NCBI GenBank assembly: GCA_024696005.1
Contig: JAILHF010000048.1
Location: 1 to 64,000 of the forward strand
DNA: 64,000 nucleotides
From: Lachnospiraceae bacterium
GTDB taxonomy: Bacteria > Bacillota > Clostridia > Lachnospirales > Lachnospiraceae
Reading direction: 5' to 3'
The notes under the pieces are model-generated. The model saw only the letters and a program-made list of their open reading frames with translations. It did no database searches and had not been told where the DNA came from. The translations under genes and the position numbers were made by a program. Positions 1-64,000 of this stretch are shown piece after piece. Position 1 is the first letter of the stretch. Each line of letters begins with the position of its first letter.

Positions 1-173
1 TCGCCGAATCGTCTCGCAAAATCGCCTGTTCCTGCGTGCAAGCACGCGTCACATCCGCTTTTGCGATCCGCCCTGCTCAATTGCAGCGTAGAAAATCTTC
101 GGGGTTGGATAGCTGTTTATTTATCAAGGTTCTGTGCCGCTTTTTAAGATCCTCTCTCTCGAGCGGCTTGTAC
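1..173 (-). other. rRNA-type leader running out of the left edge
   Basis: Read on the minus strand, this stretch follows a strong promoter and contains GAACCTTGATAAATAAAC (about 117-134 on the plus strand). That resembles the boxA-like antitermination segment of Firmicute pre-rRNA leaders. No ORF of note is present. I infer that an rRNA operon starts just beyond position 1, but no mature 16S sequence is visible here, so the identity rests on promoter strength and the leader motif. Confidence 0.6.
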
Positions 174-202
174 AGATTAACACTTTCTTAATAACATGTC
201 AA
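174..202 (-). promoter_or_regulatory. Strong sigma-A promoter of a likely rRNA operon
   Basis: The minus strand reads TTGACA (197-202), a 17-nt spacer, then TAATCT (174-179). A long A/T tract at 203-245 precedes the -35 box, as in UP elements of stable-RNA promoters. Transcription would leave the window on the left. Confidence 0.75.
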
Positions 203-270
203 CACCTTTTTTAAAAAATTTTCGCATTTTTGAAAATTTTTTTTAAGCTGCCGGAAAGCGCATCTGGCAT

Positions 271-305
271 AAAAGAACCCCAGCGGATTTCCGTTGAGGT
301 TCTTT
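271..305 (-). terminator. Intrinsic terminator after the tRNA-Ser genes
   Basis: On the minus strand AAAGAACC pairs with GGTTCTTT around a CAACGGAAATCCGCTG inner stem, ending in a T run. It lies directly downstream of tRNA-Ser(GGA), so it likely ends the tRNA-Ser transcript. Confidence 0.7.
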
Positions 306-307
306 CG

Positions 308-397
308 CGGAGAAGGAGGGATTTGAACCCTCGCGCCGCTATTAACGACCTACTCCCTTTCCAGGGGAGCCCCTTCGGCCAGCTTGGGTACTTCTCC
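308..397 (-). tRNA. tRNA-Ser (anticodon GGA)
   Basis: This 90-nt class II tRNA has acceptor arms GGAGAAG and CTTCTCC with discriminator G. The T arm reads GGTTCAAATCC, the variable arm is long as expected for serine, and the anticodon loop CTGGAAA gives anticodon GGA. The 3' CCA is not encoded. It lies about 40 nt downstream of the second serine tRNA and probably shares its transcript. Confidence 0.95.
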
Positions 398-436
398 GAA
401 TGAATAACGAACTTTTATTTTTTTGAGAGGAACAAA

Positions 437-522
437 CGGAGAGGGTGGGATTCGAACCCACGCGCCCGTTAAGGCAAACGGTTTTCAAGACCGCCTCGTT
501 ATGACCGCTTCGATACCTCTCC
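437..522 (-). tRNA. tRNA-Ser (anticodon TGA)
   Basis: This 86-nt class II tRNA has acceptor arms GGAGAGG/CCTCTCC, a T arm GGTTCGAATCC and anticodon loop CTTGAAA, giving TGA. A dedicated promoter lies just upstream, overlapping the end of ispD. CCA is not encoded. Confidence 0.95.
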
Positions 523-550
523 AGCATCGCTTCAAATTGCCGCGTCTGAT

Positions 551-579
551 ATGTTATCAAATCCTCCCGTTCATGTCAA
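551..579 (-). promoter_or_regulatory. Promoter for the tRNA-Ser pair
   Basis: The minus strand has consensus TTGACA (574-579), a 17-nt spacer and TAACAT (551-556). The -35 box overlaps the stop codon of ispD, so the tRNA genes can be transcribed independently of the upstream operon. Confidence 0.7.
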
Positions 580-1295
580 TCATTTTTGCAAAGTTTTTCC
601 AAAATCCATTCCGCATATCCCAGATCCTCCGGCGTGGTGATCTTGATATTGTCATAAGCCCCCATGACCAGATGGACCCGCGCATCCGTGCAGAGTTCCA
701 CGATCATGGCGTCATCCGTGATCTCCACCCCTCGCGCCAAAAGCTCCGCCTCTTGCTTTTCCAGCCTGAGATATGCCTCGCGTATCAATGCCGCTTCAAA
801 GACCTGCGGCGTCTGCATCTGCCAGACGGCAGTCCGCTTCGGAGTATCCAGCACAAAATGTTCCTCATCCGCGATCTTCACCGTATCCTTGGCGGGAACC
901 GCAACCACACTGGCCCGGTATTCCTTCACATCCGCAAGCGCCCGTTCAAGCACCTCCGTGCGGATCAGCGCTCTCGCCCCGTCATGGATAAAGATGTAGT
1001 CCGCATCCGTGCTCACTGCCTTCACGCCGTTCATCACGGAATGATAGCGTTCCTTCCCGCCGGCCACGATGTGCTTCACTTTCCCGAAGCCGTATCGTTC
1101 CACGATCTCTTCGCGGCATTTCTCCTCGTCACCGGGCGTGACCACCAGAACGATCTCGTCGATGAAGCTTTCTTCAAACGTCCGCAGCGCGTGACAGATC
1201 AGCGGGACTCCGCGCAGGGGCAGATACTGCTTCGGCGTCGAAGTGCCCATGCGTTTTCCGCTGCCACCCGCCAGGACGACCGCTGCCGTCTTCAC
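576..1295 (-). CDS. ispD: 2-C-methyl-D-erythritol 4-phosphate cytidylyltransferase
   Basis: This 239-aa protein is the usual length for IspD. The N-terminal nucleotide-binding loop [12 protein letters not shown] (residues 6-17) is followed by PKQYLPL (21-27), ERYHSV (82-87) and HDGARAL (104-110). The enzyme transfers CMP from CTP to methylerythritol 4-phosphate in the non-mevalonate isoprenoid pathway. It overlaps the tsaD stop by 4 nt, which suggests translational coupling at the end of the t6A operon. No ispF is adjacent or fused. Identification is confident from the motifs. Confidence 0.95.
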
Positions 1296-2314
1296 AGGCG
1301 CTCCCCCAGTTTCAGGGCCGGCATCGCATTCAGCGACAGATCGTGACGCACGCCGTTTTTGAATTCATAATACGCGGCAGATCCGATCATGGCAGCGTTA
1401 TCGGTACAAAGGACCGGTGACGGGCAGAACAGTTCCACCCCGCGTGCGGAACAGGCTTCCTCGAAAGCCGCGCGCAGATGCCGGTTTGCCGCAACACCGC
1501 CGGCCAGTGCGAAGCGCTTTTCGCCCCCCGCCTCCAGTGCCAGCATCGAATGCTCCACAAGCACGTCCACCACCGCCTTCTGGAAGGAGGCAGCCACGTC
1601 CGCGGTCCGGATCTCCTCCCCGCTCATGCGGCAGCTGTTCAGATAATTGAGCACGGCCGATTTCAGACCGCTGAAAGAAAAATCGTAGATCGAACCGTCG
1701 ACCTTCGCGCGCGGAAAGTCGATCGCAGAGGAATCCCCCTCATCGGAAAGCGCATCGATCTTCGGCCCGCCGGGATAACCCAGCCCGATGGCCCTGGCCA
1801 CTTTGTCAAAAGCCTCTCCCGCGGAATCGTCGCGGCTGCGGCCCAGGATCTCGTATGTTCCGTAATCCTTTACGCGTGCCAGCGTGGTATGCCCGCCGGA
1901 TACGATCAGGCACGGAAAAGGCGGCTCCAGACCGGGATGCTGCAGGAAATTGGCACAGATATGTCCTTCGATATGATGCACGCCGATCAGCGGCTTGCCG
2001 GCGGCAAACGCAAGGCCTTTTGCAAAGGATACGCCCACCAGCAGCGCTCCTACCAGCCCCGGCCCATAGGTCACGGCCACGGCATCCACGTCGGCAAGCG
2101 TCAGTCCTGCGTCGGAAAGCGCTTTCCGCACAACCCGGTTGATCCGCTCCGTATGCTTCCTGGATGCGATCTCGGGGACCACTCCGCCGTACAGGGTATG
2201 GATATCGATCTGCGACGAGATCACATTGGAAAGCAGACGTCTTCCGTCTTCCACAACGGCCGCCGCCGTCTCATCGCAGGATGATTCGATTGCAAGTATC
2301 TTTACTTCCGCCAT
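1292..2314 (-). CDS. tsaD: tRNA N6-threonylcarbamoyladenosine transferase subunit TsaD
   Basis: This 340-aa ASKHA-fold protein starts with the IESSCDET motif (9-16). The metal-binding HHIEGH segment is at 113-118, and the C-terminal third carries the nucleotide-binding glycines, including [11 protein letters not shown]. With TsaB and TsaE, encoded upstream in the same direction, it transfers the threonylcarbamoyl group to A37 of ANN-decoding tRNAs. It is separated from tsaB by rimI, rnz and one unknown gene, and it overlaps ispD by 4 nt. TsaC is not in this window. Confidence 0.96.
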
Positions 2315-2315
2315 C

Positions 2316-2951
2316 TCAGTTCATCAGCAGGGAGCCTTCCCCCTGCCCGTCCTCTTCTTTCTTGAAGCCGAAGATCTTCCAGTGCCCCTCATCGTCTTTG
2401 CGCATGATATAAACATAGCGCACGACGGGATAATAGATCGTCCCGTTCACCATCTGTTTGAGGGTGAAGGTATCGTAAAGGCGCGCGCATTCATAGCCTT
2501 CATGCTCATAGTATTCCACATCCATGGAAGGCGTCACGTCTATCTGATAGATCGTTGTTCCGTAATCTCCCTGGCTCTTCAGATTCGCGATGTCCATCTT
2601 GAGCTGGCTGAAGAATTCCGCGTCGTTCTGGTTCGCGACCAGCTCCCGGTCCATCAGCCTGCGGCTGATCTCACCCAGGGACATGAGCTCTTCTTCGCTG
2701 TATTCCTCATTGTAAAAGCAGGCCGTGATCTGGTTATAATACTTCAGCAGCTGCACGGGCGTCGCCGGATATTCCTTGTAGTCCGCCTCCGCGATCAGCT
2801 TCTGCACCGCTGTCATCTCACGCACCTGTTCATTTCCTTCGTTCTCACTGGAGGTCTCACGTGCATTACGGCTCGACAAATAGAGGTAGAAGCCTACCAG
2901 GCCGCCTACCAGAAGAACCATGATCACGATCGTCTTCAGATTATTCTTCAT
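2316..2951 (-). CDS. Membrane-anchored protein of unknown function in the t6A operon
   Basis: I do not recognise this 211-aa protein firmly. It has an N-terminal membrane anchor (about residues 8-26) and then a polar, charged extracytoplasmic region rich in Tyr and Glu with no catalytic motif I can name. The layout resembles small anchored proteins of unknown function common in Lachnospiraceae operons. Its start overlaps the rnz stop by 4 nt, and tsaD follows after 1 nt, so it is co-translated with tRNA-processing genes. That does not show a shared function. Confidence 0.75.
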
Positions 2952-3859
2952 TCTTCGTCAAACTTAAGCTCCGCCGTCATGCCGTCTTTTCCGGCCGTTG
3001 CCGCCGGAAAGATCTCACGCACCCCGTCCATATACTGCTCCGGCCGCAAAAGCGCCGGGCTGTAATGTGTCAGCCATAATTCCTTCACGCCTGCCTCGGC
3101 CGCAAGACCGGCAGCTTCGTAAAACATCATGTGCTTGTGTTCCTTTGCCTTCGGCAGCTTGTCCTCTTCCCCGTACATCCCTTCGCAGATGAAAAGGTCG
3201 GAACCCGCCGCATTGCGGACGATGCTCTCCGTCGGGCGGCTGTCGGTACAATACGTCAGCTTCAGCCCCCGTCTCGCCGGTCCCATCACCATCTCCGGCG
3301 TAAAATGCAGTCCGTCTTCCTCTATGGTCTGCCCGTGCTGCAGGCGGTTCCAGTATTTCAACGGGATCCCGCGCTCCTTTGCAGCCGCAGCGTCAAAGCG
3401 CCCCTTTCGTTCGATCACGATGCTGTATCCATAGCAGGTCACATTATGATTCACGCGGAACGCCCGGATATATCCCTCTTCCAGAGGAATGTCCTCTTCC
3501 GCTTCCGAAAGCTCATGAAACGCGATCGGAAAGGGCAGCCCCGGAGCGATCACACGCAGGGAATTCACCACACGCTCAAGGCCTTTCGGCCCTATCATCA
3601 GAAGCGGCTCCGTCCGCTCGGCGTTCCCCATGTTCAACAGCATGCCGGGCAGGCCGCTGATATGATCCGCGTGATAATGCGTAAAGCACATGATCCCGAC
3701 GGGATTAGGACTAAAGCCCGCCTGACGCATCGCGATCTGCGTGCCCTCGCCACAGTCGACCAATATGCTCAGCCCGTTGTATCTGGCCAGCATGGATGTC
3801 AGATATCGCCGGGGAAGCGGCATCATCCCGCTCGTTCCCAGCAGACAAACGTCAAGCAT
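2948..3859 (-). CDS. rnz: Ribonuclease Z (tRNA 3' endonuclease)
   Basis: This 303-aa metallo-beta-lactamase-fold protein has the zinc motif HYHADH (61-66) and the ECGEGTQ-like segment DCGEGTQIAM (35-44) typical of short-form tRNase Z. CEGMYGE and HKHMMFYEAA follow in the second half. It cleaves the 3' trailer of pre-tRNAs, which matters here because the nearby tRNA genes do not encode CCA. The gene overlaps rimI upstream by 8 nt and the next gene by 4 nt. Confidence 0.95.
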   Translation of the reverse strand: MLDVCLLGTSGMMPLPRRYLTSMLARYNGLSILVDCGEGTQIAMRQAGFSPNPVGIMCFTHYHADHISGLPGMLLNMGNAERTEPLLMIGPKGLERVVNSLRVIAPGLPFPIAFHELSEAEEDIPLEEGYIRAFRVNHNVTCYGYSIVIERKGRFDAAAAKERGIPLKYWNRLQHGQTIEEDGLHFTPEMVMGPARRGLKLTYCTDSRPTESIVRNAAGSDLFICEGMYGEEDKLPKAKEHKHMMFYEAAGLAAEAGVKELWLTHYSPALLRPEQYMDGVREIFPAATAGKDGMTAELKFDEE

Positions 3860-4307
3860 CTTTTCCCTCTCTCAACCAATAGATCAACGCGTCCTCTTTC
3901 GGATCGCGGTAAAAATCTTTTCTTCTTCCTTCACACACAAAACCGAGGCTCTCATACAACGCGATAGCCGGAGTGTTTCCCGCCCGCACTTCCAGCGTAA
4001 ACTCCGATATCCCGCATCCCCGTCCGGCTTCCAGCAGGCTTTTCAGGAGCCTTCCGGCAATCCCTCTGCGTCTGGCGTCCGCCGCCACCGACACGTTGGT
4101 CAGTTCCGCCTCGGGCGGGCACAGCACCAGCCCCGCCAATCCCAGAAGCTTTTCACCGTCAAACGCAGCATGAAACAGGTAACGTTCTTCCTTCTTCAGA
4201 GCATCCGCAAAATCTTCCCGTCCCCAGGGATGCGAAAAATGGGAAGCTTCCAAAGCTGCCGCCGCATCCAGCTCATCCTCTCCAAGCCTGCGGAAAGAGA
4301 GCGTCAT
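3852..4307 (-). CDS. rimI: Ribosomal-protein-alanine N-acetyltransferase-like GNAT enzyme
   Basis: This 151-aa GNAT protein has an acetyl-CoA binding motif RRRGIAGRLL (79-88) and the C-terminal NTPAIALYESLGF (111-123). The reading frame is open further upstream, but I place the start at 4307. There ATG overlaps the tsaB stop in an ATGA, the usual arrangement of tsaB-rimI pairs, and the upstream extension is out-of-frame tsaB sequence. RimI acetylates the N-terminus of ribosomal protein S18 in E. coli; in Firmicutes the substrate is less certain. Confidence 0.92.
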   Translation of the reverse strand: MTLSFRRLGEDELDAAAALEASHFSHPWGREDFADALKKEERYLFHAAFDGEKLLGLAGLVLCPPEAELTNVSVAADARRRGIAGRLLKSLLEAGRGCGISEFTLEVRAGNTPAIALYESLGFVCEGRRKDFYRDPKEDALIYWLREGKDA

Positions 4308-5017
4308 GCCTGTTCTCCCTTCAGCCTTTCTTCGCGTTCCCGCTCCGCCTGGCTGCGGCGGAGATATTCGGGCGCAAAATCCTCGGCTTTGATGATCGCT
4401 CCCCTGCCAAGCTCCCCGGCGCGCATGCAAACGGCTGCCGCGCTCTGGTAACGCCTGTGCGGCCGGGCAATGTGCAGCTTATTCCCGAATCGCTCCTCGA
4501 GCGCTCCTCGATACGCATCGCTTCCGTCACCCAGAAACAGGCATTCCTCCGGGTATGCTTCCAGACGTTCCAGCTGTTCCCCGAGCGGCAGGGCTTCCCC
4601 GGGCACGAGCGTCTGCAGGCTACCTTCTTCGGAGAAGCGGTAGATCCCGCTGTACACCTGGCTGCGCCTCGCATCCAGCAGCGGACAGATCACGCCCTTC
4701 CATTCATCCGCACAGTAACACAGCGCTTCCAACGTAGGCACCGGCAGGATCCCTATCCCCAAGGCTTCCGCCATCCCTTTCGCTGCAGCAGCTCCGATGC
4801 GGAGCCCCGTAAAAGAACCCGGTCCCGATGCCACCGCGATGGCATCCGCCTCTGCGGGCGCAAAATCCACACGTCCGCAAAGCTCCGAGAGCATGGGCAG
4901 AAGCGTCTGTGAATGTGTTGTTTTATGATCGATCCGGTATTCTCCGAGGATGCGTCCGTCCGCGAAGATCGCGACGGCGGCGACATTTCCGGAGGAATCC
5001 AGTGCTATCAGCTTCAT
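4304..5017 (-). CDS. tsaB: t6A biosynthesis protein TsaB
   Basis: This 237-aa ASKHA-type protein begins MKLIALDSSGNVAAVA and has GPGSFTGLRIG (about 66-76), the signature of TsaB/YeaZ. It forms the scaffold that binds TsaD and TsaE in bacterial t6A synthesis. It starts inside the tsaE stop (4-nt overlap) and ends inside the rimI start (4-nt overlap), so tsaE-tsaB-rimI is tightly coupled. Confidence 0.95.
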   Translation of the reverse strand: MKLIALDSSGNVAAVAIFADGRILGEYRIDHKTTHSQTLLPMLSELCGRVDFAPAEADAIAVASGPGSFTGLRIGAAAAKGMAEALGIGILPVPTLEALCYCADEWKGVICPLLDARRSQVYSGIYRFSEEGSLQTLVPGEALPLGEQLERLEAYPEECLFLGDGSDAYRGALEERFGNKLHIARPHRRYQSAAAVCMRAGELGRGAIIKAEDFAPEYLRRSQAEREREERLKGEQA

Positions 5018-5445
5018 CGTTCTATCCTTATCACGCGATGGTCAAAATCCCTGTCATCGTCCCGTTCAATATTGATGCGGATGCAGTCCGGCGGCAGGAG
5101 CTCTTCGATCAGGCCCGCCCATTCGATCAGGCACAGCCCGTCACCGTACAGATATTCGTCAAGCCCCACTTCCCGCATCTCCTCCGGATCCTCGATCCGG
5201 TAAACGTCAAAATGGTAAAGGGGAAGCCTTCCGCCTTCATAAACCTGCAGGAGCGTAAATGTAGGGGAATTCACATATCCGCTGATCCCCAGGCCTTTGG
5301 CCACACCCTGGGCTAAGACCGTTTTCCCGGCCCCGAGATCGCCGCACAGCGCATAGACCTCACCGGCCTTTGCCTCACGTCCGATCCTTTCCCCTATGGC
5401 AGCGGTCTCATCCGCGCTTCTGCTCTCAAGCCTTTCCGTGCTCAA
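5014..5445 (-). CDS. tsaE: t6A biosynthesis ATPase TsaE
   Basis: This 143-aa P-loop ATPase has Walker A GDLGAGKT (35-42), SPTFTL (about 59-64), the HFDVYRI segment and IEWAG near residue 109, all standard for TsaE/YjeE. It drives TsaB-TsaD turnover in t6A formation. Its start overlaps the upstream gene by 4 nt. Confidence 0.95.
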   Translation of the reverse strand: MSTERLESRSADETAAIGERIGREAKAGEVYALCGDLGAGKTVLAQGVAKGLGISGYVNSPTFTLLQVYEGGRLPLYHFDVYRIEDPEEMREVGLDEYLYGDGLCLIEWAGLIEELLPPDCIRINIERDDDRDFDHRVIRIER

Positions 5446-6026
5446 TACTTTATCTTAACCCGTTTTGCTTCCATGTGAGAGGCAAGAACCGAGATCAGCG
5501 TCTCCGCTCCGCCCGTGATCTGTTCCCGCGGGAAAACACACGCATTGTTCTTTCCCGTATAAAGGATGATGCTCTTTTTGGTGGAGACTGCTTTCGTGCA
5601 GCCATCCCAGCCTACAAAGCTCCTGTCCTCGCCCTGCGCGACCTCGATCCCGTCCGCCGAAAAACGATAACGCAGCGGTTTCTTGAACACGGGATTCGTC
5701 AGCATCGTCAGCTTTGCCCTTCTGGCCAGTTCCACCGGCAGGTAGAAAAGGATCACCAGTCCCATGATCAGGTACAGAACATGGCGGTGCGACAAAAAGA
5801 GCAGGATCCCAGCCACGCCGAAGCAGCTGCCCAGGATCCCCGCCGCAGAGCTGTAGCTGTGCCGCAGGAGATAATCGTATAATGCGCGGAAATTCATGAG
5901 GATCTCGAGTTCGAGCTCTGTTTCCGCCGGCTCCTTTTCCTCTTCGGTTCCGTTTTCCTCCGGCTCCGTTTCCGCGCCGGCCCCCGCCTCCGAGGGCTCC
6001 TTTTCCTCTTCCATCGTCTCTTCCAT
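5442..6026 (-). CDS. YcxB-like membrane protein
   Basis: This protein is 194 aa if translation starts at 6026, where ATG follows GGAG at 6 nt. An earlier in-frame ATG at 6056 lies in the T run of a terminator and is unlikely. A very acidic N-terminal segment (about 1-40, Glu-rich) precedes two membrane segments (about 58-98). A soluble C-terminal domain contains a VGWDGCTKAV stretch, similar to the YcxB-like C-terminal domain. It is the first gene of the tsaE operon, and its role is unknown. Confidence 0.75.
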   Translation of the reverse strand: MEETMEEEKEPSEAGAGAETEPEENGTEEEKEPAETELELEILMNFRALYDYLLRHSYSSAAGILGSCFGVAGILLFLSHRHVLYLIMGLVILFYLPVELARRAKLTMLTNPVFKKPLRYRFSADGIEVAQGEDRSFVGWDGCTKAVSTKKSIILYTGKNNACVFPREQITGGAETLISVLASHMEAKRVKIKY

Positions 6027-6056
6027 AAATGTCTCCGTCCCGGCTTTTTTGTACAC

Positions 6057-6088
6057 AAAAAAAACTGCCGGGCAAAATCCCGACAGTT
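6057..6088 (-). terminator. Intrinsic terminator of ribU
   Basis: On the minus strand AACTGTCGGG (6079-6088) pairs with CCCGGCAGTT (6063-6072) around a 6-nt loop, with one G-U pair, and eight T follow. It lies 35 nt past the ribU stop. The next operon has its own promoter overlapping this hairpin. Confidence 0.85.
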
Positions 6089-6117
6089 ATCATAACAGAA
6101 AGCACATCAAAAAGCAA
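6089..6117 (-). promoter_or_regulatory. Promoter of the tsaE operon, overlapping the ribU terminator
   Basis: The minus strand reads TTGCTT (6112-6117), 17 nt, TATGAT (6089-6094). The predicted start site (about 6082) falls inside the 5' arm of the ribU terminator, so the new transcript would lack a full stem. Confidence 0.5.
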
Positions 6118-6122
6118 ATTAT

Positions 6123-6896
6123 TCAGCCGACCTCTCTGGCGGTTGCTTCGGGAACGCGTTCCGAAGCGCTCTTGAAGATGGGGCTGAGACGCTTGTATAC
6201 CGCAAGACAGATCACGGAATCTGCCGCGCCCTTGATCAGATTCAGCGGTGCCACGCAGGCGATCACAAAGCTTACGATCCCGTTTCCGGCAAGAGAATTG
6301 ACCTCCGCTCCCATGCCGAGGATCACGTCCAGGGGCATCCCGTAGAGGGCCGCAAACGCCGGCAGCAGATAGATCGCGTTAAAGGCCGTGCCGAAAACCG
6401 TCATGATGAGCGTTCCGCAGATGAGGGACACTACAGCCGTCTTTTTGCTCTTCTTCATGGAATAGATCATGCTCGCGGGCAGGACCAGGCTGCAGCCCAC
6501 CGCGAAGTTGGCGAATTCACCCACAAATGCAGTGCTCGTGTTCTTCAGGACCAGTTTGATCACCACCTTCAGAAACTCCATCACCACAGCTGCTGCCGGG
6601 CCGTACGCAAAGCCGCCGACCAGGACCGGGAGTTCCGAAAAGTCCAGCTTGTAAAAGGACGGTGCGAAAGGCATCGGGATCTCCAGCAGCATGATCACGC
6701 CCGAGAGTGCGGCAAACATCCCGCACATGACGATCTTTCTCGTTCCGAAGACCCGCCCCTTATCGCCGTTCTTTTTCCTGACCACCAGCTCAAAGACCAC
6801 GGCCAGCAGAAAGATCGCCGCGATGATCGCCAGGATCCCGATCACGTAGGACGCGTTCTCCGAAACATTTTGCAACAACGTTTTCTCTGTTTCCAT
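6123..6896 (-). CDS. ribU: Riboflavin ECF transporter S component RibU
   Basis: This 257-aa polytopic membrane protein starts with an extra N-terminal helix (about 17-38). The RibU core follows: RKIVMCGMFAALSGVIML, then FYKLDFSELPVLVGGFAYGP (about 81-100), which is the conserved riboflavin-binding region of this family, and four more hydrophobic segments. RibU binds riboflavin and works with a shared EcfA-EcfA'-EcfT module; such a module is encoded at 33708-36364. It sits downstream of an FMN riboswitch and a terminator hairpin, so uptake should fall when FMN is high. Confidence 0.92.
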   Translation of the reverse strand: METEKTLLQNVSENASYVIGILAIIAAIFLLAVVFELVVRKKNGDKGRVFGTRKIVMCGMFAALSGVIMLLEIPMPFAPSFYKLDFSELPVLVGGFAYGPAAAVVMEFLKVVIKLVLKNTSTAFVGEFANFAVGCSLVLPASMIYSMKKSKKTAVVSLICGTLIMTVFGTAFNAIYLLPAFAALYGMPLDVILGMGAEVNSLAGNGIVSFVIACVAPLNLIKGAADSVICLAVYKRLSPIFKSASERVPEATAREVG

Positions 6897-6926
6897 TTCT
6901 TTTTCCTCCTAAATGATGGCGGGCTG

Positions 6927-6969
6927 ATCTGCCGTCGGCAGATTCCCGTCTACCCGTTCCCGGAACGGG
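6927..6969 (-). repeat. Two short palindromes in the ribU leader
   Basis: ATCTGCC/GGCAGAT (6927-6943) and CCCGTTCC/GGAACGGG (6953-6969) each form a compact hairpin between the riboswitch terminator and the ribU ribosome binding site. Their role is unknown; they may protect the processed mRNA or tune translation. Confidence 0.5.
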
Positions 6970-6990
6970 GGTGCGGAAGGAATTCCATCG

Positions 6991-7018
6991 AAAAGCCCCG
7001 CGGAGAAACCCGCGGGGC
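6991..7018 (-). terminator. Riboswitch-controlled terminator upstream of ribU
   Basis: On the minus strand GCCCCGCGG (from 7018) pairs with CCGCGGGGC (to 6995), followed by TTTT. It lies about 30 nt downstream of the FMN aptamer, as expected for transcriptional control in Firmicutes. An antiterminator would have to pair with its 5' arm; I did not fold it. Confidence 0.75.
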
Positions 7019-7048
7019 GAAAAAACAGCCAGCCAAAAAAAGCCTGCT

Positions 7049-7190
7049 TCTTCTCTCATCCAGACTTTGCGGCAGAAACCGCTTCACTGTCGGTCCCGGA
7101 ATCGCACCGGATCGGCCGCATTCCCGAAAGAATACGGTTCGCGGACTGTACCGCCGGTGGGGAATCGCACCCCGCCCCGAAGAATCCTTC
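7049..7190 (-). ncRNA. FMN riboswitch (RFN element)
   Basis: The minus strand carries the conserved RFN blocks in order: GGATTCTTCGGGGC, GGGTGCGATTCCC, ACCGGCGGT, AGTCCGCGA, GGTGCGATTCCGGGACC, ACAGT and GTCTGGATGAGAGAAG. This is a complete aptamer for flavin mononucleotide. It precedes a terminator hairpin and ribU, a standard target. Confidence 0.96.
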
Positions 7191-7211
7191 TCAATTATCA
7201 GAAACGAGTAT

Positions 7212-7240
7212 AAGATAACACAAGCCGCTTTGTTTTGCAA
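7212..7240 (-). promoter_or_regulatory. Promoter of the FMN riboswitch-ribU transcript
   Basis: The minus strand reads TTGCAA (7235-7240), 17 nt, TATCTT (7212-7217), placing the start just upstream of the aptamer. TATACT a few bases downstream is an alternative -10. Confidence 0.6.
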
Positions 7241-7249
7241 GCCCAAAAA

Positions 7250-8611
7250 CTACAGGCTCATGGGATCCACAAACCAGATGCTCATGTCCACATCCCCCGA
7301 GATCCCGGGCACCCTCGCATTCGAGCGGTACTGCCAGCAGGCCACCTTGTAGGGGAAGTAAAAGGTATCGGAATAGAAGGCATACCAGAGCGGGTAACGG
7401 TTCATCTTTTCCTGCTCCAGATAATGGAAATACACCAGAAGCCCCGTATAGAGCATGGGCTTGTATCCGCCCTTTTCCACCTCGTTCAGAAAGGCGAGCG
7501 CCACCTTTGTGCGATCCGCCTTGCTCAGCTGGTCCTGCCTTGCATCGTCATAGCCGATATGCTCCATGTCCAGCACGATGGGAAGATCCACCTTGTAGCC
7601 GGCCAGCTGGTCCATGGCCGCGTGGGCCTCCTCCCTTGCCTCGTCCTCGGTGATCGCTTCGGAAAAGACATAGGCCCCGATCTTGACCCCGGCCGCCGTG
7701 GCGCCTTTGACGTTGGCGATAAAGGTCTCATCCGGCACCAGCTTACCGGAACCGTAGCCTCTGAAAGCCGCACGGATCATGGCGAATTTGATCCCGGAGC
7801 CTGCCACGGCATTCCAGTCGATGGCCCCCTGGTATTGGGAGACGTCGATCATCGGCACGGCAACGTCCTGGCCGTTCACCATGTAACGGATGCGTCCGTC
7901 ATCATCCTTCTGCAGGTTTTCCTCCACCACATCGTTGCGCGGCACCCCCTCCAGGATGGGCGCAAATTCGTAGGTATCCTTTTCCACGGTATAAAAGACC
8001 TGGTCTTCGAAAAGGGCGCGGACCGCCGTCATGGGGCCTCCGTTTTCCTTCAGCGCCGCTTCGGTCACGATCCTCTTCAGCTCGGCCTTCTGCGCGTCCA
8101 GGGAACCCTGGAGCTCTTCGGCCACCCGCTCGTCAAGGCACTCGTCAACGCGCTCCTCTACCAGGGCCGCCACCATGGCGTCCACCTCTTCCTGCGTATA
8201 GAGCTTTTCCTCAGGAAGGGCAGCATCCGGCTGCGCTCCCGCGAATGCGGGGTCCTGTTCGAGCACCTGCTCCGATCCCGTCACGCTCCCGTCCGCTTCG
8301 GGCCCATCCGCCGGCTTCTCCTTAGGGGGCTGCGAAGCCGCAACCGGCGCCTGGGTTTCCGCCCCCGACTCCTGCGACTGCGTGGGAATGCTGCTTCGGC
8401 TGTATATGAGCATCACACCCAGCCCCGCCGCGACCAGCATGAAAAAGACCGCCAAAGCCCAGCCCACCAGGCCGCTGCGGCTTTTCCCCCTGTCTCTCAA
8501 TCTGCGGACTTCCGCCTTTCTGGCATCGTCCCTTCCTTCTTCTTCGGCCCGTCTGTGCTCAGAGCGCAGATCGAGCATTTCCAGTTCTTCTTCCTCGAAT
8601 CGTTCTTCCAT
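7250..8611 (-). CDS. Membrane-anchored GH25 lysozyme-like protein
   Basis: This 453-aa protein has a charged cytoplasmic N-terminus, one membrane helix (about 47-69), a low-complexity Pro/Ala/Gln region and a Glu-rich, probably helical spacer (about 130-190). A C-terminal GH25 domain starts at about residue 254. Candidate catalytic acids are Asp256 in DVSQY and Asp348/Glu350 in LDMEH, matching the DxE layout of the family. It probably cleaves peptidoglycan at the outer face of the membrane. It is the last of four minus-strand genes; the start is supported by AAGGA 8 nt upstream. Confidence 0.9.
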   Translation of the reverse strand: MEERFEEEELEMLDLRSEHRRAEEEGRDDARKAEVRRLRDRGKSRSGLVGWALAVFFMLVAAGLGVMLIYSRSSIPTQSQESGAETQAPVAASQPPKEKPADGPEADGSVTGSEQVLEQDPAFAGAQPDAALPEEKLYTQEEVDAMVAALVEERVDECLDERVAEELQGSLDAQKAELKRIVTEAALKENGGPMTAVRALFEDQVFYTVEKDTYEFAPILEGVPRNDVVEENLQKDDDGRIRYMVNGQDVAVPMIDVSQYQGAIDWNAVAGSGIKFAMIRAAFRGYGSGKLVPDETFIANVKGATAAGVKIGAYVFSEAITEDEAREEAHAAMDQLAGYKVDLPIVLDMEHIGYDDARQDQLSKADRTKVALAFLNEVEKGGYKPMLYTGLLVYFHYLEQEKMNRYPLWYAFYSDTFYFPYKVACWQYRSNARVPGISGDVDMSIWFVDPMSL

Positions 8612-8653
8612 TATTTCATCCTTATCGGGAGATTAATGCTGCCATTCACAGAT

Positions 8654-9382
8654 TTATTGCTCCGAAGCCGCCACGCTCGTGAGATTCAGATGAAAGCAGG
8701 TAAAGCTTTCCTCCGCATACGGCAGCGTCCAGAAAAATCCAATGCCGCAGGGAAGCAGCGAAAGGATATACAAAGGCACAAAACTGATGTGCAGATAAAA
8801 CAGCCGGATCCGGTTTCCCTTCATCAGCCAGCGGGACATCCGGATGATCTCACCCAGATCCTTGTCCGGGAAATCCAGGATCAGATAATAACACTGGCTC
8901 ATCCCCAGCCAGTATACGCAATACACGCCCAGCCCGACGCACAGTGCCAGCATCGCCAGCGGGGACAGCGCCGCGCTCCCGGTCCTCAGCTGCAGCACCA
9001 GAAGGAACACCGCGGGAAGCTCACACAAAAAGAGCATGCCCGTATAAAGCAGCGATACCCGTACCGCCCTGTCGTCCCGGAAACTGAAGCCCCGGAACAG
9101 ATCCCCGATCCCGCAGGGAAAACCGCAGCTTAAATTCATGTAAAAGCAATCCAGGCCGAAACGCAGAAGATTGGCAAGCACGCTGCCGATCAGATAGATC
9201 CCGAGCGCAACGAAGCTCATGAAAAATCCTTTTTTCGTGTACAAAAGATCAGCGCCGAGGGATTTGAAGCCCCAGCTGACAAAGAGGAACAATAAATGGA
9301 CAGGTACCACCTGAAGGTATCTGTCCAAAAGTTTCTCTCTCGCATGTGCTTTGAGTTCTTCCGAACTGCGGATCCTGTTCAT
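8654..9382 (-). CDS. DUF975-type integral membrane protein
   Basis: This 242-aa protein has about five to six hydrophobic segments. The N-terminal RSSEELKAHAREKL, the central LILDFPDKDLGEIIRMSRWLMKG stretch (split here: LILDFPDKDLGE, then SRWLMKG) and a final FVPLYILSLLPCGIGFFWTLPY-type segment resemble DUF975 proteins. No function is known for the family. It starts 6 nt after the stop of the HExxH protein gene upstream and probably shares its transcript. Confidence 0.75.
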   Translation of the reverse strand: MNRIRSSEELKAHAREKLLDRYLQVVPVHLLFLFVSWGFKSLGADLLYTKKGFFMSFVALGIYLIGSVLANLLRFGLDCFYMNLSCGFPCGIGDLFRGFSFRDDRAVRVSLLYTGMLFLCELPAVFLLVLQLRTGSAALSPLAMLALCVGLGVYCVYWLGMSQCYYLILDFPDKDLGEIIRMSRWLMKGNRIRLFYLHISFVPLYILSLLPCGIGFFWTLPYAEESFTCFHLNLTSVAASEQ

Positions 9383-9388
9383 CTCTGC

Positions 9389-9949
9389 TTATACCGCCGC
9401 ATCCATGTGATTTCCCTTGAAGGCTTCCTGTCCCATGGAGACATGGTTCTTCGTATACGGATCGTCTTTCGGATAACGGATCGACGTGGTGGTCTCGCCA
9501 CCCGCGCAATAGCTCCGCCCGCATTCCGGGCAGATCGCATATTTCAGGCGCACGCTGGCCTGAAGCACTTTTCCTCCGCCCTGCGCCGCTTTATCATAGG
9601 CATTGGCCACGTGCTCCTGCTCGTGCCCGCGCACTTTGGCCTCCACGGCATTCGGATTGATCCTGGCCGCGGATTTGAAAGACACCTGCTCGTCCGAACC
9701 GTCCTGATACTTCCGGTTCTTGCAGGATTCGCATTCGATCTTGCCAAGGCGTTTTGCCTCACGCTCATCCATCGTGGGAGGCAGGGGCTGACCGCTCTTA
9801 TCAACCAGAGGCTGGCCGTCCGATCCTTTGCGGACCTCTTCTCCCTTGCGGGCTTCTTCCCCGGAGCCGGACAAACCCATATAGGACATGGCTGCTGCCA
9901 CGTTCCCATAGTTTCCTCCGTATCCGATCCTGCCCACAGCACCGATCAT
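9389..9949 (-). CDS. Putative HExxH metalloprotease-like protein with two CxxC pairs
   Basis: This 186-aa protein has no clear signal peptide. CESC (about 73-76) and CPEC (about 141-144) look like a split zinc-binding pair. HEQEH (about 109-113) fits the HExxH zincin consensus and is followed by VANAYDKAA. This resembles SprA-related proteins that carry a GHEQEH motif, but the assignment is by motif only. The start overlaps the upstream gene by 4 nt. Substrate and location are unknown. Confidence 0.65.
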   Translation of the reverse strand: MIGAVGRIGYGGNYGNVAAAMSYMGLSGSGEEARKGEEVRKGSDGQPLVDKSGQPLPPTMDEREAKRLGKIECESCKNRKYQDGSDEQVSFKSAARINPNAVEAKVRGHEQEHVANAYDKAAQGGGKVLQASVRLKYAICPECGRSYCAGGETTTSIRYPKDDPYTKNHVSMGQEAFKGNHMDAAV

Positions 9950-10425
9950 AGTTCGCCCTCACCCGGCCTCATCAGGCCGTTATCCCTGTAATACTGTTCC
10001 ATGAAATCCGGTATCTCACCGGTTTCGTAATACTTCTGCATGCCTTCCCGGAAGCCGTCATAATCCACGCCGTACATCATCTGAAAAGCGTTATCCAGCT
10101 CCTTCTTCATGTTCGGATCCGTCGTAAAGCGCCAGACCAGCATTACCGTCAGCACCAGGCTGAGCAGCGCGCCGCCGCCGCCCACGATGCTGCTTCCCAG
10201 CGCCGATCCCTGCATGCGGGGCTTTCCGCCCTTGGACAGGATCGCGAATATGACTGCCAATGATCCGAAAAACATGGGGCCCACAACGGTAACAAATGAA
10301 AAAACCGCCAATACCGCCATCAACACCGCCGCGCCGGTCATTCCGTTCCTCTGCCGCATCGGCGGTCTCTGATAATAGTCCTGCGGCGGCATTCCCTGCC
10401 CGCCGTTCTGTCCGTACATATCCAT
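9946..10425 (-). CDS. Small membrane protein, probably translated from a leaderless mRNA
   Basis: This 159-aa protein has a Gly/Pro/Gln-rich N-terminus (QNGGQGMPPQDYYQRPPMRQ). Two membrane segments follow (about 32-56 and 70-95), then a soluble Tyr- and Met-rich tail. The pattern resembles DUF4190-like Firmicute membrane proteins of unknown role. No Shine-Dalgarno precedes the ATG at 10425. Instead an extended -10 (TGATATAAT) ends 6 nt before it, so transcription may start at the A of the ATG. It heads the four-gene run down to 7250. Confidence 0.7.
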   Translation of the reverse strand: MDMYGQNGGQGMPPQDYYQRPPMRQRNGMTGAAVLMAVLAVFSFVTVVGPMFFGSLAVIFAILSKGGKPRMQGSALGSSIVGGGGALLSLVLTVMLVWRFTTDPNMKKELDNAFQMMYGVDYDGFREGMQKYYETGEIPDFMEQYYRDNGLMRPGEGEL

Positions 10426-10431
10426 GAGGTA

Positions 10432-10440
10432 ATTATATCA
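10432..10440 (-). promoter_or_regulatory. Extended -10 promoter giving a possible leaderless start
   Basis: The minus strand reads TGA-TATAAT (TATAAT at 10432-10437) with only a weak TTTTCT at the -35 position 17 nt upstream. The expected start site coincides with the ATG at 10425. Confidence 0.55.
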
Positions 10441-10471
10441 CATTCCGCTCCAAAAGAAAACGCCCTGAGCA

Positions 10472-10508
10472 TAAAAACAGGCGACGGCCTCCCGGTGAAA
10501 GCGTCGCC
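10472..10508 (-). terminator. Intrinsic terminator after prfB
   Basis: On the minus strand GGCGAC pairs with GTCGCC around a 17-nt loop that may pair further, followed by TGTTTTTA. It lies 45 nt downstream of the prfB stop and should end the ptb-buk-secA-prfB transcript. Confidence 0.7.
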
Positions 10509-10552
10509 CAAACAAAAAGCAGGTTCTTTTGCGGATCTCCGATCCCTCAGAC

Positions 10553-11692
10553 TTATATGTCTTCGTCCTGAACGTTTTCCAGGAGCGCTCCCTGACTCTT
10601 TTTCTTCAGGTAGGCATTGATGAAACGGTCGATGTCGCCGTCGAGCACCGCATCCGCGTTTCCGGTCTCTTCTCCGGTCCGCAGATCCTTCACCAGCTGG
10701 TAAGGCTGCAGGAAATAGGAACGGATCTGGCTGCCCCAGGCAATGGATTTCAGATCGCCCTGGATGCCCTTCATCTTTGCCTCTTCTTCGGCCTGCTTCA
10801 AAACAAGCAGTTTGCCCCGCAGCATTTCCATGGCCTTGTCCTTGTTCTGGAACTGGCTGCGTTCGTTCTGGCACTGGACCACGATCCCTGTCGGGATATG
10901 CGTGATGCGGATGGCCGAAGAGGTCTTGTTGATATGCTGGCCGCCCGCTCCGCTGGAACGATAGGTATCGATCCGCAGGTCGTCCGGATCGATCTCGATC
11001 CCGGCATCACCTTCCAGTTCGGGCACCACATCCACCGAAACAAAGGAGGTCTGCCGCTTGCCCTGCGCATTGAAGGGAGAGATGCGCACCAGGCGGTGCA
11101 CTCCCTGCTCGGAACGGAGATAACCGTATGCGTTCGGACCGGTCACCTGGAAATCCACGCTCTTGATCCCGGCTTCGTCGCCATCCTGCTGGTCCAGAAG
11201 TTCCAGGGTAAAACCTTTCTTATCCACCCAGTGGCTGTACATGCGGAAGAGCATTCCCGCCCAGTCGCAGCTTTCGGTCCCGCCGGCGCCGGCGTTGATC
11301 CGCATGATCGCGTTATTTGCGTCATACTCACCGGTGAGCAGGGTCTGAAGACGGATCACTTCCAGATCCTCGATGAAGGTATCCAGCTCCGAACGGACCT
11401 CTTCGACCATGGAAGCGTCGTTTTCCTCGTTCCCCATCTCGATCAGCGTAAGGATATCATCATAAGCCTGCAGAAGGCCATCGCACTTCTCCACGGTGTC
11501 CTTCATGTTCTTGGCTTCCTTGGTCAGCTTATTGGCACGGTCCGGATCGTTCCAGAACTCGGGAGAAGCCATCTCCATGTCAAGCTCCTCGATCCTCCGC
11601 TTCTTATTGTCGATATCCAGGGAATCACGCACTTCTTTAAGGGTATCCGTATACTGCGTGATCTCCAGTTTCATCTGGTCAAGTTCAACCAT
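10553..11692 (-). CDS. prfB: Peptide chain release factor 2
   Basis: This 379-aa protein has the RF2-specific SPF tripeptide (205-207) for UGA/UAA recognition and the catalytic GGQ (250-252) for peptidyl-tRNA hydrolysis. The N-terminus runs in one frame through VRDSLDIDNKK (21-31), the place where most prfB genes have an in-frame TGA and a programmed +1 shift. No such site is present, so the autoregulatory frameshift is missing. The start follows the secA stop by 3 nt with AGGGG upstream. Confidence 0.97.
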   Translation of the reverse strand: MVELDQMKLEITQYTDTLKEVRDSLDIDNKKRRIEELDMEMASPEFWNDPDRANKLTKEAKNMKDTVEKCDGLLQAYDDILTLIEMGNEENDASMVEEVRSELDTFIEDLEVIRLQTLLTGEYDANNAIMRINAGAGGTESCDWAGMLFRMYSHWVDKKGFTLELLDQQDGDEAGIKSVDFQVTGPNAYGYLRSEQGVHRLVRISPFNAQGKRQTSFVSVDVVPELEGDAGIEIDPDDLRIDTYRSSGAGGQHINKTSSAIRITHIPTGIVVQCQNERSQFQNKDKAMEMLRGKLLVLKQAEEEAKMKGIQGDLKSIAWGSQIRSYFLQPYQLVKDLRTGEETGNADAVLDGDIDRFINAYLKKKSQGALLENVQDEDI

Positions 11693-11695
11693 GCC

Positions 11696-14278
11696 TTACA
11701 GCCCCTTTCCGTGGCAATTCTTGTACTTCTTCCCGCTGCCGCAGGGGCAGGGATCGTTGGGATATACCTTTACGGCTTCGCGCTTTTTGGGTTGCTTCTG
11801 CAGCGATTCGTCCTTGTTGGTTCCCGTTACCTTGGCCACCTGTTCACGCTCCACCTTCTGTTCCACCTGCACATGATAGAGGAGGCGCACCGTATCTTCC
11901 TTGATCGCGCTCTCCATGGCACTGAACATGTCAAAGGCGCTGATCTTGAACTCCGTCAGCGGATCCTTCTGTCCCATGCTTGCAAGACCGCTGGCCTTCT
12001 CCAGCTGGTCCATGTCGTCAATGTGATTCATCCACTTGCGGTCGATCACGCGCAGAAGGATGACACGCTCCACTTCGCGGATCTGCTCGGGATCCGGGAA
12101 CTCCGCTTCCTTGGACTCGTAAAGCTTAACCGCCTCTTCCTTCAGCTGCTGCACGAGGGCGTTCTTTTTCCGCTCGGCACGCTCGGGGGTCACGGGCTCC
12201 AGAGGGATGATGGGAAGCAGAAGGTTGTTCAGCTCGTTCAGATCCCACTTGTCGGGATCACCGTCATCCCCGATGACCGTATCCACGCAACCTTCCACGA
12301 TATCCGTGATCATCTTGTAGACCACATCGCGCATGCTCTCGCCATCCAGAACGCGTCTGCGTTCCCCGTAGATGACTTCACGCTGTTCGTTCATCACCTG
12401 GTCATATTGCAGGACGTTCTTACGTCTGGAAAAGTTGTTGTTCTCGATGCGCTTCTGCGCCTTCTCGATCGCGTTGGAAAGCAGCTGGTGCTCGATCCTC
12501 TGGTTCTCCGCGATGCCCATCGCGTTAAAGGTCGCGATCAGGCGCTCGGAACCGAAGAGACGCATCAGATCGTCCTCCAGTGAGATATAGAACACCGACT
12601 CACCGGGATCGCCCTGACGTCCGGCACGACCGCGCAGCTGGTTATCGATTCGTCTCGATTCGTGACGCTCCGTGCCGATGATCAGCAGACCACCCAACTT
12701 GCGGGATTCTTCGTCGAGCTTGATATCGGTACCACGGCCGGCCATGTTGGTCGCGATCGTCACGGCCCCGTGGATTCCGGCATCCGCCACGATCTCGGCT
12801 TCCTGTTCATGGAATTTCGCATTCAGCACGTTATGCCGTATGCCCTCTTTCGTCAGAAGGCGGCTCAGTTCCTCGGAAGCATCGATGTTGATGGTACCCA
12901 CCAGTATGGGCTGTCCTTTCTCGTGCGCTTCCTTGATCCGCTCCACGATCTCGTGAAGCTTCTCCTTGCGTGTCTTGTATACGCAGTCGTTCTGGTCGAT
13001 ACGGGCAATGGGACGGTTGGTCGGGATCGTGATGACGTCCATTCCGTAGATATCACGGAATTCCTGTTCCTCCGTCAGAGCCGTACCGGTCATTCCGGCC
13101 TTTTTCTCAAACTTGTTAAAGAAATTCTGGAAGGTGATCGTCGCAAGAGTCATGGACTCACGCTTGATCTTCACATGCTCCTTCGCTTCGATGGCCTGGT
13201 GCAGGCCGTCGGAAAAACGGCGTCCCGGCATCAGACGTCCGGTAAAGGAATCGACGATGATGACCTTGTCGTCGTCCACCACATAATCCTGGTCCTTGAA
13301 CATCAGGTAATTGGCACGGAGCGCAAGGATCATGTTGTGCTGGATCTCGCTGTTTTCGGGATCCGCAAGGTTCTCGATATGGAAGAATTTCTCCACCCGG
13401 TCAACACCGCGGCTGGTCAGAGTCACGTTCTTGTCCTTTTCGTTCAGGACGAAATCCCCCGTCTCCTCTTCCTCACTCTGGGCTCCCATCATGGAATCCA
13501 TCACGGCATCGAGCTTGTAGATCATCTCTTCGTCCTTGCCGCGCTTCATCTGTTTCGCGAGCACATCGCACACTTCGTAGAGCTTGGTCGCCTTTCCGCT
13601 CTGACCGGAAATGATCAGAGGGGTACGGGCTTCGTCGATCAGGACCGAGTCCACCTCATCGATGATGGCGTAATGGAGGCCGCGCTGCACAAGCTGTTCC
13701 TTGTAGATGACCATGTTATCACGCAGATAATCAAAGCCCAGCTCGTTGTTCGTCACGTAGGTGATATCACAGTTATAAGCTTCCCGGCGCTCATCACTCT
13801 TCATGTCGTTGAGGATCACGCCGACCTTCAGTCCCAGGAACTCATGGATCTGTCCCATCCATTCCGCATCACGCTTGGCCAGATAATCATTGACCGTTAC
13901 GATGTAAACACCCTTTCCTTCCAGGGCATTCAGATATGCCGGCAATGTGGAGACGAGCGTCTTACCTTCACCGGTACGCATCTCGGCGATACGGCCCTGA
14001 TGAAGCACGATGCCGCCGATCAGCTGTACGCGGAAGTGCTCCATGTTGAGGACTCTGCGCCCCGCTTCCCTCACCGTTGCAAATGCCTCGGGGAGAAGCT
14101 GGTCAAGCGTTTCGCCCTCCCGGAAACGCTTACGGTACTCCGTCGTCTTTGCCCGCAGCTCCTCGTCCGAAAGCGCCATCATGGCATCCCGCATTCCTTC
14201 GATCTTGTCCACGATGGGTTTGATGCGCTTCAGCTCCCGTTCACTGTGGGTCCCGAAAATCTTATCGATCAAATTCAT
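11696..14278 (-). CDS. secA: Preprotein translocase ATPase SecA
   Basis: This 860-aa protein has Walker A MRTGEGKT (100-107), the [16 protein letters not shown] Walker B region (about 206-221), the preprotein cross-linking domain, the NMAGRGTD and [10 protein letters not shown] helicase motifs, and a complete C-terminal zinc finger ([14 protein letters not shown]). It drives Sec export through SecY, which is encoded at 45190-46509. It lies between buk and prfB. Secretion is clearly in demand: several signal-peptide and lipoprotein genes are in this window. Confidence 0.98.
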
Positions 14279-14280
14279 AT

Positions 14281-15345
14281 TTAATACTCCATAGCCTTTT
14301 CTTCACCGTTCAACACCCGAAGTCCGCCCTGGGCAAGAGCCAGCAGCTCGTCTTCTCCGGGATAGACCGTGATCGGTGCGATCCAGCTTACTTTTTTCTT
14401 AAATTCTTCGATCACATATTTGGAATATGCGATGCCGCCGGTAAAGATGATCTGATCCACCTTTCCTTCCAGAACGCAGGCCTGCGCGCCGATGTTCTTG
14501 CAGATCTGATAGATGAAGGCATCGTAGACTTCCTTTGCCTTTGCGTCTCCCTTGTCGATCATCTCTTCGACCACACGGGCGTCGTTCGTCCCGAGATAAG
14601 CGTTAAATCCGCCGTTGCCTACCAGCATCTTGTAAATGGTCTTCTCATCGTACTTGCCGGAGAAGCAGAGCTTTACAAGAGCTCCGGGAGGCACTGCACC
14701 CGAACGCTCCGGAGAAAAGGCTCCGTCGCCGTCCAGTGCATTGAACACATCCACGATCCGTCCGCCTTCGTGGGCACCGACGGATACACCGCCGCCCATG
14801 TGAACAACGATCAGACGCAGGGAATCGTAAGCCTTCCCCTGCTCCTTGGCATAACGCTTTGCGACTGCCTTCTGGTTCAGCGCATGGAACACGCTGGTAC
14901 GGGGCAGCTCGGGATGGCCGGAATATCTGGCCAGGCTCTGCAGCTCATCCACCACCACGGGATCCACGATATAGGAAGGGATCCCAACGGAATCCGCGAT
15001 CTCTCTTGCCAGGATGCCGCCCAGGTTGGAGGCGTGCTGTCCCTGCTTTCCGATCTTCAGATCGTTCAAAAGCGCATCGCTGACGGGATACGTGCCGCCG
15101 GGGATGGGCTTGAGCATGCCGCCGCGCCCTACCACTGCGGAAAGATCCTCAACCTTCACGCCTTTGGAAGTGATGAAATCCATAATGATCTTTTTCCGGA
15201 AATCCTTCTGGTCCACGATCGTCGCGAACTGTGCGATCTCTTCGGTGGAGTGGCGGAGCGTCTCCTCAAACAGGAGCTTCTCGTCCTCGAACACACCGAT
15301 CTTGGTGGATGTGGAACCCGGATTGATTATCAATAATTTAGCCAT
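14281..15345 (-). CDS. buk: Butyrate kinase
   Basis: This 354-aa ASKHA-family kinase begins with the [13 protein letters not shown] phosphate loop (5-17). [11 protein letters not shown] (about 175-185) and the FTGGIAYSK segment (about 302-310) follow, both typical of the butyrate/acetate kinase family. It converts butyryl phosphate and ADP to butyrate and ATP, the last step of the Ptb-Buk branch of butyrate fermentation. It follows ptb by 63 nt and precedes secA by 2 nt, so fermentation and export genes appear co-transcribed. Confidence 0.95.
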
Positions 15346-15408
15346 CTGCTCTCTCCTTTATGATCTCGTTTCCCCGCCATCCGCGGGATGCTGCCCGGCG
15401 TCTGTCGC

Positions 15409-16326
15409 TCAGACGTTCTTCAGATGCTCTGCCACGATGGCACCAAGTGCCAGCGAGTTCACCTTTACTTCCTTGGAATCGGAACGGGAGGTCAGGATCA
15501 CGGGTGCCTTGGTTCCGGTCATGATATTGCCGTTCTTGCAGTCCACAAGATGGGTCAATGCCTTGTAGACCAGGTTTCCGGCGTGGATGTCCGGGAAGAG
15601 GATCACGTCGGCATCACCGGCGATCTTGCGGTCGGAAGCTCCCTTATGCTTTGCCGCTTCGGGATCGATCGCGATATCCAGGGAAAGAGGGCCGTCAACG
15701 ATGCAGCCGCTGATCTTTCCTTCCGCGTTCATCTTCGTCAGCTCGTCCGCTTCCACGGTCACGGGCATCTTGGGATTCACCACTTCAACCGCAGCCACGG
15801 GTGCCACCTTCGGGCACTCGATGCCGCAGGCATGAGCGATATCCACGGTATTCTCGATGATCGCTACCTTATCCTCCAGCGTAGGATAGGGAATGAATGC
15901 CACGTCCGTAAGGAACAGCAGGCCTTCGCGGCCTTTCATCTCGAACACGCACACATGGGAAAGCGTCTTGTCGGTACGCAGTCCCACTTCCTTATTCAGA
16001 ACACTCTTCAGGAAATTCTTGGTATCGATGAGCCCCTTCATGTACATGTCTGCCTTGCCGGTATGTACCAGCTCAACCGCCTTGGTAGCTGCTTCGATAT
16101 CGTCCTTCACATCCACTACTTCGAAATTCCCGAGATCGATGCCGAGCTCCTTGGCGATGGGCTCCATCTTGTCCTTATCACCTACCAGGATCGCATCCGC
16201 AATGCCGCGCTTTCTGGCCTCCTCAACAGCCTCAAGAACGGGGCCGTCCTGTGCCACTGCAACGGAAACCTTCTTGCGGCTTACGCTGTTAACCTTCGAC
16301 AACAGATCATCAAAACTCTTGCTCAT
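15409..16326 (-). CDS. ptb: Phosphate butyryltransferase
   Basis: This 305-aa member of the phosphate acetyl/butyryltransferase family has SVAVAQDGPVLEAV near the start, KGLIDTKNFLKSVL (about 95-108), LFLTDVAFIPYPTL (about 136-149), and a C-terminal DVILFPDIHAGN followed by NGNIMTGTKAPVI. It exchanges CoA for phosphate on butyryl-CoA to feed butyrate kinase. The adjacent buk settles butyryl over acetyl as the main substrate, although branched acyl-CoAs may also be used. A clear promoter lies 84 nt upstream, with AAAGGAG as ribosome binding site. Confidence 0.95.
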   Translation of the reverse strand: MSKSFDDLLSKVNSVSRKKVSVAVAQDGPVLEAVEEARKRGIADAILVGDKDKMEPIAKELGIDLGNFEVVDVKDDIEAATKAVELVHTGKADMYMKGLIDTKNFLKSVLNKEVGLRTDKTLSHVCVFEMKGREGLLFLTDVAFIPYPTLEDKVAIIENTVDIAHACGIECPKVAPVAAVEVVNPKMPVTVEADELTKMNAEGKISGCIVDGPLSLDIAIDPEAAKHKGASDRKIAGDADVILFPDIHAGNLVYKALTHLVDCKNGNIMTGTKAPVILTSRSDSKEVKVNSLALGAIVAEHLKNV

Positions 16327-16409
16327 CTCGCTGACTCCTTTATGATTGTATAGTCTTCTTAACGGTTCCGGAAAAAGCCACCATCGGTCGCCATTTCACA
16401 ATCTTCACT

Positions 16410-16438
16410 ATTTTATTACAAGTCGTTTGGAAAATCAA
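16410..16438 (-). promoter_or_regulatory. Promoter of the ptb-buk-secA-prfB operon
   Basis: The minus strand reads TTGATT (16433-16438), 17 nt, TAAAAT (16410-16415). It lies between the 62-bp repeat array and ptb. Confidence 0.7.
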
Positions 16439-16439
16439 G

Positions 16440-16540
16440 TGCGGGCGTTCCGTTCCGTTTCGTTCCGTTTCGGGTGGTGTTCCTTTTCGTTTCGGATGGT
16501 GTTCCTTTTCGATTCGGGTGGTTGGGTGCGGGAAAAATGA
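16440..16540. repeat. Short degenerate GTTCCNTTTCG-rich repeats
   Basis: About 16440-16525 consists of imperfect copies of a GTTCC(G/T)TTTCG unit, including two 22-bp tandem copies of GGTGTTCCTTTTCGTTTCGG with small changes. No ORF fits this pattern. It borders the larger 62-bp array and shares its GTTCC/TTTCG words, so it may be a decayed part of it. Confidence 0.6.
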
Positions 16541-16620
16541 GGTATGCTCCCGGGTGAAAACCGCCTTGCAGGCTCCTTTACGGCTGTAGATCCGATCATT
16601 CCTCCTGGAATTACAGCCGC

Positions 16621-17290
16621 CGGAGAAAAAAAGGGACGGAAATTAGGTAAAATGGGATTTCCGTCCCCTAGTTTGGTTTACTCAGGAGAAAAGAAGGGAC
16701 GAGAATCAGGTAAATCGGCGTTTCCGTTCCCTCGTTTCAGTTGATGGGGCGAAAAAAGGGACGAGAATCAGGTAAATCGGCGTTTCCGTTCCCTCGTTTC
16801 AGTTGATTGGGCGAAAAAAGGGACGAAAATCAGGCAATCCGGATTTCCGTTCCCTCGTTTCGGTTGACTGACCGAAAAAAAGGAATGAAAATCAGGCAAT
16901 CCGGATTTCCGTTCCCTCGTTTCGGTTGACTGACCGAAAAAAAGGAACGAAAATCAGGCAATCCGGATTTCCGTTCCCTCGTTTCGGTTGACTGACCGAA
17001 AAAAAGGAACGAAATTCAGGCAATCCGGATTTCCGTTCCCTCGTTTCAGTTGATGGGGCGAAAAAAGGGACGAAAATCAGGCAATCCGGATTTCCGTTCC
17101 CTAGTTTGGTTTACTCAAGAGAAAAGAAAGGACGAGAATCAGGAAAATCGGTGTTTCCGTTCCCTCGTTTCGGTTGACTGGGCGAAAAAAGGGAAGAAAT
17201 TTAGGAAAACCGGGATTTCCGGCCATGGGGTTTGAGGCCCGGAAGAAAAAGGAACGGAATTTAGACAAACACGGATTTGCGGGTCTTGTG
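16621..17290 (-). repeat. 62-bp tandem array of about 11 terminator-like units
   Basis: Units start near 16633, 16696, 16758, 16820, 16882, 16944, 17006, 17067, 17129, 17191 and a decayed copy near 17251, so the period is 62 bp with 1-2 bp jitter. On the minus strand each unit reads as a hairpin, GGAACGGAAAT pairing with ATTT(T)CGTTCC around a 12-nt loop, followed at once by six or seven T. That is the form of an intrinsic terminator. The unit nearest ptb has a perfect 11-bp stem; the middle units keep one G-U pair or one mismatch. A second small hairpin, TTTCGGT/ACCGAAA, fills the rest of several units. The period is not a multiple of three and no conserved ORF runs through. Confidence 0.85.
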
Positions 17291-17308
17291 GTAAACGAAG
17301 CTGCTCAC

Positions 17309-17351
17309 ACCACATGTGGTACTTGCAAACACAGAACATTTGTTCTATTAT
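17309..17351 (+). promoter_or_regulatory. LexA-controlled promoter of the HAD gene
   Basis: The plus strand reads TTGCAA (17323-17328), 17 nt, TATTAT (17346-17351). The spacer is filled by AGAACATTTGTTCT (17333-17346), a match to the Firmicute LexA box GAAC-N4-GTTC. A perfect 12-bp palindrome ACCACATGTGGT (17309-17320) sits just upstream of the -35 and could bind another regulator. Confidence 0.75.
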
Positions 17352-17357
17352 CACATC

Positions 17358-17369
17358 AAACAAATGTTC
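17358..17369 (+). promoter_or_regulatory. Second LexA-like box
   Basis: AAACAAATGTTC is one mismatch from GAAC-N4-GTTC and ends in the G of a GTTCG half-site. It is centred 24 bp downstream of the first box, between the predicted start site and the HAD gene. Tandem boxes would give tighter SOS repression. Confidence 0.55.
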
Positions 17370-17398
17370 GATTTCGGCAAGCAAAAAGGAGGTGCCTT

Positions 17399-17755
17399 AT
17401 GAGCGATTATCAGATCATTGCAGTAGATTTTGACGGTACGCTTTGCTACAGTGACTGGCCCGCCCTCGGCGAGCCCAACCTGGCACTGATCGCTTATCTC
17501 CGGGAATGGAAACGGATGGGTAATAAACTGATCCTCTGGACCTGCCGTGCAGGAGAGCCTCTGGAAATGGCACTCCGCTGGTGCCGTGAATATGAGCTGG
17601 AATTTGATGCGGTGAACGATAACCTTCCGGAAATCGTGGAGAAGTACGGAAACAATTCCCGCAAGATCACCTGTGATTACTATATTGATGACAGGGCATG
17701 CCTGCCGGAAATGTTCGCGCAGTTGGCAGCGGGCGGTCTGCAGATGGCGGGATAA
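17399..17755 (+). CDS. Small HAD-superfamily hydrolase, likely SOS-regulated
   Basis: This 118-aa protein has the HAD motif I nucleophile DFDGT (10-14), ILWTCR (about 46-51) as motif II region, and a C-terminal DDRA (about 101-104). It is a minimal HAD phosphatase-like fold of a type also seen in phage and mobile DNA. The start at 17399 is set by AAAAAGGAGG just upstream; the longer open frame begins in the repeat array. LexA-type boxes overlap its promoter. It is alone on its strand, flanked by repeat arrays on both sides, which suggests an acquired gene. Substrate unknown. Confidence 0.85.
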   Translation: MSDYQIIAVDFDGTLCYSDWPALGEPNLALIAYLREWKRMGNKLILWTCRAGEPLEMALRWCREYELEFDAVNDNLPEIVEKYGNNSRKITCDYYIDDRACLPEMFAQLAAGGLQMAG

Positions 17756-17849
17756 TAACTGCTGCGCTGCCCCAAACGCCCCCAAAAAACGGATAAGGGC
17801 GTGCCGGCCGATCTGCTGCAGGATTCTGCCCCGGCGCGCTCGCTCTTTT

Positions 17850-18065
17850 AGGAATCGGCAGTCCTGCTTCCCCTGATCGGAAACATCCGGTCTTCCGGGG
17901 CTCGGCAGCTACTGCTCCCCCGGTCCGAAGCATCCGGTCTTCCGGGGCTCGGCAGCTACTGCTCCCCCGGTCCGATACATCCGGTCTTTCAGTGCTCGGC
18001 AGGCCAACTTCCCCGGGCCGAATCATCCGGTCTTTCAAGACTCAGCAGAACCTGCCCCGACGCGC
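17850..18065. repeat. 47-bp hairpin repeat array downstream of the DHHW genes
   Basis: About four to five copies of a 47-bp unit are present. The clearest two run from about 17886 and 17933 and are nearly identical; flanking copies are diverged. Each unit contains CCGGGG...CCCCGG with inner GCAG/CTGC, so it can fold into a nested hairpin on either strand. There is no T run, so these are not simple terminators. Together with the pseudogene they occupy the stretch 17756-18407, where I see no intact gene. Confidence 0.75.
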
Positions 18066-18425
18066 CCGAACTCCCGCATCTCAGTAGATCCCGCCGATAC
18101 CGGTATCCTGATCCAGGGTGCCCAGGTTATAAAGGATCAACACCTCTTTGATCTCGGGATGCTCGTTGATGAATTTGGAAGACCCGCCCTTTTAGTAGCG
18201 GGTGTCAAAGATATAAAGCGTGTGATAACGGTTCAGCAAAATCGGGACCATGCTGTTGGCATAGCTGTCCTTAACGAGGGCAATGGCTCCCTGCTCCTCC
18301 GGCACCGCCTCATTGGTGATGGTGATAAAGCTGTGCTGATTGCTCAGAAAGAGGGAGTACTTCAAGACTCAGCAGAACCTGCCCCGACGCGCCCGAACTC
18401 CCGCATCTCAGTAGATCCCGCCGAT
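18034..18425. repeat. 65-bp identical direct repeat, copies at 18034-18098 and 18361-18425
   Basis: The two copies start TTCAAGACTCAGCAGAAC and end GATCCCGCCGAT, and are identical over 65 bp. They are 327 bp apart. They cover the last codons and 3' flank of the pseudogene and of the intact DHHW gene. The coding sequence beyond them differs by about 20%, so identity is confined to this patch. Confidence 0.9.
18081..18360 (-). pseudogene. Truncated DHHW-family paralogue (3' end only)
   Basis: The translation matches the last 93 or so residues of the intact DHHW gene at 18408-19727 in one frame, at roughly 85% identity by eye, and has the same C-terminus GTLDQDTGIGGIY. It begins abruptly at a GTAC that corresponds to 18684-18687 in the intact gene, so the first three quarters are gone. 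One in-frame TAA replaces a Tyr codon (RY-stop-KGG in place of RYYKGG). Many differences are synonymous, so the copy was probably functional before truncation. Confidence 0.9.
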
Positions 18426-19727
18426 GCCGGTATCCTGATCCAGCGTGCCGAGATTGTAGAGGATCAGGACCTCGCTGATCTCGGGATGCTCGTTGATGAA
18501 CTTTGACGGCCCGCCCTTATAATACCGGGTATCAAAGATATAGACCGTATGATAATGGTTCAGCAGAAACGGCACAAAGCTGTTTGCGTAACTGTCCTTT
18601 ACCAGGGCGATGGCCCCGGCTTCCTCTTCCACCGCATCGTTGGTGATGGTGATGAAGCTGCGCTGGTTGCTCAAAAAAAGCGAGTACTTGTCGCGCTTTT
18701 CCAGATAGTTCAGGTCATAGGGGCTGTCACTCTGCGCATCACCGTAATCCACCGTCAGCTGCCAGGACGGATCGCTGTAGAGAACGATCTCATCACTTCC
18801 GAAATACGGGTCGTTGAGCTTGGAATAGATCGTCCCCTGAAAGTCCTTCGTGACCGTCTCGCAGGCGTATTCCGAAAGCGGCACGGGCGCAAGCCCCTCA
18901 GAAGCGCAAAAGGCAAGGTATCCGACATAAGCACCGTCGGTCGTCCAGTGATGATCGGTACGATAAAACAGTGCCTCTCCGTTGACGGAAGACATCATGC
19001 CCTCCATAACGGGCGCCATGTCGCCATATGCATCCGAGGCGTCTCTGCCTTCCCCGCCGGCTGCCGCATGCAGGGCTGCCGATGCATTGATGCAGTCTGC
19101 CTTTCCCTGTATCTCCCCGTAGATCCGGTCGATCGTCTGCTGCTGCACCGCCGCGGGAAGTTCTCCCATCGGCCGCTCACTCTTTAAGCCGTACATTTCC
19201 TGTGCCACGCGGTCCGGTGCGTTTGCGGGAAGCTTGTCCTTATAGATGCTCACAGCCGTGGGCACCAGCATCAGGCTCACATGCGCATGCTCCACCTTCT
19301 CCGCAAGCTTGCTCCACTGCGCGATATCCTTCTCCACATTCTTCGGCGCTTCATAAGCGTTGATCAGATACCCATCCTCTGCCAGATAGACGCCGCCGAG
19401 CTCTTTCTGGCCTGCCAGACGCTTAGCCCCGCTCGCAATTCCCAGAAGCTCGTCCCGCTTCGGGAAATGATCCGAGACATAGCTTTTCACACCCTCCGTA
19501 AGGCTCCCCGAACGCAACGCGGCAAAACTGAATTCCGGCCAGGACGCCAGTTTCCGGTTCTCGCTCTCGGAAAAGTCCTTCTTTTCCGTAACAAGAAACG
19601 AAAACGCAAATACAAGGATCATGGCCGCGATCAGATAAACCGTGACGCGCTTCGTGACAGAAACCTTTTCATTCTCCGTTATATTTTCTGTTGTATTGTC
19701 TTTCGTTTTCTTTTCCATCCTAAACAT
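18408..19727 (-). CDS. DHHW-motif protein, AlgX/AlgJ-like, glycan O-acetylation
   Basis: This 439-aa protein has an N-terminal membrane anchor (about 27-46) and an extracytoplasmic SGNH-like domain with the family motif DHHW (258-261). KDSYANSF (about 381-388) probably holds the catalytic serine. DHHW proteins act with MBOAT acyltransferases to acetylate surface polysaccharides, and the next gene upstream is such an MBOAT. The start is uncertain between the ATG at 19727 and one three codons later (19718); neither has a strong ribosome binding site. It is the last gene of the operon and has a truncated paralogue just downstream. Confidence 0.88.
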   Translation of the reverse strand: MFRMEKKTKDNTTENITENEKVSVTKRVTVYLIAAMILVFAFSFLVTEKKDFSESENRKLASWPEFSFAALRSGSLTEGVKSYVSDHFPKRDELLGIASGAKRLAGQKELGGVYLAEDGYLINAYEAPKNVEKDIAQWSKLAEKVEHAHVSLMLVPTAVSIYKDKLPANAPDRVAQEMYGLKSERPMGELPAAVQQQTIDRIYGEIQGKADCINASAALHAAAGGEGRDASDAYGDMAPVMEGMMSSVNGEALFYRTDHHWTTDGAYVGYLAFCASEGLAPVPLSEYACETVTKDFQGTIYSKLNDPYFGSDEIVLYSDPSWQLTVDYGDAQSDSPYDLNYLEKRDKYSLFLSNQRSFITITNDAVEEEAGAIALVKDSYANSFVPFLLNHYHTVYIFDTRYYKGGPSKFINEHPEISEVLILYNLGTLDQDTGIGGIY

Positions 19728-19769
19728 TTACCGCCATATATTATCCTGTTCCCGCACCCTGCGCTCCGC

Positions 19770-21179
19770 CTAAAAGCGGAAATACAGAAACGGGCTGTAG
19801 GAATCCTGCACCATGCAGGCCACCGCCGCAATGAACAGTGCCAGCATCACCAAAGCGCCGCACACGCTGATCAGGCCGCGCCGGTAGCTGTTCGCTTTCT
19901 TCAACAGCTCCTGTACCTTCGGATATACCGGGAAAGCAAGGATCAGACCCGCCAGCAGAAACGGGAGATAATTCCCGCCGTACCAGAACAGTTCCTTTCC
20001 GATCAGCGGATTGTGGGCCGCACAGACCAGCTTCGGGAAATACGCCGCCAGCTCGCCCAGATTGTCAAAGGTAAAGATCCCGAAACCCAGCACCACGATG
20101 ATCAATGCGTACAGATGCTGAAAAAGCTTCGGAAGCCTTTCGACATGCCTGCCCCAGATATATTTTTCCAATGCGAGCAATGTACCGTGAAAGAGCCCCC
20201 AGAGCACGAAGTTCCAGGAGGCGCCGTGCCAGAGTCCGGTCAGGAACCAGACCACGAACATGTTGCGGAGATGCTTTGCGACGCCCACACGGTTTCCGCC
20301 GAGCGGGATATAGACATAGTCACGGAACCAGGTGGAAAGCGACACATGCCACTTTCGCCAGAAATCCGTGATGGAAGTCGCACTCAGAGGATACAGGAAA
20401 TTCTCGGGAAAGTGAAAGCCCAGCATCATCCCAAGGCCGATGGCCATGTCGCTGTAGGCACTGAAATCGTAATAGAGCTGCAGGGTAAAACTCAGAAGGC
20501 CGAGCCAGGCCGTCAGGGCACTGATCCCGGGCGCCGTGCGCAGAATGTCCCAGAGCGCACCGATCTGGTCCGCAAGCAGGAGCTTTCGCATCAGGCCGAG
20601 CAAAAAGCGGTGAAAGCCACGCACGAAGCCGGATTCGTTCACCTTCCGCTCCTTGAGTTCGGCCTGTACCGATGAAAAACGCACGATCGGTCCGGCGATC
20701 AGCTGCGGGAACATGCTCACATAGCAGAGGTAATCAAAATAGTTCTTTTCCGCCCTGACCTTTCCCTTATAAACGTCAATGGAATAGCTGACCGTCTGAA
20801 AGGTGTAGAAACTGATCCCGATGGGCAGCGCGATCCCCGGAAGCTTTGCATCCCAGGGCGTAAGGCTGTTGAAGATCCCCACCGCAAAATCGGCATACTT
20901 GAAGAACGCAAGGAGTCCCAGATTGATCGCAAGAGCAATGATCAGGCACAGACGTTTTTTCCCCTTCTGTCCTTCAAAGCGTTCCTGCAGCAGACCGTCC
21001 AGATAATCCACCAGGGAGGAAAAGAGCATCAGAAAGATATAGACCGGCTCTCCCCAGGCATAAAAGAGCAGACTGAAAACAAGCAGGACGACATTCTTCG
21101 CCCTGCCCGGAAACGCATAATAAAGGATCAGAAATACCGGTAAAAAGAAAAACAAAAACGGTATCGAACTGAAAACCAT
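19770..21179 (-). CDS. MBOAT-family O-acyltransferase
   Basis: This 469-aa protein has about ten or more membrane helices. It carries the MBOAT hallmarks RKWHVSLSTWFRDYVYIPLG (275-294) and the invariant catalytic His318 in GLWHGASWNF, as in AlgI and DltB. It moves acyl groups across the membrane, most likely acetyl, to a transfer partner; SGNH and DHHW proteins are encoded on either side. No dlt genes are present, so glycan acetylation is likelier than teichoic acid D-alanylation. It starts 2 nt after the DUF4358 gene stop. Confidence 0.93.
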   Translation of the reverse strand: MVFSSIPFLFFFLPVFLILYYAFPGRAKNVVLLVFSLLFYAWGEPVYIFLMLFSSLVDYLDGLLQERFEGQKGKKRLCLIIALAINLGLLAFFKYADFAVGIFNSLTPWDAKLPGIALPIGISFYTFQTVSYSIDVYKGKVRAEKNYFDYLCYVSMFPQLIAGPIVRFSSVQAELKERKVNESGFVRGFHRFLLGLMRKLLLADQIGALWDILRTAPGISALTAWLGLLSFTLQLYYDFSAYSDMAIGLGMMLGFHFPENFLYPLSATSITDFWRKWHVSLSTWFRDYVYIPLGGNRVGVAKHLRNMFVVWFLTGLWHGASWNFVLWGLFHGTLLALEKYIWGRHVERLPKLFQHLYALIIVVLGFGIFTFDNLGELAAYFPKLVCAAHNPLIGKELFWYGGNYLPFLLAGLILAFPVYPKVQELLKKANSYRRGLISVCGALVMLALFIAAVACMVQDSYSPFLYFRF

Positions 21180-21181
21180 GT

Positions 21182-21751
21182 TTAATGCACCGCCGCGTTA
21201 AAGATCTCCTCCATCCCCGCGGCATCGGCCGAAAGGAAGAGTGTCACATAATTGCCCTTGGTCTTGACGGAAGCCGCCTTGATGATATCGGCCTGCTCCG
21301 GAAGATAATCGAGCATCTGCTGGGAGGAAAGCTGTCCCAGAACACTGTCCAGCTTTGCCTTCACATCCGCCACATCCGCCGCATCCTTTACCTTTACGAT
21401 AAACACACGGTCCGCATGGATCTCGTCTCCCTCACCGCAAACGTATCCGTCCAGCTTGGAAGCATCCAGTCCGTAGTTGTTGAGGATCCAGTCGTCATCC
21501 CCGAGATACAGATCCGGCAGCGTGTATTTTGCCGCGATCTGATCATAGATCTCCTGAGGGCTCAGGTCTTCCGCCTGCGCGGTCTCGCCACCCTGCTCCG
21601 TATCCGTGGTGCTGCCGCCGTCAGTGGTCGCAGCCGCCTCAGTGGGTGCCGGGGTCGGATCGACCGCCGGAGCATCTCCGTTCGTGCAGGCTGTCATTGC
21701 CAGAACCATTGCGGTCGCGATGCCGCAAACGATTGCTTTCTTTTTCATCAT
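21182..21751 (-). CDS. DUF4358-like lipoprotein
   Basis: This 189-aa protein has a lipoprotein signal peptide with lipobox AMTAC (lipidated Cys22) and a Thr/Ala/Gly-rich linker to about residue 60. The compact C-terminal domain includes SPQEIYDQIAAKY and VFIVKVKDAADVADVKAKL (split: VFIVKVKDAAD, DVKAKL), which matches the DUF4358 pattern often found beside MBOAT/DHHW genes. The function of the domain is unknown; an accessory role in acetylation is inferred from context. Confidence 0.8.
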   Translation of the reverse strand: MMKKKAIVCGIATAMVLAMTACTNGDAPAVDPTPAPTEAAATTDGGSTTDTEQGGETAQAEDLSPQEIYDQIAAKYTLPDLYLGDDDWILNNYGLDASKLDGYVCGEGDEIHADRVFIVKVKDAADVADVKAKLDSVLGQLSSQQMLDYLPEQADIIKAASVKTKGNYVTLFLSADAAGMEEIFNAAVH

Positions 21752-21794
21752 GTCATCCTCCCTGTATGCTTTCAGATAATGAATATTGTTTTTT

Positions 21795-22778
21795 TCAGAA
21801 CCCGAGTCTTTCCGCCGCGTAAGCCCTTATCATCAGCGTCCATACCTCGTAAGCCGCCGCGCTCTCGTGCAGCCAGCCGTCACTGCAATAGGGTTCCGCA
21901 AGGTTTCCCTGTCCGTCGGAAAGCGCGGTCGCCAGATCGATGTAGCCCCAGCCGCGTTCTGCCGCCAGCTTCTGTACCCCGGCGTTAAAGGTCGAGATAT
22001 TGTTATTGTCGATGCCGCCCTTGCCCTTATCCTTCAGGGTGTAGGTCGTGCTCAGGATATTGATCTCCACATCCGGCGTCAGCTCTTTGATCTTGGCCAC
22101 CAGCTGGTCATACAGACCGATGGAATCCTGCACGCCCCAGGCCACATCGTTGATGCCGAAAAACAGGAAAAGCTTTTTCGGCTGCATCATGTTCACCGAC
22201 TCCCAGAGCGGATACTGCTGCCCCTGGTACAGGGGATGCACGCTCTCGCTGCTCACCGGCCAGAATGCATTATGCAGGGAAAAGGACCCTGCTGCCAGAA
22301 ATCCCAGCTCCTGCAGGAGCGGATCCGTGCTGCGCGCACTGTAGTTCTTGAAGCCCAACAGAACGGAATCCCCTGCAAAGCAGGCCCCGTCATAAAAAGC
22401 TTCGATGGCCGCTTCCTCTTCCGCCGTGTAGGTCCGTGCCCGGAGGGCCGACAGATCGTAGGGCTGCATCACCACCGGCTCGGCGGCTTCCGGTTCGGGC
22501 TCCGGCGTGGGTGTGGGTTCCGGGGTAGGGGTCGCCGTGGGTCCCACGTGGACCGCTTCCCCTTCTCCTTCCCCGCTTTTGTCAAAACCAAAGGTCCCTT
22601 CCTCGGGTGCCAGCACCACTACCGTGTCTTTGGGCGTGACGTTCGCGCTGCCGCCCGTTTCCTCCGTCTCCGTGGGAACGGGGGTCGGTGTCGCTTCCGC
22701 TCCCTTCTTGCTTCCACAGCCCGCCAGAGCTGCCGTGATCAAAAACGCTGACAGGATCAGCCGAGTTTTTCGTACCAT
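21795..22778 (-). CDS. SGNH/GDSL-type esterase lipoprotein
   Basis: This 327-aa lipoprotein has lipobox LAGC (18-21) and a long Pro/Thr/Glu linker (about 28-100). The SGNH hydrolase core follows: nucleophile Ser138 in AGDSVLLG, FFGINDVAWG with the oxyanion Asn, and the catalytic Asp/His pair Asp300 and His304 in DGWLHES. It could esterify or de-esterify a cell-surface glycan, with the MBOAT protein supplying acyl groups. It starts 22 nt inside the GH113-like gene in another frame, so the two are coupled. Confidence 0.88.
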   Translation of the reverse strand: MVRKTRLILSAFLITAALAGCGSKKGAEATPTPVPTETEETGGSANVTPKDTVVVLAPEEGTFGFDKSGEGEGEAVHVGPTATPTPEPTPTPEPEPEAAEPVVMQPYDLSALRARTYTAEEEAAIEAFYDGACFAGDSVLLGFKNYSARSTDPLLQELGFLAAGSFSLHNAFWPVSSESVHPLYQGQQYPLWESVNMMQPKKLFLFFGINDVAWGVQDSIGLYDQLVAKIKELTPDVEINILSTTYTLKDKGKGGIDNNNISTFNAGVQKLAAERGWGYIDLATALSDGQGNLAEPYCSDGWLHESAAAYEVWTLMIRAYAAERLGF

Positions 22779-23728
22779 GTCTTTAACACCTGTTCCGCTT
22801 TCTTTAAATGGATATTAAAACCGTTGTCTTTTTCGGCTTCTTCGCGAGTTTCATAAATGGTGCTGCTCCAGTCCCACCAGAAGCAGCCGGCGAACCATTT
22901 CTCCGCGGCAAAGCTGCGAAGACAGGAATCGTAAAAGTTCGCCTGTTCCTCTTCGTCATGCGCCAGATCCCTGTGTTCAAAATCCCAGGGCATCGAGGAA
23001 CAGCTGTGGGCACTGCGGCATCCGATCTCCATGAAGAGGATCGGCTTCTTCCAGTTTTCATGGATCTTCCGCATCTCTTCCCGAACCTCGTCCCAGGCGG
23101 CCGTCATGTCCTCTGTCGAATAATGCCCCTCGCTGCCGACGGGGAAATATGCGCTGGTCCCCAGGTAATCCACGGCATCATACCACTTTACTTCCATTTC
23201 GTGACCGTGGTTGGTATTATAGGAAAGCTTTCCGCGATAAAGGCCGCGGATGGACGCGATCAGCTCGCGCCAGTGCTTTTCCTTGTGTTCCGTTCCGACC
23301 ATTTCACAGCCGACGCAGAACATCTCGCAGCCCGTCTCCTCCGCCAGCTTCGCATAATAACGCATGAACGCCCCGTAGGAATCGAACCACTCGTCCCAGT
23401 AGGCATCCTTTCCCCACATGTCCGAATCCGGAAATGTGATGCGGGCACGCCATATCCCGTCCGCGGAATTCAGCACGGGCTTCAGGCAGACCTTTACGCC
23501 CCGCGCATGTGCTTCTTCGATCACAGCCATCAGATCCCGGTCACTCACGTTCTGTCCGAAACGGAAACGGATCGTGCGGGAAAAAATGTCGTCCTGCTCC
23601 AGCACGGGAGCAAGACAGATCCAGTTCACGCCCGTTTCGTACAGGCATGCTCTGGAGCGGACGGCTGCTTCGCTGCGGTACGTGCCGTCTCTTCCGTCAT
23701 ATCCGTAAGTAAAGCCCCTGATCTCCAC
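22757..23728 (-). CDS. GH113-like TIM-barrel glycosidase
   Basis: This 323-aa protein has no signal peptide. Candidate catalytic acids are Glu142 in VGCEMVG (acid/base) and Glu234 in LFMEIGCRS (nucleophile), as in GH113 beta-mannanases; SYNTNHGH and GTSAYFP lie between them. The start codon is GTG, directly after the TGA of the GGDEF gene, with AAGGGAG upstream. Lack of a signal suggests a cytoplasmic enzyme, or one acting on internal glycan. The operon context points to processing of the same polysaccharide that is acetylated. The exact substrate is unknown. Confidence 0.8.
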   Translation of the reverse strand: MEIRGFTYGYDGRDGTYRSEAAVRSRACLYETGVNWICLAPVLEQDDIFSRTIRFRFGQNVSDRDLMAVIEEAHARGVKVCLKPVLNSADGIWRARITFPDSDMWGKDAYWDEWFDSYGAFMRYYAKLAEETGCEMFCVGCEMVGTEHKEKHWRELIASIRGLYRGKLSYNTNHGHEMEVKWYDAVDYLGTSAYFPVGSEGHYSTEDMTAAWDEVREEMRKIHENWKKPILFMEIGCRSAHSCSSMPWDFEHRDLAHDEEEQANFYDSCLRSFAAEKWFAGCFWWDWSSTIYETREEAEKDNGFNIHLKKAEQVLKTWYEKLG

Positions 23729-25663
23729 TCAGTTCTCCCTTCTCGAGAGCTTTCCGGCCCGCTTGCAGCGGTACATCGCATCATCCGCCTTGCGGATCAG
23801 TTCTCTGGCCACCTCGCGGGATATGTTCTCCGAATTGGACTGCCCGAGCGAACAACGGATGCTGTAATCCTTGCCCATGCTGTGATTCAGCTGGATGATC
23901 TCCGCTTTCAGGGCCGCAAGGAGTCTCTCTCCCTCTGCCACATCCTTGAGGGTTCCGAATACCACAAATTCATCGCCGCCTACGCGGGAAACGCTGACAT
24001 CCGCATAGGTATCGCTGACATTCTTCAGAGCGTCGGCCACAAGCTTGAGGACCCTGTCGCCCTCGTCGTGGCCCCATTTGTCATTGATGTCCTTGAAGCT
24101 GTCCAGATCGAGATAGGTATAGCTCAGAACCCGGCCGCTTTCGGCCTTGGTCGTGCAGATCTCTTCGAGGCGCTGCATCAGGCCGCGGCGGTTGTCCAGA
24201 CCGGTCAGTTCGTCGTGCATCGACAGGTCATACAGCACGCGGTTGCTGCTCTCCAGCACGCGGGTGACGTACTCGGCCTGTTCCCGATCCCTCACGACCT
24301 TCAGGATCATCGAGATATTCCTGCAGAGCTGTGAGAACAGGAAAGGCTTCTGCACCTGTCCGATCCCGTCAAAAACACAATATCCGATCACTTCCTGCTG
24401 GAAATTCAGCGGGCAGAACAGCAGCATGTCACGGCTGCGCAGCAGACCCTCAAGGCCCGGCAGCAATTCCTCCCGCGAGAACATCGTTTCTTCAAAGCGT
24501 TCCTCGGGCGCACCGCTGGGCGAAAGTCTCGCCGATATCATCTCCTGGTCAAAGAGCGGCTCCCTGCGGCGGTAATCAAAACTCCGACGCCCCCCGGCAT
24601 CCTGCCTCTCCCAGAAAGAGGGATTGCAGCAGATCCAGCTGTCACTCTCCATGTACAGTGCCATCTTTTCAAACATCTGATAACGGTCTTCATCCATGAG
24701 CTTATGCCGCATGCGCGCCATGTCCCGCTCATGGTTTCCGTGAAGCGACATCAGGGAGTCGATCTCGAGAAGCTTCATCCCGGCATTGACATCACTGCGC
24801 CCGGCACAGCCGCAGCTCCCCTCGTAATCCGCCTTCATCTGGATGCGGATCTTTCTGGCTTCGTCCCTTCTTCCCCGGGACAGGGTATCGATCTGCTCGG
24901 CCGCCTCACGGCAGAGCTGCGTGATATCCGCCGGAACAGTCGTCAGTCTCGGCTCACTGTATTCCGCCAGCATGATCCCGTCCATGCCGGTCACGATCAC
25001 ATCTCCGGGAACGGAATAGCCCTTTTCCTGCAGGGCTCCGATGCAGCCGAGAGCCATGGCGTCATTCATGCAGATAAATGCCTCGGGAACATCCTTCTCC
25101 TCGATCATCCTGATGACCGCTTCACGGGCCGGCCAGTCCCAGAGCTCTCCGTAGCATATCCTGATATTCTCTTCGGGGATCGAATTCTCACCGCAGATCC
25201 TGTAGAAGGTCTTCTCCCTTTCCGCCGAGGCATCCTGGCCTTTCGCCCCCGCTATCATCGCTATTTTCCTGCACCCGTGATAAAGGATCACATGACGGAC
25301 CATCTCGGCAAAGGCCGAATCGTAATCAAAGCAGACGCTGGGAATCCCCGTGGTCTCATGATCAAGATCCATCACGGGAACGCCGGCCGCCTTTGCCTCC
25401 GAAATGATCCAGGCGGCTTCGTCGGGATCCAGGAACGATCCGGCCTGTATGATCAAACCGGCCAGCTTCTTATACGGGATCAGACGAAAAACGCTCTTTT
25501 CGCCGTAGTCATTCGTATCCCTGCCGGCCAGATCCGAAAGCGTACCAAAGACCAGCAGTTTCATCTGCCGCTCCTTCAGTTCAACCGTCAGTCTCCTGAT
25601 GATCTCACGGTTGCGGTCTCTTTGAGGCGCCGCCGATACCAACGCCACGATCCTGTGTTCCAT
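23729..25663 (-). CDS. LacI-type sensor domain fused to a GGDEF diguanylate cyclase
   Basis: This 644-aa cytoplasmic protein has a periplasmic-binding-protein (LacI/GalR C-terminal) fold at about 1-290 without a helix-turn-helix. A cysteine-containing linker (SCGCAGRSD) and an undefined middle region (about 300-470) lead to a C-terminal GGDEF domain with an intact RVGGDEF (GGDEF at 562-566). I see no RxxD inhibitory site at the usual place, and no EAL domain. It probably makes c-di-GMP in response to a small ligand, perhaps a sugar. The start at 25663 is chosen because GGAG lies 7 nt upstream and the promoter at 25703-25731 excludes the longer frame. Confidence 0.88.
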   Translation of the reverse strand: MEHRIVALVSAAPQRDRNREIIRRLTVELKERQMKLLVFGTLSDLAGRDTNDYGEKSVFRLIPYKKLAGLIIQAGSFLDPDEAAWIISEAKAAGVPVMDLDHETTGIPSVCFDYDSAFAEMVRHVILYHGCRKIAMIAGAKGQDASAEREKTFYRICGENSIPEENIRICYGELWDWPAREAVIRMIEEKDVPEAFICMNDAMALGCIGALQEKGYSVPGDVIVTGMDGIMLAEYSEPRLTTVPADITQLCREAAEQIDTLSRGRRDEARKIRIQMKADYEGSCGCAGRSDVNAGMKLLEIDSLMSLHGNHERDMARMRHKLMDEDRYQMFEKMALYMESDSWICCNPSFWERQDAGGRRSFDYRRREPLFDQEMISARLSPSGAPEERFEETMFSREELLPGLEGLLRSRDMLLFCPLNFQQEVIGYCVFDGIGQVQKPFLFSQLCRNISMILKVVRDREQAEYVTRVLESSNRVLYDLSMHDELTGLDNRRGLMQRLEEICTTKAESGRVLSYTYLDLDSFKDINDKWGHDEGDRVLKLVADALKNVSDTYADVSVSRVGGDEFVVFGTLKDVAEGERLLAALKAEIIQLNHSMGKDYSIRCSLGQSNSENISREVARELIRKADDAMYRCKRAGKLSRREN

Positions 25664-25702
25664 CTTTACTCTCCGTCTTTCCTTATTTCCAAAAGCGCTC
25701 AA

Positions 25703-25731
25703 ATCATATCATATTTTCCGTTTTATGTAAA
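25703..25731 (-). promoter_or_regulatory. Promoter of the GGDEF-to-DHHW operon
   Basis: The minus strand reads TTTACA (25726-25731), 17 nt, TATGAT (25703-25708). A second TATGAT overlaps at 25708-25713. It is the only clear promoter ahead of the six-gene operon. Confidence 0.7.
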
Positions 25732-25770
25732 TAAAAAATGCCGCATACACCCAAAAGGCATATGCGGCAT
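25732..25770 (-). terminator. Intrinsic terminator of the subtilase gene
   Basis: On the minus strand ATGCCGCATA (25761-25770) pairs with TATGCGGCAT (25738-25747), followed by six T. It lies 28 nt past the subtilase stop and abuts the next operon's promoter. Confidence 0.9.
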
Positions 25771-25798
25771 CCGTTTGCGTTTTAAGCTGCGATGCGGC

Positions 25799-28700
25799 TT
25801 ACTTTAAGGTAACGTTGAGGGTCACCTTCTTCTTGCTTCCGTCTGCGCAGGAGATCGTAACCTTTGCCTTTCCGCCCTTGCACTCGGGAGTCTGGGCGAT
25901 CAGGTCCACCTCATAGAGGAAATGACCGTTCTCGAGCTGGATGGGCTTGTTGGTCTCGGGATCTCTCAACACACCACCCGGAATGACACCCAGGATATCC
26001 GTGTTCGAGCAGCTGACATTTACGCAGATATCATTGGGAAGCCATGCATCCGTTTCGATCAGAACGGGGAAATACCCTATATCATCGGACTTGTCCACGT
26101 CGTTGATCCATTTGCTCTTATCCAGCGTAATGTTCTTGATGCTGACCAGCTCGCCCTTGTCCGTGATCGTCTTGGCCTGGAAAACCGTGGCGGCTTCCTG
26201 CACCAGGAAACCATGGCTGGCAACCAGCTTGGTCCCGTCCGTGGTGGCAGCCATGACATGAAGGTATGCATCCGGAGCAGGCTGGCCCTTCATGGCGTTC
26301 ATCCACTTCTTCTTGTCGACGGACACTTTACCCTTCTTGTCGATCTTGACGGCACCGCTTGCCTTGATCGCAGCCGTCAGATCCTCTTCCTGAGGGCTGA
26401 CCACGACATAATCCCACTCCAGCTTGGTGTTGCTGGGCTTTCCGTAGGTCGTGCCGAAAGCATAGTTGATCTTCTGGCTCTTTCCGATGCCCAGAAGGGT
26501 GGTGATGTTGCCAAGCTCATTGGCATCAACATTCAGGATCAGTTCGGAAACGGGAACGTTGACATTGACCTTGATCGTTACCTTCTTCTTGGAACCGTCG
26601 GTGGTCTTGCCGGTGATCGTAGCCTTGCCGGCCTTTCTGCCGACCACGAACACATCCGTGCCGTCCGAGGTCACACCTGCCACCTTGGAATTGGAGCTCG
26701 TCCACTCAACAAAAGGAGTGTTTGCCTTCAGGACCAGTTCGTTATCAACGCCTTCGATCGTGGGCACATCCACATTGAAGATCGTAGCACTGTTCTTGGA
26801 GAAACGGGCATCGCTGCTGGTCACTTCCAGTGCGCTCACCTTTGCGCTCACAACACTTACATACTTGACTCCGCTGGCACCGCTCTCGGTAGTAGCCGTG
26901 AGGGTGAAGGACTCGGCATCGGCAGCCACTTTCAGCTTGCCCTTGCTGTCAATGGTGACCTTATCGGTATCCACTGTCCAGGTGATCTGGTTGTCCTTGA
27001 TCTTCTTCGGAAGAACGCTGACGGAGTACTTTGCTTCACTGCCGGCAACGAGCACATCCGGGCCGCTGATGATGATCTCATCTGCCAGTGCGCTGACATT
27101 TACCTTTACGGCTGCACTCTTCATCGTGGTGCCGTATACTTCCAGCGTGATCGTTGCGCTGCCCACGCCCTTGGTAAAGATCGTGGCTACGCCATCCGCT
27201 TCCTCATATGCATCGGCGACGGAGCCGTCACTGGTAACCCATCTGTGCTCAACGGAAGAAAGGCTTACCTCCTTGCCGCCTACCGTAACATACGCTTTTA
27301 CCTGGGCCGTTACCTTGTTATCGGAAACGGTAGGATTGCTGCTGTAACCGAGGGAAAGGGTGGCCTGATCCAGGGATACGGATTCCACTTCCACCTTGCC
27401 GGCTTCCGCCTTTGCGATCGTCACTTCCTTGGTGACAACAGAGCTGACCTTGCCCTGGGAACTGATGACCAGTGCGTTGATCGTAACCTTCGACTCGGAA
27501 GGATAGGAAGTAAGATCGATATCATCCTCGTAAACGGTACCGTAGGTAACGGCTCCGGCCTTTACGGCAGGCTTTTTCCCGTCGAGGGTGTAAACGATCT
27601 TGGCATTGTCATCAACAGTCTTCGTGGTGATCGCCACAAATCCTTCGTTGTAGTCGCCGATCTCGGGCGTGACTTCGTTGTTGGCAAACATGGCACCCAC
27701 GTTCACGATCCCGGCACCGATCTGCTTGGAAGAACACTTGCCGGCATTCTTCTGCATCACGTCGCGCATCTCGTCCGGAGCGATCACACCCACTTTGCTC
27801 ATGTACAGAGCCGCAACGCCGGCAGCCACGGGAGTCGCCATGGAGGTACCGCTCATCAGGCCGTACTCTTCGCCTTCCTCATCATCAATGCTGAGAGGAT
27901 TGTAGCAGGACATGATGTCCGTTCCGGGAGCGGCAATGGCGCACCAGTCACCGAAATTGGAAAAGAAGGATCTTACCCCGCCGACATTTGTCGATGCAAC
28001 GGCGATCGCGCCGTCATAAGCTGCGGGATAGGACTTGGCGTTCGAGTTCTCGTTGCCCATTGCCACGAAAACACTGACACCCGCGTCATGTGCCGCCTTC
28101 ATCTTCTCGGCTGCCAAAGCACTGTAGCCGAAACCGCCGATGCTCATGTTGGCAACGGGGATCTTTTCATCGATGCAGATCTGCAGAGCACGGCATTCCT
28201 CCGCGGTCTCGCAGTAACAATCGTTATAATCATCACTCCACTTGAAGATGTCAAGGGAAACGATGTTTACATCAGGCGCAACACCGGCCACACCGATGCC
28301 GTTATCGGCCGAAGCGGCGATGATGCCGGCCACATGGGTTCCGTGGCTGCTGTAGTATACGGAAGGATCGATATCGTTGACCTTGATCTGCTGCACACGG
28401 CCTGCCAGATCGGGATGGTTCGGGTTGACACCGGTATCGATGACGGCAACCCTGATGGAAGGATCACCCATCGTGGAACGCCATGCTCTCCAGGTACCGA
28501 TCGCATCGTGCATCCACTGGTATTCTGCCACGCTGGGATCACGGAGGAATTCATCCGGATTCGTAAACAGAGGAAGGTTTTCGTAATCACCGGTCACCCA
28601 TTCCGTCCAGCCGTAGTTCACGCCTTCGTCCTTCTTTGCGGCTGCGCTGCCGCCGAGGGTGGGATTGAACTCCAAAGATGCGTCTCCGGATACGGGCTCC

Positions 28701-29173
28701 TCCAGATAGGTACGGTAGTTCGGCTCAACAACGGGCATTGCATACTCATAGCTCATTGCAACGCTCAGGGCATCCGCCACGCTGAGCTCCTCGGGAAGCT
28801 TAAGCTCTGCAACGCCGTTTGCGTAACACGTGAGCGTCGCATTATAGGCGTCCGCGATCAGCTGTGCCTCTTCCTCACTGTCTGCCAGGGTGATGACCTC
28901 GGCTGCGTTGTAATCCACTCCCTCGGTCATTCCGGCCAGCTCGGTCAGCACATCGTGATCCTTCAGCTCCTGCTTCATGTTCAGCTGTTCTTCGCTCAGA
29001 CGATATCCGGCAGGCATTCCGGCCAGACCGAAGGGAAGCACATCCCCTTCCTCAGCTACCGTCTTGATCTCGTCCTCTCCCTCCGCAAGGGCAACAAGCG
29101 TGCCCTGGGGCAAAACGGAAGAAAACGTGAGAACGGCTGTCATGAACATTGACAACACTTTTCTGCGTTTCAT
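25799..29173 (-). CDS. Large secreted subtilisin-like serine protease with Ig-like repeats
   Basis: This 1124-aa protein has a signal peptide (about 1-31, cut near LVALAEG), a propeptide-like region (about 45-155) and an S8 domain with catalytic Asp246 (VIDTGVN), His277 (SHGTHVAG) and Ser444 (SGTSMATP); Asn374 is the oxyanion residue. The C-terminal half (about 560-1124) is built of Val/Thr/Lys-rich Ig-like (Big2-type) modules with repeated SDG and GKATIT-like strands. No LPxTG motif or membrane helix is at the C-terminus, so it is released or held non-covalently. The start at 29173 has AAGGAGG upstream; the longer open frame runs back through tRNA-Val. Confidence 0.95.
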   Translation of the reverse strand: MKRRKVLSMFMTAVLTFSSVLPQGTLVALAEGEDEIKTVAEEGDVLPFGLAGMPAGYRLSEEQLNMKQELKDHDVLTELAGMTEGVDYNAAEVITLADSEEEAQLIADAYNATLTCYANGVAELKLPEELSVADALSVAMSYEYAMPVVEPNYRTYLEEPVSGDASLEFNPTLGGSAAAKKDEGVNYGWTEWVTGDYENLPLFTNPDEFLRDPSVAEYQWMHDAIGTWRAWRSTMGDPSIRVAVIDTGVNPNHPDLAGRVQQIKVNDIDPSVYYSSHGTHVAGIIAASADNGIGVAGVAPDVNIVSLDIFKWSDDYNDCYCETAEECRALQICIDEKIPVANMSIGGFGYSALAAEKMKAAHDAGVSVFVAMGNENSNAKSYPAAYDGAIAVASTNVGGVRSFFSNFGDWCAIAAPGTDIMSCYNPLSIDDEEGEEYGLMSGTSMATPVAAGVAALYMSKVGVIAPDEMRDVMQKNAGKCSSKQIGAGIVNVGAMFANNEVTPEIGDYNEGFVAITTKTVDDNAKIVYTLDGKKPAVKAGAVTYGTVYEDDIDLTSYPSESKVTINALVISSQGKVSSVVTKEVTIAKAEAGKVEVESVSLDQATLSLGYSSNPTVSDNKVTAQVKAYVTVGGKEVSLSSVEHRWVTSDGSVADAYEEADGVATIFTKGVGSATITLEVYGTTMKSAAVKVNVSALADEIIISGPDVLVAGSEAKYSVSVLPKKIKDNQITWTVDTDKVTIDSKGKLKVAADAESFTLTATTESGASGVKYVSVVSAKVSALEVTSSDARFSKNSATIFNVDVPTIEGVDNELVLKANTPFVEWTSSNSKVAGVTSDGTDVFVVGRKAGKATITGKTTDGSKKKVTIKVNVNVPVSELILNVDANELGNITTLLGIGKSQKINYAFGTTYGKPSNTKLEWDYVVVSPQEEDLTAAIKASGAVKIDKKGKVSVDKKKWMNAMKGQPAPDAYLHVMAATTDGTKLVASHGFLVQEAATVFQAKTITDKGELVSIKNITLDKSKWINDVDKSDDIGYFPVLIETDAWLPNDICVNVSCSNTDILGVIPGGVLRDPETNKPIQLENGHFLYEVDLIAQTPECKGGKAKVTISCADGSKKKVTLNVTLK

Positions 29174-29222
29174 AGTTTCCTCCTTGCTGGTTAAAATTTT
29201 TTTATAGATTTGCAACGAGTGT

Positions 29223-29251
29223 ATTATAACCAGTTCTCCGTAAAACCGCAA
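29223..29251 (-). promoter_or_regulatory. Promoter of the subtilase gene
   Basis: The minus strand has TTGCGG (29246-29251), 17 nt, TATAAT (29223-29228), about 50 nt upstream of the ATG. Confidence 0.6.
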
Positions 29252-29304
29252 GATACTGTTCATTGCGGGATGGCAAGCCTGCGTTGCTCCCCGGCAAAGC
29301 CAAC

Positions 29305-29331
29305 AAAAAAATGATGACCGGCGGTCATCAT
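29305..29331 (-). terminator. Intrinsic terminator of tRNA-Val
   Basis: On the minus strand ATGATGACC pairs with GGTCATCAT around a 3-nt loop, then a run of T follows. It lies 10 nt past the tRNA 3' end. Confidence 0.88.
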
Positions 29332-29340
29332 TTTCTGTCA

Positions 29341-29414
29341 TGGGACCAACAGGGTTCGAACCTGTGACCTCCCGCACGTCAAGCGGACGCTCATCCCAGC
29401 TGAGCTATGATCCC
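29341..29414 (-). tRNA. tRNA-Val (anticodon GAC)
   Basis: This 74-nt tRNA has acceptor arms GGGATCA/TGGTCCC with one G-U pair, D arm GCTCAGCTGGGATGAGC, anticodon loop TTGACGT and T arm CAGGTTCGAACCTG. The GAC anticodon reads GUY valine codons. It is a single-gene unit with its own promoter and terminator; CCA is not encoded. Confidence 0.95.
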
Positions 29415-29427
29415 GAAAACAAATGCT

Positions 29428-29456
29428 ATTCTATCCTATTTGCGGCGATTATGCAA
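29428..29456 (-). promoter_or_regulatory. Promoter of tRNA-Val
   Basis: The minus strand reads TTGCAT (29451-29456), 17 nt, TAGAAT (29428-29433), preceded by an A tract. The AATGCTTGCATAA block is shared with the S10 promoter. Confidence 0.75.
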
Positions 29457-29465
29457 GCATTTTTT

Positions 29466-31337
29466 TTAGCCCCATATCGCCGCATCGATGTTTTCGAGAT
29501 AGGCATCGATCACGATCTGCCTGTCAAACTCCTTTTCCATTTTCCTGCGTCCCGCAAGCCCCATCCCGCAGCGCTTTTCATTCGGCATCGCAAGGAACTG
29601 CTCGATCATGCGGCAGAGCTCGTCCACGTCCCCGCCGTGATAGATCAGGCCGCTCACGCCCTCGTCCACCGCTTCGCAGCATCCGTGGTTGTCGGTCGTA
29701 ATGATCGGCCGTCCGCTGGCGGCATTCTCCAAAAGGACATTGCTCATGCCTTCCCCGTAGGTGCTGGGATGGATGATGCAGTGTGCGCGTTCCACCCAGG
29801 GGCGCACATCTTTCTGGGATCCGCGGTAGAAGACGATCCCTTCTTCCTGAAGCTTTTGAAGCTCCTGCTCATAATGCATCTCGGTCGGCTCTATGAAGCC
29901 GAGCATGTTGAATTCCGTCTCCGGATAACGCTCCCGTATCCGGCGGGCCGCCTCAATGTAATCGTCCACGCCCTTGTCGTGAAGCACCCTTCCGATATAG
30001 TTAAAGATGACTTTTCCGCCCTGACGGCCGTCCCCGCCCTCCGGATAATCCTGAAGCGCAAAGCGTTCCAGCGCCACCCCGCTTCCGGGGATCAGGCGGT
30101 ATTTTCCCTTCACCATGCCGAGGCGCAGTGCCAGATGCATGTTGGCGGCATTCTGAAACATCATACAATATGCGCGGCGGTAGGCATAACGGAACAGGCT
30201 CATGATGATGAGCTTGCGCATGCCTGTCTCATTGACGACCGAGCCCAGTCCGGTCAGATTCCCGATCACGGGAATCCCCATCAGATGAGCCGCCATGCCC
30301 GCGTATACATTGGGCTTGGCCGTATAGGCCAACACAACGGCCGGCCGGTATTTCTTAAAGAGCAGGAAGTAATGGAGCAGGAGCTTCCCGTCTTTGATCA
30401 CGTTCGTGCCGCGCCGGTCGATATCGGGGTCATCATAAAGGAACTCTTTTCCCTTCCGCAGTCCCAGCTCCTCCAGCACTTCAAACTTCGGGCCGTCCGG
30501 GCAGGAGATCAGCATGCGGTATCCCGCATCCATGATCGCATTGACCAGTTCCAGGCGGAAGCAATACACATCATCGTCATTGTTCGTGAGCAAAGCCACC
30601 AGCGGCGCATCCGGCGAGGCGGCACGCTTTTCCTTCCGGTATCCCGCATCCTTTTTCCCGTACAGCTTCCGGTACTCAAACGGATATTCCTTCTGCCCGC
30701 TGCCGCTGCTTAAGATCGCATCGATCGTCCGAAAGATGATGCGGATGTCGTACAGCAGGGACCAGTGCTTCAGATAATAAAGATCCAGCGCCAGTTTGAC
30801 ATGAAGCAGCTTGTCCGTATAAGCTGCCTCCGCGTCTTCCCCCTGCAGGTAAGCATCACCGTGCGTATAGTTAAAGATGCTGCCCGGGCAGGCAAGCCCC
30901 GGAAGCACACGGAGCGTATCCATCTCTTCCTCCGTGTAATGCCCGCGCACGATATCAATGTCCTCGGGTCTGGGGCCCACCACGGACATCTCCCCTTTCA
31001 GGATGTTGATCAGCTGCGGGAGTTCGTCGATCTTGCTCTTTCGCAGGAATTCACCGAAGGGAAACACGCGGCTGTCGTTTGCCGCCGTGATGGAACCGTC
31101 CCGGTCCGCTCCCACCCGCATGGTGCGGAACTTGTAGATCGTGATGGGCTTTGCTCCCATCCCCATGCGCTTCGCCTCATAGAATACCGGTCCCGGGCTG
31201 GTCAGCAGGATGCCTGCTGCCGCGAACAGAAAAAGCGGGCTCAGAAACAGGAGTGCCAAAAGCGCCAGCACGCGGTCCGCCGCTGCCTTTATCGCTCCGG
31301 ATACCGGTTTTCCGTAGATCGGAAGCCTTTTCTTCAT
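29466..31337 (-). CDS. Fusion of an initiating sugar-1-phosphate transferase and a GT4 glycosyltransferase
   Basis: This 623-aa protein has two domains. Residues 1 to about 220 are a bacterial sugar transferase: one N-terminal helix (23-45), KFRTMRVGA (69-77), KSKIDELPQL (100-109) and SVVGPRPED (118-126), the signature of polyprenyl-phosphate hexose-1-phosphate transferases. Residues about 240-623 are a GT4-type glycosyltransferase with YIGRVLHDKGVDDYIEA and the PSTYGEGMSNVLLE donor-site motif. The first two steps of glycan assembly may thus be carried by one chain. The start at 31337 overlaps the deacetylase stop by 4 nt. Confidence 0.9.
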   Translation of the reverse strand: MKKRLPIYGKPVSGAIKAAADRVLALLALLFLSPLFLFAAAGILLTSPGPVFYEAKRMGMGAKPITIYKFRTMRVGADRDGSITAANDSRVFPFGEFLRKSKIDELPQLINILKGEMSVVGPRPEDIDIVRGHYTEEEMDTLRVLPGLACPGSIFNYTHGDAYLQGEDAEAAYTDKLLHVKLALDLYYLKHWSLLYDIRIIFRTIDAILSSGSGQKEYPFEYRKLYGKKDAGYRKEKRAASPDAPLVALLTNNDDDVYCFRLELVNAIMDAGYRMLISCPDGPKFEVLEELGLRKGKEFLYDDPDIDRRGTNVIKDGKLLLHYFLLFKKYRPAVVLAYTAKPNVYAGMAAHLMGIPVIGNLTGLGSVVNETGMRKLIIMSLFRYAYRRAYCMMFQNAANMHLALRLGMVKGKYRLIPGSGVALERFALQDYPEGGDGRQGGKVIFNYIGRVLHDKGVDDYIEAARRIRERYPETEFNMLGFIEPTEMHYEQELQKLQEEGIVFYRGSQKDVRPWVERAHCIIHPSTYGEGMSNVLLENAASGRPIITTDNHGCCEAVDEGVSGLIYHGGDVDELCRMIEQFLAMPNEKRCGMGLAGRRKMEKEFDRQIVIDAYLENIDAAIWG

Positions 31338-31987
31338 CGTTCGATCCTCCGTATGGTCATCAGGACTTCCGCCGCATCCATGCAGCACATGTTCCCCCAG
31401 AAATGCGCCTGATGGCGGAGCGAATCGGAGGAACGGGGGTGGGGATACTCCCGGATCTCGCTGTGGTAGCATTCAAAGGCCTCGATCTTTTGTTCCAGCA
31501 CCGCGGAGATGTCGATCCAGGTATCGGGGACAAAATTCCGGGGATAGCCCCACTCCGTGCTGGAAGCGGTATAGAAACAGTAAAAGTCGCGTATCCATTC
31601 GCTGGTGGGCCGAAACGCCACCTCGGCCGCTTCGAACAGGATACGGTGATCCCGGTTGATGTCGCAGCCGGACTGGCAATAGATGATATCGGGTTGAAAC
31701 TCCTCCGAGATCTCTTCCAGAGGGGTGATCAGCTCCGTCAGCGTATAAGTATCCAGCTTCTGATCCGGAAATTTCAGATGATAGACCTTGCTCACGCCAA
31801 GTTTTTCGGCAGCCTCCGAAATGGCCCGGCTCTGTCCCACGTCCTCACCGTAGCGCAGGGATTCGCCCTCGCACATGATCACGCTCCGGACCTCGTCACC
31901 GGCCTGCACGTGCTTTATCACGATCCCGCCGATCCCGAGAAGCTCGTCATCCGGATGTGCCGCCACTACCAATACTCTGTGCTTCAT
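31334..31987 (-). CDS. PIG-L/LmbE-family zinc deacetylase
   Basis: This 217-aa protein has the metal motif AHPDDE (10-15) at its N-terminus and the DINRDHR segment (about 106-112), which supplies the third zinc ligand. The family removes N-acetyl groups from amino sugars or their conjugates. It lies between a formyltransferase-like gene and an initiating glycosyltransferase, so deacetylation of a sugar intermediate is a reasonable inference. The start at 31987 follows GGAGGAG and lies 1 nt after the upstream stop. Confidence 0.88.
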   Translation of the reverse strand: MKHRVLVVAAHPDDELLGIGGIVIKHVQAGDEVRSVIMCEGESLRYGEDVGQSRAISEAAEKLGVSKVYHLKFPDQKLDTYTLTELITPLEEISEEFQPDIIYCQSGCDINRDHRILFEAAEVAFRPTSEWIRDFYCFYTASSTEWGYPRNFVPDTWIDISAVLEQKIEAFECYHSEIREYPHPRSSDSLRHQAHFWGNMCCMDAAEVLMTIRRIER

Positions 31988-31988
31988 C

Positions 31989-32945
31989 TCATTCTCCTCC
32001 GTCGTAGTCCGTAAAGCATCCCGACAGTCCCAGCTCATAAAGCTCCCTGCCGCTGTAACGTTTTCCCTCCCCGTCTTCCAGAAGCGTGATGCAGAGGATG
32101 CTGTCCTTCGTTGCCACGCACAGACCGCAGCCCCTTTCTCCGAAGCCGTAAGCCATTCCCAGTATCGTTCCCGGCTCTGCCTCCGATCCGGCCGGCAGCA
32201 CCATCGCCTCCCACAACAGGTATTTCTTTCCGTTCAGGTAGCTGAACGCTCCGGGATAGGGGATCGTCAGCGCCCTTATGAAATCATAGATCTGTCTTGC
32301 CCCCTGCTGCCAGTTCAGCAGACCGTCCTTCGGCCGGCGCCTCGGCAGTATGGCTTCGTCACTCTTGTTTCTGATCGGCAGCACGGGCCTGCGCCCCGCT
32401 TCCAGCTTGCGGATCAGAGCGTCGATCATCTCTGCATTGGTTTCCGCCACCCGATCATACAGGGTCTTGCAGGTATCGAAGAGACTGATGGGAAAGGCCC
32501 GCTGATCTGCGATCTCGCCCGCATCCACCTCGGCGGAAAGCCACATCAAAGTATTGCCTGTCTCTTCCTCTCCCCGGATCAGCGCCCAGTTGATCGGCGC
32601 GCTTCCGCGGTTATGCGGGAGCAGGGCCGCATGAGTCCCCACCGTTCCGATCGTGGGAATGTCCAGAAGCCGCTTCGGAAGGATCTCACTCCAGCCCAGC
32701 ACAACCAGAAGCTCCGGCTGCTGCTCCTTCAGGATCTCGTAAGCGCGCTCCCCCTTGATGGTATCCACCGGGTAAACGGGTATGCCGAAACGTTCGCATA
32801 TCCCGCCGTAATCCCTGCTGCCGGCGCTCCTTTTCGCGAACGCCTCGTCATCAAGCGTGATAAAGGCCGTGACATATCCCTTCTCCGCTGTCTGCCGAAA
32901 AGCCTCCAGGCCTTCCTCATGATTTCCGATCCAGCTGATCCGCAT
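31989..32945 (-). CDS. Methionyl-tRNA-formyltransferase-like sugar N-formyltransferase
   Basis: This 318-aa protein has an N-terminal formyl-transferase fold with THAALLPHNRGSAPINW (104-120) and Asp141 in EVDAGEIADQ, plus a C-terminal OB-like domain (about 205-318). The catalytic triad in the family is Asn-x-His...Asp; here His105 and Asp141 are present but the Asn position is Gly103. It is unlikely to be the housekeeping Fmt, since no def or priA is nearby and the neighbours are glycan genes. The start at 32945 has GGGAGGAG upstream and overlaps truA by 29 nt. Confidence 0.8.
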   Translation of the reverse strand: MRISWIGNHEEGLEAFRQTAEKGYVTAFITLDDEAFAKRSAGSRDYGGICERFGIPVYPVDTIKGERAYEILKEQQPELLVVLGWSEILPKRLLDIPTIGTVGTHAALLPHNRGSAPINWALIRGEEETGNTLMWLSAEVDAGEIADQRAFPISLFDTCKTLYDRVAETNAEMIDALIRKLEAGRRPVLPIRNKSDEAILPRRRPKDGLLNWQQGARQIYDFIRALTIPYPGAFSYLNGKKYLLWEAMVLPAGSEAEPGTILGMAYGFGERGCGLCVATKDSILCITLLEDGEGKRYSGRELYELGLSGCFTDYDGGE

Positions 32946-33711
32946 GATGCTCCTCCCATTTTCCGAAACGATATTCCAGCAGGCAGAGCCCTTCGGGCGG
33001 GGCCGTCGGTCCCGCTGCCCCGCGGTCTTTTGCCTCAAGTATCCCCTGCATCGCGGAAGCTTCGAGCCGTCCCGCCCCCACTTCCATCAAAGTGCCCGCT
33101 ATGATGCGGACCATGTTGTACAAAAAGCCGTTTCCCGAAACGCGGATCCGGATCTCGTCATCCTCACGGCTTACCCTGATGTCGTGGATCGTCCTCACAC
33201 GGGTCGTGCTCTGCGCGTGAACGCTGCAGAAGCTCGTAAAATCATGCTCTCCCGTAAGAACACGGGCCGCCTCCGCCATCCGCTCCGCGTCCAGCTTCTG
33301 ATGATACCAGGTCGTCACGTGCCGCCGCAGCGGATCCTGCAGCGGACTGTTCAGGATGCGGTACTCATAGGTCTTTACGCTGTCGCAATGCCTTGGATGA
33401 AAATCCTCCCCGACCTCACAGCCCGAAGTCACGCGTATGTCAGCGGGCAGTCTGCGGTTTAAGGCAAACGGCAGCTTTTCTGCCGGAATGCGCACCGGTG
33501 AACCGGTGGAGAAAAGCGCCACATTATCCTTCGCGTGCACGCCGGCATCCGTGCGGCTCCCGCCATCCACCGTGATCTCTTCTCCGAAAAGATCCGACAA
33601 AGCCCTGTTCAGTTCTTCTTCCACGGTGATGCCGTTGTCCTGCAGCTGCCAGCCGTGATAGGCGCTGCCGTCATAGGCCACCCGTATCAGGATATGTCTG
33701 ACCGTCATCAA
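32917..33711 (-). CDS. truA: tRNA pseudouridine(38-40) synthase
   Basis: This 264-aa protein has the TruA catalytic motif GGSRTDAGVHA (50-60) with nucleophile Asp55. RVAYDGSAYHGWQ (10-22) and FLYNMVRIIAGTLMEVG (split: FLYNMVRII, GTLMEVG) are also present. It isomerises uridines in the tRNA anticodon arm. The ecfT-truA order is the standard Firmicute arrangement. It overlaps ecfT by 4 nt. Normally rplM-rpsI follow truA; here they are absent and glycan genes follow. Confidence 0.96.
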   Translation of the reverse strand: MMTVRHILIRVAYDGSAYHGWQLQDNGITVEEELNRALSDLFGEEITVDGGSRTDAGVHAKDNVALFSTGSPVRIPAEKLPFALNRRLPADIRVTSGCEVGEDFHPRHCDSVKTYEYRILNSPLQDPLRRHVTTWYHQKLDAERMAEAARVLTGEHDFTSFCSVHAQSTTRVRTIHDIRVSREDDEIRIRVSGNGFLYNMVRIIAGTLMEVGAGRLEASAMQGILEAKDRGAAGPTAPPEGLCLLEYRFGKWEEHHADQLDRKS

Positions 33712-34586
33712 TATGTCTCACTCATCGATACCGAAAGCCCCTTCGCGGTTTCCAGCATCTCCTTCACCCAGGGATCGGCGATCCCGGGCAGCCATTTTCC
33801 CGAAACGATCACTGCCGCAAAGTACAAAAGAAGCAGCACATAAGCCGCCAGATCCCGCCCCTTGTAGCGCAGGGGACGGTATTGCGTTCTTCCCTTTCCG
33901 CCGTGATAGCAGCGTGCCTCCATGGCCATGGCCAGATCATTGGCCCTGCGGAAAGCCGAAACAAAGAGCGGCACCAGAACCGGCACCATGCTTTTTGCCC
34001 TGCGAAGCAGATTCCCGCTTTCAAAATCCGCGCCGCGCGCAAGCTGCGCCTTCATGATGCGGTCCGTCTCCTCCAGAAGGATCGGGATAAAGCGCAGCGC
34101 GATGCTCATCATCATGGCGATCTCGTGTACCGGCACGAAAAAGAGCTTCAGCGGCTTCATCAGATGTTCCATGCCCGCCGTGAGCCTGGTGGGCGTCGTC
34201 GTCAGCGTCATCAGGTTCGAGCCCAAGATCAGCAGGATCAGGCGTGTTCCCATCGAGATGGCCTGCAGCAGTCCCTCCCGGGTGATCTGAATTTTCCAGA
34301 AGCTGACCAGCACGGTCCCCTTCGTAAAGAACAGATTCATCGCCGCCGTAAAAAGCAGCAGAAAGATCACCGGCTTCAGGCCCTTGAGCATGTGACGTAG
34401 CGGAACTTTGGAAAGCACGATGCATGTGCCCAGGAAAAGGGCCGCGACCACGAATACATAGCTGTTGGTGAACAGAAAAAGCGAGATCAGATAGACCAGT
34501 GTCCCCAAAAGCTTGGTCCGCGGATCCAGCCTGTGCATAACGGAATCCCCCGGATAGTATTGTCCCAGAGTGATGTCGCGGATCAT
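33708..34586 (-). CDS. ecfT: ECF transporter transmembrane protein EcfT
   Basis: This 292-aa protein has the N-terminal HRLDPRTKLLG, about five membrane helices and two cytoplasmic coupling helices with the Ala-Arg-Gly signature in LARGADFESGN and the later AMEARCYHGG. It joins substrate-binding S components such as RibU to the two ATPase domains. It is coupled by 4-nt overlaps to the ATPase gene upstream and truA downstream. The module serves several vitamins in Firmicutes. Confidence 0.96.
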   Translation of the reverse strand: MIRDITLGQYYPGDSVMHRLDPRTKLLGTLVYLISLFLFTNSYVFVVAALFLGTCIVLSKVPLRHMLKGLKPVIFLLLFTAAMNLFFTKGTVLVSFWKIQITREGLLQAISMGTRLILLILGSNLMTLTTTPTRLTAGMEHLMKPLKLFFVPVHEIAMMMSIALRFIPILLEETDRIMKAQLARGADFESGNLLRRAKSMVPVLVPLFVSAFRRANDLAMAMEARCYHGGKGRTQYRPLRYKGRDLAAYVLLLLYFAAVIVSGKWLPGIADPWVKEMLETAKGLSVSMSETY

Positions 34587-36364
34587 TGATACGCCTCCCG
34601 TATACTCCTTGCTGCCTCATCAAGCGTGATCGGCGTCGTATCCACCGGGATTCCGGCTGCCGCCAGATCCCGCAGCACATAGCACACCTCGGGCGCCGCC
34701 AAGCCCATCTCCTCCAGCTCCTTGGCATGGGAGAACACTTCCTGCGGAACGTCATCGTAGACCAGTCTGCCCCGGTCCATCACCAGGATGCGGTCTGCCA
34801 TTTCCGCGACATCATCCATGGAATGGCTTACCAGAAGGATCGTGATCCCTTCCTTTTCTTTCAGTTCCCGTATCATGGAAAGCAATTCGCTGCGTCCGGC
34901 CGGATCCAGGCCGGCTGTGGGTTCATCCAGCACAAGGATCTCGGGCTTCATCGCCAGAACGGAAGCGATCGCCACGCGCCGCTTCTGTCCGCCCGACAGA
35001 TCAAAGGGGGACTGGTCAAAGCACTCGTCCGGCAGCCCCACGCGCTTGATTGCCGCATAAGCCGAGAGCTCCGCCGCCTTGCGGTCCATCCCCATGTTTT
35101 TCGGTCCGTAGGTCACTTCGGAAAAAACCGTTTCCTCAAAAAGCTGGTGCTCCGGATATTGAAAGACCAGCCCTACTTTTCCCCGCAGCGCCTTTCTGTC
35201 ATAGTCCTTTTCAAAAACGTCGCTGCCCTCAAAATAGATGGTGCCGCTCTCGGGCTTCAAAAGCGCGTTCAGATGCTGCACCAGCGTGGATTTGCCGCTC
35301 CCGGTATGTCCGATCAGTCCCACCATCTCCCCGGGACGCAGTACAAAGCTCAGATCGTCCAGGGCCCGCTTCTCCTGCGGGGTTCCCTTGTTGTAGACAT
35401 AGACCAGATGATCCGCGATCAGCCGGCAGTTCTTCGGATCCACGGCTTCGCTCTCCGCTCTCTGCGTCCTGCCTTCTCCGGCGGCTCCGCTTTTTTTCTT
35501 TTTGGTGAGCTCCTTGTCCTTCAGGGCCTTCAGCAGCTCTTCGCGGCTCAGTATCCCATCCGGCAGTTTAAGCCCCGCTTTTTTGAGCTTCCAGGCCAGT
35601 GCACTGACCTGCGGAACCGTAAGACGCAGCGCCTCCAGTTCCTCCACGCGGGAAAAGATCTCCCTGGGCGTTCCGCTCATGCATACCTTTCCCTTGTCCA
35701 TCACGAAAACGCGGTCCGCGTGGATCACTTCTTCCATGTAGTGCGTGATCAGGATGATCGTGATGTTCTCCACTTCGTTCAGGGCACGGGCCGCGCGGAT
35801 CACCTCATAACGCCCCCTGGGGTCCAGCATGGCCGTCGGCTCATCCAGAACGATGCATTTCGGATGCATCGCGATGACCGATGCGATCGATACCCGCTGC
35901 TTCTGGCCTCCCGAGAGCTTGTTCGGGGAAGCGTTGCGGTAATCCCACATGTCCACGGCTTTCAGGCTCTCTTCCACTCTTTCGGCGATCTCCTTTGTGG
36001 GGATCCCCATGTTTTCCGGGCCGAAAGCAACATCCTCATCCACCACCTGGCCGATGATCTGGTTGTCCGGATTCTGGAATACCATCCCGGCTGCCTGCCG
36101 TATCGCAAGAAGCTTCCCGCTGTCCTTCGTATTCATGCCGTCGACCTGCACTTCGCCTTCGGCGGGAAACAGGATCGCGTTGATATGCTTTGCGAGCGTG
36201 GATTTTCCGGAACCGTTGTGGCCGAGTATCGCTATGAATTCCCCCGGCTCCACATCAAGAGAGACACCATCCACTGCCGTGGTGATGCCCTCCACATTGT
36301 TTTCCTCATCTCTGCGGATGTATTCATATTTCAGATCGCGGATCTTTAAAAAAGGCTTTTTCAT
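34583..36364 (-). CDS. ecfA: Fused ECF transporter ATPase EcfA1-EcfA2
   Basis: This 593-aa protein carries two full ABC ATPase domains in one chain. The first has Walker A GHNGSGKST (48-56), LSGGQKQR (150-157) and ILITHYMEE; the second has GHTGSGKST (352-360), LSGGQKRR (456-463) and LLVSHSMDD. A Lys/Glu/Gly-rich linker (about 270-312) joins them. In most Firmicutes ecfA1 and ecfA2 are separate adjacent genes, so this is a fusion that fixes 1:1 stoichiometry. The start overlaps the surface-protein stop by 4 nt. Confidence 0.95.
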   Translation of the reverse strand: MKKPFLKIRDLKYEYIRRDEENNVEGITTAVDGVSLDVEPGEFIAILGHNGSGKSTLAKHINAILFPAEGEVQVDGMNTKDSGKLLAIRQAAGMVFQNPDNQIIGQVVDEDVAFGPENMGIPTKEIAERVEESLKAVDMWDYRNASPNKLSGGQKQRVSIASVIAMHPKCIVLDEPTAMLDPRGRYEVIRAARALNEVENITIILITHYMEEVIHADRVFVMDKGKVCMSGTPREIFSRVEELEALRLTVPQVSALAWKLKKAGLKLPDGILSREELLKALKDKELTKKKKSGAAGEGRTQRAESEAVDPKNCRLIADHLVYVYNKGTPQEKRALDDLSFVLRPGEMVGLIGHTGSGKSTLVQHLNALLKPESGTIYFEGSDVFEKDYDRKALRGKVGLVFQYPEHQLFEETVFSEVTYGPKNMGMDRKAAELSAYAAIKRVGLPDECFDQSPFDLSGGQKRRVAIASVLAMKPEILVLDEPTAGLDPAGRSELLSMIRELKEKEGITILLVSHSMDDVAEMADRILVMDRGRLVYDDVPQEVFSHAKELEEMGLAAPEVCYVLRDLAAAGIPVDTTPITLDEAARSIREAYQ

Positions 36365-38301
36365 CTTCTCCGGATCGGTATCGTAGATACCAGTTCGATG
36401 CAGCCCGCGGCAAACAAAACGATCACCAGAAGCATGCGGGGCACATCTGCATTTCCGGTCTTGGGCATGTCTTTTCCGTAATTAACCGGCGCATTCGAGG
36501 CACTCCCGCTGCCCCCCTTGCCGTTTCCCGATCCTCCGGGTCCGGCTCCGTAGGTCACGACGGCATAGCCGCCCTGGGGCGTAACAACGTCCCCCCTGCC
36601 GGGTCCTCCGGGTGCTCCTCCCGGATTGCTCGGTCCGGGGATCATCGTGGGGCTGGGCCCTTCCGTGACAGTGGCTCCTGTCCCCGTTGTAGGCGTCAGC
36701 TCCGTTCCGCCGCCGGGCGTGACGGTAGCCGTTGCCGCTGCCGTAACAGCCGGCGTGGGCGTGGCCGTAGGCGCCTGGATGGGCGTCGCCGTGGCTGCCG
36801 GTGTAGGCGTATCGGTCGGGATGGGCGTCGCCGTCACCACCGAGGTGGTGGGGGTGGGCGTCGCATCTTCCGCGTCAGCCGTATAGATCAGTGCATATTC
36901 GTGATCAGAAAAATAATCCGTCGAAAAACGCACGCAACGTATCCCGCCTTCCGTCACGATCTCGGGAAGGAAATAGTCGGGTTCGTTTTCCGCAGTGCTG
37001 CCGAGGACACGGATCGTGCCCTTGTCGGGATCCATTTCTGCCGGCAGGGGGAGCGTGACCGTGAGCAGACCGAAATCATTCACATCCTGCTCATTCTCAT
37101 CCACGAGATGCATGCGGAAGGGCCAATAACTCATCCGGTCAAGCATGACAAAACGCCTGCGGATGACAACACCGTCGGAATCCCGGATGATGAGTTTCCG
37201 ATAGCCGCTCCCATCCGTGATCGAGGCGCGGATCGAAACGGTGTTGCGCTTGTCTTCCCTGCGGTCGTCAATGTTCACGGCCGGCGGGGTGACATTTCCC
37301 TCTTCGGGGATATAGACCATGCCGTATTGATAATCCGAAAAATAATCCGTGCTGAAGCGCACGCAGTTATAACCGCCGCGTGTCACATAATCCGTATCAA
37401 AGCTGTGAAGCGTGCCGTTTCGTCTGATCCCGACCATGCGCACGCGTCCCTTGCTCAGATCCATGTCGGCTGCGACCGGCAGTGTGATCGTGACCTTCTT
37501 GAAATCCGTCACGTCCTTCATCGAGGAGTCCACCAGACGCAGATACCAGGGCTTAAGGATCATCCCCTTTCGGAGCACGAGGATCTTCTTCACGGAAATG
37601 CCGTCCGAATCCCGGATGATCAGAATGCGCGTCCCGCTGCTTCCGTCGGATATCGTTGCTCCGATCCCGGAGCTGTCACGCCGATCTTCGCGCTCATCAT
37701 CGATCTGAACGGTCCTTTCCCGCTCGTCTTCCTCACCGCCGGTGGGAGTGGGAGACAGCTCATCGGCGTTTTTGACACAGAATGCAAAAGCCGTATCACG
37801 CAGACTGGCCACCTTGAAGCTGACAAGCGTGACTCCGCCGGTCATCCGCTTCGTGATGTTCATCTCCTGCGAGGCAAGCACCTTTCCTTCTCCGTCCGTA
37901 TCGGTCGCGCGCAAAAGACGGAATCCCTCCGACCAGGCATCCATGTAGGAAGGAACCGGGAATGTGATCACGGCGCTCTGGTAGCCGTCCGCATACCAGT
38001 CACCGATAAACAGGCTGAGGATAAAGGGATAGGCCTGATCTTCCTCGCCCCAGCCTTCGACCGCCCAGTCGCTGCGCTGTCCGTCGTAAACACTGAGGTA
38101 AAGGTTTCCGCTCACGCTGATGTCTCCGCTTATCTCACATTCGATCAAAGCCGAATTCTGCGGATCGCTGCGCCGGTCATCCAGCCCCACATCACGCTGC
38201 GCCCGTCCGAACATCGGAAGGATCGCGATCAGCAGCGCCAGAAGGATCGTGGAGATCCCCAGTACCCTTCTCAATACGATTGTCTTCTTTCCCATCGTCA
38301 T
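36361..38301 (-). CDS. MPKTG cell-wall surface protein with repeated beta-rich modules
   Basis: This protein is 646 aa from the ATG at 38301; the ATG at 38295 is also possible. An N-terminal membrane or signal helix (about 10-30) is followed by three related modules of about 120 residues. The last two share IRDSDG near the start and RFSTDYFSD near the end. A Pro/Thr-rich wall-spanning region follows (about 495-545, TPTP repeats), then a Gly-rich stretch. It ends in a sorting signal: MPKTG (612-616), a hydrophobic helix and IRRR. A sortase gene lies 7 nt upstream, which is probably its dedicated enzyme. Ligand or role unknown. Confidence 0.85.
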   Translation of the reverse strand: MTMGKKTIVLRRVLGISTILLALLIAILPMFGRAQRDVGLDDRRSDPQNSALIECEISGDISVSGNLYLSVYDGQRSDWAVEGWGEEDQAYPFILSLFIGDWYADGYQSAVITFPVPSYMDAWSEGFRLLRATDTDGEGKVLASQEMNITKRMTGGVTLVSFKVASLRDTAFAFCVKNADELSPTPTGGEEDERERTVQIDDEREDRRDSSGIGATISDGSSGTRILIIRDSDGISVKKILVLRKGMILKPWYLRLVDSSMKDVTDFKKVTITLPVAADMDLSKGRVRMVGIRRNGTLHSFDTDYVTRGGYNCVRFSTDYFSDYQYGMVYIPEEGNVTPPAVNIDDRREDKRNTVSIRASITDGSGYRKLIIRDSDGVVIRRRFVMLDRMSYWPFRMHLVDENEQDVNDFGLLTVTLPLPAEMDPDKGTIRVLGSTAENEPDYFLPEIVTEGGIRCVRFSTDYFSDHEYALIYTADAEDATPTPTTSVVTATPIPTDTPTPAATATPIQAPTATPTPAVTAAATATVTPGGGTELTPTTGTGATVTEGPSPTMIPGPSNPGGAPGGPGRGDVVTPQGGYAVVTYGAGPGGSGNGKGGSGSASNAPVNYGKDMPKTGNADVPRMLLVIVLFAAGCIELVSTIPIRRR

Positions 38302-38308
38302 CTCATTC

Positions 38309-39442
38309 TTACCTGTTCCGCTCCCGGGCCACAACAACCAGTCTGCCGTTTTCCTGCGAATACTCACAGGTCGACAGCGTCAGCAGGCGGTCGCCCCACT
38401 GCGGCCGTATGCCGGTATCGTACAATGCGTCAAGCTCCGCATTCTTCACATAGCTTTCAAATTCCATCTCGTTCTCGATCCGGATATAATCATAAAATGC
38501 AAACGCATCATTCTTTTCATCATACACCTTTGCTTTGAAAACCGCAAATATTTCGTACGTTCTTTCCTCATAAAGGGTGCTGAAGCTGATCCGGGGGTGT
38601 TCCCTGCAGTATATGGGATCCTCATACTCCTTCAGGCTTCCGAACATGGCACCCGAACGCATGTGATGGCCGTGGATCAGGGCGTTGACCGCTTCCGCGT
38701 CCGGATCACAGCGCTTATCCAGTACCAGCAGACCGTTCACATCGGCTTTCCCGTCAAAATCATGAGAAAGATAGAAATCATTGTCGTTTTCGCGGTACAT
38801 CACCGGATAATCGATCCCGGTCCCTTCGATATACAACCAGCCGCACAGCTCCGGGTTGCGCTCATGCAGTTCCCGGAAGCGGGGCAGGATCTCCCTGACG
38901 CCGGCTGCTTCCTGCGTTCCGCTCTCTGTCGTTTGCGGCTCCGACGCGTCCGTATTTCCCGATTCATCCGGACTCACATGGCCGGCCTCTTCCGTAGGGG
39001 CAGTCTCCCGCTCCTTCTGCACGGCCGCTCCGCCGGCAGCCTGTCTGAGCTCTGCCATGGAATCTTCGCTCTGCTTCCCGCGAACGATCCAGAGCACGCC
39101 GATCACCAGAGCAAGCCCCAGCAAAAGATAAAGCGAGGTCAATGCCAGATGGCGGACCTTCCATCTGCCGTCCTTTATGACCTCCGGCTTGCGTTCCGGC
39201 TCCGGTTCCTCTTCTTCGAAGCTTTCGGTAAAGCTCTCCGCATCCAGCTCCTTCAGGAAGTCCTCACCGATCACGGTCTCAAAACGGATCCGTTCACGCC
39301 GGATCTGCATCTTCTTGTTCCGCGCGATCTGCACCTTGCTCCGGCCTTCTTCCTTCAGGCCCCGGATCTTTTCCAGGTCACGCTTCCCGGCCATGAAGTC
39401 CTCTATGGTATCAAATTCGTATTTTCCGAGCTCGTAAGACAT
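38309..39442 (-). CDS. Class B-like sortase with a long cytoplasmic N-terminus
   Basis: This 377-aa protein has a charged cytoplasmic N-terminus (1-95, coiled-coil-like and Glu-rich), one membrane helix (about 99-120) and a Ser/Thr/Glu linker. The sortase domain (about 185-377) has catalytic His259 in IHGHHM, Cys359 in TLSTCEYS and Arg near VVVARER. The N-terminal extension is unusual, as most class B sortases have only a short tail. It lies directly upstream of the MPKTG protein gene. There is no good Shine-Dalgarno at 39442, so the exact start is uncertain, and I see no clear promoter between it and the rplQ terminator. Confidence 0.85.
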   Translation of the reverse strand: MSYELGKYEFDTIEDFMAGKRDLEKIRGLKEEGRSKVQIARNKKMQIRRERIRFETVIGEDFLKELDAESFTESFEEEEPEPERKPEVIKDGRWKVRHLALTSLYLLLGLALVIGVLWIVRGKQSEDSMAELRQAAGGAAVQKERETAPTEEAGHVSPDESGNTDASEPQTTESGTQEAAGVREILPRFRELHERNPELCGWLYIEGTGIDYPVMYRENDNDFYLSHDFDGKADVNGLLVLDKRCDPDAEAVNALIHGHHMRSGAMFGSLKEYEDPIYCREHPRISFSTLYEERTYEIFAVFKAKVYDEKNDAFAFYDYIRIENEMEFESYVKNAELDALYDTGIRPQWGDRLLTLSTCEYSQENGRLVVVARERNR

Positions 39443-39525
39443 TCCCGTATCAAAAACTCTCCCGTTACCGTCCGGCCCGCCGGGCGCACGCTCCTGCCGG
39501 CCCGGATCCCCGGCCCGCCGCCACG

Positions 39526-39554
39526 AAAAAGGGCAACCTTTCGGTTGCCCCTTT
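39526..39554 (-). terminator. Intrinsic terminator at the end of the ribosomal gene cluster
   Basis: On the minus strand GGGCAACC pairs with GGTTGCCC around GAAA, followed by five T. It lies about 20 nt past the rplQ stop. Confidence 0.92.
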
Positions 39555-39573
39555 TGACTGTGATCAGACTTTC

Positions 39574-40113
39574 TTATACCAGCTCGAGGATGACCATCAT
39601 CGCCGCATCACCTTTACGGGGCCCGATCTTTACGATGCGGGTAAATCCGCCGTTACGGTTGGTGTACTTGGGCGCGATCTCATCGAAGATCTTGGCAGCC
39701 AGATCCACCTTCTTGGTGTTCTTCTTGCGGCCCTGGATCTCTGCCGGTACTTCCGTTACATCATAGAGAACGCTCAGCATCTGATGACGTGCATGCAGAC
39801 GGGAAGGCATGTCCTTTTTGATCTCCTTCTCGACCTCATCGAATACGGTCACCTTCTTGCCGTTAGCATCCTTCTCCTTGACACGTCTGCCGTCCTTGTC
39901 CTTCTGAGGTACCTTGGTCTTGACGGTAACGGTCTCGTAGTTGTCCTTTTCCTTGATCCCGAGAGCGATCAGCTTCTCGGCGATCTTCTTCACTTCCTTG
40001 GCGCGTGCCTCGGTGGTGGTGATGCGTCCGTTCAGGATCAGCATCGTTACCTGATTGCGGAGCAGTGCCTTTCTCTGGGAAGAGGTCTTTCCTAACTTTC
40101 TGTACATTGCCAT
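39574..40113 (-). CDS. rplQ: 50S ribosomal protein L17
   Basis: This 179-aa protein has the L17 core AMYRKLGKTSSQRKALLRNQ at its start and the typical C-terminal RIVKIGPRKGDAA. It is longer than the usual 112-130 aa because of a Lys/Asp/Val-rich insertion (about 58-105). The start at 40113 is set by GGAGGAAAG upstream; the longer open frame has no support. It is the last gene of the alpha operon. Confidence 0.96.
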   Translation of the reverse strand: MAMYRKLGKTSSQRKALLRNQVTMLILNGRITTTEARAKEVKKIAEKLIALGIKEKDNYETVTVKTKVPQKDKDGRRVKEKDANGKKVTVFDEVEKEIKKDMPSRLHARHQMLSVLYDVTEVPAEIQGRKKNTKKVDLAAKIFDEIAPKYTNRNGGFTRIVKIGPRKGDAAMMVILELV

Positions 40114-40150
40114 TGTTTCTTTCCTCCTTTCACTTGTATCCACGCAGGAG

Positions 40151-40213
40151 CGTGCTCTTCGGTCTTATCGTTCCCGCAAGGAGTATTCACACGGCGCGTG
40201 CTCTTCGGTCTTA
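40151..40213 (-). repeat. 17-bp direct repeat in the rpoA-rplQ spacer
   Basis: CGTGCTCTTCGGTCTTA occurs at 40151-40167 and again at 40197-40213 in the 121-nt gap between rpoA and rplQ. The gap is long for this operon. Function unknown. Confidence 0.7.
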
Positions 40214-40234
40214 CCGCCCATGCGTTTATTGCTC

Positions 40235-41203
40235 TCAGTCTTCGCTTTCGCGAAGATGAACGCCGATCTCACGGAGCTTCTCAAGCACCTCATCAAGAGA
40301 CTTCTTACCGAGGTTACGCACCTTCATCATCTCTTCGGGTGTCTTGTTGCAAAGCTCTTCAACCGTATTGATGCCCGCACGCTTCAGGCAGTTGAACGAA
40401 CGCACGGAAAGCTCCAGTTCGTCAATGCTGATAGCCAGTGCCTGCTTCTCACGGTCCTCGGACTGATTCTTCAGTACCGTTGCCGTCTGGCCCTTTCCGG
40501 AAAGGTTGATGAAGAGCTTCAGATGCTCGCTCAGTACCTTTGCCGCAAGGCTGACGGATTCTTCCGGTGAAAGCGCCCCGTTGGTGAACACATCCAGCGT
40601 AAGCTTGTCATAGTCGGTGATCTGACCCACACGGGTGTTCTCAACCGTGACATTCACGCGCTCCACCGGCGTATAGATGGAATCGATCGCAATGCTGCCT
40701 ACCGGAAGTTCGTCCTTCTTATTCTTGTCGGAGCTCACATAACCGCGTCCCTTCGTCACCAGCAGGTCCATCTCAAGACGGGAATCCTTGGATCCGCTCA
40801 GGGTAGCGATCACCTGGTCCTTATTTACAATGCTTACTTCAGGATCGTCAAAACGGATATCGGATGCACGTACCACACCGTTGCCTTCAAAGCTGATATG
40901 CGCTTTCTTGGGCTCATCGCGGTCGCTCTCATCACGGATCGCCAAAGACTTGACGTTCATGATGATCTCGGGCACGTCCTCTTTCACTCCTTCGATCGTA
41001 GTGAACTCATGCAGCACCCCTTCGATCTTGATCTGGCTTACTGCCGCACCGGGCAGGGATGCCAGCATGATCCGGCGCAGGGAATTACCCAGCGTGGTTC
41101 CATAGCCGCGCTCCAGAGGCTCGACCGTGAAACGGCCGTACTTTTTGTCTTCCGAGATCTCAACGATCTTGATATCCGGGCAGTCAAAGTCAAATTCTAT
41201 CAT
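40235..41203 (-). CDS. rpoA: RNA polymerase alpha subunit
   Basis: This 322-aa protein has the N-terminal assembly domain (about 1-230, with [16 protein letters not shown] at 36-51) and a C-terminal DNA-binding domain (about 245-310). The latter contains [16 protein letters not shown] and [12 protein letters not shown], the residues that contact UP elements. UP-like A tracts do precede several promoters here. It follows rpsD by 70 nt. Confidence 0.98.
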
Positions 41204-41273
41204 GCAGCTGTTCTCCTTTTCCTGTTGATAAGGTTTCCGAGTTCCTCTTGGAGACTGTCACGAGGACAGCTTC

Positions 41274-41948
41274 TTACTTGGAATACAACTCGACGATCAG
41301 CATCTCGTTCACGGGCACATCGATCGCTTCTCTTGCGGGGAGCTCTTTAACGACGCCTTTTCTGGCCTCGATGTCCATCTCCAGCCATGCGGGAACGATC
41401 CTGCCCTCGGTTACCTCAAAAACATCCTTGTAACGCTGCATGCCGCGCGCCTTCTCGGTCAGCTCGATCACATCACCGGCCTTGATCTGATAGGAAGGGA
41501 TGTTGATCTTCTTTCCGTTGACGGTCACATGCTTGTGGCCTACGACCTGACGTGCCTCTCTGCGGGTACGTGCAAGGCCCAGACGGAATACGACGTTATC
41601 CAGGCGGCTCTCCAGAAGGATCATCAGGTTTGCACCGGTCATGCCCTTCATGCGGTCAGCCTTCTCATAGTAATTACGGAAAGGCTTCTCGAGAACGCCA
41701 TAGATGAACTTTGCCTTCTGCTTCTCACGCAGCTGCAGGCCGTACTCACTGATCTTCTTGCCTGCGTTGCGGGGATTGCGGATGGACTCATTCACACGAC
41801 GATCCAGTCTCTTGTTGATATTTTTCTTGCGGCCATCGACCTCACTTTTCCACTCGTTGGTGTGGGTATACTTTTCCACACCCAGGAAGGAGGGATCGAT
41901 GCCCAAAGCTCTGCATCTTTTCAGTACAGGTACTCTGTTCACTGCCAT
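41274..41948 (-). CDS. rpsD: 30S ribosomal protein S4
   Basis: This 224-aa protein has the S4 RNA-binding domain near [20 protein letters not shown] and [16 protein letters not shown]. It begins [16 protein letters not shown] as in many Clostridia and lacks the N-terminal zinc cysteines of other S4 proteins. At 224 aa it is longer than the usual 200, with extra residues after position 20 and near the C-terminus. In other bacteria S4 represses its own operon. Confidence 0.97.
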
Positions 41949-41973
41949 GATTCTTTATCCTCCATTCACACAA

Positions 41974-42387
41974 TTATACACGACGACGCTTCGGCGGGCG
42001 GCACCCGTTATGAGGAACGGGGGTCACGTCGCGAATGCTCGTTACCGTCAGGCCGTTAGCCTGCAATGCGCGGATCGCTGCCTCTCTTCCGGATCCCGGT
42101 CCTTTTACAAAGACATCTACCGTCTTGAGGCCGTGGATCAGAGCCGCCTTCGTAGCGGTCTCGGACGCCATCTGCGCCGCATAAGGAGTAGATTTCTTTG
42201 AACCGCGGAATCCCAGACCACCGGCGGATGCCCAGGAAAGAGCATTGCCTTCGCTGTCCGTCAACGTCACGATCGTGTTGTTGAAGGATGCCTGAATGTG
42301 TGCCTGTCCATGTTCAACGTTTTTCTTGACACGCTTCTTCGCAGTCTTCTTTGCTGCGGGTGAAGTACCTTTCTTTGCTGCTGCCAT
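41974..42387 (-). CDS. rpsK: 30S ribosomal protein S11
   Basis: This 137-aa protein has the S11 core [34 protein letters not shown] and the C-terminal [18 protein letters not shown], which forms part of the platform near the mRNA exit. The Ala/Lys-rich N-terminus (1-25) is longer than in most homologues. It sits between rpsM and rpsD. Confidence 0.98.
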
Positions 42388-42450
42388 AAAACTAACCTAC
42401 TTTCTTTTTTTCTATAAATAATGAATAGTTACCGAAAAACCAAATGCTGC

Positions 42451-42819
42451 TTACTTCTTCTTGCCGGCTACCGTCTTCTTGGGACCCTTGCGTGTACGTG
42501 CGTTGGTCTTGGTCTTCTGGCCACGGACCGGAAGTCCCTTTCTGTGACGGATGCCTCTGTAGCAGCCGATTTCCTGCAGACGCTTGATGTTGAGTGCGAT
42601 CTCACGGCGGAGATCACCTTCTACCATGTAGCCGTCCTCAAGAACAGCACTGATAGCCTTTACCTCATCGTCTGTCAGATCTCTGCAGCGGGTGTTGGGA
42701 TCAACCTTAGCCGCCTCAAGGATCTTGTTTGCGCTGACACGCCCGATTCCGTAGATATAGGTAAGACCGATCTCTACGCGCTTGTCTCTGGGCAAGTCAA
42801 TACCTGCAATACGAGCCAT
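42451..42819 (-). CDS. rpsM: 30S ribosomal protein S13
   Basis: This 122-aa protein starts [21 protein letters not shown] and ends with a basic tail ([11 protein letters not shown]). It binds the 30S head and contacts the P-site tRNA. The ribosome binding site GGAGGAAAG is preceded by a perfect GGGGATATCCCC palindrome (42837-42848), part of a long structured leader. Confidence 0.98.
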
Positions 42820-42836
42820 TTTTCTTTCCTCCGTTC

Positions 42837-42992
42837 GGGGATATCCCCCTGTGCTGTGCCGGTCGGTATGATAAGTCCGGCAGATTAACAGTTACCAATT
42901 GACTGGGACGGCGGGTTAAACCGTCCGACCGGTTTTCTCCGGTCTTGCCCCCTCCCCGATCGTTTTTCGTTTCGCGCAGGGGGAGCCTGCGC
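42837..42992 (-). promoter_or_regulatory. Structured leader upstream of rpsM
   Basis: The 368-nt gap between rpmJ and rpsM (42820-43187) has no supported gene. On the minus strand it holds four clear hairpins: stems at 42974-42992 (GCGCAGG/CCTGCGC), 42927-42944 (GACCGG/CCGGTC), 42906-42926 (GGACGG/CCGTCC) and the palindrome at 42837-42848. By analogy with S4 control of alpha operons this may be a protein-binding leader, but that is inference. Confidence 0.5.
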
Positions 42993-43187
42993 CGGCTTTG
43001 CTTTTGCGTTCCGTCTGCGACGGTCCGCTTTCGATCGTTGTTTGGGAGAGGTATCAATCGTAAATGCACGGTGATCAGCATGTTCACCTCGATGACAGAG
43101 CAAAAATGCCTGCCACGCATTTATCGATGATCGGCAGACACTTTTGACGGAAAGTGCTGCCATAGCCGCTCATTGGTTACGCGCCGA

Positions 43188-43301
43188 TCAACCCTGGCGC
43201 TGTTTGTGTTTGGGATTCTCACAGATGATCATGATCCTCCCTTTTCTTTTGATGACCTTGCACTTTTCGCAGATCGGTTTTACAGATGATCTTACTTTCA
43301 T
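43188..43301 (-). CDS. rpmJ: 50S ribosomal protein L36
   Basis: This 37-aa protein, [10 protein letters not shown]...KHKQRQG, has the zinc ligands Cys11, Cys14, Cys27 and His32 of the zinc-binding L36 form (CEKC and CENPKH). It is too short for an ordinary ORF cut-off but complete, with AAAGGAGG upstream. It lies between infA and the long rpsM leader. Confidence 0.97.
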
Positions 43302-43339
43302 GGTAATTCCTCCTTTCCCCTAAAAAAAGACCGTTTTAT

Positions 43340-43368
43340 ATAGTATCATAGGGATTTTCTTAATGCAA
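43340..43368 (-). promoter_or_regulatory. Internal promoter upstream of rpmJ
   Basis: The minus strand reads TTGCAT (43363-43368), 17 nt, TACTAT (43340-43345), preceded by a long A-rich tract (43370-43386). It shares the ATGCTTGCAT block with the S10 and tRNA-Val promoters and would boost the alpha operon. Confidence 0.6.
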
Positions 43369-43410
43369 GCATTTTTTTATTTTTTTTCGGTATATCTCCG
43401 GAAATGTATT

Positions 43411-43629
43411 TTACTTATCTCTCCAGACGATACGTCCTTTTGACAGATCGTAGGGGGACAGTTCCATCGTAACTTTGTCTCCCGGAAGGATCTTGATGAA
43501 ATTCTGGCGCAGCTTACCGCTGATATGCGCCAGCACCTCATGGCCGTTTTCAAGCTGGACCTTAAACATCGTGTTCGGCAGCTTTTCGGTAACGGTCCCT
43601 TCAATCTCGATCACATCTGCTTTAGACAT
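43411..43629 (-). CDS. infA: Translation initiation factor IF-1
   Basis: This 72-aa protein is a single S1-like OB fold, with [19 protein letters not shown] at the N-terminus and [18 protein letters not shown] in the middle. It binds the 30S A site during initiation. It follows map by 76 nt in the usual Firmicute order adk-map-infA-rpmJ. Confidence 0.98.
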
Positions 43630-43705
43630 TCTCTTCCTCCTTAGTACTCAGCAAAACCTTCATACAGCCTGCGGCTCTTTTCCTGCGCCGCTTTGCATCC
43701 TTTTC

Positions 43706-44458
43706 TCAATACAGACTCAGGATCTCGGGATCCCCGTCCGTGATCAGGATCGTGTTTTCATAATGAGCTGCCGGGCTTCCGTCTTCGGTCACAACCGTCC
43801 ACTCATCCTCCTCCCAGACCACATCCCCGCGTCCCAGGGCGATCATGGGTTCTACAGCCAGTGTCATTCCAGGCTGCAGCTTCGGCCCTCTCCGTTCCAT
43901 GTGATAATTCGGGATCTGCGGATCTTCATGAAGGGAAGTACCCACGCCATGCCCGACCAGCTCCCTTACTATGCCGTAACCGAACGGTGAGATATAATCT
44001 GCCACGGCATTGGAGATATCATAAACATGATTTCCCGCTCTCGCGACCTTGATCGCTTCAAAAAATGCATTCCTTGTTTCATCCACGAGTTTCTGTACTT
44101 CAGGACTTGCCTTTCCCACGATATGGGTTCTTGCCGCATCGGAATGATAACCCTTGTAGATGCAGCCCGCATCGATGGAAACGATATCCCCGTCCTTCAG
44201 GATCCGGTCCCTGGAGGGGATCCCGTGTACCACCTCATCGTTCACCGAAACGCAGATGTTTGCCGGATATCCCTCATAGTTCAGAAAGTTGGATACCACT
44301 CCGTGATGCGCAAGAAATTTCGCTGCGGCATCATCAAGATCCATTGTGGAGATCCCCGGCCGGACCAGCTTCTCCAGCTCGCGATGCATGTCGCAGAGCA
44401 GGTGATTCGAGATCCGCATCAGCTCGATCTCTCTGGGTGATTTGATCGAAATAGACAT
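43706..44458 (-). CDS. map: Methionine aminopeptidase type I
   Basis: This 250-aa protein has the pita-bread fold with conserved metal ligands in GDIVSIDAG, SDAARTH, GHGVGTSLHE and the final TVVTEDGSPAAHYENTI (split: VVTEDG, AAHYENT). It removes N-terminal methionine from nascent proteins. It has no N-terminal zinc finger. It follows adk by 16 nt. Confidence 0.97.
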   Translation of the reverse strand: MSISIKSPREIELMRISNHLLCDMHRELEKLVRPGISTMDLDDAAAKFLAHHGVVSNFLNYEGYPANICVSVNDEVVHGIPSRDRILKDGDIVSIDAGCIYKGYHSDAARTHIVGKASPEVQKLVDETRNAFFEAIKVARAGNHVYDISNAVADYISPFGYGIVRELVGHGVGTSLHEDPQIPNYHMERRGPKLQPGMTLAVEPMIALGRGDVVWEEDEWTVVTEDGSPAAHYENTILITDGDPEILSLY

Positions 44459-44474
44459 TTGTCAGCCTCTCTTC

Positions 44475-45116
44475 TCAGTCAAGGATGCCCCGGATCGCTG
44501 CAAACACATCCGTGGAATCCACCGTTCCGTCTACCGTCTTCAGCACGCCCTTCTTCGTATAGAAATCAATCAGGGGCTGTGTCTGCTCATGATAAACCGC
44601 AAGTCTCTTCATGACGGTCTCTTCCTTGTCGTCATCGCGAAGGACCAGCTCACTGCCGCACTTATCGCAGATCCCTTCCTGCTTCGGGGGGATATGAACG
44701 ATGTGATAGGTTGCCCCGCAGCTTAAGCAGGCGCGGCGGCCGCCCATGCGCTTCACGATATTCTCATCGGGCACTTCCACATCGATGGCATAATCGATCT
44801 TGTCCCCAAGCTTGTCAAGCTCGGCATCCAGTACCTCTGCCTGAGGAATGGTACGGGGAAAGCCGTCCAGAACATAACCGTTCTTGCAGTCATCCTGCGC
44901 CACGCGGTCCAGAAGGATACGTACGGTCAGCTCATCGGGTACCAGTGCCCCCTTGTCCATGTAGGTCTTGGCTTCCATGCCGAGAGGAGTACCTCCCTTG
45001 ATGTTTGCACGGAAGATATCGCCGGTAGAAACATGGGGAATCCCGTATGTCTCCGCGATCATCTTGGCCTGCGTTCCCTTGCCCGCACCGGGGGCACCCA
45101 ACATTACGATCTTCAT
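44475..45116 (-). CDS. adk: Adenylate kinase
   Basis: This 213-aa protein has P-loop [10 protein letters not shown] (7-16), DGFPRT (about 84-89) and a long-form lid with [10 protein letters not shown] and CDKC, the four-cysteine zinc site typical of Gram-positive enzymes. It interconverts ATP+AMP and 2 ADP. Its location after secY is standard. Confidence 0.97.
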
Positions 45117-45189
45117 GCTTTCATCCTCTCTTTTAACGCATAAAGCCCGCGGGGGCGTCCCACCCTCGCGGACAAAAAACAGTTGCTTC

Positions 45190-46509
45190 TTATGAATTCA
45201 GGAAACCCTTGTAGTTACGCTCAACCATCATGGTCTCCACCTGACGCATCGCATCGAGCACAACGCTCACGATAATGATCAGGGAGGTTCCCGCGAAGGT
45301 CACCTGGGCACCGAACACACCGTTGAACACGATGGGAATGGTCACTACGATGAACAGACCCACGGCTCCGATGAAGATGATGTACTGCAGGATGTTGTTC
45401 AGGTATTCCGTGGTGGGACGTCCGGGACGTACACCGGGAACGAATCCGCCGCGCTTCTTCAGGTTATCCGAGATGATCACCGGGTTAAAGGTGATCGCGG
45501 TATAGAAGTAAGCGAAGAAGATGACCAGCACAACATACAGGAGCAGTCCAAGCGTATACCAGGGAGTTTCTGCCTGGAACCAGTTGCTGCTCTGCAGCGC
45601 CTTGAGGATATGGCTCCATGCTCCCGTTCCGGGATCAAGGCTGAAGAGGCTCCAGATGATCACCGGGAACTGCATGATCGAGCTTGCAAAGATGACGGGC
45701 ATGACACCGGAGGTGTTGACCCGCAGGGGAATGTTGTTGGTGTTCCCCATGGCCGCGATGCGGCTGTTATTGCTGCGCCCGTTGTAATGCACCGGGATCT
45801 TGCGCACACCGTCATTCAGCAGTACGGTCAGGACGATCGTGATCAGGATCACCGCGATGATGATGATCGCCGAGAGAACGGCCTTACCTACGTTGCCCGC
45901 GCTGGTAACGAACTGTGAGAACAGACCGCTGATGTCCGCGGGGATGCGGGATGCGATGTTAAATACCAGGATGATGGATGAGCCGTTGCCGATACCCTTT
46001 TCGGTGATCTGCTCGCCCAGCCACATCACGAATGCAGCGCCTGCGGTAAGAGCGGCCACGGTTGCGATCACGTTGACCGCATTGAATTCACGTAACAGAC
46101 CTCTCTGTCCGAAACCGACTGCCATACCGATGGCCTCGATGACTGCGAGACCAATGGTAGCATAACGGGTCGCTTCGTTAAGCTTTGCGTGCCCGTCCTC
46201 CTCCCTGCTCATTTCTTCGAGCTTGGGAATGGAGAGTGTCAACATCTGTACAATGATGGATGCCATGATGTATGTACTGATACCCAGTGCAAACACAGAC
46301 ATACTTGTAAAGGAACCGCCCGTGAACGCATCAAAGAAATTAAATGCGTCTCCGCTCTGCTGGGCAAACCACTGTTTGAAGTACTCGGGGTTCGTGCCCG
46401 GAACGGGAATCTGGCTGCCGAGACGGATGATGACCAGCATCAGTGCCGTATAGAGCAGACGCTTGCGGATATCCTTGATCTTAAACGCATTAACCAAAGT
46501 CCGAAACAT
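45190..46509 (-). CDS. secY: Preprotein translocase subunit SecY
   Basis: This 439-aa protein has ten predicted membrane helices, the plug region after the first helix, and conserved loops including [28 protein letters not shown] and [16 protein letters not shown]. It forms the export channel driven by SecA (11696-14278). It follows rplO by 33 nt. Confidence 0.98.
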
Positions 46510-46542
46510 ATCGTAACCTCCAGATCTGAATGCTCTCTACTC

Positions 46543-46986
46543 TTATACCGCCTCGATACTGCCGCCGGCAGCTTCGATCTTTGCCTTGGCTGCTTCGCTG
46601 AAAGCATCCACCTTTACGGTAAGTTTCTTGCTGATCTCGCCGTTGCCGAGGATCTTTACGCCGTCGCGGGGATTCTTGACGATTCCCTTCTCCATCAGGC
46701 TGTCCACAGTCACGGTATCGCCGCTCTCGAACACGTCATTCAGACGGCTCACATTGATCCCGATGAAGGTAAGCGTATTGCGGTTCTTGAAACCACGCTT
46801 GGGGATACGACGATACAGAGGCATCTGTCCGCCTTCGAAACCGATACGGGGAGCGCCGCTACGCGCCTTCTGTCCCTTATGTCCCTTACCGGCAGTCTTT
46901 CCGTTTCCGGAACCATGACCGCGGCCGCGGCGGAAATTGTCGCTATGCTTGGACCCGTCAGCGGGTCTCAGATTCGATAAATCCAT
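46543..46986 (-). CDS. rplO: 50S ribosomal protein L15
   Basis: This 147-aa protein has the Gly/Arg-rich N-terminal tail ([20 protein letters not shown], 19-38), [17 protein letters not shown] and a globular C-terminal domain with [18 protein letters not shown]. It binds 23S rRNA late in 50S assembly and lies in the usual place between rpmD and secY. Confidence 0.98.
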
Positions 46987-46999
46987 TTTTTTGTCCTCC

Positions 47000-47185
47000 T
47001 TATGCCTCTTCTACCTTCAGCATATAGCCTACCTGCTGGATCTGCCCTCTGGTAGCCGCATTGTCCGGAAGCGTTACGGTCTTGTGCATCTTGGTCAGTC
47101 CCATGGCCTCCACCGTTCTTCTGTGCTTCGGCACGGCGCCGATCGGGGACTTCACCAGAGTTACCTTTAGATTCTTCTCTGCCAT
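47000..47185 (-). CDS. rpmD: 50S ribosomal protein L30
   Basis: This 61-aa protein has [19 protein letters not shown] near the start and [20 protein letters not shown], the single short L30 fold. Length and position between rpsE and rplO are standard. Confidence 0.98.
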
Positions 47186-47202
47186 GATCTTACCCTCCTC
47201 GC

Positions 47203-47715
47203 TTATGCCCGGATCTCTTCCACAGACTTGCCGCGCTTCATGGCAACTTCCTCGGGGCTCTTCAGAGCTGCAAGGCCGTTGATGGTTGCCAGAACGACAT
47301 TCTGCTTGTTATTGGATCCCAAAGATTTCGTACGGATGTTCTTGATCCCTGCCATATCGCAGACGATACGAGCAGGACCGCCCGCGATGACACCGGTACC
47401 TTCCGGAGCTCTCTTCAGCAGGACTTCGGCGGAACCGAAACTGCCGATCTGGTCGTGCGTGATGCTCTCGTTCTCATCCCTTGCAACATTGACCAGATGC
47501 TTGGCGGCATCTTCCTTACCCTTGCGGATCGCCTCGGGGATCTCGGCAGCTTTGCCGAGGCCGGCGCCCACATGACCGTTGCCGTCACCTACAACAACCA
47601 GAGCGGTAAAGCGCATGTTACGTCCACCCTTTACAACCTTGGTTACGCGCTTGATGGCAACTACTTTATCATTCAGTTCACCCAACTGACTGGCATCAAT
47701 GATCTCACGTTTCAT
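47203..47715 (-). CDS. rpsE: 30S ribosomal protein S5
   Basis: This 170-aa protein has the dsRNA-binding-like N-terminal domain with [19 protein letters not shown] and the [10 protein letters not shown] loop, and the C-terminal domain with [16 protein letters not shown]. It helps decoding accuracy and mRNA unwinding. The 17-nt spacing to rpmD holds a good ribosome binding site. Confidence 0.98.
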
Positions 47716-47730
47716 TCTGTTACTCTCCTC

Positions 47731-48099
47731 CTAGAATTGTAAGCCGGCTTCTCTTGCCGCCTCAGCCAATGCTGCAACCTTACCGTGATAAATGTAACCG
47801 CCTCTGTCGAAAACAACGGTCTCGATGCCTTTGTCCAATGCGCGCTTTGCAATGATGCCTCCCAGCACCTTTGCAGCTTCCACGTCGTTGGTCTTCTGAA
47901 GCTGTGCCTTTACATCCTTCTCTACTGTGGAGGCCGCCACAATGGTATTGCCGGCTTCGTCATCGATAACCTGTGCATACATGTGGTTGTTGCTCCTGTA
48001 TACCGCAAGGCGGGGTCTGGCGGCCGTACCGCTGAAACGGTTGCGGATCTTTAAATGCTTCTTTTCGCGCACTTTCTGTCTTGATTCTTTGCTTACCAT
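47731..48099 (-). CDS. rplR: 50S ribosomal protein L18
   Basis: This 122-aa protein has a basic N-terminus, [20 protein letters not shown] (28-47) and a C-terminal [20 protein letters not shown], which contacts 5S rRNA. The order L6-L18-S5 is the standard spc arrangement. Confidence 0.98.
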
Positions 48100-48114
48100 T
48101 TCTTAAGGCCCTCC

Positions 48115-48657
48115 TTACTTCTTACCGGTCTTGCCGACTTTACGTCTGATGGTCTCGTCGACATACTTGATACCCTTGCCCTTATAAGGCTCAGGACGTC
48201 TCTTGTCGCGGATCTCAGCGGCAAACTGACCGACTTTTTCCTTGTCAATACCCTTTACGATGATGAGGTTCTGACCGTCAACCGCAGTCTCGATCCCCTC
48301 AGGGTCTTCCATCTCTACCGGATGGGAATAGCCCAGGTTCAGCACCAGCTTCTTGCCCTGCTTGGCTGCACGGTAACCGACACCGTTCACCTCGAGCTTT
48401 TTCTCATAGCCGTCGGTAACACCTACTACCATGTTGTTGAGCAGTGTTCTCGTCAGGCCATGCAGAGATTTCATCTTCTTCAGATCATTCGGTCTGGAAA
48501 CGGTGATCTCGGCACCTTCCTGCTTGATCTCCATCTCTGCGGGAAGTACTCTCTCCAGCGTTCCCTTGGGACCTTTTACAGTCACTTTGTTATTTTCTGC
48601 AATACTTACCGTTACTCCGGCAGGTACCGCGATTGGCATTCTTCCGATTCGTGACAT
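48115..48657 (-). CDS. rplF: 50S ribosomal protein L6
   Basis: This 180-aa protein has two L6 repeats, beginning [19 protein letters not shown], with [20 protein letters not shown] in the middle and [19 protein letters not shown] near the end. It lies near the GTPase-associated centre of the 50S subunit. Confidence 0.98.
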
Positions 48658-48678
48658 GCCCGTACCCTCCTTAATATT

Positions 48679-49080
48679 TTACCAAACAAATGCTAACACT
48701 TCGCCGCCCACGCCCTGCTTGCGTGCTTCCTTATCGGTGATCACGCCCTGGTTCGTGGAGATAATGGCAATGCCGAGGCCGCCCAGAACCCTGGGGAGCT
48801 CGTCCTTGCCCGCATACACACGCAGACCCGGCTTGGAGATGCGCTTGATGCCGGTGATGATCTTTTCGTTCTTGTCTGCGCCGTACTTGAGCGTGATGTG
48901 GATGGCCTTGAAGTTGCCGTCATCTACCAGCTCGTATTTTCTGATGTAACCTTCATCCTGCAGGATCTGTGCGATCGCCAGTTTCATCTTGGATGAGGGA
49001 ACATCAACCGTATCATGTTTTGCAGTATTTGCGTTACGGATTCTAGTAAGCATATCTGCAATAGGATCACTCATTGTCAT
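48679..49080 (-). CDS. rpsH: 30S ribosomal protein S8
   Basis: This 133-aa protein has [16 protein letters not shown] at its start and [20 protein letters not shown] in the C-terminal domain. S8 binds helix 21 of 16S rRNA and in E. coli represses the spc operon by binding a 16S-like site near rplE. I did not find an obvious mimic here. Confidence 0.98.
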
Positions 49081-49101
49081 TTGATTTTCCTCCTCCCTCT
49101 C

Positions 49102-49287
49102 TTACCAACTGGCCTTCTTTACGCCCGGGATCTGTCCCTGGTAAGCCAGTTCCCGGAAGCAAACGCGGCAGATGCCATACTTCCGAAGCACGCTGTGCGG
49201 ACGTCCGCAGATTCTGCAGCGGGTATAAGCCCGCGTGGAGAATTTGGGTTTGCGCTGCTGCTTAAGTTTCATTGCTAATTTTGCCAT
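49102..49287 (-). CDS. rpsN: 30S ribosomal protein S14, zinc-binding type
   Basis: This 61-aa protein is the short zinc form with four cysteines (Cys24, Cys27, Cys40, Cys43) in CRIC and CRVC. This type is usual in Firmicutes; the longer zinc-free paralogue is not in the window. Confidence 0.98.
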
Positions 49288-49309
49288 GATCTTTTAACCC
49301 TCCATATAA

Positions 49310-49858
49310 TCAGGCCGAAGCCTTTGCAAACGGCATGTTGAACAGTGTCAGGAGCTCTCTCGCTTCCTCATCGGTCCGTGCGGTGGTAACGATGATGACA
49401 TCCATGCCACGCACCTTGTCAACCTTATCGTACTCGATCTCGGGGAAGATCAGCTGCTCCTTGATGCCCAGTGCATAGTTGCCTCTGCCGTCGAACGCGT
49501 TGGGGTTCACACCGCGGAAGTCGCGCACTCGGGGCAGCGCCAGGTTGATCAGGCGATCCAGGAACTCGTACATCTTGTCGCCGCGAAGAGTGGTCTTGCA
49601 GCCGATCGCCTGGTTCTCTCTGATCTTGAAGTTTGCTATGGAGTTCTTGGCGCGGGTGATCACTGCCTTCTGTCCGGTGATGAGCTCCATGTCTGCCACA
49701 GCGCTCTCCAGAAGCTTGGCGTTATCCTTTGCCTCACCTACGCCCATGTTGATGACGATCTTATCGATCTTCGGCACCTGCATCACATTCTTGTAGCCGA
49801 ACTTTTTGGTCATCGCATCAACGATCTCGTTCTGATAAGTATCTTTTAATCTACTCAA
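49310..49858 (-). CDS. rplE: 50S ribosomal protein L5
   Basis: This 182-aa protein has [20 protein letters not shown] (29-48), the conserved [19 protein letters not shown] (split: [15 protein letters not shown]) and a C-terminal [14 protein letters not shown]. It binds 5S rRNA in the central protuberance. It follows rplX by 14 nt. Confidence 0.98.
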
Positions 49859-49872
49859 TGCTCTGCTCCTCC

Positions 49873-50187
49873 TTAGTCGATCACATCGCCTGTGGCCTTG
49901 GCAACGCGAACCTTCTTGCCATCCACAACTTTAAAGCCGATCCGGGTAGGTTTTCCCTTGTGTACGACCATGACATTGGAAATGTCAATGGGCGCTTCCT
50001 TGTCGACGATGCCGCCGGTCTGGTTCTGCGCGGAGGGCTTGGAATGACGCTTTACGATGTTGATGCCCTCAACGAGCACCTTGCCCTTCTTCGCATCTAC
50101 CTTCAGAACTTTGCCTTCGCGGCCCTTGCCCTTCTCGGTACTGCCGGTCATGATCCTGACCGTATCGCCTGTCTTGATCTTTGTCAT
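49873..50187 (-). CDS. rplX: 50S ribosomal protein L24
   Basis: This 104-aa protein carries a KOW motif near its start ([20 protein letters not shown]) and ends NGKKVRVAK-like ([18 protein letters not shown]). It initiates 50S assembly on 23S rRNA. It lies between rplN and rplE. Confidence 0.98.
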
Positions 50188-50200
50188 CTCTTCGCCCTCC

Positions 50201-50569
50201 TTACAGTACTTCGGGAGCCAGAGAAACGATCTTCATGAACTGCTTCTCTCGGAGCTCTCTTGCTACGGGCCCGAAGATACGGGTCCCTCTCGGGGTCTTG
50301 TCATCCTTGATGATGACTGCCGCATTCTCGTCAAACTTGATGTAGGAGCCGTCTTTTCTGTGTGCGCCCTTTACGGAACGAACCACAACAGCCTTGACCA
50401 CATCACCTTTCTTGACCACGCCGCCGGGTGTTGCATCCTTGACCGTAGCAACGATCACATCCCCGATATTGGCATATCTCCTGGTGGAGCCGCCCGACAC
50501 GCGGATGCACAGGATCTCTTTCGCACCTGTATTATCAGCGACCTTAAGTCTGCTCTCCTGTTGAATCAT
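50201..50569 (-). CDS. rplN: 50S ribosomal protein L14
   Basis: This 122-aa protein begins [19 protein letters not shown] and ends [12 protein letters not shown], the invariant ends of L14. It contacts 16S rRNA at a bridge between subunits. Confidence 0.98.
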
Positions 50570-50595
50570 GATCTATCTCCTTCCTATCCGCGTGC

Positions 50596-50853
50596 TTACT
50601 TCGCTCTCTCAACCACTTCCACCAGTCTCCATCTCTTGTCCTTGGACAGAGGGCGGGTCTCCATCACCTTTACGGTGTCGCCCGTTCTGGCATCGTTGGT
50701 CTCATCGTGAGCCTTCAGCTTGTAGGTCTTCTTTACGATCTTGTTATAAAGAGGATGACGCACATGGTCCTCAACAGCTACCGTGATCGTCTTGTCCATC
50801 TTATCGCTGATCACCTTACCCGTACGGGTCTTTCTTAAATTTCTCTCTTCCAC
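50596..50853 (-). CDS. rpsQ: 30S ribosomal protein S17
   Basis: This 85-aa OB-fold protein has [20 protein letters not shown] (12-31) and the [18 protein letters not shown]-terminal segment. It is an early 16S-binding protein, in the standard place between rpmC and rplN. Confidence 0.98.
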
Positions 50854-50871
50854 TGTTTATTCCCTCCCGCC

Positions 50872-51084
50872 TCAGGCTCTCTGCTTTGCGCTCAGCACAG
50901 TCTGGATCCGGGCGATATTCTTCTTGACCTCGCCAATCCGTGCCGTGTTGTCCAGCTGGTTCGTTGCATTCTGGAAACGCAGGTTGAAGAGTTCCTTCTT
51001 AGCGTCTACCAGTGCCTGGCTCAATTCTGCCGGAGACTTCTCTCGCAGGCCGTCTGTATATTTTCTTGTCTTCTTAGTTGCCAT
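50872..51084 (-). CDS. rpmC: 50S ribosomal protein L29
   Basis: This 70-aa helical protein has [20 protein letters not shown] and the signature [20 protein letters not shown]. It lies at the peptide exit tunnel and is part of the docking site for SRP and trigger factor. It overlaps rplP by 11 nt. Confidence 0.98.
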
Positions 51085-51523
51085 TTACAACACCGCCTTC
51101 CTGTTCCGCTTCCAGATCTGCCTTGGAAACGATCTTGCACTTGCAGGGCAGCTTGTGCGTAGCGAGACGCAGTGCTTCTTTTGCCACTTCTTCGGACACA
51201 CCGGCGATCTCGAACATTACACGGCCCGGCTTTACAACTGCTACCCAGTACTCCAGCGTTCCTTTACCGGAACCCATTCGGGTTTCTGCCGGCTTGGTCG
51301 TTACGGGCTTATCCGGAAAGATCTTGATCCATACACGACCGCCACGCTTGATGTAACGGGTCATGGCGATACGGGCAGCCTCGATCTGGTTGGATTTGAT
51401 CCAGGCGGGCTCTGTGGCAATGATACCGTACTCGCCGTAGGTGATAACATTTCCGCGGGAAGCCTTGCCGCTCATCGTGCCGCGGAACTGCTTACGACGC
51501 TTTACTCTCTTAGGCATTAACAT
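51074..51523 (-). CDS. rplP: 50S ribosomal protein L16
   Basis: This 149-aa protein has [15 protein letters not shown] at its start, the [20 protein letters not shown] segment and the [20 protein letters not shown] core. The ATG at 51523 is favoured over one two codons later because GGAG lies 9 nt upstream. It helps to position A-site tRNA. Confidence 0.98.
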
Positions 51524-51540
51524 GGTTCTTGTCTCCTTCC

Positions 51541-52236
51541 TCAGGCTTCCTTACGGGCAGCTCTGTCATCATTGTTTCCCTTGGTCGGCAGCACCTGGCC
51601 GCGATAGATCCAAACCTTCACACCGATCTTGCCGTAGGTGGTGTCTGCCTCGGCAAAGCCGTAGTCGATATCGGCACGCAGCGTCTGCAGGGGGATGGTC
51701 CCTTCGCTGTAGAACTCGCTTCTTGCGATATCAGCGCCGCCCAGACGTCCGCTCACGCAAGCCTTGATCCCGAGTGCGCCGGTGATGGTATTGCCACGGT
51801 TGTCCTTCTTCATGGTGCGGGTCATGCAGCTCTTCACCGCACGACGGAAGGAAATACGATTCTCAAGCTGTGCAGCGATATTCTCGGCAACCAGCTGTGC
51901 GTCCGCATCGGGCTTCTTCACTTCCTGGACATCCAGGGAGATGTCCTTGCGGCCGATCTCCTTCATCAGGGCTTTTCTGGTGGTCTCGATCCCTGCGCCG
52001 CCCTTGCCGATCACGACACCGGGCTTCTGGGTGAATACCACTACTTCTGCCTTCTCAGCCTTGCGGGCGATCTCGATCCGGGAGATGCCAGCGGCATACA
52101 GTCTCTTCTTCAGGAACTTTCTGATCTTATAGTCTTCCACAAGGTAATCGGAGAACTTGTCCTCTGAGAACCACTTGGAATCCCAATCCTTGATAACACC
52201 GACTCTTAAGCCGTGCGGATTAACTTTCTGTCCCAT
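51541..52236 (-). CDS. rpsC: 30S ribosomal protein S3
   Basis: This 231-aa protein has [20 protein letters not shown] at its start, a KH domain with [11 protein letters not shown] and a C-terminal [15 protein letters not shown]. It forms the mRNA entry tunnel with S4 and S5. It is 3 nt from rplV. Confidence 0.98.
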
Positions 52237-52239
52237 TTC

Positions 52240-52638
52240 TTACTCTGCTCCTTTCTCGTCCAGAACGATCGTGATGTGGCTGACTCTCTTCTCAATGCGG
52301 TAAGCGCGGCCCTGTGCTCTGGGGTGGATCCTCTTCATCGTGGGTCCCTTGTTTGCAAAACACTCTGCAATGTAGAGCTTCTCAGGATTCATGCCGTTGT
52401 TGTTCTCCGCATTTGCGATCGCGCTGTCCAGAAGCTTGCCGATCAAGGACGAAGCGTATCTGGGATTGTACTGCAGGATCGCTCTCGCGGTAGTCACATC
52501 CTTGCCCCGGATCGCATCCAGAACGAAGCATGCTTTCTGAACCGAAACCCTGGCGTAAGAAAGCTTTGCGGAGGGTCTTCTGTCTCTGTTCTCTTCATTT
52601 CTCTTTCGCTTAATCTGCGATCTATGTCCCTTAGCCAT
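52240..52638 (-). CDS. rplV: 50S ribosomal protein L22
   Basis: This 132-aa protein has AKLSYARVSVQKACFVLDAI, the VTTARAILQYNPRYAS segment and a long beta hairpin with RAQGRAYRIEKRVSHITIVL. The hairpin reaches the exit tunnel constriction, where macrolide resistance changes occur in other species. Confidence 0.98.
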   Translation of the reverse strand: MAKGHRSQIKRKRNEENRDRRPSAKLSYARVSVQKACFVLDAIRGKDVTTARAILQYNPRYASSLIGKLLDSAIANAENNNGMNPEKLYIAECFANKGPTMKRIHPRAQGRAYRIEKRVSHITIVLDEKGAE

Positions 52639-52660
52639 AGTAGTTTATTTCCTCCCTTCC

Positions 52661-52942
52661 TTACTTAACCTTGGATTTCTTGTCGTCCTTTCCGTGTCCA
52701 CGGAAAGTACGGGTTGCTACGAACTCACCAAGCTTATGTCCGACCATATCCTCGGTTACATATACAGGCACGTGCTTACGGCCGTCATGCACAGCGATCG
52801 TGTGTCCCACAAACGAGGGGAAGATCGTGGAGCGTCTGGACCAGGTCTTGATTGCCTGCTTCTTGCCGGCCGCGTTCATCGCATCTACTGCCTTCAGAAG
52901 GCTGGCGTCTGCAAAAGGCCCTTTCTTTAATGATCTTGCCAT
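52661..52942 (-). CDS. rpsS: 30S ribosomal protein S19
   Basis: This 93-aa protein has [20 protein letters not shown] at the start and the [20 protein letters not shown] core. It pairs with S13 in the 30S head. Spacing to rplV is 22 nt. Confidence 0.98.
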
Positions 52943-52960
52943 TGTCTTTTCCTCCTCCCC

Positions 52961-53800
52961 TTACTTTATCGCTCTGCCGTCGCGTCTTCTCACGATCAGC
53001 TTGTTGGAATGCTTCTTCCGTCTGGTCTTCAGACCCAGTGCCGGCTTACCCCAAGGAGTGCAGGGGCCCGGACGTCCGATACCGGTCTTACCTTCACCAC
53101 CACCGTGAGGATGGTCGTTCGGGTTCATGACGGAACCGCGGACAGTGGGACGGATTCCCATGTGGCGCTTGCGGCCGGCCTTACCGATGTTGACCAGGTT
53201 GTGGTCGCCGTTTCCGATCACACCGATGGATGCGCGGCACTCGATCGGAACCATCCGCATCTCGCCGGAGGGAAGACGCAGGGTTGCGTACTTGCCTTCC
53301 TTAGCCATCAACTGAGCGGAGTTGCCGGCTGCCCTTACCATCTGGCCACCCTTGCCGGGAAGCAGCTCGATGTTGTGTACCAGGGTACCGACGGGGATCT
53401 CGGAGAGCGGCAGGCAGTTGCCCGGACGGATCTCGGCTTTCTTGCCGTTCATGATCTTCATGCCGTCCTTCAGGCCCTCGGGAGCCAGGATATAAGCCTT
53501 CTCGCCGTCTGCATAGCAGATCAGGGCGATGTTTGCGGTACGGTTGGGATCGTACTCGATGCCGACCACCTTTGCAGGAATATCATCTTTGTTACGCTTG
53601 AAATCGATGATCCTGTATTTCTGTCTGTTTCCGCCGCCGTGATGACGAACCGTGATCTTACCCTGGTTGTTGCGGCCTGCGGTCTTGTCCTTCTTTGCCA
53701 GAAGGCTTTTCTCGGGAGTCGTCTTTGTGATCTCCGAGAAATCCGAACCCGTCATGTTTCTTCGGGACGGGGTATAGGGATTATACTTTTTGATTCCCAT
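52961..53800 (-). CDS. rplB: 50S ribosomal protein L2
   Basis: This 279-aa protein has [20 protein letters not shown] at its start, [20 protein letters not shown] in the SH3-like domain and the C-terminal [20 protein letters not shown] with the conserved His near the peptidyl transferase centre. It is required for subunit association. Confidence 0.98.
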
Positions 53801-53857
53801 TTCTCTATTCTCCTTTGCTGTTTATCATCACACTTGTCTGTGTATGGGTGGGACGCC

Positions 53858-54157
53858 TTACAGTCCCGCAAAGATCTCGATGTCTTTGCTGTCGGCCGTC
53901 AGCTGCACGATCGCCTTCTTGGTCTTGGCGGTCTTTCCGCTGACCAGACCGCGGCGGCGGGTCTTGCCATCTTTGTTCTGGGTGTTGACCTTTGCCACCT
54001 TCACGCCGTCAAACATCTTCTCGACAGCTTCCTTGATCTGAGTCTTGTTAGCTTCCGGATGAACCAGAAACGTGTACTTCTTCTCGCTCATGCCGTCCAT
54101 GCTCTTTTCCGTGACCATCGGCTTCTGGATCACGTCGTAGTATAATAAGCTGGCCAT
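53858..54157 (-). CDS. rplW: 50S ribosomal protein L23
   Basis: This 99-aa protein has [20 protein letters not shown] and [20 protein letters not shown]. It sits at the exit of the peptide tunnel. Its ATG overlaps the rplD stop by one base (TAATG), so the two are coupled. Confidence 0.98.
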
Positions 54158-54777
54158 TATGCGTACACCTCCTCGATATTGGCGACCGCTGCCTTTGTCA
54201 GAACCACGGTGCCGGCGTTCATCACGTCATAAACGTTCATGTTTTCCGTGACGGTTGTCTTGGTATCGGGAATGTTTCTCGCGGAGAGGATCACATTCTC
54301 GTTTCTCTCGTCCATGATGACCAGTGCCTTCTCAGCCTTGATCTTCTGAAGCACTTCCGCGAAACGCTTCGTCTTGATCTCATCCAGCTTCAGCTCGTCC
54401 AGAACGATCAGCTTCTGCTCCTGGACCTTGCTGGTCAGAGCGCTCTTGAGAGCCGCTCTCTTTTCCTTCTTGTTCAGCTTGAAGGAATAATCCCTGGGAA
54501 CGGGAGCGAACACGATTCCGCCGCCCTTCCACTGCGGTGCACGGATCGAACCCTGACGGGCATGTCCCGTACCCTTCTGTCTCCAGGGCTTCTTGCCGCC
54601 GCCGGAAACCTCCGAGCGGGTCTTGGCCTTCTGCGTTCCCTGGCGCTTGTTAGCCAGCTGCTGTACGACTGCAAGATGAACCAGGTGCTCGTTGATCTCT
54701 ACACCGAAGACTGCATCGCTTAAGTCGATCGTGCCTACTTCCTTGCCTTCCATATTTACCACAGATACTGTAGCCAT
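54157..54777 (-). CDS. rplD: 50S ribosomal protein L4
   Basis: This 206-aa protein has the extended tunnel loop [20 protein letters not shown] (about 64-83) and the globular domain with [20 protein letters not shown]. In E. coli L4 also represses the S10 operon through its leader. The leader here has a terminator-like hairpin (55966-55996), so similar control is possible. Confidence 0.98.
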
Positions 54778-54798
54778 GTCTTACGTTCCTCCTTCCAC

Positions 54799-55482
54799 TT
54801 AAGCTTCTGCCTTGGTGGTCTCTTTGATGGTGATCAGGGCTTTCTTTGCGCCCGGAACCGCACCTTTGACCAGCAGCAGGTTCTTATCCGCGTCCACGCG
54901 GACTACTTCCAGGTTCTTTACCGTAACCTGCACGCTTCCCATGTGACCGGGCATCTTCTTGCCCTTGAACACCTTGGAAGGCGAGGAGCAGGCGCCGTTG
55001 GAACCTGCATGGCGGTGATACTTGGAACCGTGAGCCATGGGCCCTCTGGACTGACCGTGACGCTTGATGGCGCCCTGGAATCCCTTACCTTTGGTGATGG
55101 CCGTTACATCCACCTTGTCACCGTTCTCGAAGATGTCCGCCTTGATCTCCTGTGCAAGGCTGTACTCTGCTGCGTTCTCAAAACGGAACTCTCTCAGATA
55201 TCTCTTGGCGCTCACGCCGGCCTTTTTGAAGTGGCCCTGCTGCGCCTTGTTGACACCGTGACGATGCACGATCTCCTTGCTGCCGCCCTTATCCTTGTTG
55301 ATGATGCGCTCCTTCTTCTCGCCGAAGCCCACCTGTACGGCTGCGTACCCGTCGTTCTCTTCCGTCTTGACCTGAGTCACCACGCAGGGGCCCGCCTCAA
55401 GTACGGTAACGGGGATCAGACTTCCGTCCTCTTTGAAGATCTGCGTCATGCCGATCTTGGTTGCCAGTATTGCTTTCTTCAT
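54799..55482 (-). CDS. rplC: 50S ribosomal protein L3
   Basis: This 227-aa protein has [20 protein letters not shown] at its start, the loop [20 protein letters not shown] that reaches the peptidyl transferase centre, and [20 protein letters not shown]. It is slightly longer than the common 205-210 aa at the C-terminus. It initiates 50S assembly with L24. Confidence 0.98.
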
Positions 55483-55564
55483 TTGCTACCTCCTTTTGTG
55501 TTTCTACTAAAGCGGTACGACTGTTTTCAAAGCGTACATAAAGTTAGTAGAGGTTTTTGTTTTT

Positions 55565-55879
55565 TTACTTCATCTTTACGTCTACAAAAACGCCGGCCGG
55601 CAGATCCGTCTTCTGCAGCGCTTCCACGATCTTGGAAGAAGCGTTGTGGATGTCGATCAGGCGCTTGTGCGTGCGCTGTTCGAACTGCTCACGGCTGTCC
55701 TTGTACTTATGTACCGCACGAAGGATCGTTACCACTTCCTTTTGGGTAGGAAGGGGAACCGGTCCGCTGACCACCGCGCCGCTCTTCTTTGCGGTATCGA
55801 TGATCTTCTTTGCGGAAGCGTCCACCAGCTGGTGGTCATAAGCCTTCAGAATTACTCGCATCTTCTGTCCTGTTGCCAT
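55565..55879 (-). CDS. rpsJ: 30S ribosomal protein S10
   Basis: This 104-aa protein has [20 protein letters not shown] at its start and [20 protein letters not shown]. It is part of the 30S head and in other bacteria also the NusB partner for rRNA antitermination. It is the first gene of the S10 operon. tuf and fus are not upstream; a symporter gene is. Confidence 0.98.
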
Positions 55880-55965
55880 AAAAAAAGTCTCCTCTCTGTT
55901 TGTTTGATGTTACATGAGCGGCGACTGTACACTTTCCCGTGTGTGTCGCGCCCTTTCTTTATAAA

Positions 55966-55996
55966 AGCTTCGGGATATTGCCTCGTCCCCGAAGCT
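55966..55996 (-). terminator. Terminator-like hairpin in the S10 operon leader
   Basis: On the minus strand AGCTTCGGG (55988-55996) pairs with CCCGAAGCT (55966-55974) around a 13-nt loop, followed by TTTTAT. It lies inside the approximately 280-nt leader between the promoter and rpsJ, so it would act as an attenuator rather than an end of transcription. Confidence 0.6.
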
Positions 55997-56165
55997 GCGC
56001 GATATTCACAACACGTCGTTTCTGCGTTATCCGCAGACAGTTTATTCAGTACAGTGACTTGTCGTCATGATGATTGACATTCGCTCCGCGAAAAACCCGC
56101 CGTGCCTTATGTATTCGGTCAGGCGGCAACCTCCGCTTCACAGCTATCATGTCACAGCAAGAGCG

Positions 56166-56194
56166 ATTATACACGAGGGAATATCATTATGCAA
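56166..56194 (-). promoter_or_regulatory. Main promoter of the S10-spc-alpha cluster
   Basis: The minus strand reads TTGCAT (56189-56194), 17 nt, TATAAT (56166-56171), with an A/T-rich upstream tract (56195-56235). The resulting leader of about 280 nt fills the gene-free stretch 55880-56165. Confidence 0.85.
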
Positions 56195-56285
56195 GCATTT
56201 TTTACAAAGATTTTGATGTTTTTTTATCACATCTGCGATTTTACCAAAAATCTCCGGCAAAACCATCGCTCTTTTGTACAATAAT

Positions 56286-56312
56286 ACTGCCCGGCTTTTT
56301 CGGCCGGGCAGT
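56286..56312 (-). terminator. Hairpin at the end of the symporter gene
   Basis: On the minus strand ACTGCCCGGC pairs with GCCGGGCAGT around a 7-nt loop. The following sequence is ATTATTGT, not a clean T run, so termination may be incomplete. Confidence 0.65.
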
Positions 56313-56322
56313 TCCGTTCGCC

Positions 56323-57846
56323 TTATGCTTTTTTCTTCACCTGGTCGAACATGTCGGTGATCTCCTTCGAAGGAGCCGCCGTAAGCAGGCTTACGATCAG
56401 AATGCAGATCAGGCTGACCGGAAAACCGAGCGCCAGGGAGTAAAGCCCCGTCGCCGATCCCAGCGTCGCACCGCCCGCAAGAGGGATGTAATCCCAGACG
56501 ATGACGGTCAGCGCCCCGCTCACCAGACCGGCAACCGCGCCGGGCAGGTTCGTGCGCTTCCAGAACAGGCTCATAAGGACAAGCGGACCGAAAGCCGCGC
56601 CCAGGCCTGCCCAGGCATCGCTGACCAGCGTCATGACCGAAGAATCCGGATCCAGGGCGATCACATAAGCCACGACCGCGATCACGATGATCGCCACACG
56701 GCTCAGGGTCAGCACCTTCTTGTCATCCGCATCCTTTTTGATCACTCCCTTATAGATATCCTCCGCGATTGCCGACGCGCTCACCAGAAGCTGGGAATCC
56801 GCGGTGCTCATGATGGCCGCCAGAATGCCGCAAAGGAAGATGCCGGCAATGAAGGATGCGTGAATGTCCTCCACGAATACCTTCTGGATCATCTCGATGA
56901 AGATGCGCTCGGTCCCGGCTTCTTCGATGCGCCCGTATTCCATGAACGCTCTGCCGACCACACCGATCACACAGGCAAACACCAGGGAAAGCGTTACCCA
57001 GGTGATGGCAACCACTTTGGACTTGCCCATCTCCTTCTCGTCCTTGACCGCCATGAAGCGGACCAGGATATGGGGCATGCCGAAATAGCCGAGCCCCCAG
57101 GCCATGCCGGAAATGATGCTGGTAGCCGTGGTGCCGTGGAACAGATCCGTGAATGCCTTCACATCCGTCACGCCGTTATCCGCCAGTCCCTGCGCGATCG
57201 TGAGTCCGTTGTTCTGCATGATCACAAGAGCCACGATGGGCACTGCCAGCAGGCCGATGATCATCAGCGTGCCCTGGATGAAGTCTGTGGTGCACACTGC
57301 CTTGAAGCCGCCCAGGAAGGTATATGCCAGGATGACGATCGCGCCGATCGTGAGGGCGACCGTATAATTCAGATGAAAGACCGAAGCAAAGAGCTTGCCG
57401 CCTGCCGCAAGTGCGGACGCGGTATATATGATAAAGAAAAAGGCGATGATCAGGGATGAGACCGTCATCAGGATCTTTTTCTTGTCGCCGTAACGATGCT
57501 CGAAGAACATGGGCAGCGTCACGGAATTGCCCGCCAGTATCGTATACCGTCGGAGCGGGGACGCCACGATCAGCCAGTTCAGGATCGTTCCCACCAGCAG
57601 TCCGAGAGCCACCCAGCCGTCACCGGAGATGCCGGTGATAAAGATCGCGCCCGGCAGTCCCATCAAAAGCCATCCGCTCATGTCGGAAGCCTGCGCGGAA
57701 AGAGCAGCCACAAAGCCTCCCAGATTTCTGCCGCCCAAAAAGTAATCCTCGGAGTTCTCGTTTTTCTTGCTGTAGGCCGCCCCGATGCCAACCATCATCA
57801 GCATGTACAGGGCAAACGCCACGATAAGCCATCCATTGATTCCCAT
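56323..57846 (-). CDS. putP: Sodium/proline symporter-like SSS-family transporter
   Basis: This 507-aa protein has about thirteen membrane helices. The SSS family motifs are clear: NSEDYFLGGRNLGGFVAALS (31-50), SAQASDMSGWLLMGLPG (about 50-66), GYFGMPHILVRFMA, and AIMSTADSQLLVSASAIAED with the Na2-site serines. Na+-coupled uptake of proline is the likeliest function; related solutes are possible. It is a single-gene unit with its own promoter and hairpin. Confidence 0.9.
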   Translation of the reverse strand: MGINGWLIVAFALYMLMMVGIGAAYSKKNENSEDYFLGGRNLGGFVAALSAQASDMSGWLLMGLPGAIFITGISGDGWVALGLLVGTILNWLIVASPLRRYTILAGNSVTLPMFFEHRYGDKKKILMTVSSLIIAFFFIIYTASALAAGGKLFASVFHLNYTVALTIGAIVILAYTFLGGFKAVCTTDFIQGTLMIIGLLAVPIVALVIMQNNGLTIAQGLADNGVTDVKAFTDLFHGTTATSIISGMAWGLGYFGMPHILVRFMAVKDEKEMGKSKVVAITWVTLSLVFACVIGVVGRAFMEYGRIEEAGTERIFIEMIQKVFVEDIHASFIAGIFLCGILAAIMSTADSQLLVSASAIAEDIYKGVIKKDADDKKVLTLSRVAIIVIAVVAYVIALDPDSSVMTLVSDAWAGLGAAFGPLVLMSLFWKRTNLPGAVAGLVSGALTVIVWDYIPLAGGATLGSATGLYSLALGFPVSLICILIVSLLTAAPSKEITDMFDQVKKKA

Positions 57847-57896
57847 CGTTTTTACCTCTCTCTTCCATATTTATTGTATAAACAAAAACCGTGCCG

Positions 57897-57925
57897 ATTT
57901 TACCACAGCTTTTGCAATTTGACAA
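57897..57925 (-). promoter_or_regulatory. Promoter of the symporter gene
   Basis: The minus strand reads TTGTCA (57920-57925), 17 nt, TAAAAT (57897-57902). It is back to back with a plus-strand promoter at 57944-57972. Confidence 0.75.
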
Positions 57926-57943
57926 GTTTATGCCCCTCCCCGT

Positions 57944-57972
57944 TTGCATCTTCCCTCCGTCGGGTGTATACT
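57944..57972 (+). promoter_or_regulatory. Promoter of the methyltransferase gene
   Basis: The plus strand reads TTGCAT (57944-57949), 17 nt, TATACT (57967-57972), about 35 nt upstream of the start codon. Confidence 0.7.
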
Positions 57973-58007
57973 TTCCATACGTTACGGAAAAGGAAGGAAG
58001 AAACAGG

Positions 58008-58901
58008 ATGTGGATCGCGGATCGATGGAAAGACTATAGCGTGCTGGATACCTGCAGCGGCGAAAAGCTGGAGCGCTGGGACAAATATATCCTGGTGCGC
58101 CCGGATCCCCAGGTGATCTGGGATTGCGGGCATGAGCATCCCGGCTGGAAGAAAAAGAACGGCCACTATCACCGCAGTGCCAAAGGCGGCGGTGAATGGG
58201 AATTCTTTGACCTCCCCGAGGAATGGACCATCGGCTATCGTCTGCCGGATCCGCACATCTCCCCTCTCTGCTTCCATTTGAAGCCCTTCGCCTTCAAGCA
58301 CACGGGCATCTTTCCGGAGCAGGCCGTCAACTGGGACTGGATGAGTTCCCTTGTCTCCGGTGCCGCAGCAGAAGGCCGCCAGATCAATGTGCTGAACCTT
58401 TTTGCCTATACCGGCGGAGCCACGGCTGCGCTGGCCGCTTCCGGCGCCAGGGTCACGCATGTGGATGCCGCCAAGGGCATGGTAGCCTGGGCCAAGGAAA
58501 ACGCGGCCTCCTCACAGGTTCCGACCGAAAACACCCGCTGGATCGTGGACGACTGCGTGAAATTCGTGGAGCGGGAGCTGCGGCGCGGGAACCGTTACGA
58601 CGGCATACTGATGGATCCGCCCTCCTACGGCCGCGGCCCGAAGGGCGAGATCTGGAAGATCGAGGAAAATGTCTGGCCGCTCGTCGAGCTTGCCGCCGGG
58701 CTGCTTTCGGATGATCCCCTCTTCTTTCTGATCAATTCCTACACCACCGGCCTGCAGCCGGCGGTACTGACCTACATGCTCAAAAAGGCCATCGCCGAAA
58801 AACGCGGCGGAACTGTCGAGAGCAGCGAGATCGGCCTGCCCGTGGAAGGCACCACCCTGGTCCTGCCCTGCGGCGCCAGCGGACGTTGGATGCCCGCGTA
58901 A
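58008..58901 (+). CDS. Class I SAM-dependent methyltransferase, RlmI/RlmK-like
   Basis: This 297-aa protein has the SAM motif I NLFAYTGGATAALAASG (about 146-162), the acidic motif II VDAAKGM, and the catalytic-type MDPPSYGRGPKGE (about 204-216). The DPPSYG form is typical of rRNA cytosine/guanine methyltransferases of the RlmI/RlmK kind. It lacks an N-terminal PUA domain. The start at 58008 follows AAGGAAGG and fits the promoter. The substrate is probably RNA, but which base is unknown. It is the first plus-strand gene after the symporter. Confidence 0.85.
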   Translation: MWIADRWKDYSVLDTCSGEKLERWDKYILVRPDPQVIWDCGHEHPGWKKKNGHYHRSAKGGGEWEFFDLPEEWTIGYRLPDPHISPLCFHLKPFAFKHTGIFPEQAVNWDWMSSLVSGAAAEGRQINVLNLFAYTGGATAALAASGARVTHVDAAKGMVAWAKENAASSQVPTENTRWIVDDCVKFVERELRRGNRYDGILMDPPSYGRGPKGEIWKIEENVWPLVELAAGLLSDDPLFFLINSYTTGLQPAVLTYMLKKAIAEKRGGTVESSEIGLPVEGTTLVLPCGASGRWMPA

Positions 58902-58904
58902 ACG

Positions 58905-58928
58905 GTCAAGTTAAGTCAAGTTAAGTCA
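58905..58928 (+). repeat. Short tandem repeat GTCAAGTTAA
   Basis: About 2.4 copies of the 10-bp unit GTCAAGTTAA follow directly after the methyltransferase stop. No hairpin or terminator is visible there. Confidence 0.7.
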
Positions 58929-58929
58929 T

Positions 58930-58968
58930 TGCACTCGAGCTAATAATTTGATAGGATCAAGCCGATAT
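58930..58968 (+). promoter_or_regulatory. Promoter region of the acidic protein gene, possibly sigma-28 type
   Basis: Two readings are possible. A GCCGATAT box (58961-58968) matches the -10 of sigma-D/sigma-28 promoters, with a TAAT 16 nt upstream. Alternatively, TTGCAC (58930-58935), 17 nt, TAGGAT (58953-58958) fits sigma-A. The ATG lies 11 nt after GCCGATAT without a clear ribosome binding site. Confidence 0.4.
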
Positions 58969-58979
58969 ATACAGATAAG

Positions 58980-59501
58980 ATGAATGTAAGCGAACTTTCC
59001 TCACAACTGTACAGAAAATCCGGAGTGGATGCACAAGCCCTAAAGCGTCTGAACAGCGGGCGCCGCAGCGACCGTCCGGAAAGCCTGGGCGAAGAGCGTT
59101 CGGAAGGACCTCATTTCTCGCAGGTACTGGCGGAGCTTGCCGAAAAGCATGCCCCCTCTTCTTTGCGTGCAGCCGGTGAAGAGGAAAGCACTCCCGCTCT
59201 CTCGGACAAGCAGATCCGCGGGATCCTGAAGAACGCCCTCAGCTCGGAGTCGATCTCGCCGGACATCGTGAAAGCCCTGACCGATGAAGACGGCCGGATC
59301 TCGGAAAAGCTGCTCGATCTGATCATGGAAAGCGGTGATGAAGATGAAGACGAAGCCGGCCTGTTCGGCGAAGACACGGATGAGGCGCTGAACAAGCTCC
59401 TCACGGACCGTCTTACGGCCCAGGAATACTTAAGCTCACAGTCAGGACGAAATCTCATCGTCGCCCTTGCCGACCGTTCCCTTTCCGGACTCATCTCTTA
59501 A
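58980..59501 (+). CDS. Small acidic protein of unknown function
   Basis: I do not recognise this 173-aa protein. It is soluble and highly charged: a basic, disordered-looking stretch (about 15-60), helical middle regions (LSDKQIRGILKNALSSES) and a very acidic segment (SGDEDEDEAG, about 120-129). There is no signal peptide or membrane helix. The start is uncertain because no Shine-Dalgarno is visible. Its 3' end overlaps the 3' end of the ferredoxin-type gene on the other strand by 60 nt. A sigma-28-like box upstream hints at motility control. Confidence 0.65.
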   Translation: MNVSELSSQLYRKSGVDAQALKRLNSGRRSDRPESLGEERSEGPHFSQVLAELAEKHAPSSLRAAGEEESTPALSDKQIRGILKNALSSESISPDIVKALTDEDGRISEKLLDLIMESGDEDEDEAGLFGEDTDEALNKLLTDRLTAQEYLSSQSGRNLIVALADRSLSGLIS

Positions 59502-60338
59502 ACGCAGCCCATAGGATATGGCCTGTGTCGGGCATGCTCCGATGCATTCCCCGCAATGTATGCACTCTCTGTCGCATACTTTTTTTATGTCCATTTTGCA
59601 GACCCGCACGCACTTCCCGCAGCCGATGCATTTCTTCGCATCCACTTTTATGCCGAAAAATGCCAGCGGGTTAAAAAGGGAATAGAACGCTCCCAGCGGA
59701 CAGAGAAAGCGGCAGAAGGCCCGGTGGCAGAAACTGCAGAGGATAAGGATCAGGGCCAGCAGCGCTACCTTCCAGGAAAACAGAAAGCCAAGAAGCGGCC
59801 GAAGCACCTCATTCTGAAGCACCTGCGGGATCCCGGCTCCGAGCGTCCCCGCCGGGCAGATGTATTTGCAGAAGCCGGGCTGTTTCGCGAGCAGAGGCAG
59901 CGCGATCGCAAAAACGAGAAGAACCGCATATTTCAACCAGCTCAGCGCCGCCGTCAGGCGGCTCTTTTTCAGCTTCGGGACAGGCAGCTTTCCGAGCAGA
60001 TCCTGTAAAAAGCCGAAGGGACACAAAAAGCCGCAGATCAGCCTTCCGAAGAGCAGGCCGAAAAGCAGCAGGGTTCCCAGGATATAATAAGGGAAGCGGT
60101 ATTTCGCGCTGACAAGCGCAGACTGCAGACTGCCGAGCGGGCAGGCCGCCACGGCGCCGGGGCAGGAATAGCAGTTCAAGCCGGGCACACACAGCCCCTT
60201 GGCCTTTCCCTGCGAGATCGATCCCTTTACGATCCCCGGAACATTGCAATTATACAGAACGGCGGCCATGAGCTGCACATAATGCCTGCCATGGCCGCTT
60301 TTCTTTTTCGTTTTTTCAGCCGATCCCGATGCACTCAT
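59442..60338 (-). CDS. NapH/NosR-type membrane 4Fe-4S protein
   Basis: This 298-aa protein has four or more membrane helices with CPFGFLQDLLGK and CPLGAFYSLFNP (the CPxG motifs of the NosR/NapH family) and an N-terminal CYSCPGAVAACPLGS. A C-terminal ferredoxin module has two 4Fe-4S sites: CIGCGKCVRVC and CIHCGECIGACP. It likely moves electrons across or at the membrane, here for the thioredoxin-like lipoprotein encoded upstream. Its start lies 23 nt inside the CXXC peptide gene, with AAGGA 7 nt before the ATG. Confidence 0.9.
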   Translation of the reverse strand: MSASGSAEKTKKKSGHGRHYVQLMAAVLYNCNVPGIVKGSISQGKAKGLCVPGLNCYSCPGAVAACPLGSLQSALVSAKYRFPYYILGTLLLFGLLFGRLICGFLCPFGFLQDLLGKLPVPKLKKSRLTAALSWLKYAVLLVFAIALPLLAKQPGFCKYICPAGTLGAGIPQVLQNEVLRPLLGFLFSWKVALLALILILCSFCHRAFCRFLCPLGAFYSLFNPLAFFGIKVDAKKCIGCGKCVRVCKMDIKKVCDRECIHCGECIGACPTQAISYGLRLRDESGKGTVGKGDDEISS

Positions 60339-60462
60339 AACAGATCCTTACGGCCTTGTTCCTGGTATCCTTGAAGCCGCCCCCGGCAATGCCGAGGATC
60401 AAAAACAGCAGCGCCAGCAGAAACAGGCCCGCACGCACAAGGTTTTTAACCCTGCCTCTCAT
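60316..60462 (-). CDS. CD1871A-like small membrane CXXC protein
   Basis: This 48-aa protein is absent from long-ORF lists. It is one hydrophobic helix (about 10-30) and a C-terminal ICYECIGIG, with CYEC as the CXXC. It resembles the CD1871A family of tiny CXXC proteins found with membrane ferredoxins and TlpA-like proteins, which matches its neighbours. The ATG at 60462 overlaps the TlpA-like stop as TAATG, and its 3' end overlaps the ferredoxin start. It may relay electrons between the two partners. Confidence 0.85.
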   Translation of the reverse strand: MRGRVKNLVRAGLFLLALLFLILGIAGGGFKDTRNKAVRICYECIGIG

Positions 60463-61373
60463 TACAGGCACTCCTGTATCGCCTTGTAATACTCCTGGTA
60501 AGCAGCTTCCTCGCTTCCTCCGGGCACACCGACAAAGATCCTGTAGATGATCCCCTGATTGATCACCAGGGTATAAGGGATATACTGCGAAGGATAATAG
60601 GTGCTCACCGCGCCGTCGTCATCATACCCGATATAATAGGTAAACTCGTTCTCATCGATGAAATCGTCTATCGTATCCCGGTCTTCCCCGCAGTTGATCC
60701 CGATGATGAAAGCATCCCCGTCCTCTTCGAGACGCTCGATCGCCGGCATCTCACCGACACAGGGGCCACACCAGGTTGCCCAGAAATTGATCAGCACCAC
60801 GTCCGAATCAAAATCCGAAAGGGTGAAGGTGTCTCCGTAATTGGTCTCGATCGAAAAATCGGGTGCGACATCTCCCTCATGAAGCTCTTTGGGCGTGCCG
60901 ATCCCGGCGCTTGCGTCGCTCCGTCCCGCAAAGCGCTCATCGTCGTCATCCTCTTCCTCTTCCTCTTCCCAGTCTTCGTCGTCCCATTCATCGTCGGGAT
61001 CATCCAGCTCGATCTCCGCATCGTCATCCCCGGAAGCGCCGGGCTTGCTTCCCGACTCCTTATCTTTTCCCGAGGATACCTTTCCTTCGCCGTCCTTGTC
61101 CTCGTCTTTGTCCTTGTCCTCGTCTTTGTCCTTGTCTTTATCCTTGTCTTTTCCGGAATCCTTTCCGTTATTCTTGCCGTTTTCCTTTCCGGAATCTTTT
61201 CCGTCAGCGGCTTTTTCGTCCTTTTCTCCGGCGTCTTCCGCGCCGTCTTCTTCACTCACGTTTTCCGCCTCGGGATCCTTTCCGTTCTCCGCGTCCTTCT
61301 TCCCGCAGGCCCCCAGAAGAGCTGCCGTTGAAAGCAGCGTCACCGCACGCAAGATCATCATTCTCTTTTTCAT
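60462..61373 (-). CDS. TlpA-like thioredoxin-fold lipoprotein
   Basis: This 303-aa lipoprotein has lipobox LGAC (Cys23). An unusually long charged linker (about 26-150) includes DKDKDKDKDED repeats and a poly-acidic stretch (EEEEEEDDDDE). The C-terminal thioredoxin fold has active site WCGPC (Cys202, Cys205) and a cis-Pro in YIPYTLV. It is probably a reductase or peroxidase-like thiol protein at the outer membrane face, supplied with electrons by the two downstream gene products. It heads the three-gene redox operon. Confidence 0.92.
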   Translation of the reverse strand: MKKRMMILRAVTLLSTAALLGACGKKDAENGKDPEAENVSEEDGAEDAGEKDEKAADGKDSGKENGKNNGKDSGKDKDKDKDKDEDKDKDEDKDGEGKVSSGKDKESGSKPGASGDDDAEIELDDPDDEWDDEDWEEEEEEDDDDERFAGRSDASAGIGTPKELHEGDVAPDFSIETNYGDTFTLSDFDSDVVLINFWATWCGPCVGEMPAIERLEEDGDAFIIGINCGEDRDTIDDFIDENEFTYYIGYDDDGAVSTYYPSQYIPYTLVINQGIIYRIFVGVPGGSEEAAYQEYYKAIQECL

Positions 61374-61390
61374 GCTCTTTTCCTCCTCCC

Positions 61391-61450
61391 GCGGCCTCGT
61401 CTCTCAGGGGCCGCTGCCTTTTTTATACATTCTGTCGGGCTTTTCGTCAA
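61391..61450 (-). promoter_or_regulatory. Promoter and leader hairpin of the redox operon
   Basis: The minus strand reads TTGACG (61445-61450), 17 nt, TATAAA (61422-61427). The short leader then has a GCGGCC/GGCCGC hairpin (61391-61414) just before the GGGAGGAGG ribosome binding site. Confidence 0.75.
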
Positions 61451-61470
61451 GCTTTCCCTTCTTCCCTTTC

Positions 61471-63084
61471 TCAAAGCTCCTCCAACAGGCCCTCCAGTCC
61501 GCGTTCTTCGTATATCTCCTTATACCAGTCCGCCTCGTCCCGTATCATCGAGTCGATGACCTTCATGCCCAGCAGCTCGACCGGCGCCTTATCGTCCGTC
61601 ATGACAAGCCCGCCGGCTTCATGAGGCACAAGCTCCGAGCGCACGCGCTTCATCATGCGCGCCAGTTCCCCGTTTTCTTCCGCCGCGATCCCGGCATCAA
61701 AACGATCCAGATAGGAGGGATCCGCCGCCGCGAAAAGCACGCGGTTGCTGCTGCCGTCCACATCCGCCGTGCTCACGCATTCGAATACGCTCGAGACGGT
61801 ATCCGAAAGGTAATCGGTGATGCTTCCCTCTTCACGGCTGCGCATGTTCATGTTCATGACCAGCACGCCGTCCGGCTTCAGATGATCCCGGACCAGCCGG
61901 AAAAACTCCGCCGAGCTCATCGAGAACGGGATCGTGATGTCCTGGTAGGCGTCAACAAGGATCACATCGTAAAGCCCCTTGTCAACGTTCAGATAGGCAC
62001 GCCCGTCATATTCGAGTACCGGCACCTCTTCGGGAAGCTCGAAATAGTTCCTGGCCAGGTCGGTGATCTTGCCGTCGATCTCCACGCCGGTGATGTTCAT
62101 GTCTCCGAAATAGCGCCCGCATTGTGTCGCAAACGTCCCGGTCCCCATTCCGAGGATCAGCACATCCATTTCGGGCTTCTCGCTGACACCGGCCATAAAG
62201 GGCCCGGCCATTGCGTAATCGTAATACATCCCTGTCAGCTCCTTTTCCCGGCGGTAGACACTCTGCACGCCGAAGAGCACATTGGTCGAAAGGACCACCT
62301 GCCGTTCATTCTCATAAACCTGCAGGTAATTGTAGACCGATTCCCCCTCGTAGGTCAGATCGTTCTGCCAAAAGGCAAAGCTGCTGTCATGCCCGAAGAT
62401 GCAGCAGAGGATGAAAAGCACGCAGCCCACCGCGAGCTTTGGCTTGAAGATCTTTTCCGATAGAAAGTACACGAGCACCAGAGCCAGCAGGATCCCCGCA
62501 AAGATCAGGAAACTGACAGCCGTGCCCACCGCCGGTATGGAGATAAAGGTCGGCACAAAGGTCCCTATGATGGACCCGATCGTGTTAAAGGCATTCAGGC
62601 GCCCCACCACACTGCCGGAATCATCCAGGCTGCTCACGGAATACTTGACCAGCGAAGGCGTCACCGTTCCCAGCAAAAACAGCGGGAATACAAAGACCAC
62701 CATGCAGGCCGCAAAAGCCGCGATGATCAGGAAATTGCTGTTGACCGTAAAGATCAGCGCTCCCGCTATGGCAATGATGATGTATTTCCCCAGCACCGGG
62801 ATCGCCGCGATCCATATGGCCGCCAGCAGAATCCGCCCGTACAGGATATCGGGATCCGGTTTTTTGTCCGCGCTGCGTCCGCCGTAGAGATTGCCCAGCG
62901 CCATCGCGATCATGATCGTTCCGATGATGATGGTCCAGACGATCTGCGAGGAGGAGAAATACGGCGCCAGAAGCCTGCTCGCACCCAGCTCCACCGCCAT
63001 CACGCTCATTCCGGCGAAAAACTCCGTCAGATAAAGGTAAAACCTGTTTTTCAGGATCTTTCGTTCTTTCATCTTCTCATTCAT
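61471..63084 (-). CDS. Membrane-fused spermidine synthase-like protein
   Basis: This 537-aa protein has about seven membrane helices (about 12-235) with the MFS-like FFAGMSVMAVELGASRLLAP (22-41). A C-terminal spermidine-synthase-type Rossmann domain carries LILGMGTGTFATQ and VEIDGKI (SAM-like site) and the DVILVDAYQDITIP gate region. Such fusions are common and often not true aminopropyltransferases; the donor-site residues need comparison. The start is 63084, with a second ATG at 63072. No terminator is evident after it. Confidence 0.88.
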   Translation of the reverse strand: MNEKMKERKILKNRFYLYLTEFFAGMSVMAVELGASRLLAPYFSSSQIVWTIIIGTIMIAMALGNLYGGRSADKKPDPDILYGRILLAAIWIAAIPVLGKYIIIAIAGALIFTVNSNFLIIAAFAACMVVFVFPLFLLGTVTPSLVKYSVSSLDDSGSVVGRLNAFNTIGSIIGTFVPTFISIPAVGTAVSFLIFAGILLALVLVYFLSEKIFKPKLAVGCVLFILCCIFGHDSSFAFWQNDLTYEGESVYNYLQVYENERQVVLSTNVLFGVQSVYRREKELTGMYYDYAMAGPFMAGVSEKPEMDVLILGMGTGTFATQCGRYFGDMNITGVEIDGKITDLARNYFELPEEVPVLEYDGRAYLNVDKGLYDVILVDAYQDITIPFSMSSAEFFRLVRDHLKPDGVLVMNMNMRSREEGSITDYLSDTVSSVFECVSTADVDGSSNRVLFAAADPSYLDRFDAGIAAEENGELARMMKRVRSELVPHEAGGLVMTDDKAPVELLGMKVIDSMIRDEADWYKEIYEERGLEGLLEEL

Positions 63085-63110
63085 TCTTTCTTCATATATA
63101 TATACGGTGC

Positions 63111-63139
63111 ATTGTAACCGTATTTATGGCATTTTGCAA
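63111..63139 (-). promoter_or_regulatory. Promoter of the spermidine-synthase-like gene
   Basis: The minus strand reads TTGCAA (63134-63139), 17 nt, TACAAT (63111-63116). It is divergent from the clostripain-like promoter, 17 bp away. Confidence 0.65.
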
Positions 63140-63156
63140 GCACGGAACGTTTTTAA

Positions 63157-63186
63157 TTGACAAAAGCGCCCCGAAAAGCGTATAAA
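63157..63186 (+). promoter_or_regulatory. Promoter of the clostripain-like gene
   Basis: The plus strand reads TTGACA (63157-63162), 18 nt, TATAAA (63181-63186). A GAGGAG ribosome binding site follows before the ATG at 63233. Confidence 0.75.
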
Positions 63187-63232
63187 GAGAAAGGTATTTG
63201 CATAAATCACTACTATATTGAGGAGAAAGAAA

Positions 63233-64000
63233 ATGCTGAAAAAGAGACTGGCTGCACTGCTGCTTACCTTCGGTCTGGCCTGCGGACTCATGGCCTGTGC
63301 CGATGACGAACCGGCCGAAAACGAAAATGAGGTCGAAGAGGGACAGGAACACGGCAAAGGCGGAGACACCGAGGTCCTTACCCGCTCCGGCTCGATCACG
63401 CCCATGCGCATGAGCGTGAACCGTTCCGGCGGAACGATGACGATCGAACGTCCCGAATCCATGGAAACCCCCATGGTCAAGGACGGAAGCTGGACGATCT
63501 TTGTCTACATCTGCGGATCCAATCTGGAATCCGAATCCGGCTGCGCCTCCTGGGACATTGATGAGATGTGTGCGGCAAGCGCCAGCGATAAGGTACGTTT
63601 TGTCGTGGAGACCGGCGGTGCCGAGAACTGGCTGAACGATTATGCGGATGCGGATTCGATCGGCCGCTTCCTGATCCGGGACGGCGAAGTGGTTCCCGTC
63701 GGAACGAGCAAAAAATCCGACATGGGTGATCCCACAACCCTTACCGATTTCCTGAAATGGGGCATCAGCGAATACCCTGCCGAGCGCATGGGTGTTGTCT
63801 TCTGGAATCACGGCGGCGGCAGCATCTCCGGTGTCTGCTTTGACGACCTTTACGACCACGATTCCCTGTCCCTTCGCGAGATCGACAGTTCCCTTTACAG
63901 CGTCTTTGAGGAAATGCCGGACCGCTTCGAGTTCATCGGCTTCGACGCCTGCCTGATGGGAACCGTGGAGACTGCTAACATCCTGGCATCCTATGCCCGC
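63233..64000 (+). CDS. Clostripain-like (C11) cysteine peptidase lipoprotein, 3' end beyond the window
   Basis: The first 256 codons are open to the right edge with no stop. A lipoprotein signal peptide (about 1-22, lipobox LMAC, Cys22) is followed by an acidic linker (EENENEVEEG-like) and the start of a C11 peptidase. The catalytic His193 is in WNHGGGS and Cys240 is in FDACLMG. YICGSNLES and the MWDIDEM-like WDIDEMC segment are also typical. It is probably an extracellular Arg/Lys-specific protease. The protein should continue for another 150 or more residues. Confidence 0.9.
   Translation, partial: MLKKRLAALLLTFGLACGLMACADDEPAENENEVEEGQEHGKGGDTEVLTRSGSITPMRMSVNRSGGTMTIERPESMETPMVKDGSWTIFVYICGSNLESESGCASWDIDEMCAASASDKVRFVVETGGAENWLNDYADADSIGRFLIRDGEVVPVGTSKKSDMGDPTTLTDFLKWGISEYPAERMGVVFWNHGGGSISGVCFDDLYDHDSLSLREIDSSLYSVFEEMPDRFEFIGFDACLMGTVETANILASYAR

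Follow-up and report, generated by a model that had tools for sequence, protein, structure and literature searches.

We analysed a 64,000-nucleotide stretch of DNA from Lachnospiraceae bacterium GCA_024696005.1 (contig JAILHF010000048.1, positions 1-64,000 of the forward strand), referred to below as the window. A 62-bp tandem repeat is located in it between the divergent 5' ends of ptb and of a small HAD-type phosphatase gene, in the following setting:

11696-14278: secA, after the butyrate kinase gene
14281-15345: butyrate kinase gene, after ptb
15409-16326, minus strand: ptb, phosphate butyryltransferase (TIGR02706, profile match)
16410-16438, minus strand: promoter-like site of ptb, TTGATT-17-TAAAAT, which adjoins the array and is not part of it
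16452-16522, unstranded: 22-bp direct repeat of about 2.6 copies between the array and the ptb promoter-like site (Tandem Repeats Finder)
16620-17285, minus strand (the strand of the T tracts): 62-bp array, head to tail, with ten units clear and one degenerate, 60-63 bp each (Tandem Repeats Finder, unit model and pattern)
17399-17755, plus strand: gene for a small HAD-type phosphatase, divergent from ptb (best match BT0820 family, 90 bits, below the cut-off of 165)
18408-19727, minus strand: gene for a DHHW protein (PF14286), the closest gene from which read-through would run leftward into the array

In the window the ptb upstream region is longer by about 2 kb, and part of this surplus is a second copy of a 3' portion of the DHHW gene. 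This fragment is tandemly duplicated (18034-18362, 86% identical to 18361-18689). Compared with the relative L032, the fragment showed 82.5% identity over 280 bp and the intact gene 78.4% over 584 bp, a rough comparison as the stretches differ. Upstream of the small HAD gene two palindromes at 17330-17376 resemble LexA/SOS boxes, and similar boxes precede the match at a short distance in 5 of the 18 homologous congener loci (L112, L115, L116, L119 and L121). The HAD gene is present in 14 of 35 genomes of the genus including the source genome, and some of them carry more than one. Plus-strand promoter-like matches within the array were located at 16864 and 16926. The five Rfam matches in the window comprised an FMN riboswitch, an S10 leader and three tRNAs, with no family at the array; at L119 and L121 no Rfam match reached the gathering score.

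Tandem Repeats Finder placed the array at 16627-17221 (period 62, 9.6 copies) and reported a further period of 185 bp, corresponding to three units. The unit cores w1 to w11 start at 16633, 16696, 16758, 16820, 16882, 16944, 17006, 17067, 17129, 17191 and 17251, with a spacing of 60-63 bp. Our unit model recovered w1-w10; the degenerate w11 (17251) lies outside the Tandem Repeats Finder array and was seen only by a pattern with three mismatches. A first-pass annotation of this DNA had described a head-to-tail repeat of roughly 62 bp in about eleven copies, and both Tandem Repeats Finder and the unit cores bear this out. Its span of 16410-17290 narrows to about 16620-17285 for the array itself, as the ptb promoter-like site and the separate 22-bp repeat lie outside it. 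Each unit consists of a 34-35 bp quasi-palindrome with an A-rich tract before it on the plus strand; the minus strand thus reads as a hairpin followed by a T-rich tract, which is T6-T7 in most units. As annotated earlier, the minus-strand stem is GGAACGGAAAT/ATTT(T)CGTTCC followed by the T run, here T6-T7. In several units an outer stem, CCGAAA...TTTCGG, closes over the T tract.

Scoring the units with a terminator predictor had been suggested together with that annotation. For this we used our own implementation of a TransTermHP-like scheme with self-chosen cut-offs, the strict cut being a hairpin of -6 or lower and a tail of -4 or lower. The units scored as follows:

16633-16667, minus strand: w1, perfect 11-bp stem GGGACGGAAAT/ATTTCCGTCCC, 13-nt loop, T7; strong (hairpin -7.3, tail -4.95)
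16696-16792, minus strand: w2 and w3, T tract kept, stem broken by mismatches; fail the score
16820-17100, minus strand: w4-w8, strong predicted terminators (hairpin -8.9 to -14.7, tail -4.2 to -4.8), mutual identity 79-98%
17129-17285, minus strand: w9, w10 and the degenerate w11; fail the score (w9 is 82-92% identical to w3 and w2)

Six of the eleven units (w1 and w4-w8, hairpins -7.3 to -14.7) passed the strict cut on the minus strand and five did not, and there was no strict rightward site in the array. The form and the leftward direction of intrinsic terminators, as well as the perfect 11-bp stem of the unit nearest ptb, were therefore described correctly before, whereas the figure of about ten terminators stands for w1 and w4-w8 only. 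The five failing units retain T-rich tracts (tails -3.4 to -4.2) and fail by their stems. In 200 dinucleotide shuffles of the array a mean of 0.08 and a maximum of one strict minus-strand site were obtained, compared with the six observed, and these six belong to only ten strict sites on both strands of the entire 64-kb window. At the lax cut the array contains seven leftward sites versus a shuffle mean of 3.8-4.0 and a maximum of seven, which is not unusual. Therefore, it is the strength of the sites and not their number that stands out. A consensus terminator scan, which considers loops of 3-8 nt only, called none of the units. Between the DHHW gene and the ptb promoter the only strict leftward sites are those of the array, whose strong units end roughly 190 bp before the ptb promoter-like site; a weaker leftward site (hairpin -5.6) is found at 16391-16377. 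Leftward read-through is probably stopped by the array, as a by-product.

The strong units are closely related to each other. Since w4-w8 share 79-98% pairwise identity, five of the six strong units are near-copies and probably derive from one expansion, as judged from their sequences. The non-terminators w2, w3 and w9 form a second group with 82-92% identity. The T tract is kept in most of the eleven units even where the stem is broken. Among the stem changes three pairs are altered on both sides, in six cells, values reached by 4 and 3 of 500 shuffles, respectively. The covariation score of the stems was reached by none of 500 shuffles, but a partner slid by two columns still gives two pairs in three cells. 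These two-sided changes could reflect selection for termination or quasi-palindrome correction. A covariance model, R1, held only three pairs and was set aside.

The repeat family, termed family A, occurs at two loci in the source genome, the ptb array and a second array of five units (b1-b5) of about 61 bp at L002 on contig C17. With the unit model, scoring the best 150 of 1651 candidates, we obtained 15 array-strand matches at E <= 1 (ten in the ptb array and five in L002) and three weak opposite-strand echoes of the ptb array. Many scattered genomic copies unrelated to transcription direction would have spoken against a terminator function according to the first-pass annotation; by the unit model there are two loci only. 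L002 is flanked by convergent genes, one for a GH94-domain protein and one for an MBL-fold hydrolase; no promoter-like site was seen in the region scanned. One of its five units, b5, is a strict terminator and lies about 31 nt past the hydrolase stop codon; the GH94 gene has its own separate strict terminator. Counting both arrays, nine of the eleven units outside the w4-w8 block are without terminator form. In both arrays the T-tract strand faces the right-hand gene (n = 2). The end units are alike, as w1 and b1 both read GGGACGG...CCGTCCCC and w10, b2 and b4 have a CCGGCCA variant in common, which suggests that a short array rather than a single unit was copied between the loci. This remains tentative given the identity of only 55-74% between units of the two arrays.

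In the other genomes and records searched, family A was not found as an array. The search of related genomes, also proposed earlier, covered 34 congeners with the best 150 candidates per genome, where the one weak match was an ordinary lone terminator, and 298 other genomes of the family sample (one of them a congener already in the genus search) with the best 18 candidates each, which gave one weak lone match (E 9.6e-4); with such best-candidate scoring weak distant copies may be missed. By blastn, the array was found in none of 39 relatives and in no phage or plasmid records. A pattern scan of IMG/VR returned two contigs, both from the same metagenome, that carry a single site apiece; L268 showed no tandem repeat, and we took these matches as chance or unrelated. 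Likewise, the 3' flanks of ten MBL-hydrolase relatives (L227-L236, the source locus L226 being left out) contained no array and had differing neighbours; in L227 a GGGACGG repeat directly follows the hydrolase gene.

Judged by Ptb, the nearest named relatives are L031-L035 (93-97%; the rumen, the omasum or a rumen project appears in four of the five titles), and they do not carry the 62-bp array before ptb. The gene directly before ptb is the DHHW gene in L032, L033 and L035 and another gene in L031 and L034. L031, L033 and L034 share the ptb promoter-like site, and L035 has a similar one; that of L032 was missed by the pattern. We further compared 80 ptb loci, 75 of which had enough upstream sequence (five were dropped), for sites facing ptb in the 500 bp before it, and the result depends on the cut-off (4, 22 or 52 of 75 loci with sites). 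At the strict cut 71 loci had no terminator and four had one. At the middle cut 53 had none, 18 one and four two, and at the lax cut a site was present in 52 and absent in 23. L032-L035 showed no ptb-facing terminator at the strict or middle cut, and the window itself has one strict site in this frame. As 71 of 75 loci are without a strict site and 22 have sites at the middle cut, insulation of ptb by strong predicted terminators is not conserved, and weaker ones are not rare. A Butyrivibrio MAG (L108:561-758) carries about six copies of a 32-bp palindromic unit of unrelated sequence upstream of ptb.

Further palindromic tandem arrays were found in a census of Tandem Repeats Finder places with a score of at least 90 outside predicted long ORFs, which misses L002 (too diverged) and L119 (coding filter; found in another Tandem Repeats Finder run). 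Arrays were called palindromic at z <= -3 against 60 mononucleotide shuffles on at least one strand, a cut set after the values had been seen. In the 614,280 bases sampled from the source genome (16%) there were eight distinct intergenic repeat places, six palindromic and two not. The six other scored arrays of this genome (the 47-bp array of the window, L135, L145, two at L151 and L165) are unrelated in sequence to family A and contain no strict or middle-cut terminator on either strand. That of the window (17855-18034) is a 47-bp tandem repeat of 3.8 copies with palindromic units, without terminator sites and unrelated to the 62-bp array. At L151:5886-6697 (genome G000, contig C8) an 11-copy array of 74 bp lies between a normal terminator and a promoter-like site, which it directly precedes; the inner C-run/G-run stem of its units varies in length. 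The consensus scan placed eight weak leftward sites inside it and nine in the region versus a shuffle mean of 2.7, and the lax score gave two rightward sites versus a shuffle mean of 0.17. A 75-bp array with a similar GGCTAACAC-type core, also unrelated to family A, is present at L145.

In the congener G013 all three repeat places in 222,716 sampled bases were palindromic. This genome has its own GACACGT...ACGTGTC family at L119, upstream of its HAD gene, and at L170, with no strict, middle or lax terminator in either array. The comparison samples (G040, G002, G030 and the 80 ptb loci; 1,233,117 bases) contained four places, of which two were palindromic: L188 in the congener G040, with a strict terminator on each strand, and L108, with one middle-cut site. 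As the samples were non-random and the counts small, this pattern is a lead and not a rate. A strongly palindromic interspersed element of about 150-200 bp was also seen at L119:1105-1305. G013 has 18 matches to it and G048 has 22 (one place or more being counted on both strands), and the other 33 of 35 genus genomes have none.

In our judgement the array is probably a lineage-private palindromic minisatellite that grew out of a hairpin of the terminator type, with termination in one direction as its by-product. The founding unit would have been a hairpin-plus-T-tract element of the intrinsic-terminator type, multiplied head to tail through unequal exchange or through slippage of replication at the hairpin. 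The similar end units suggest that a short array was then probably copied between the two loci, and at ptb a renewed expansion would have passed through the near-identical block w4-w8. In a leftward RNA six of the eleven units would form a hairpin followed by a U tract, and going by this anatomy transcripts from the DHHW gene across the HAD gene would stop before the ptb promoter. Termination is most likely a by-product of the nature of the unit and not the reason for eleven copies. On the sequence evidence this is the best-supported reading, based on the 185-bp period, the w4-w8 block, the two loci, the absence in relatives and the other arrays without strict terminators. A minisatellite and nothing else could be questioned by the T tracts that outlast the stems, the two-sided stem changes and the like orientation of both arrays (n = 2); the weak sites in L151 and the strict site on each strand of L188 also speak against it.

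The first-pass annotation had proposed a transcriptional firebreak for the butyrate-secA operon, that is, terminators kept or amplified to stop DHHW read-through, antisense to the HAD gene, before ptb-buk-secA. The six strict one-way terminators, with no other strict leftward site between ptb and the DHHW gene, would suit this role, as would their end roughly 190 bp before the ptb promoter. Besides, some insulation is not rare, since 22 of the 75 other Lachnospiraceae ptb loci have one or two looser-cut sites. However, L031-L035 have no array, 71 of 75 loci have no strict terminator, and in L032-L035 the looser cut does not bring up any either. Most of the strong units are copies of one another, four of the five L002 units are not strong, nine of the eleven units of both arrays outside the w4-w8 block have lost the terminator form, and six unrelated arrays do without strict terminators. 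Moreover, a single good intrinsic terminator normally suffices. Selection of a firebreak for the butyrate operon is possible, but the comparative sequence evidence leans against it and we regard it as unlikely. The units could instead act at the DNA level, as protein-binding sites or by A-tract curvature affecting the ptb or the HAD promoter. In line with this, the loop is conserved as well as the stem, the array sits between two divergent promoter-like sites, and 62 bp is arithmetically close to six helical turns. Yet L002 sits between two convergent genes, where the scan showed no promoter-like site, the periods of other arrays differ, and relatives with the same ptb promoter lack the array, which makes this explanation very improbable.

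A selfish or REP-like repeat had been named as the alternative to the firebreak. This is nearer to the findings, although the family is not dispersed and the genome has no Y1/RAYT match. In its specific form, the unit would descend from RAYT repeats of the genus with a GGGACGG core and would have become tandem after loss of the transposase. Y1_Tnp/RAYT genes (PF01797, E <= 0.001) were found in 15 of 35 genus genomes and in 5 of 14 control genomes, and GGGACGG repeats lie near four of the five inspected Y1 transposase loci (L168, L262, L265 and L266). The source genome contains ten matches to GGGGACGGTTCTNTGATYG at up to two mismatches, including two inverted pairs, with none for the reversed control pattern, and w1 and b1 carry GGGACGG...CCGTCCC. 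On the other hand, the same search found no Y1_Tnp match in the source genome (G000, 99.94% complete), and the fifth Y1 locus, L267, is without GGGACGG. Exact GGGACGG is confined to w1 and b1 within family A, where it forms the stem itself, whereas in the REPs seen it is enclosed by the arms of another hairpin; the unit otherwise has no match to these REPs, and a shared heptamer is weak evidence of descent. Instead of dispersed copies or inverted pairs, family A shows two loci with head-to-tail units. In tagged REPs a short hairpin carries, at one of its ends, an unpaired GTAG or CGTC tag (PMC3733652). In family A no such unpaired tag end was found by inspection, and CGTC lies inside the stem. 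Descent of family A from REPs is possible, and as an account of the array we consider it doubtful.

The palindromic minisatellite with termination as a by-product thus remains our preferred reading. A broader and rather speculative idea is that some Lachnospiraceae make species-private tandem quasi-palindrome families of about 47-77 bp by an undescribed, hairpin-acting and sequence-blind process, and that one of them became a one-way multi-copy barrier whose copy number tunes read-through. Should leftward transcripts truly end in the array, the number of its units would naturally set the level of read-through into the secA-containing operon. Even if termination is a by-product, the array hints at a way in which terminator hairpins can give rise to minisatellites, and it draws attention to several sequence-unrelated palindromic arrays within a single genome.

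Compared with known systems, the array resembles intrinsic terminators in that a hairpin is directly followed by T6-T7 on one strand in six of eleven units. It differs from them by its eleven copies in a row, five of them defective, by units with a 13-nt loop or inner mismatches and by its position, which is not next to a leftward gene end. Among the matches listed in our literature searches (titles and abstract starts) there was no description of a tandem terminator array. REP/REPIN elements with RAYT (PMC3733652, PMC3116915) are likewise intergenic palindromes, and a GGGACGG core occurs near Y1 genes of the genus; unlike these, the family is found at two loci, head to tail, with another hairpin layout and without a Y1/RAYT match. 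The array is not of the CRISPR type either, as the stretches between the cores are themselves repeated among units. A further comparison is offered by bacterial minisatellites and tandem repeats of the MIRU-VNTR type. The array shares with them units of about 60 bp, the intergenic position, a higher-order period and a second locus with diverged copies, and it shows both head-to-tail copies and multi-unit duplication (periods of 62 and 185 bp; w4-w8 block). It departs from them in that each unit is a quasi-palindrome with a T tract.
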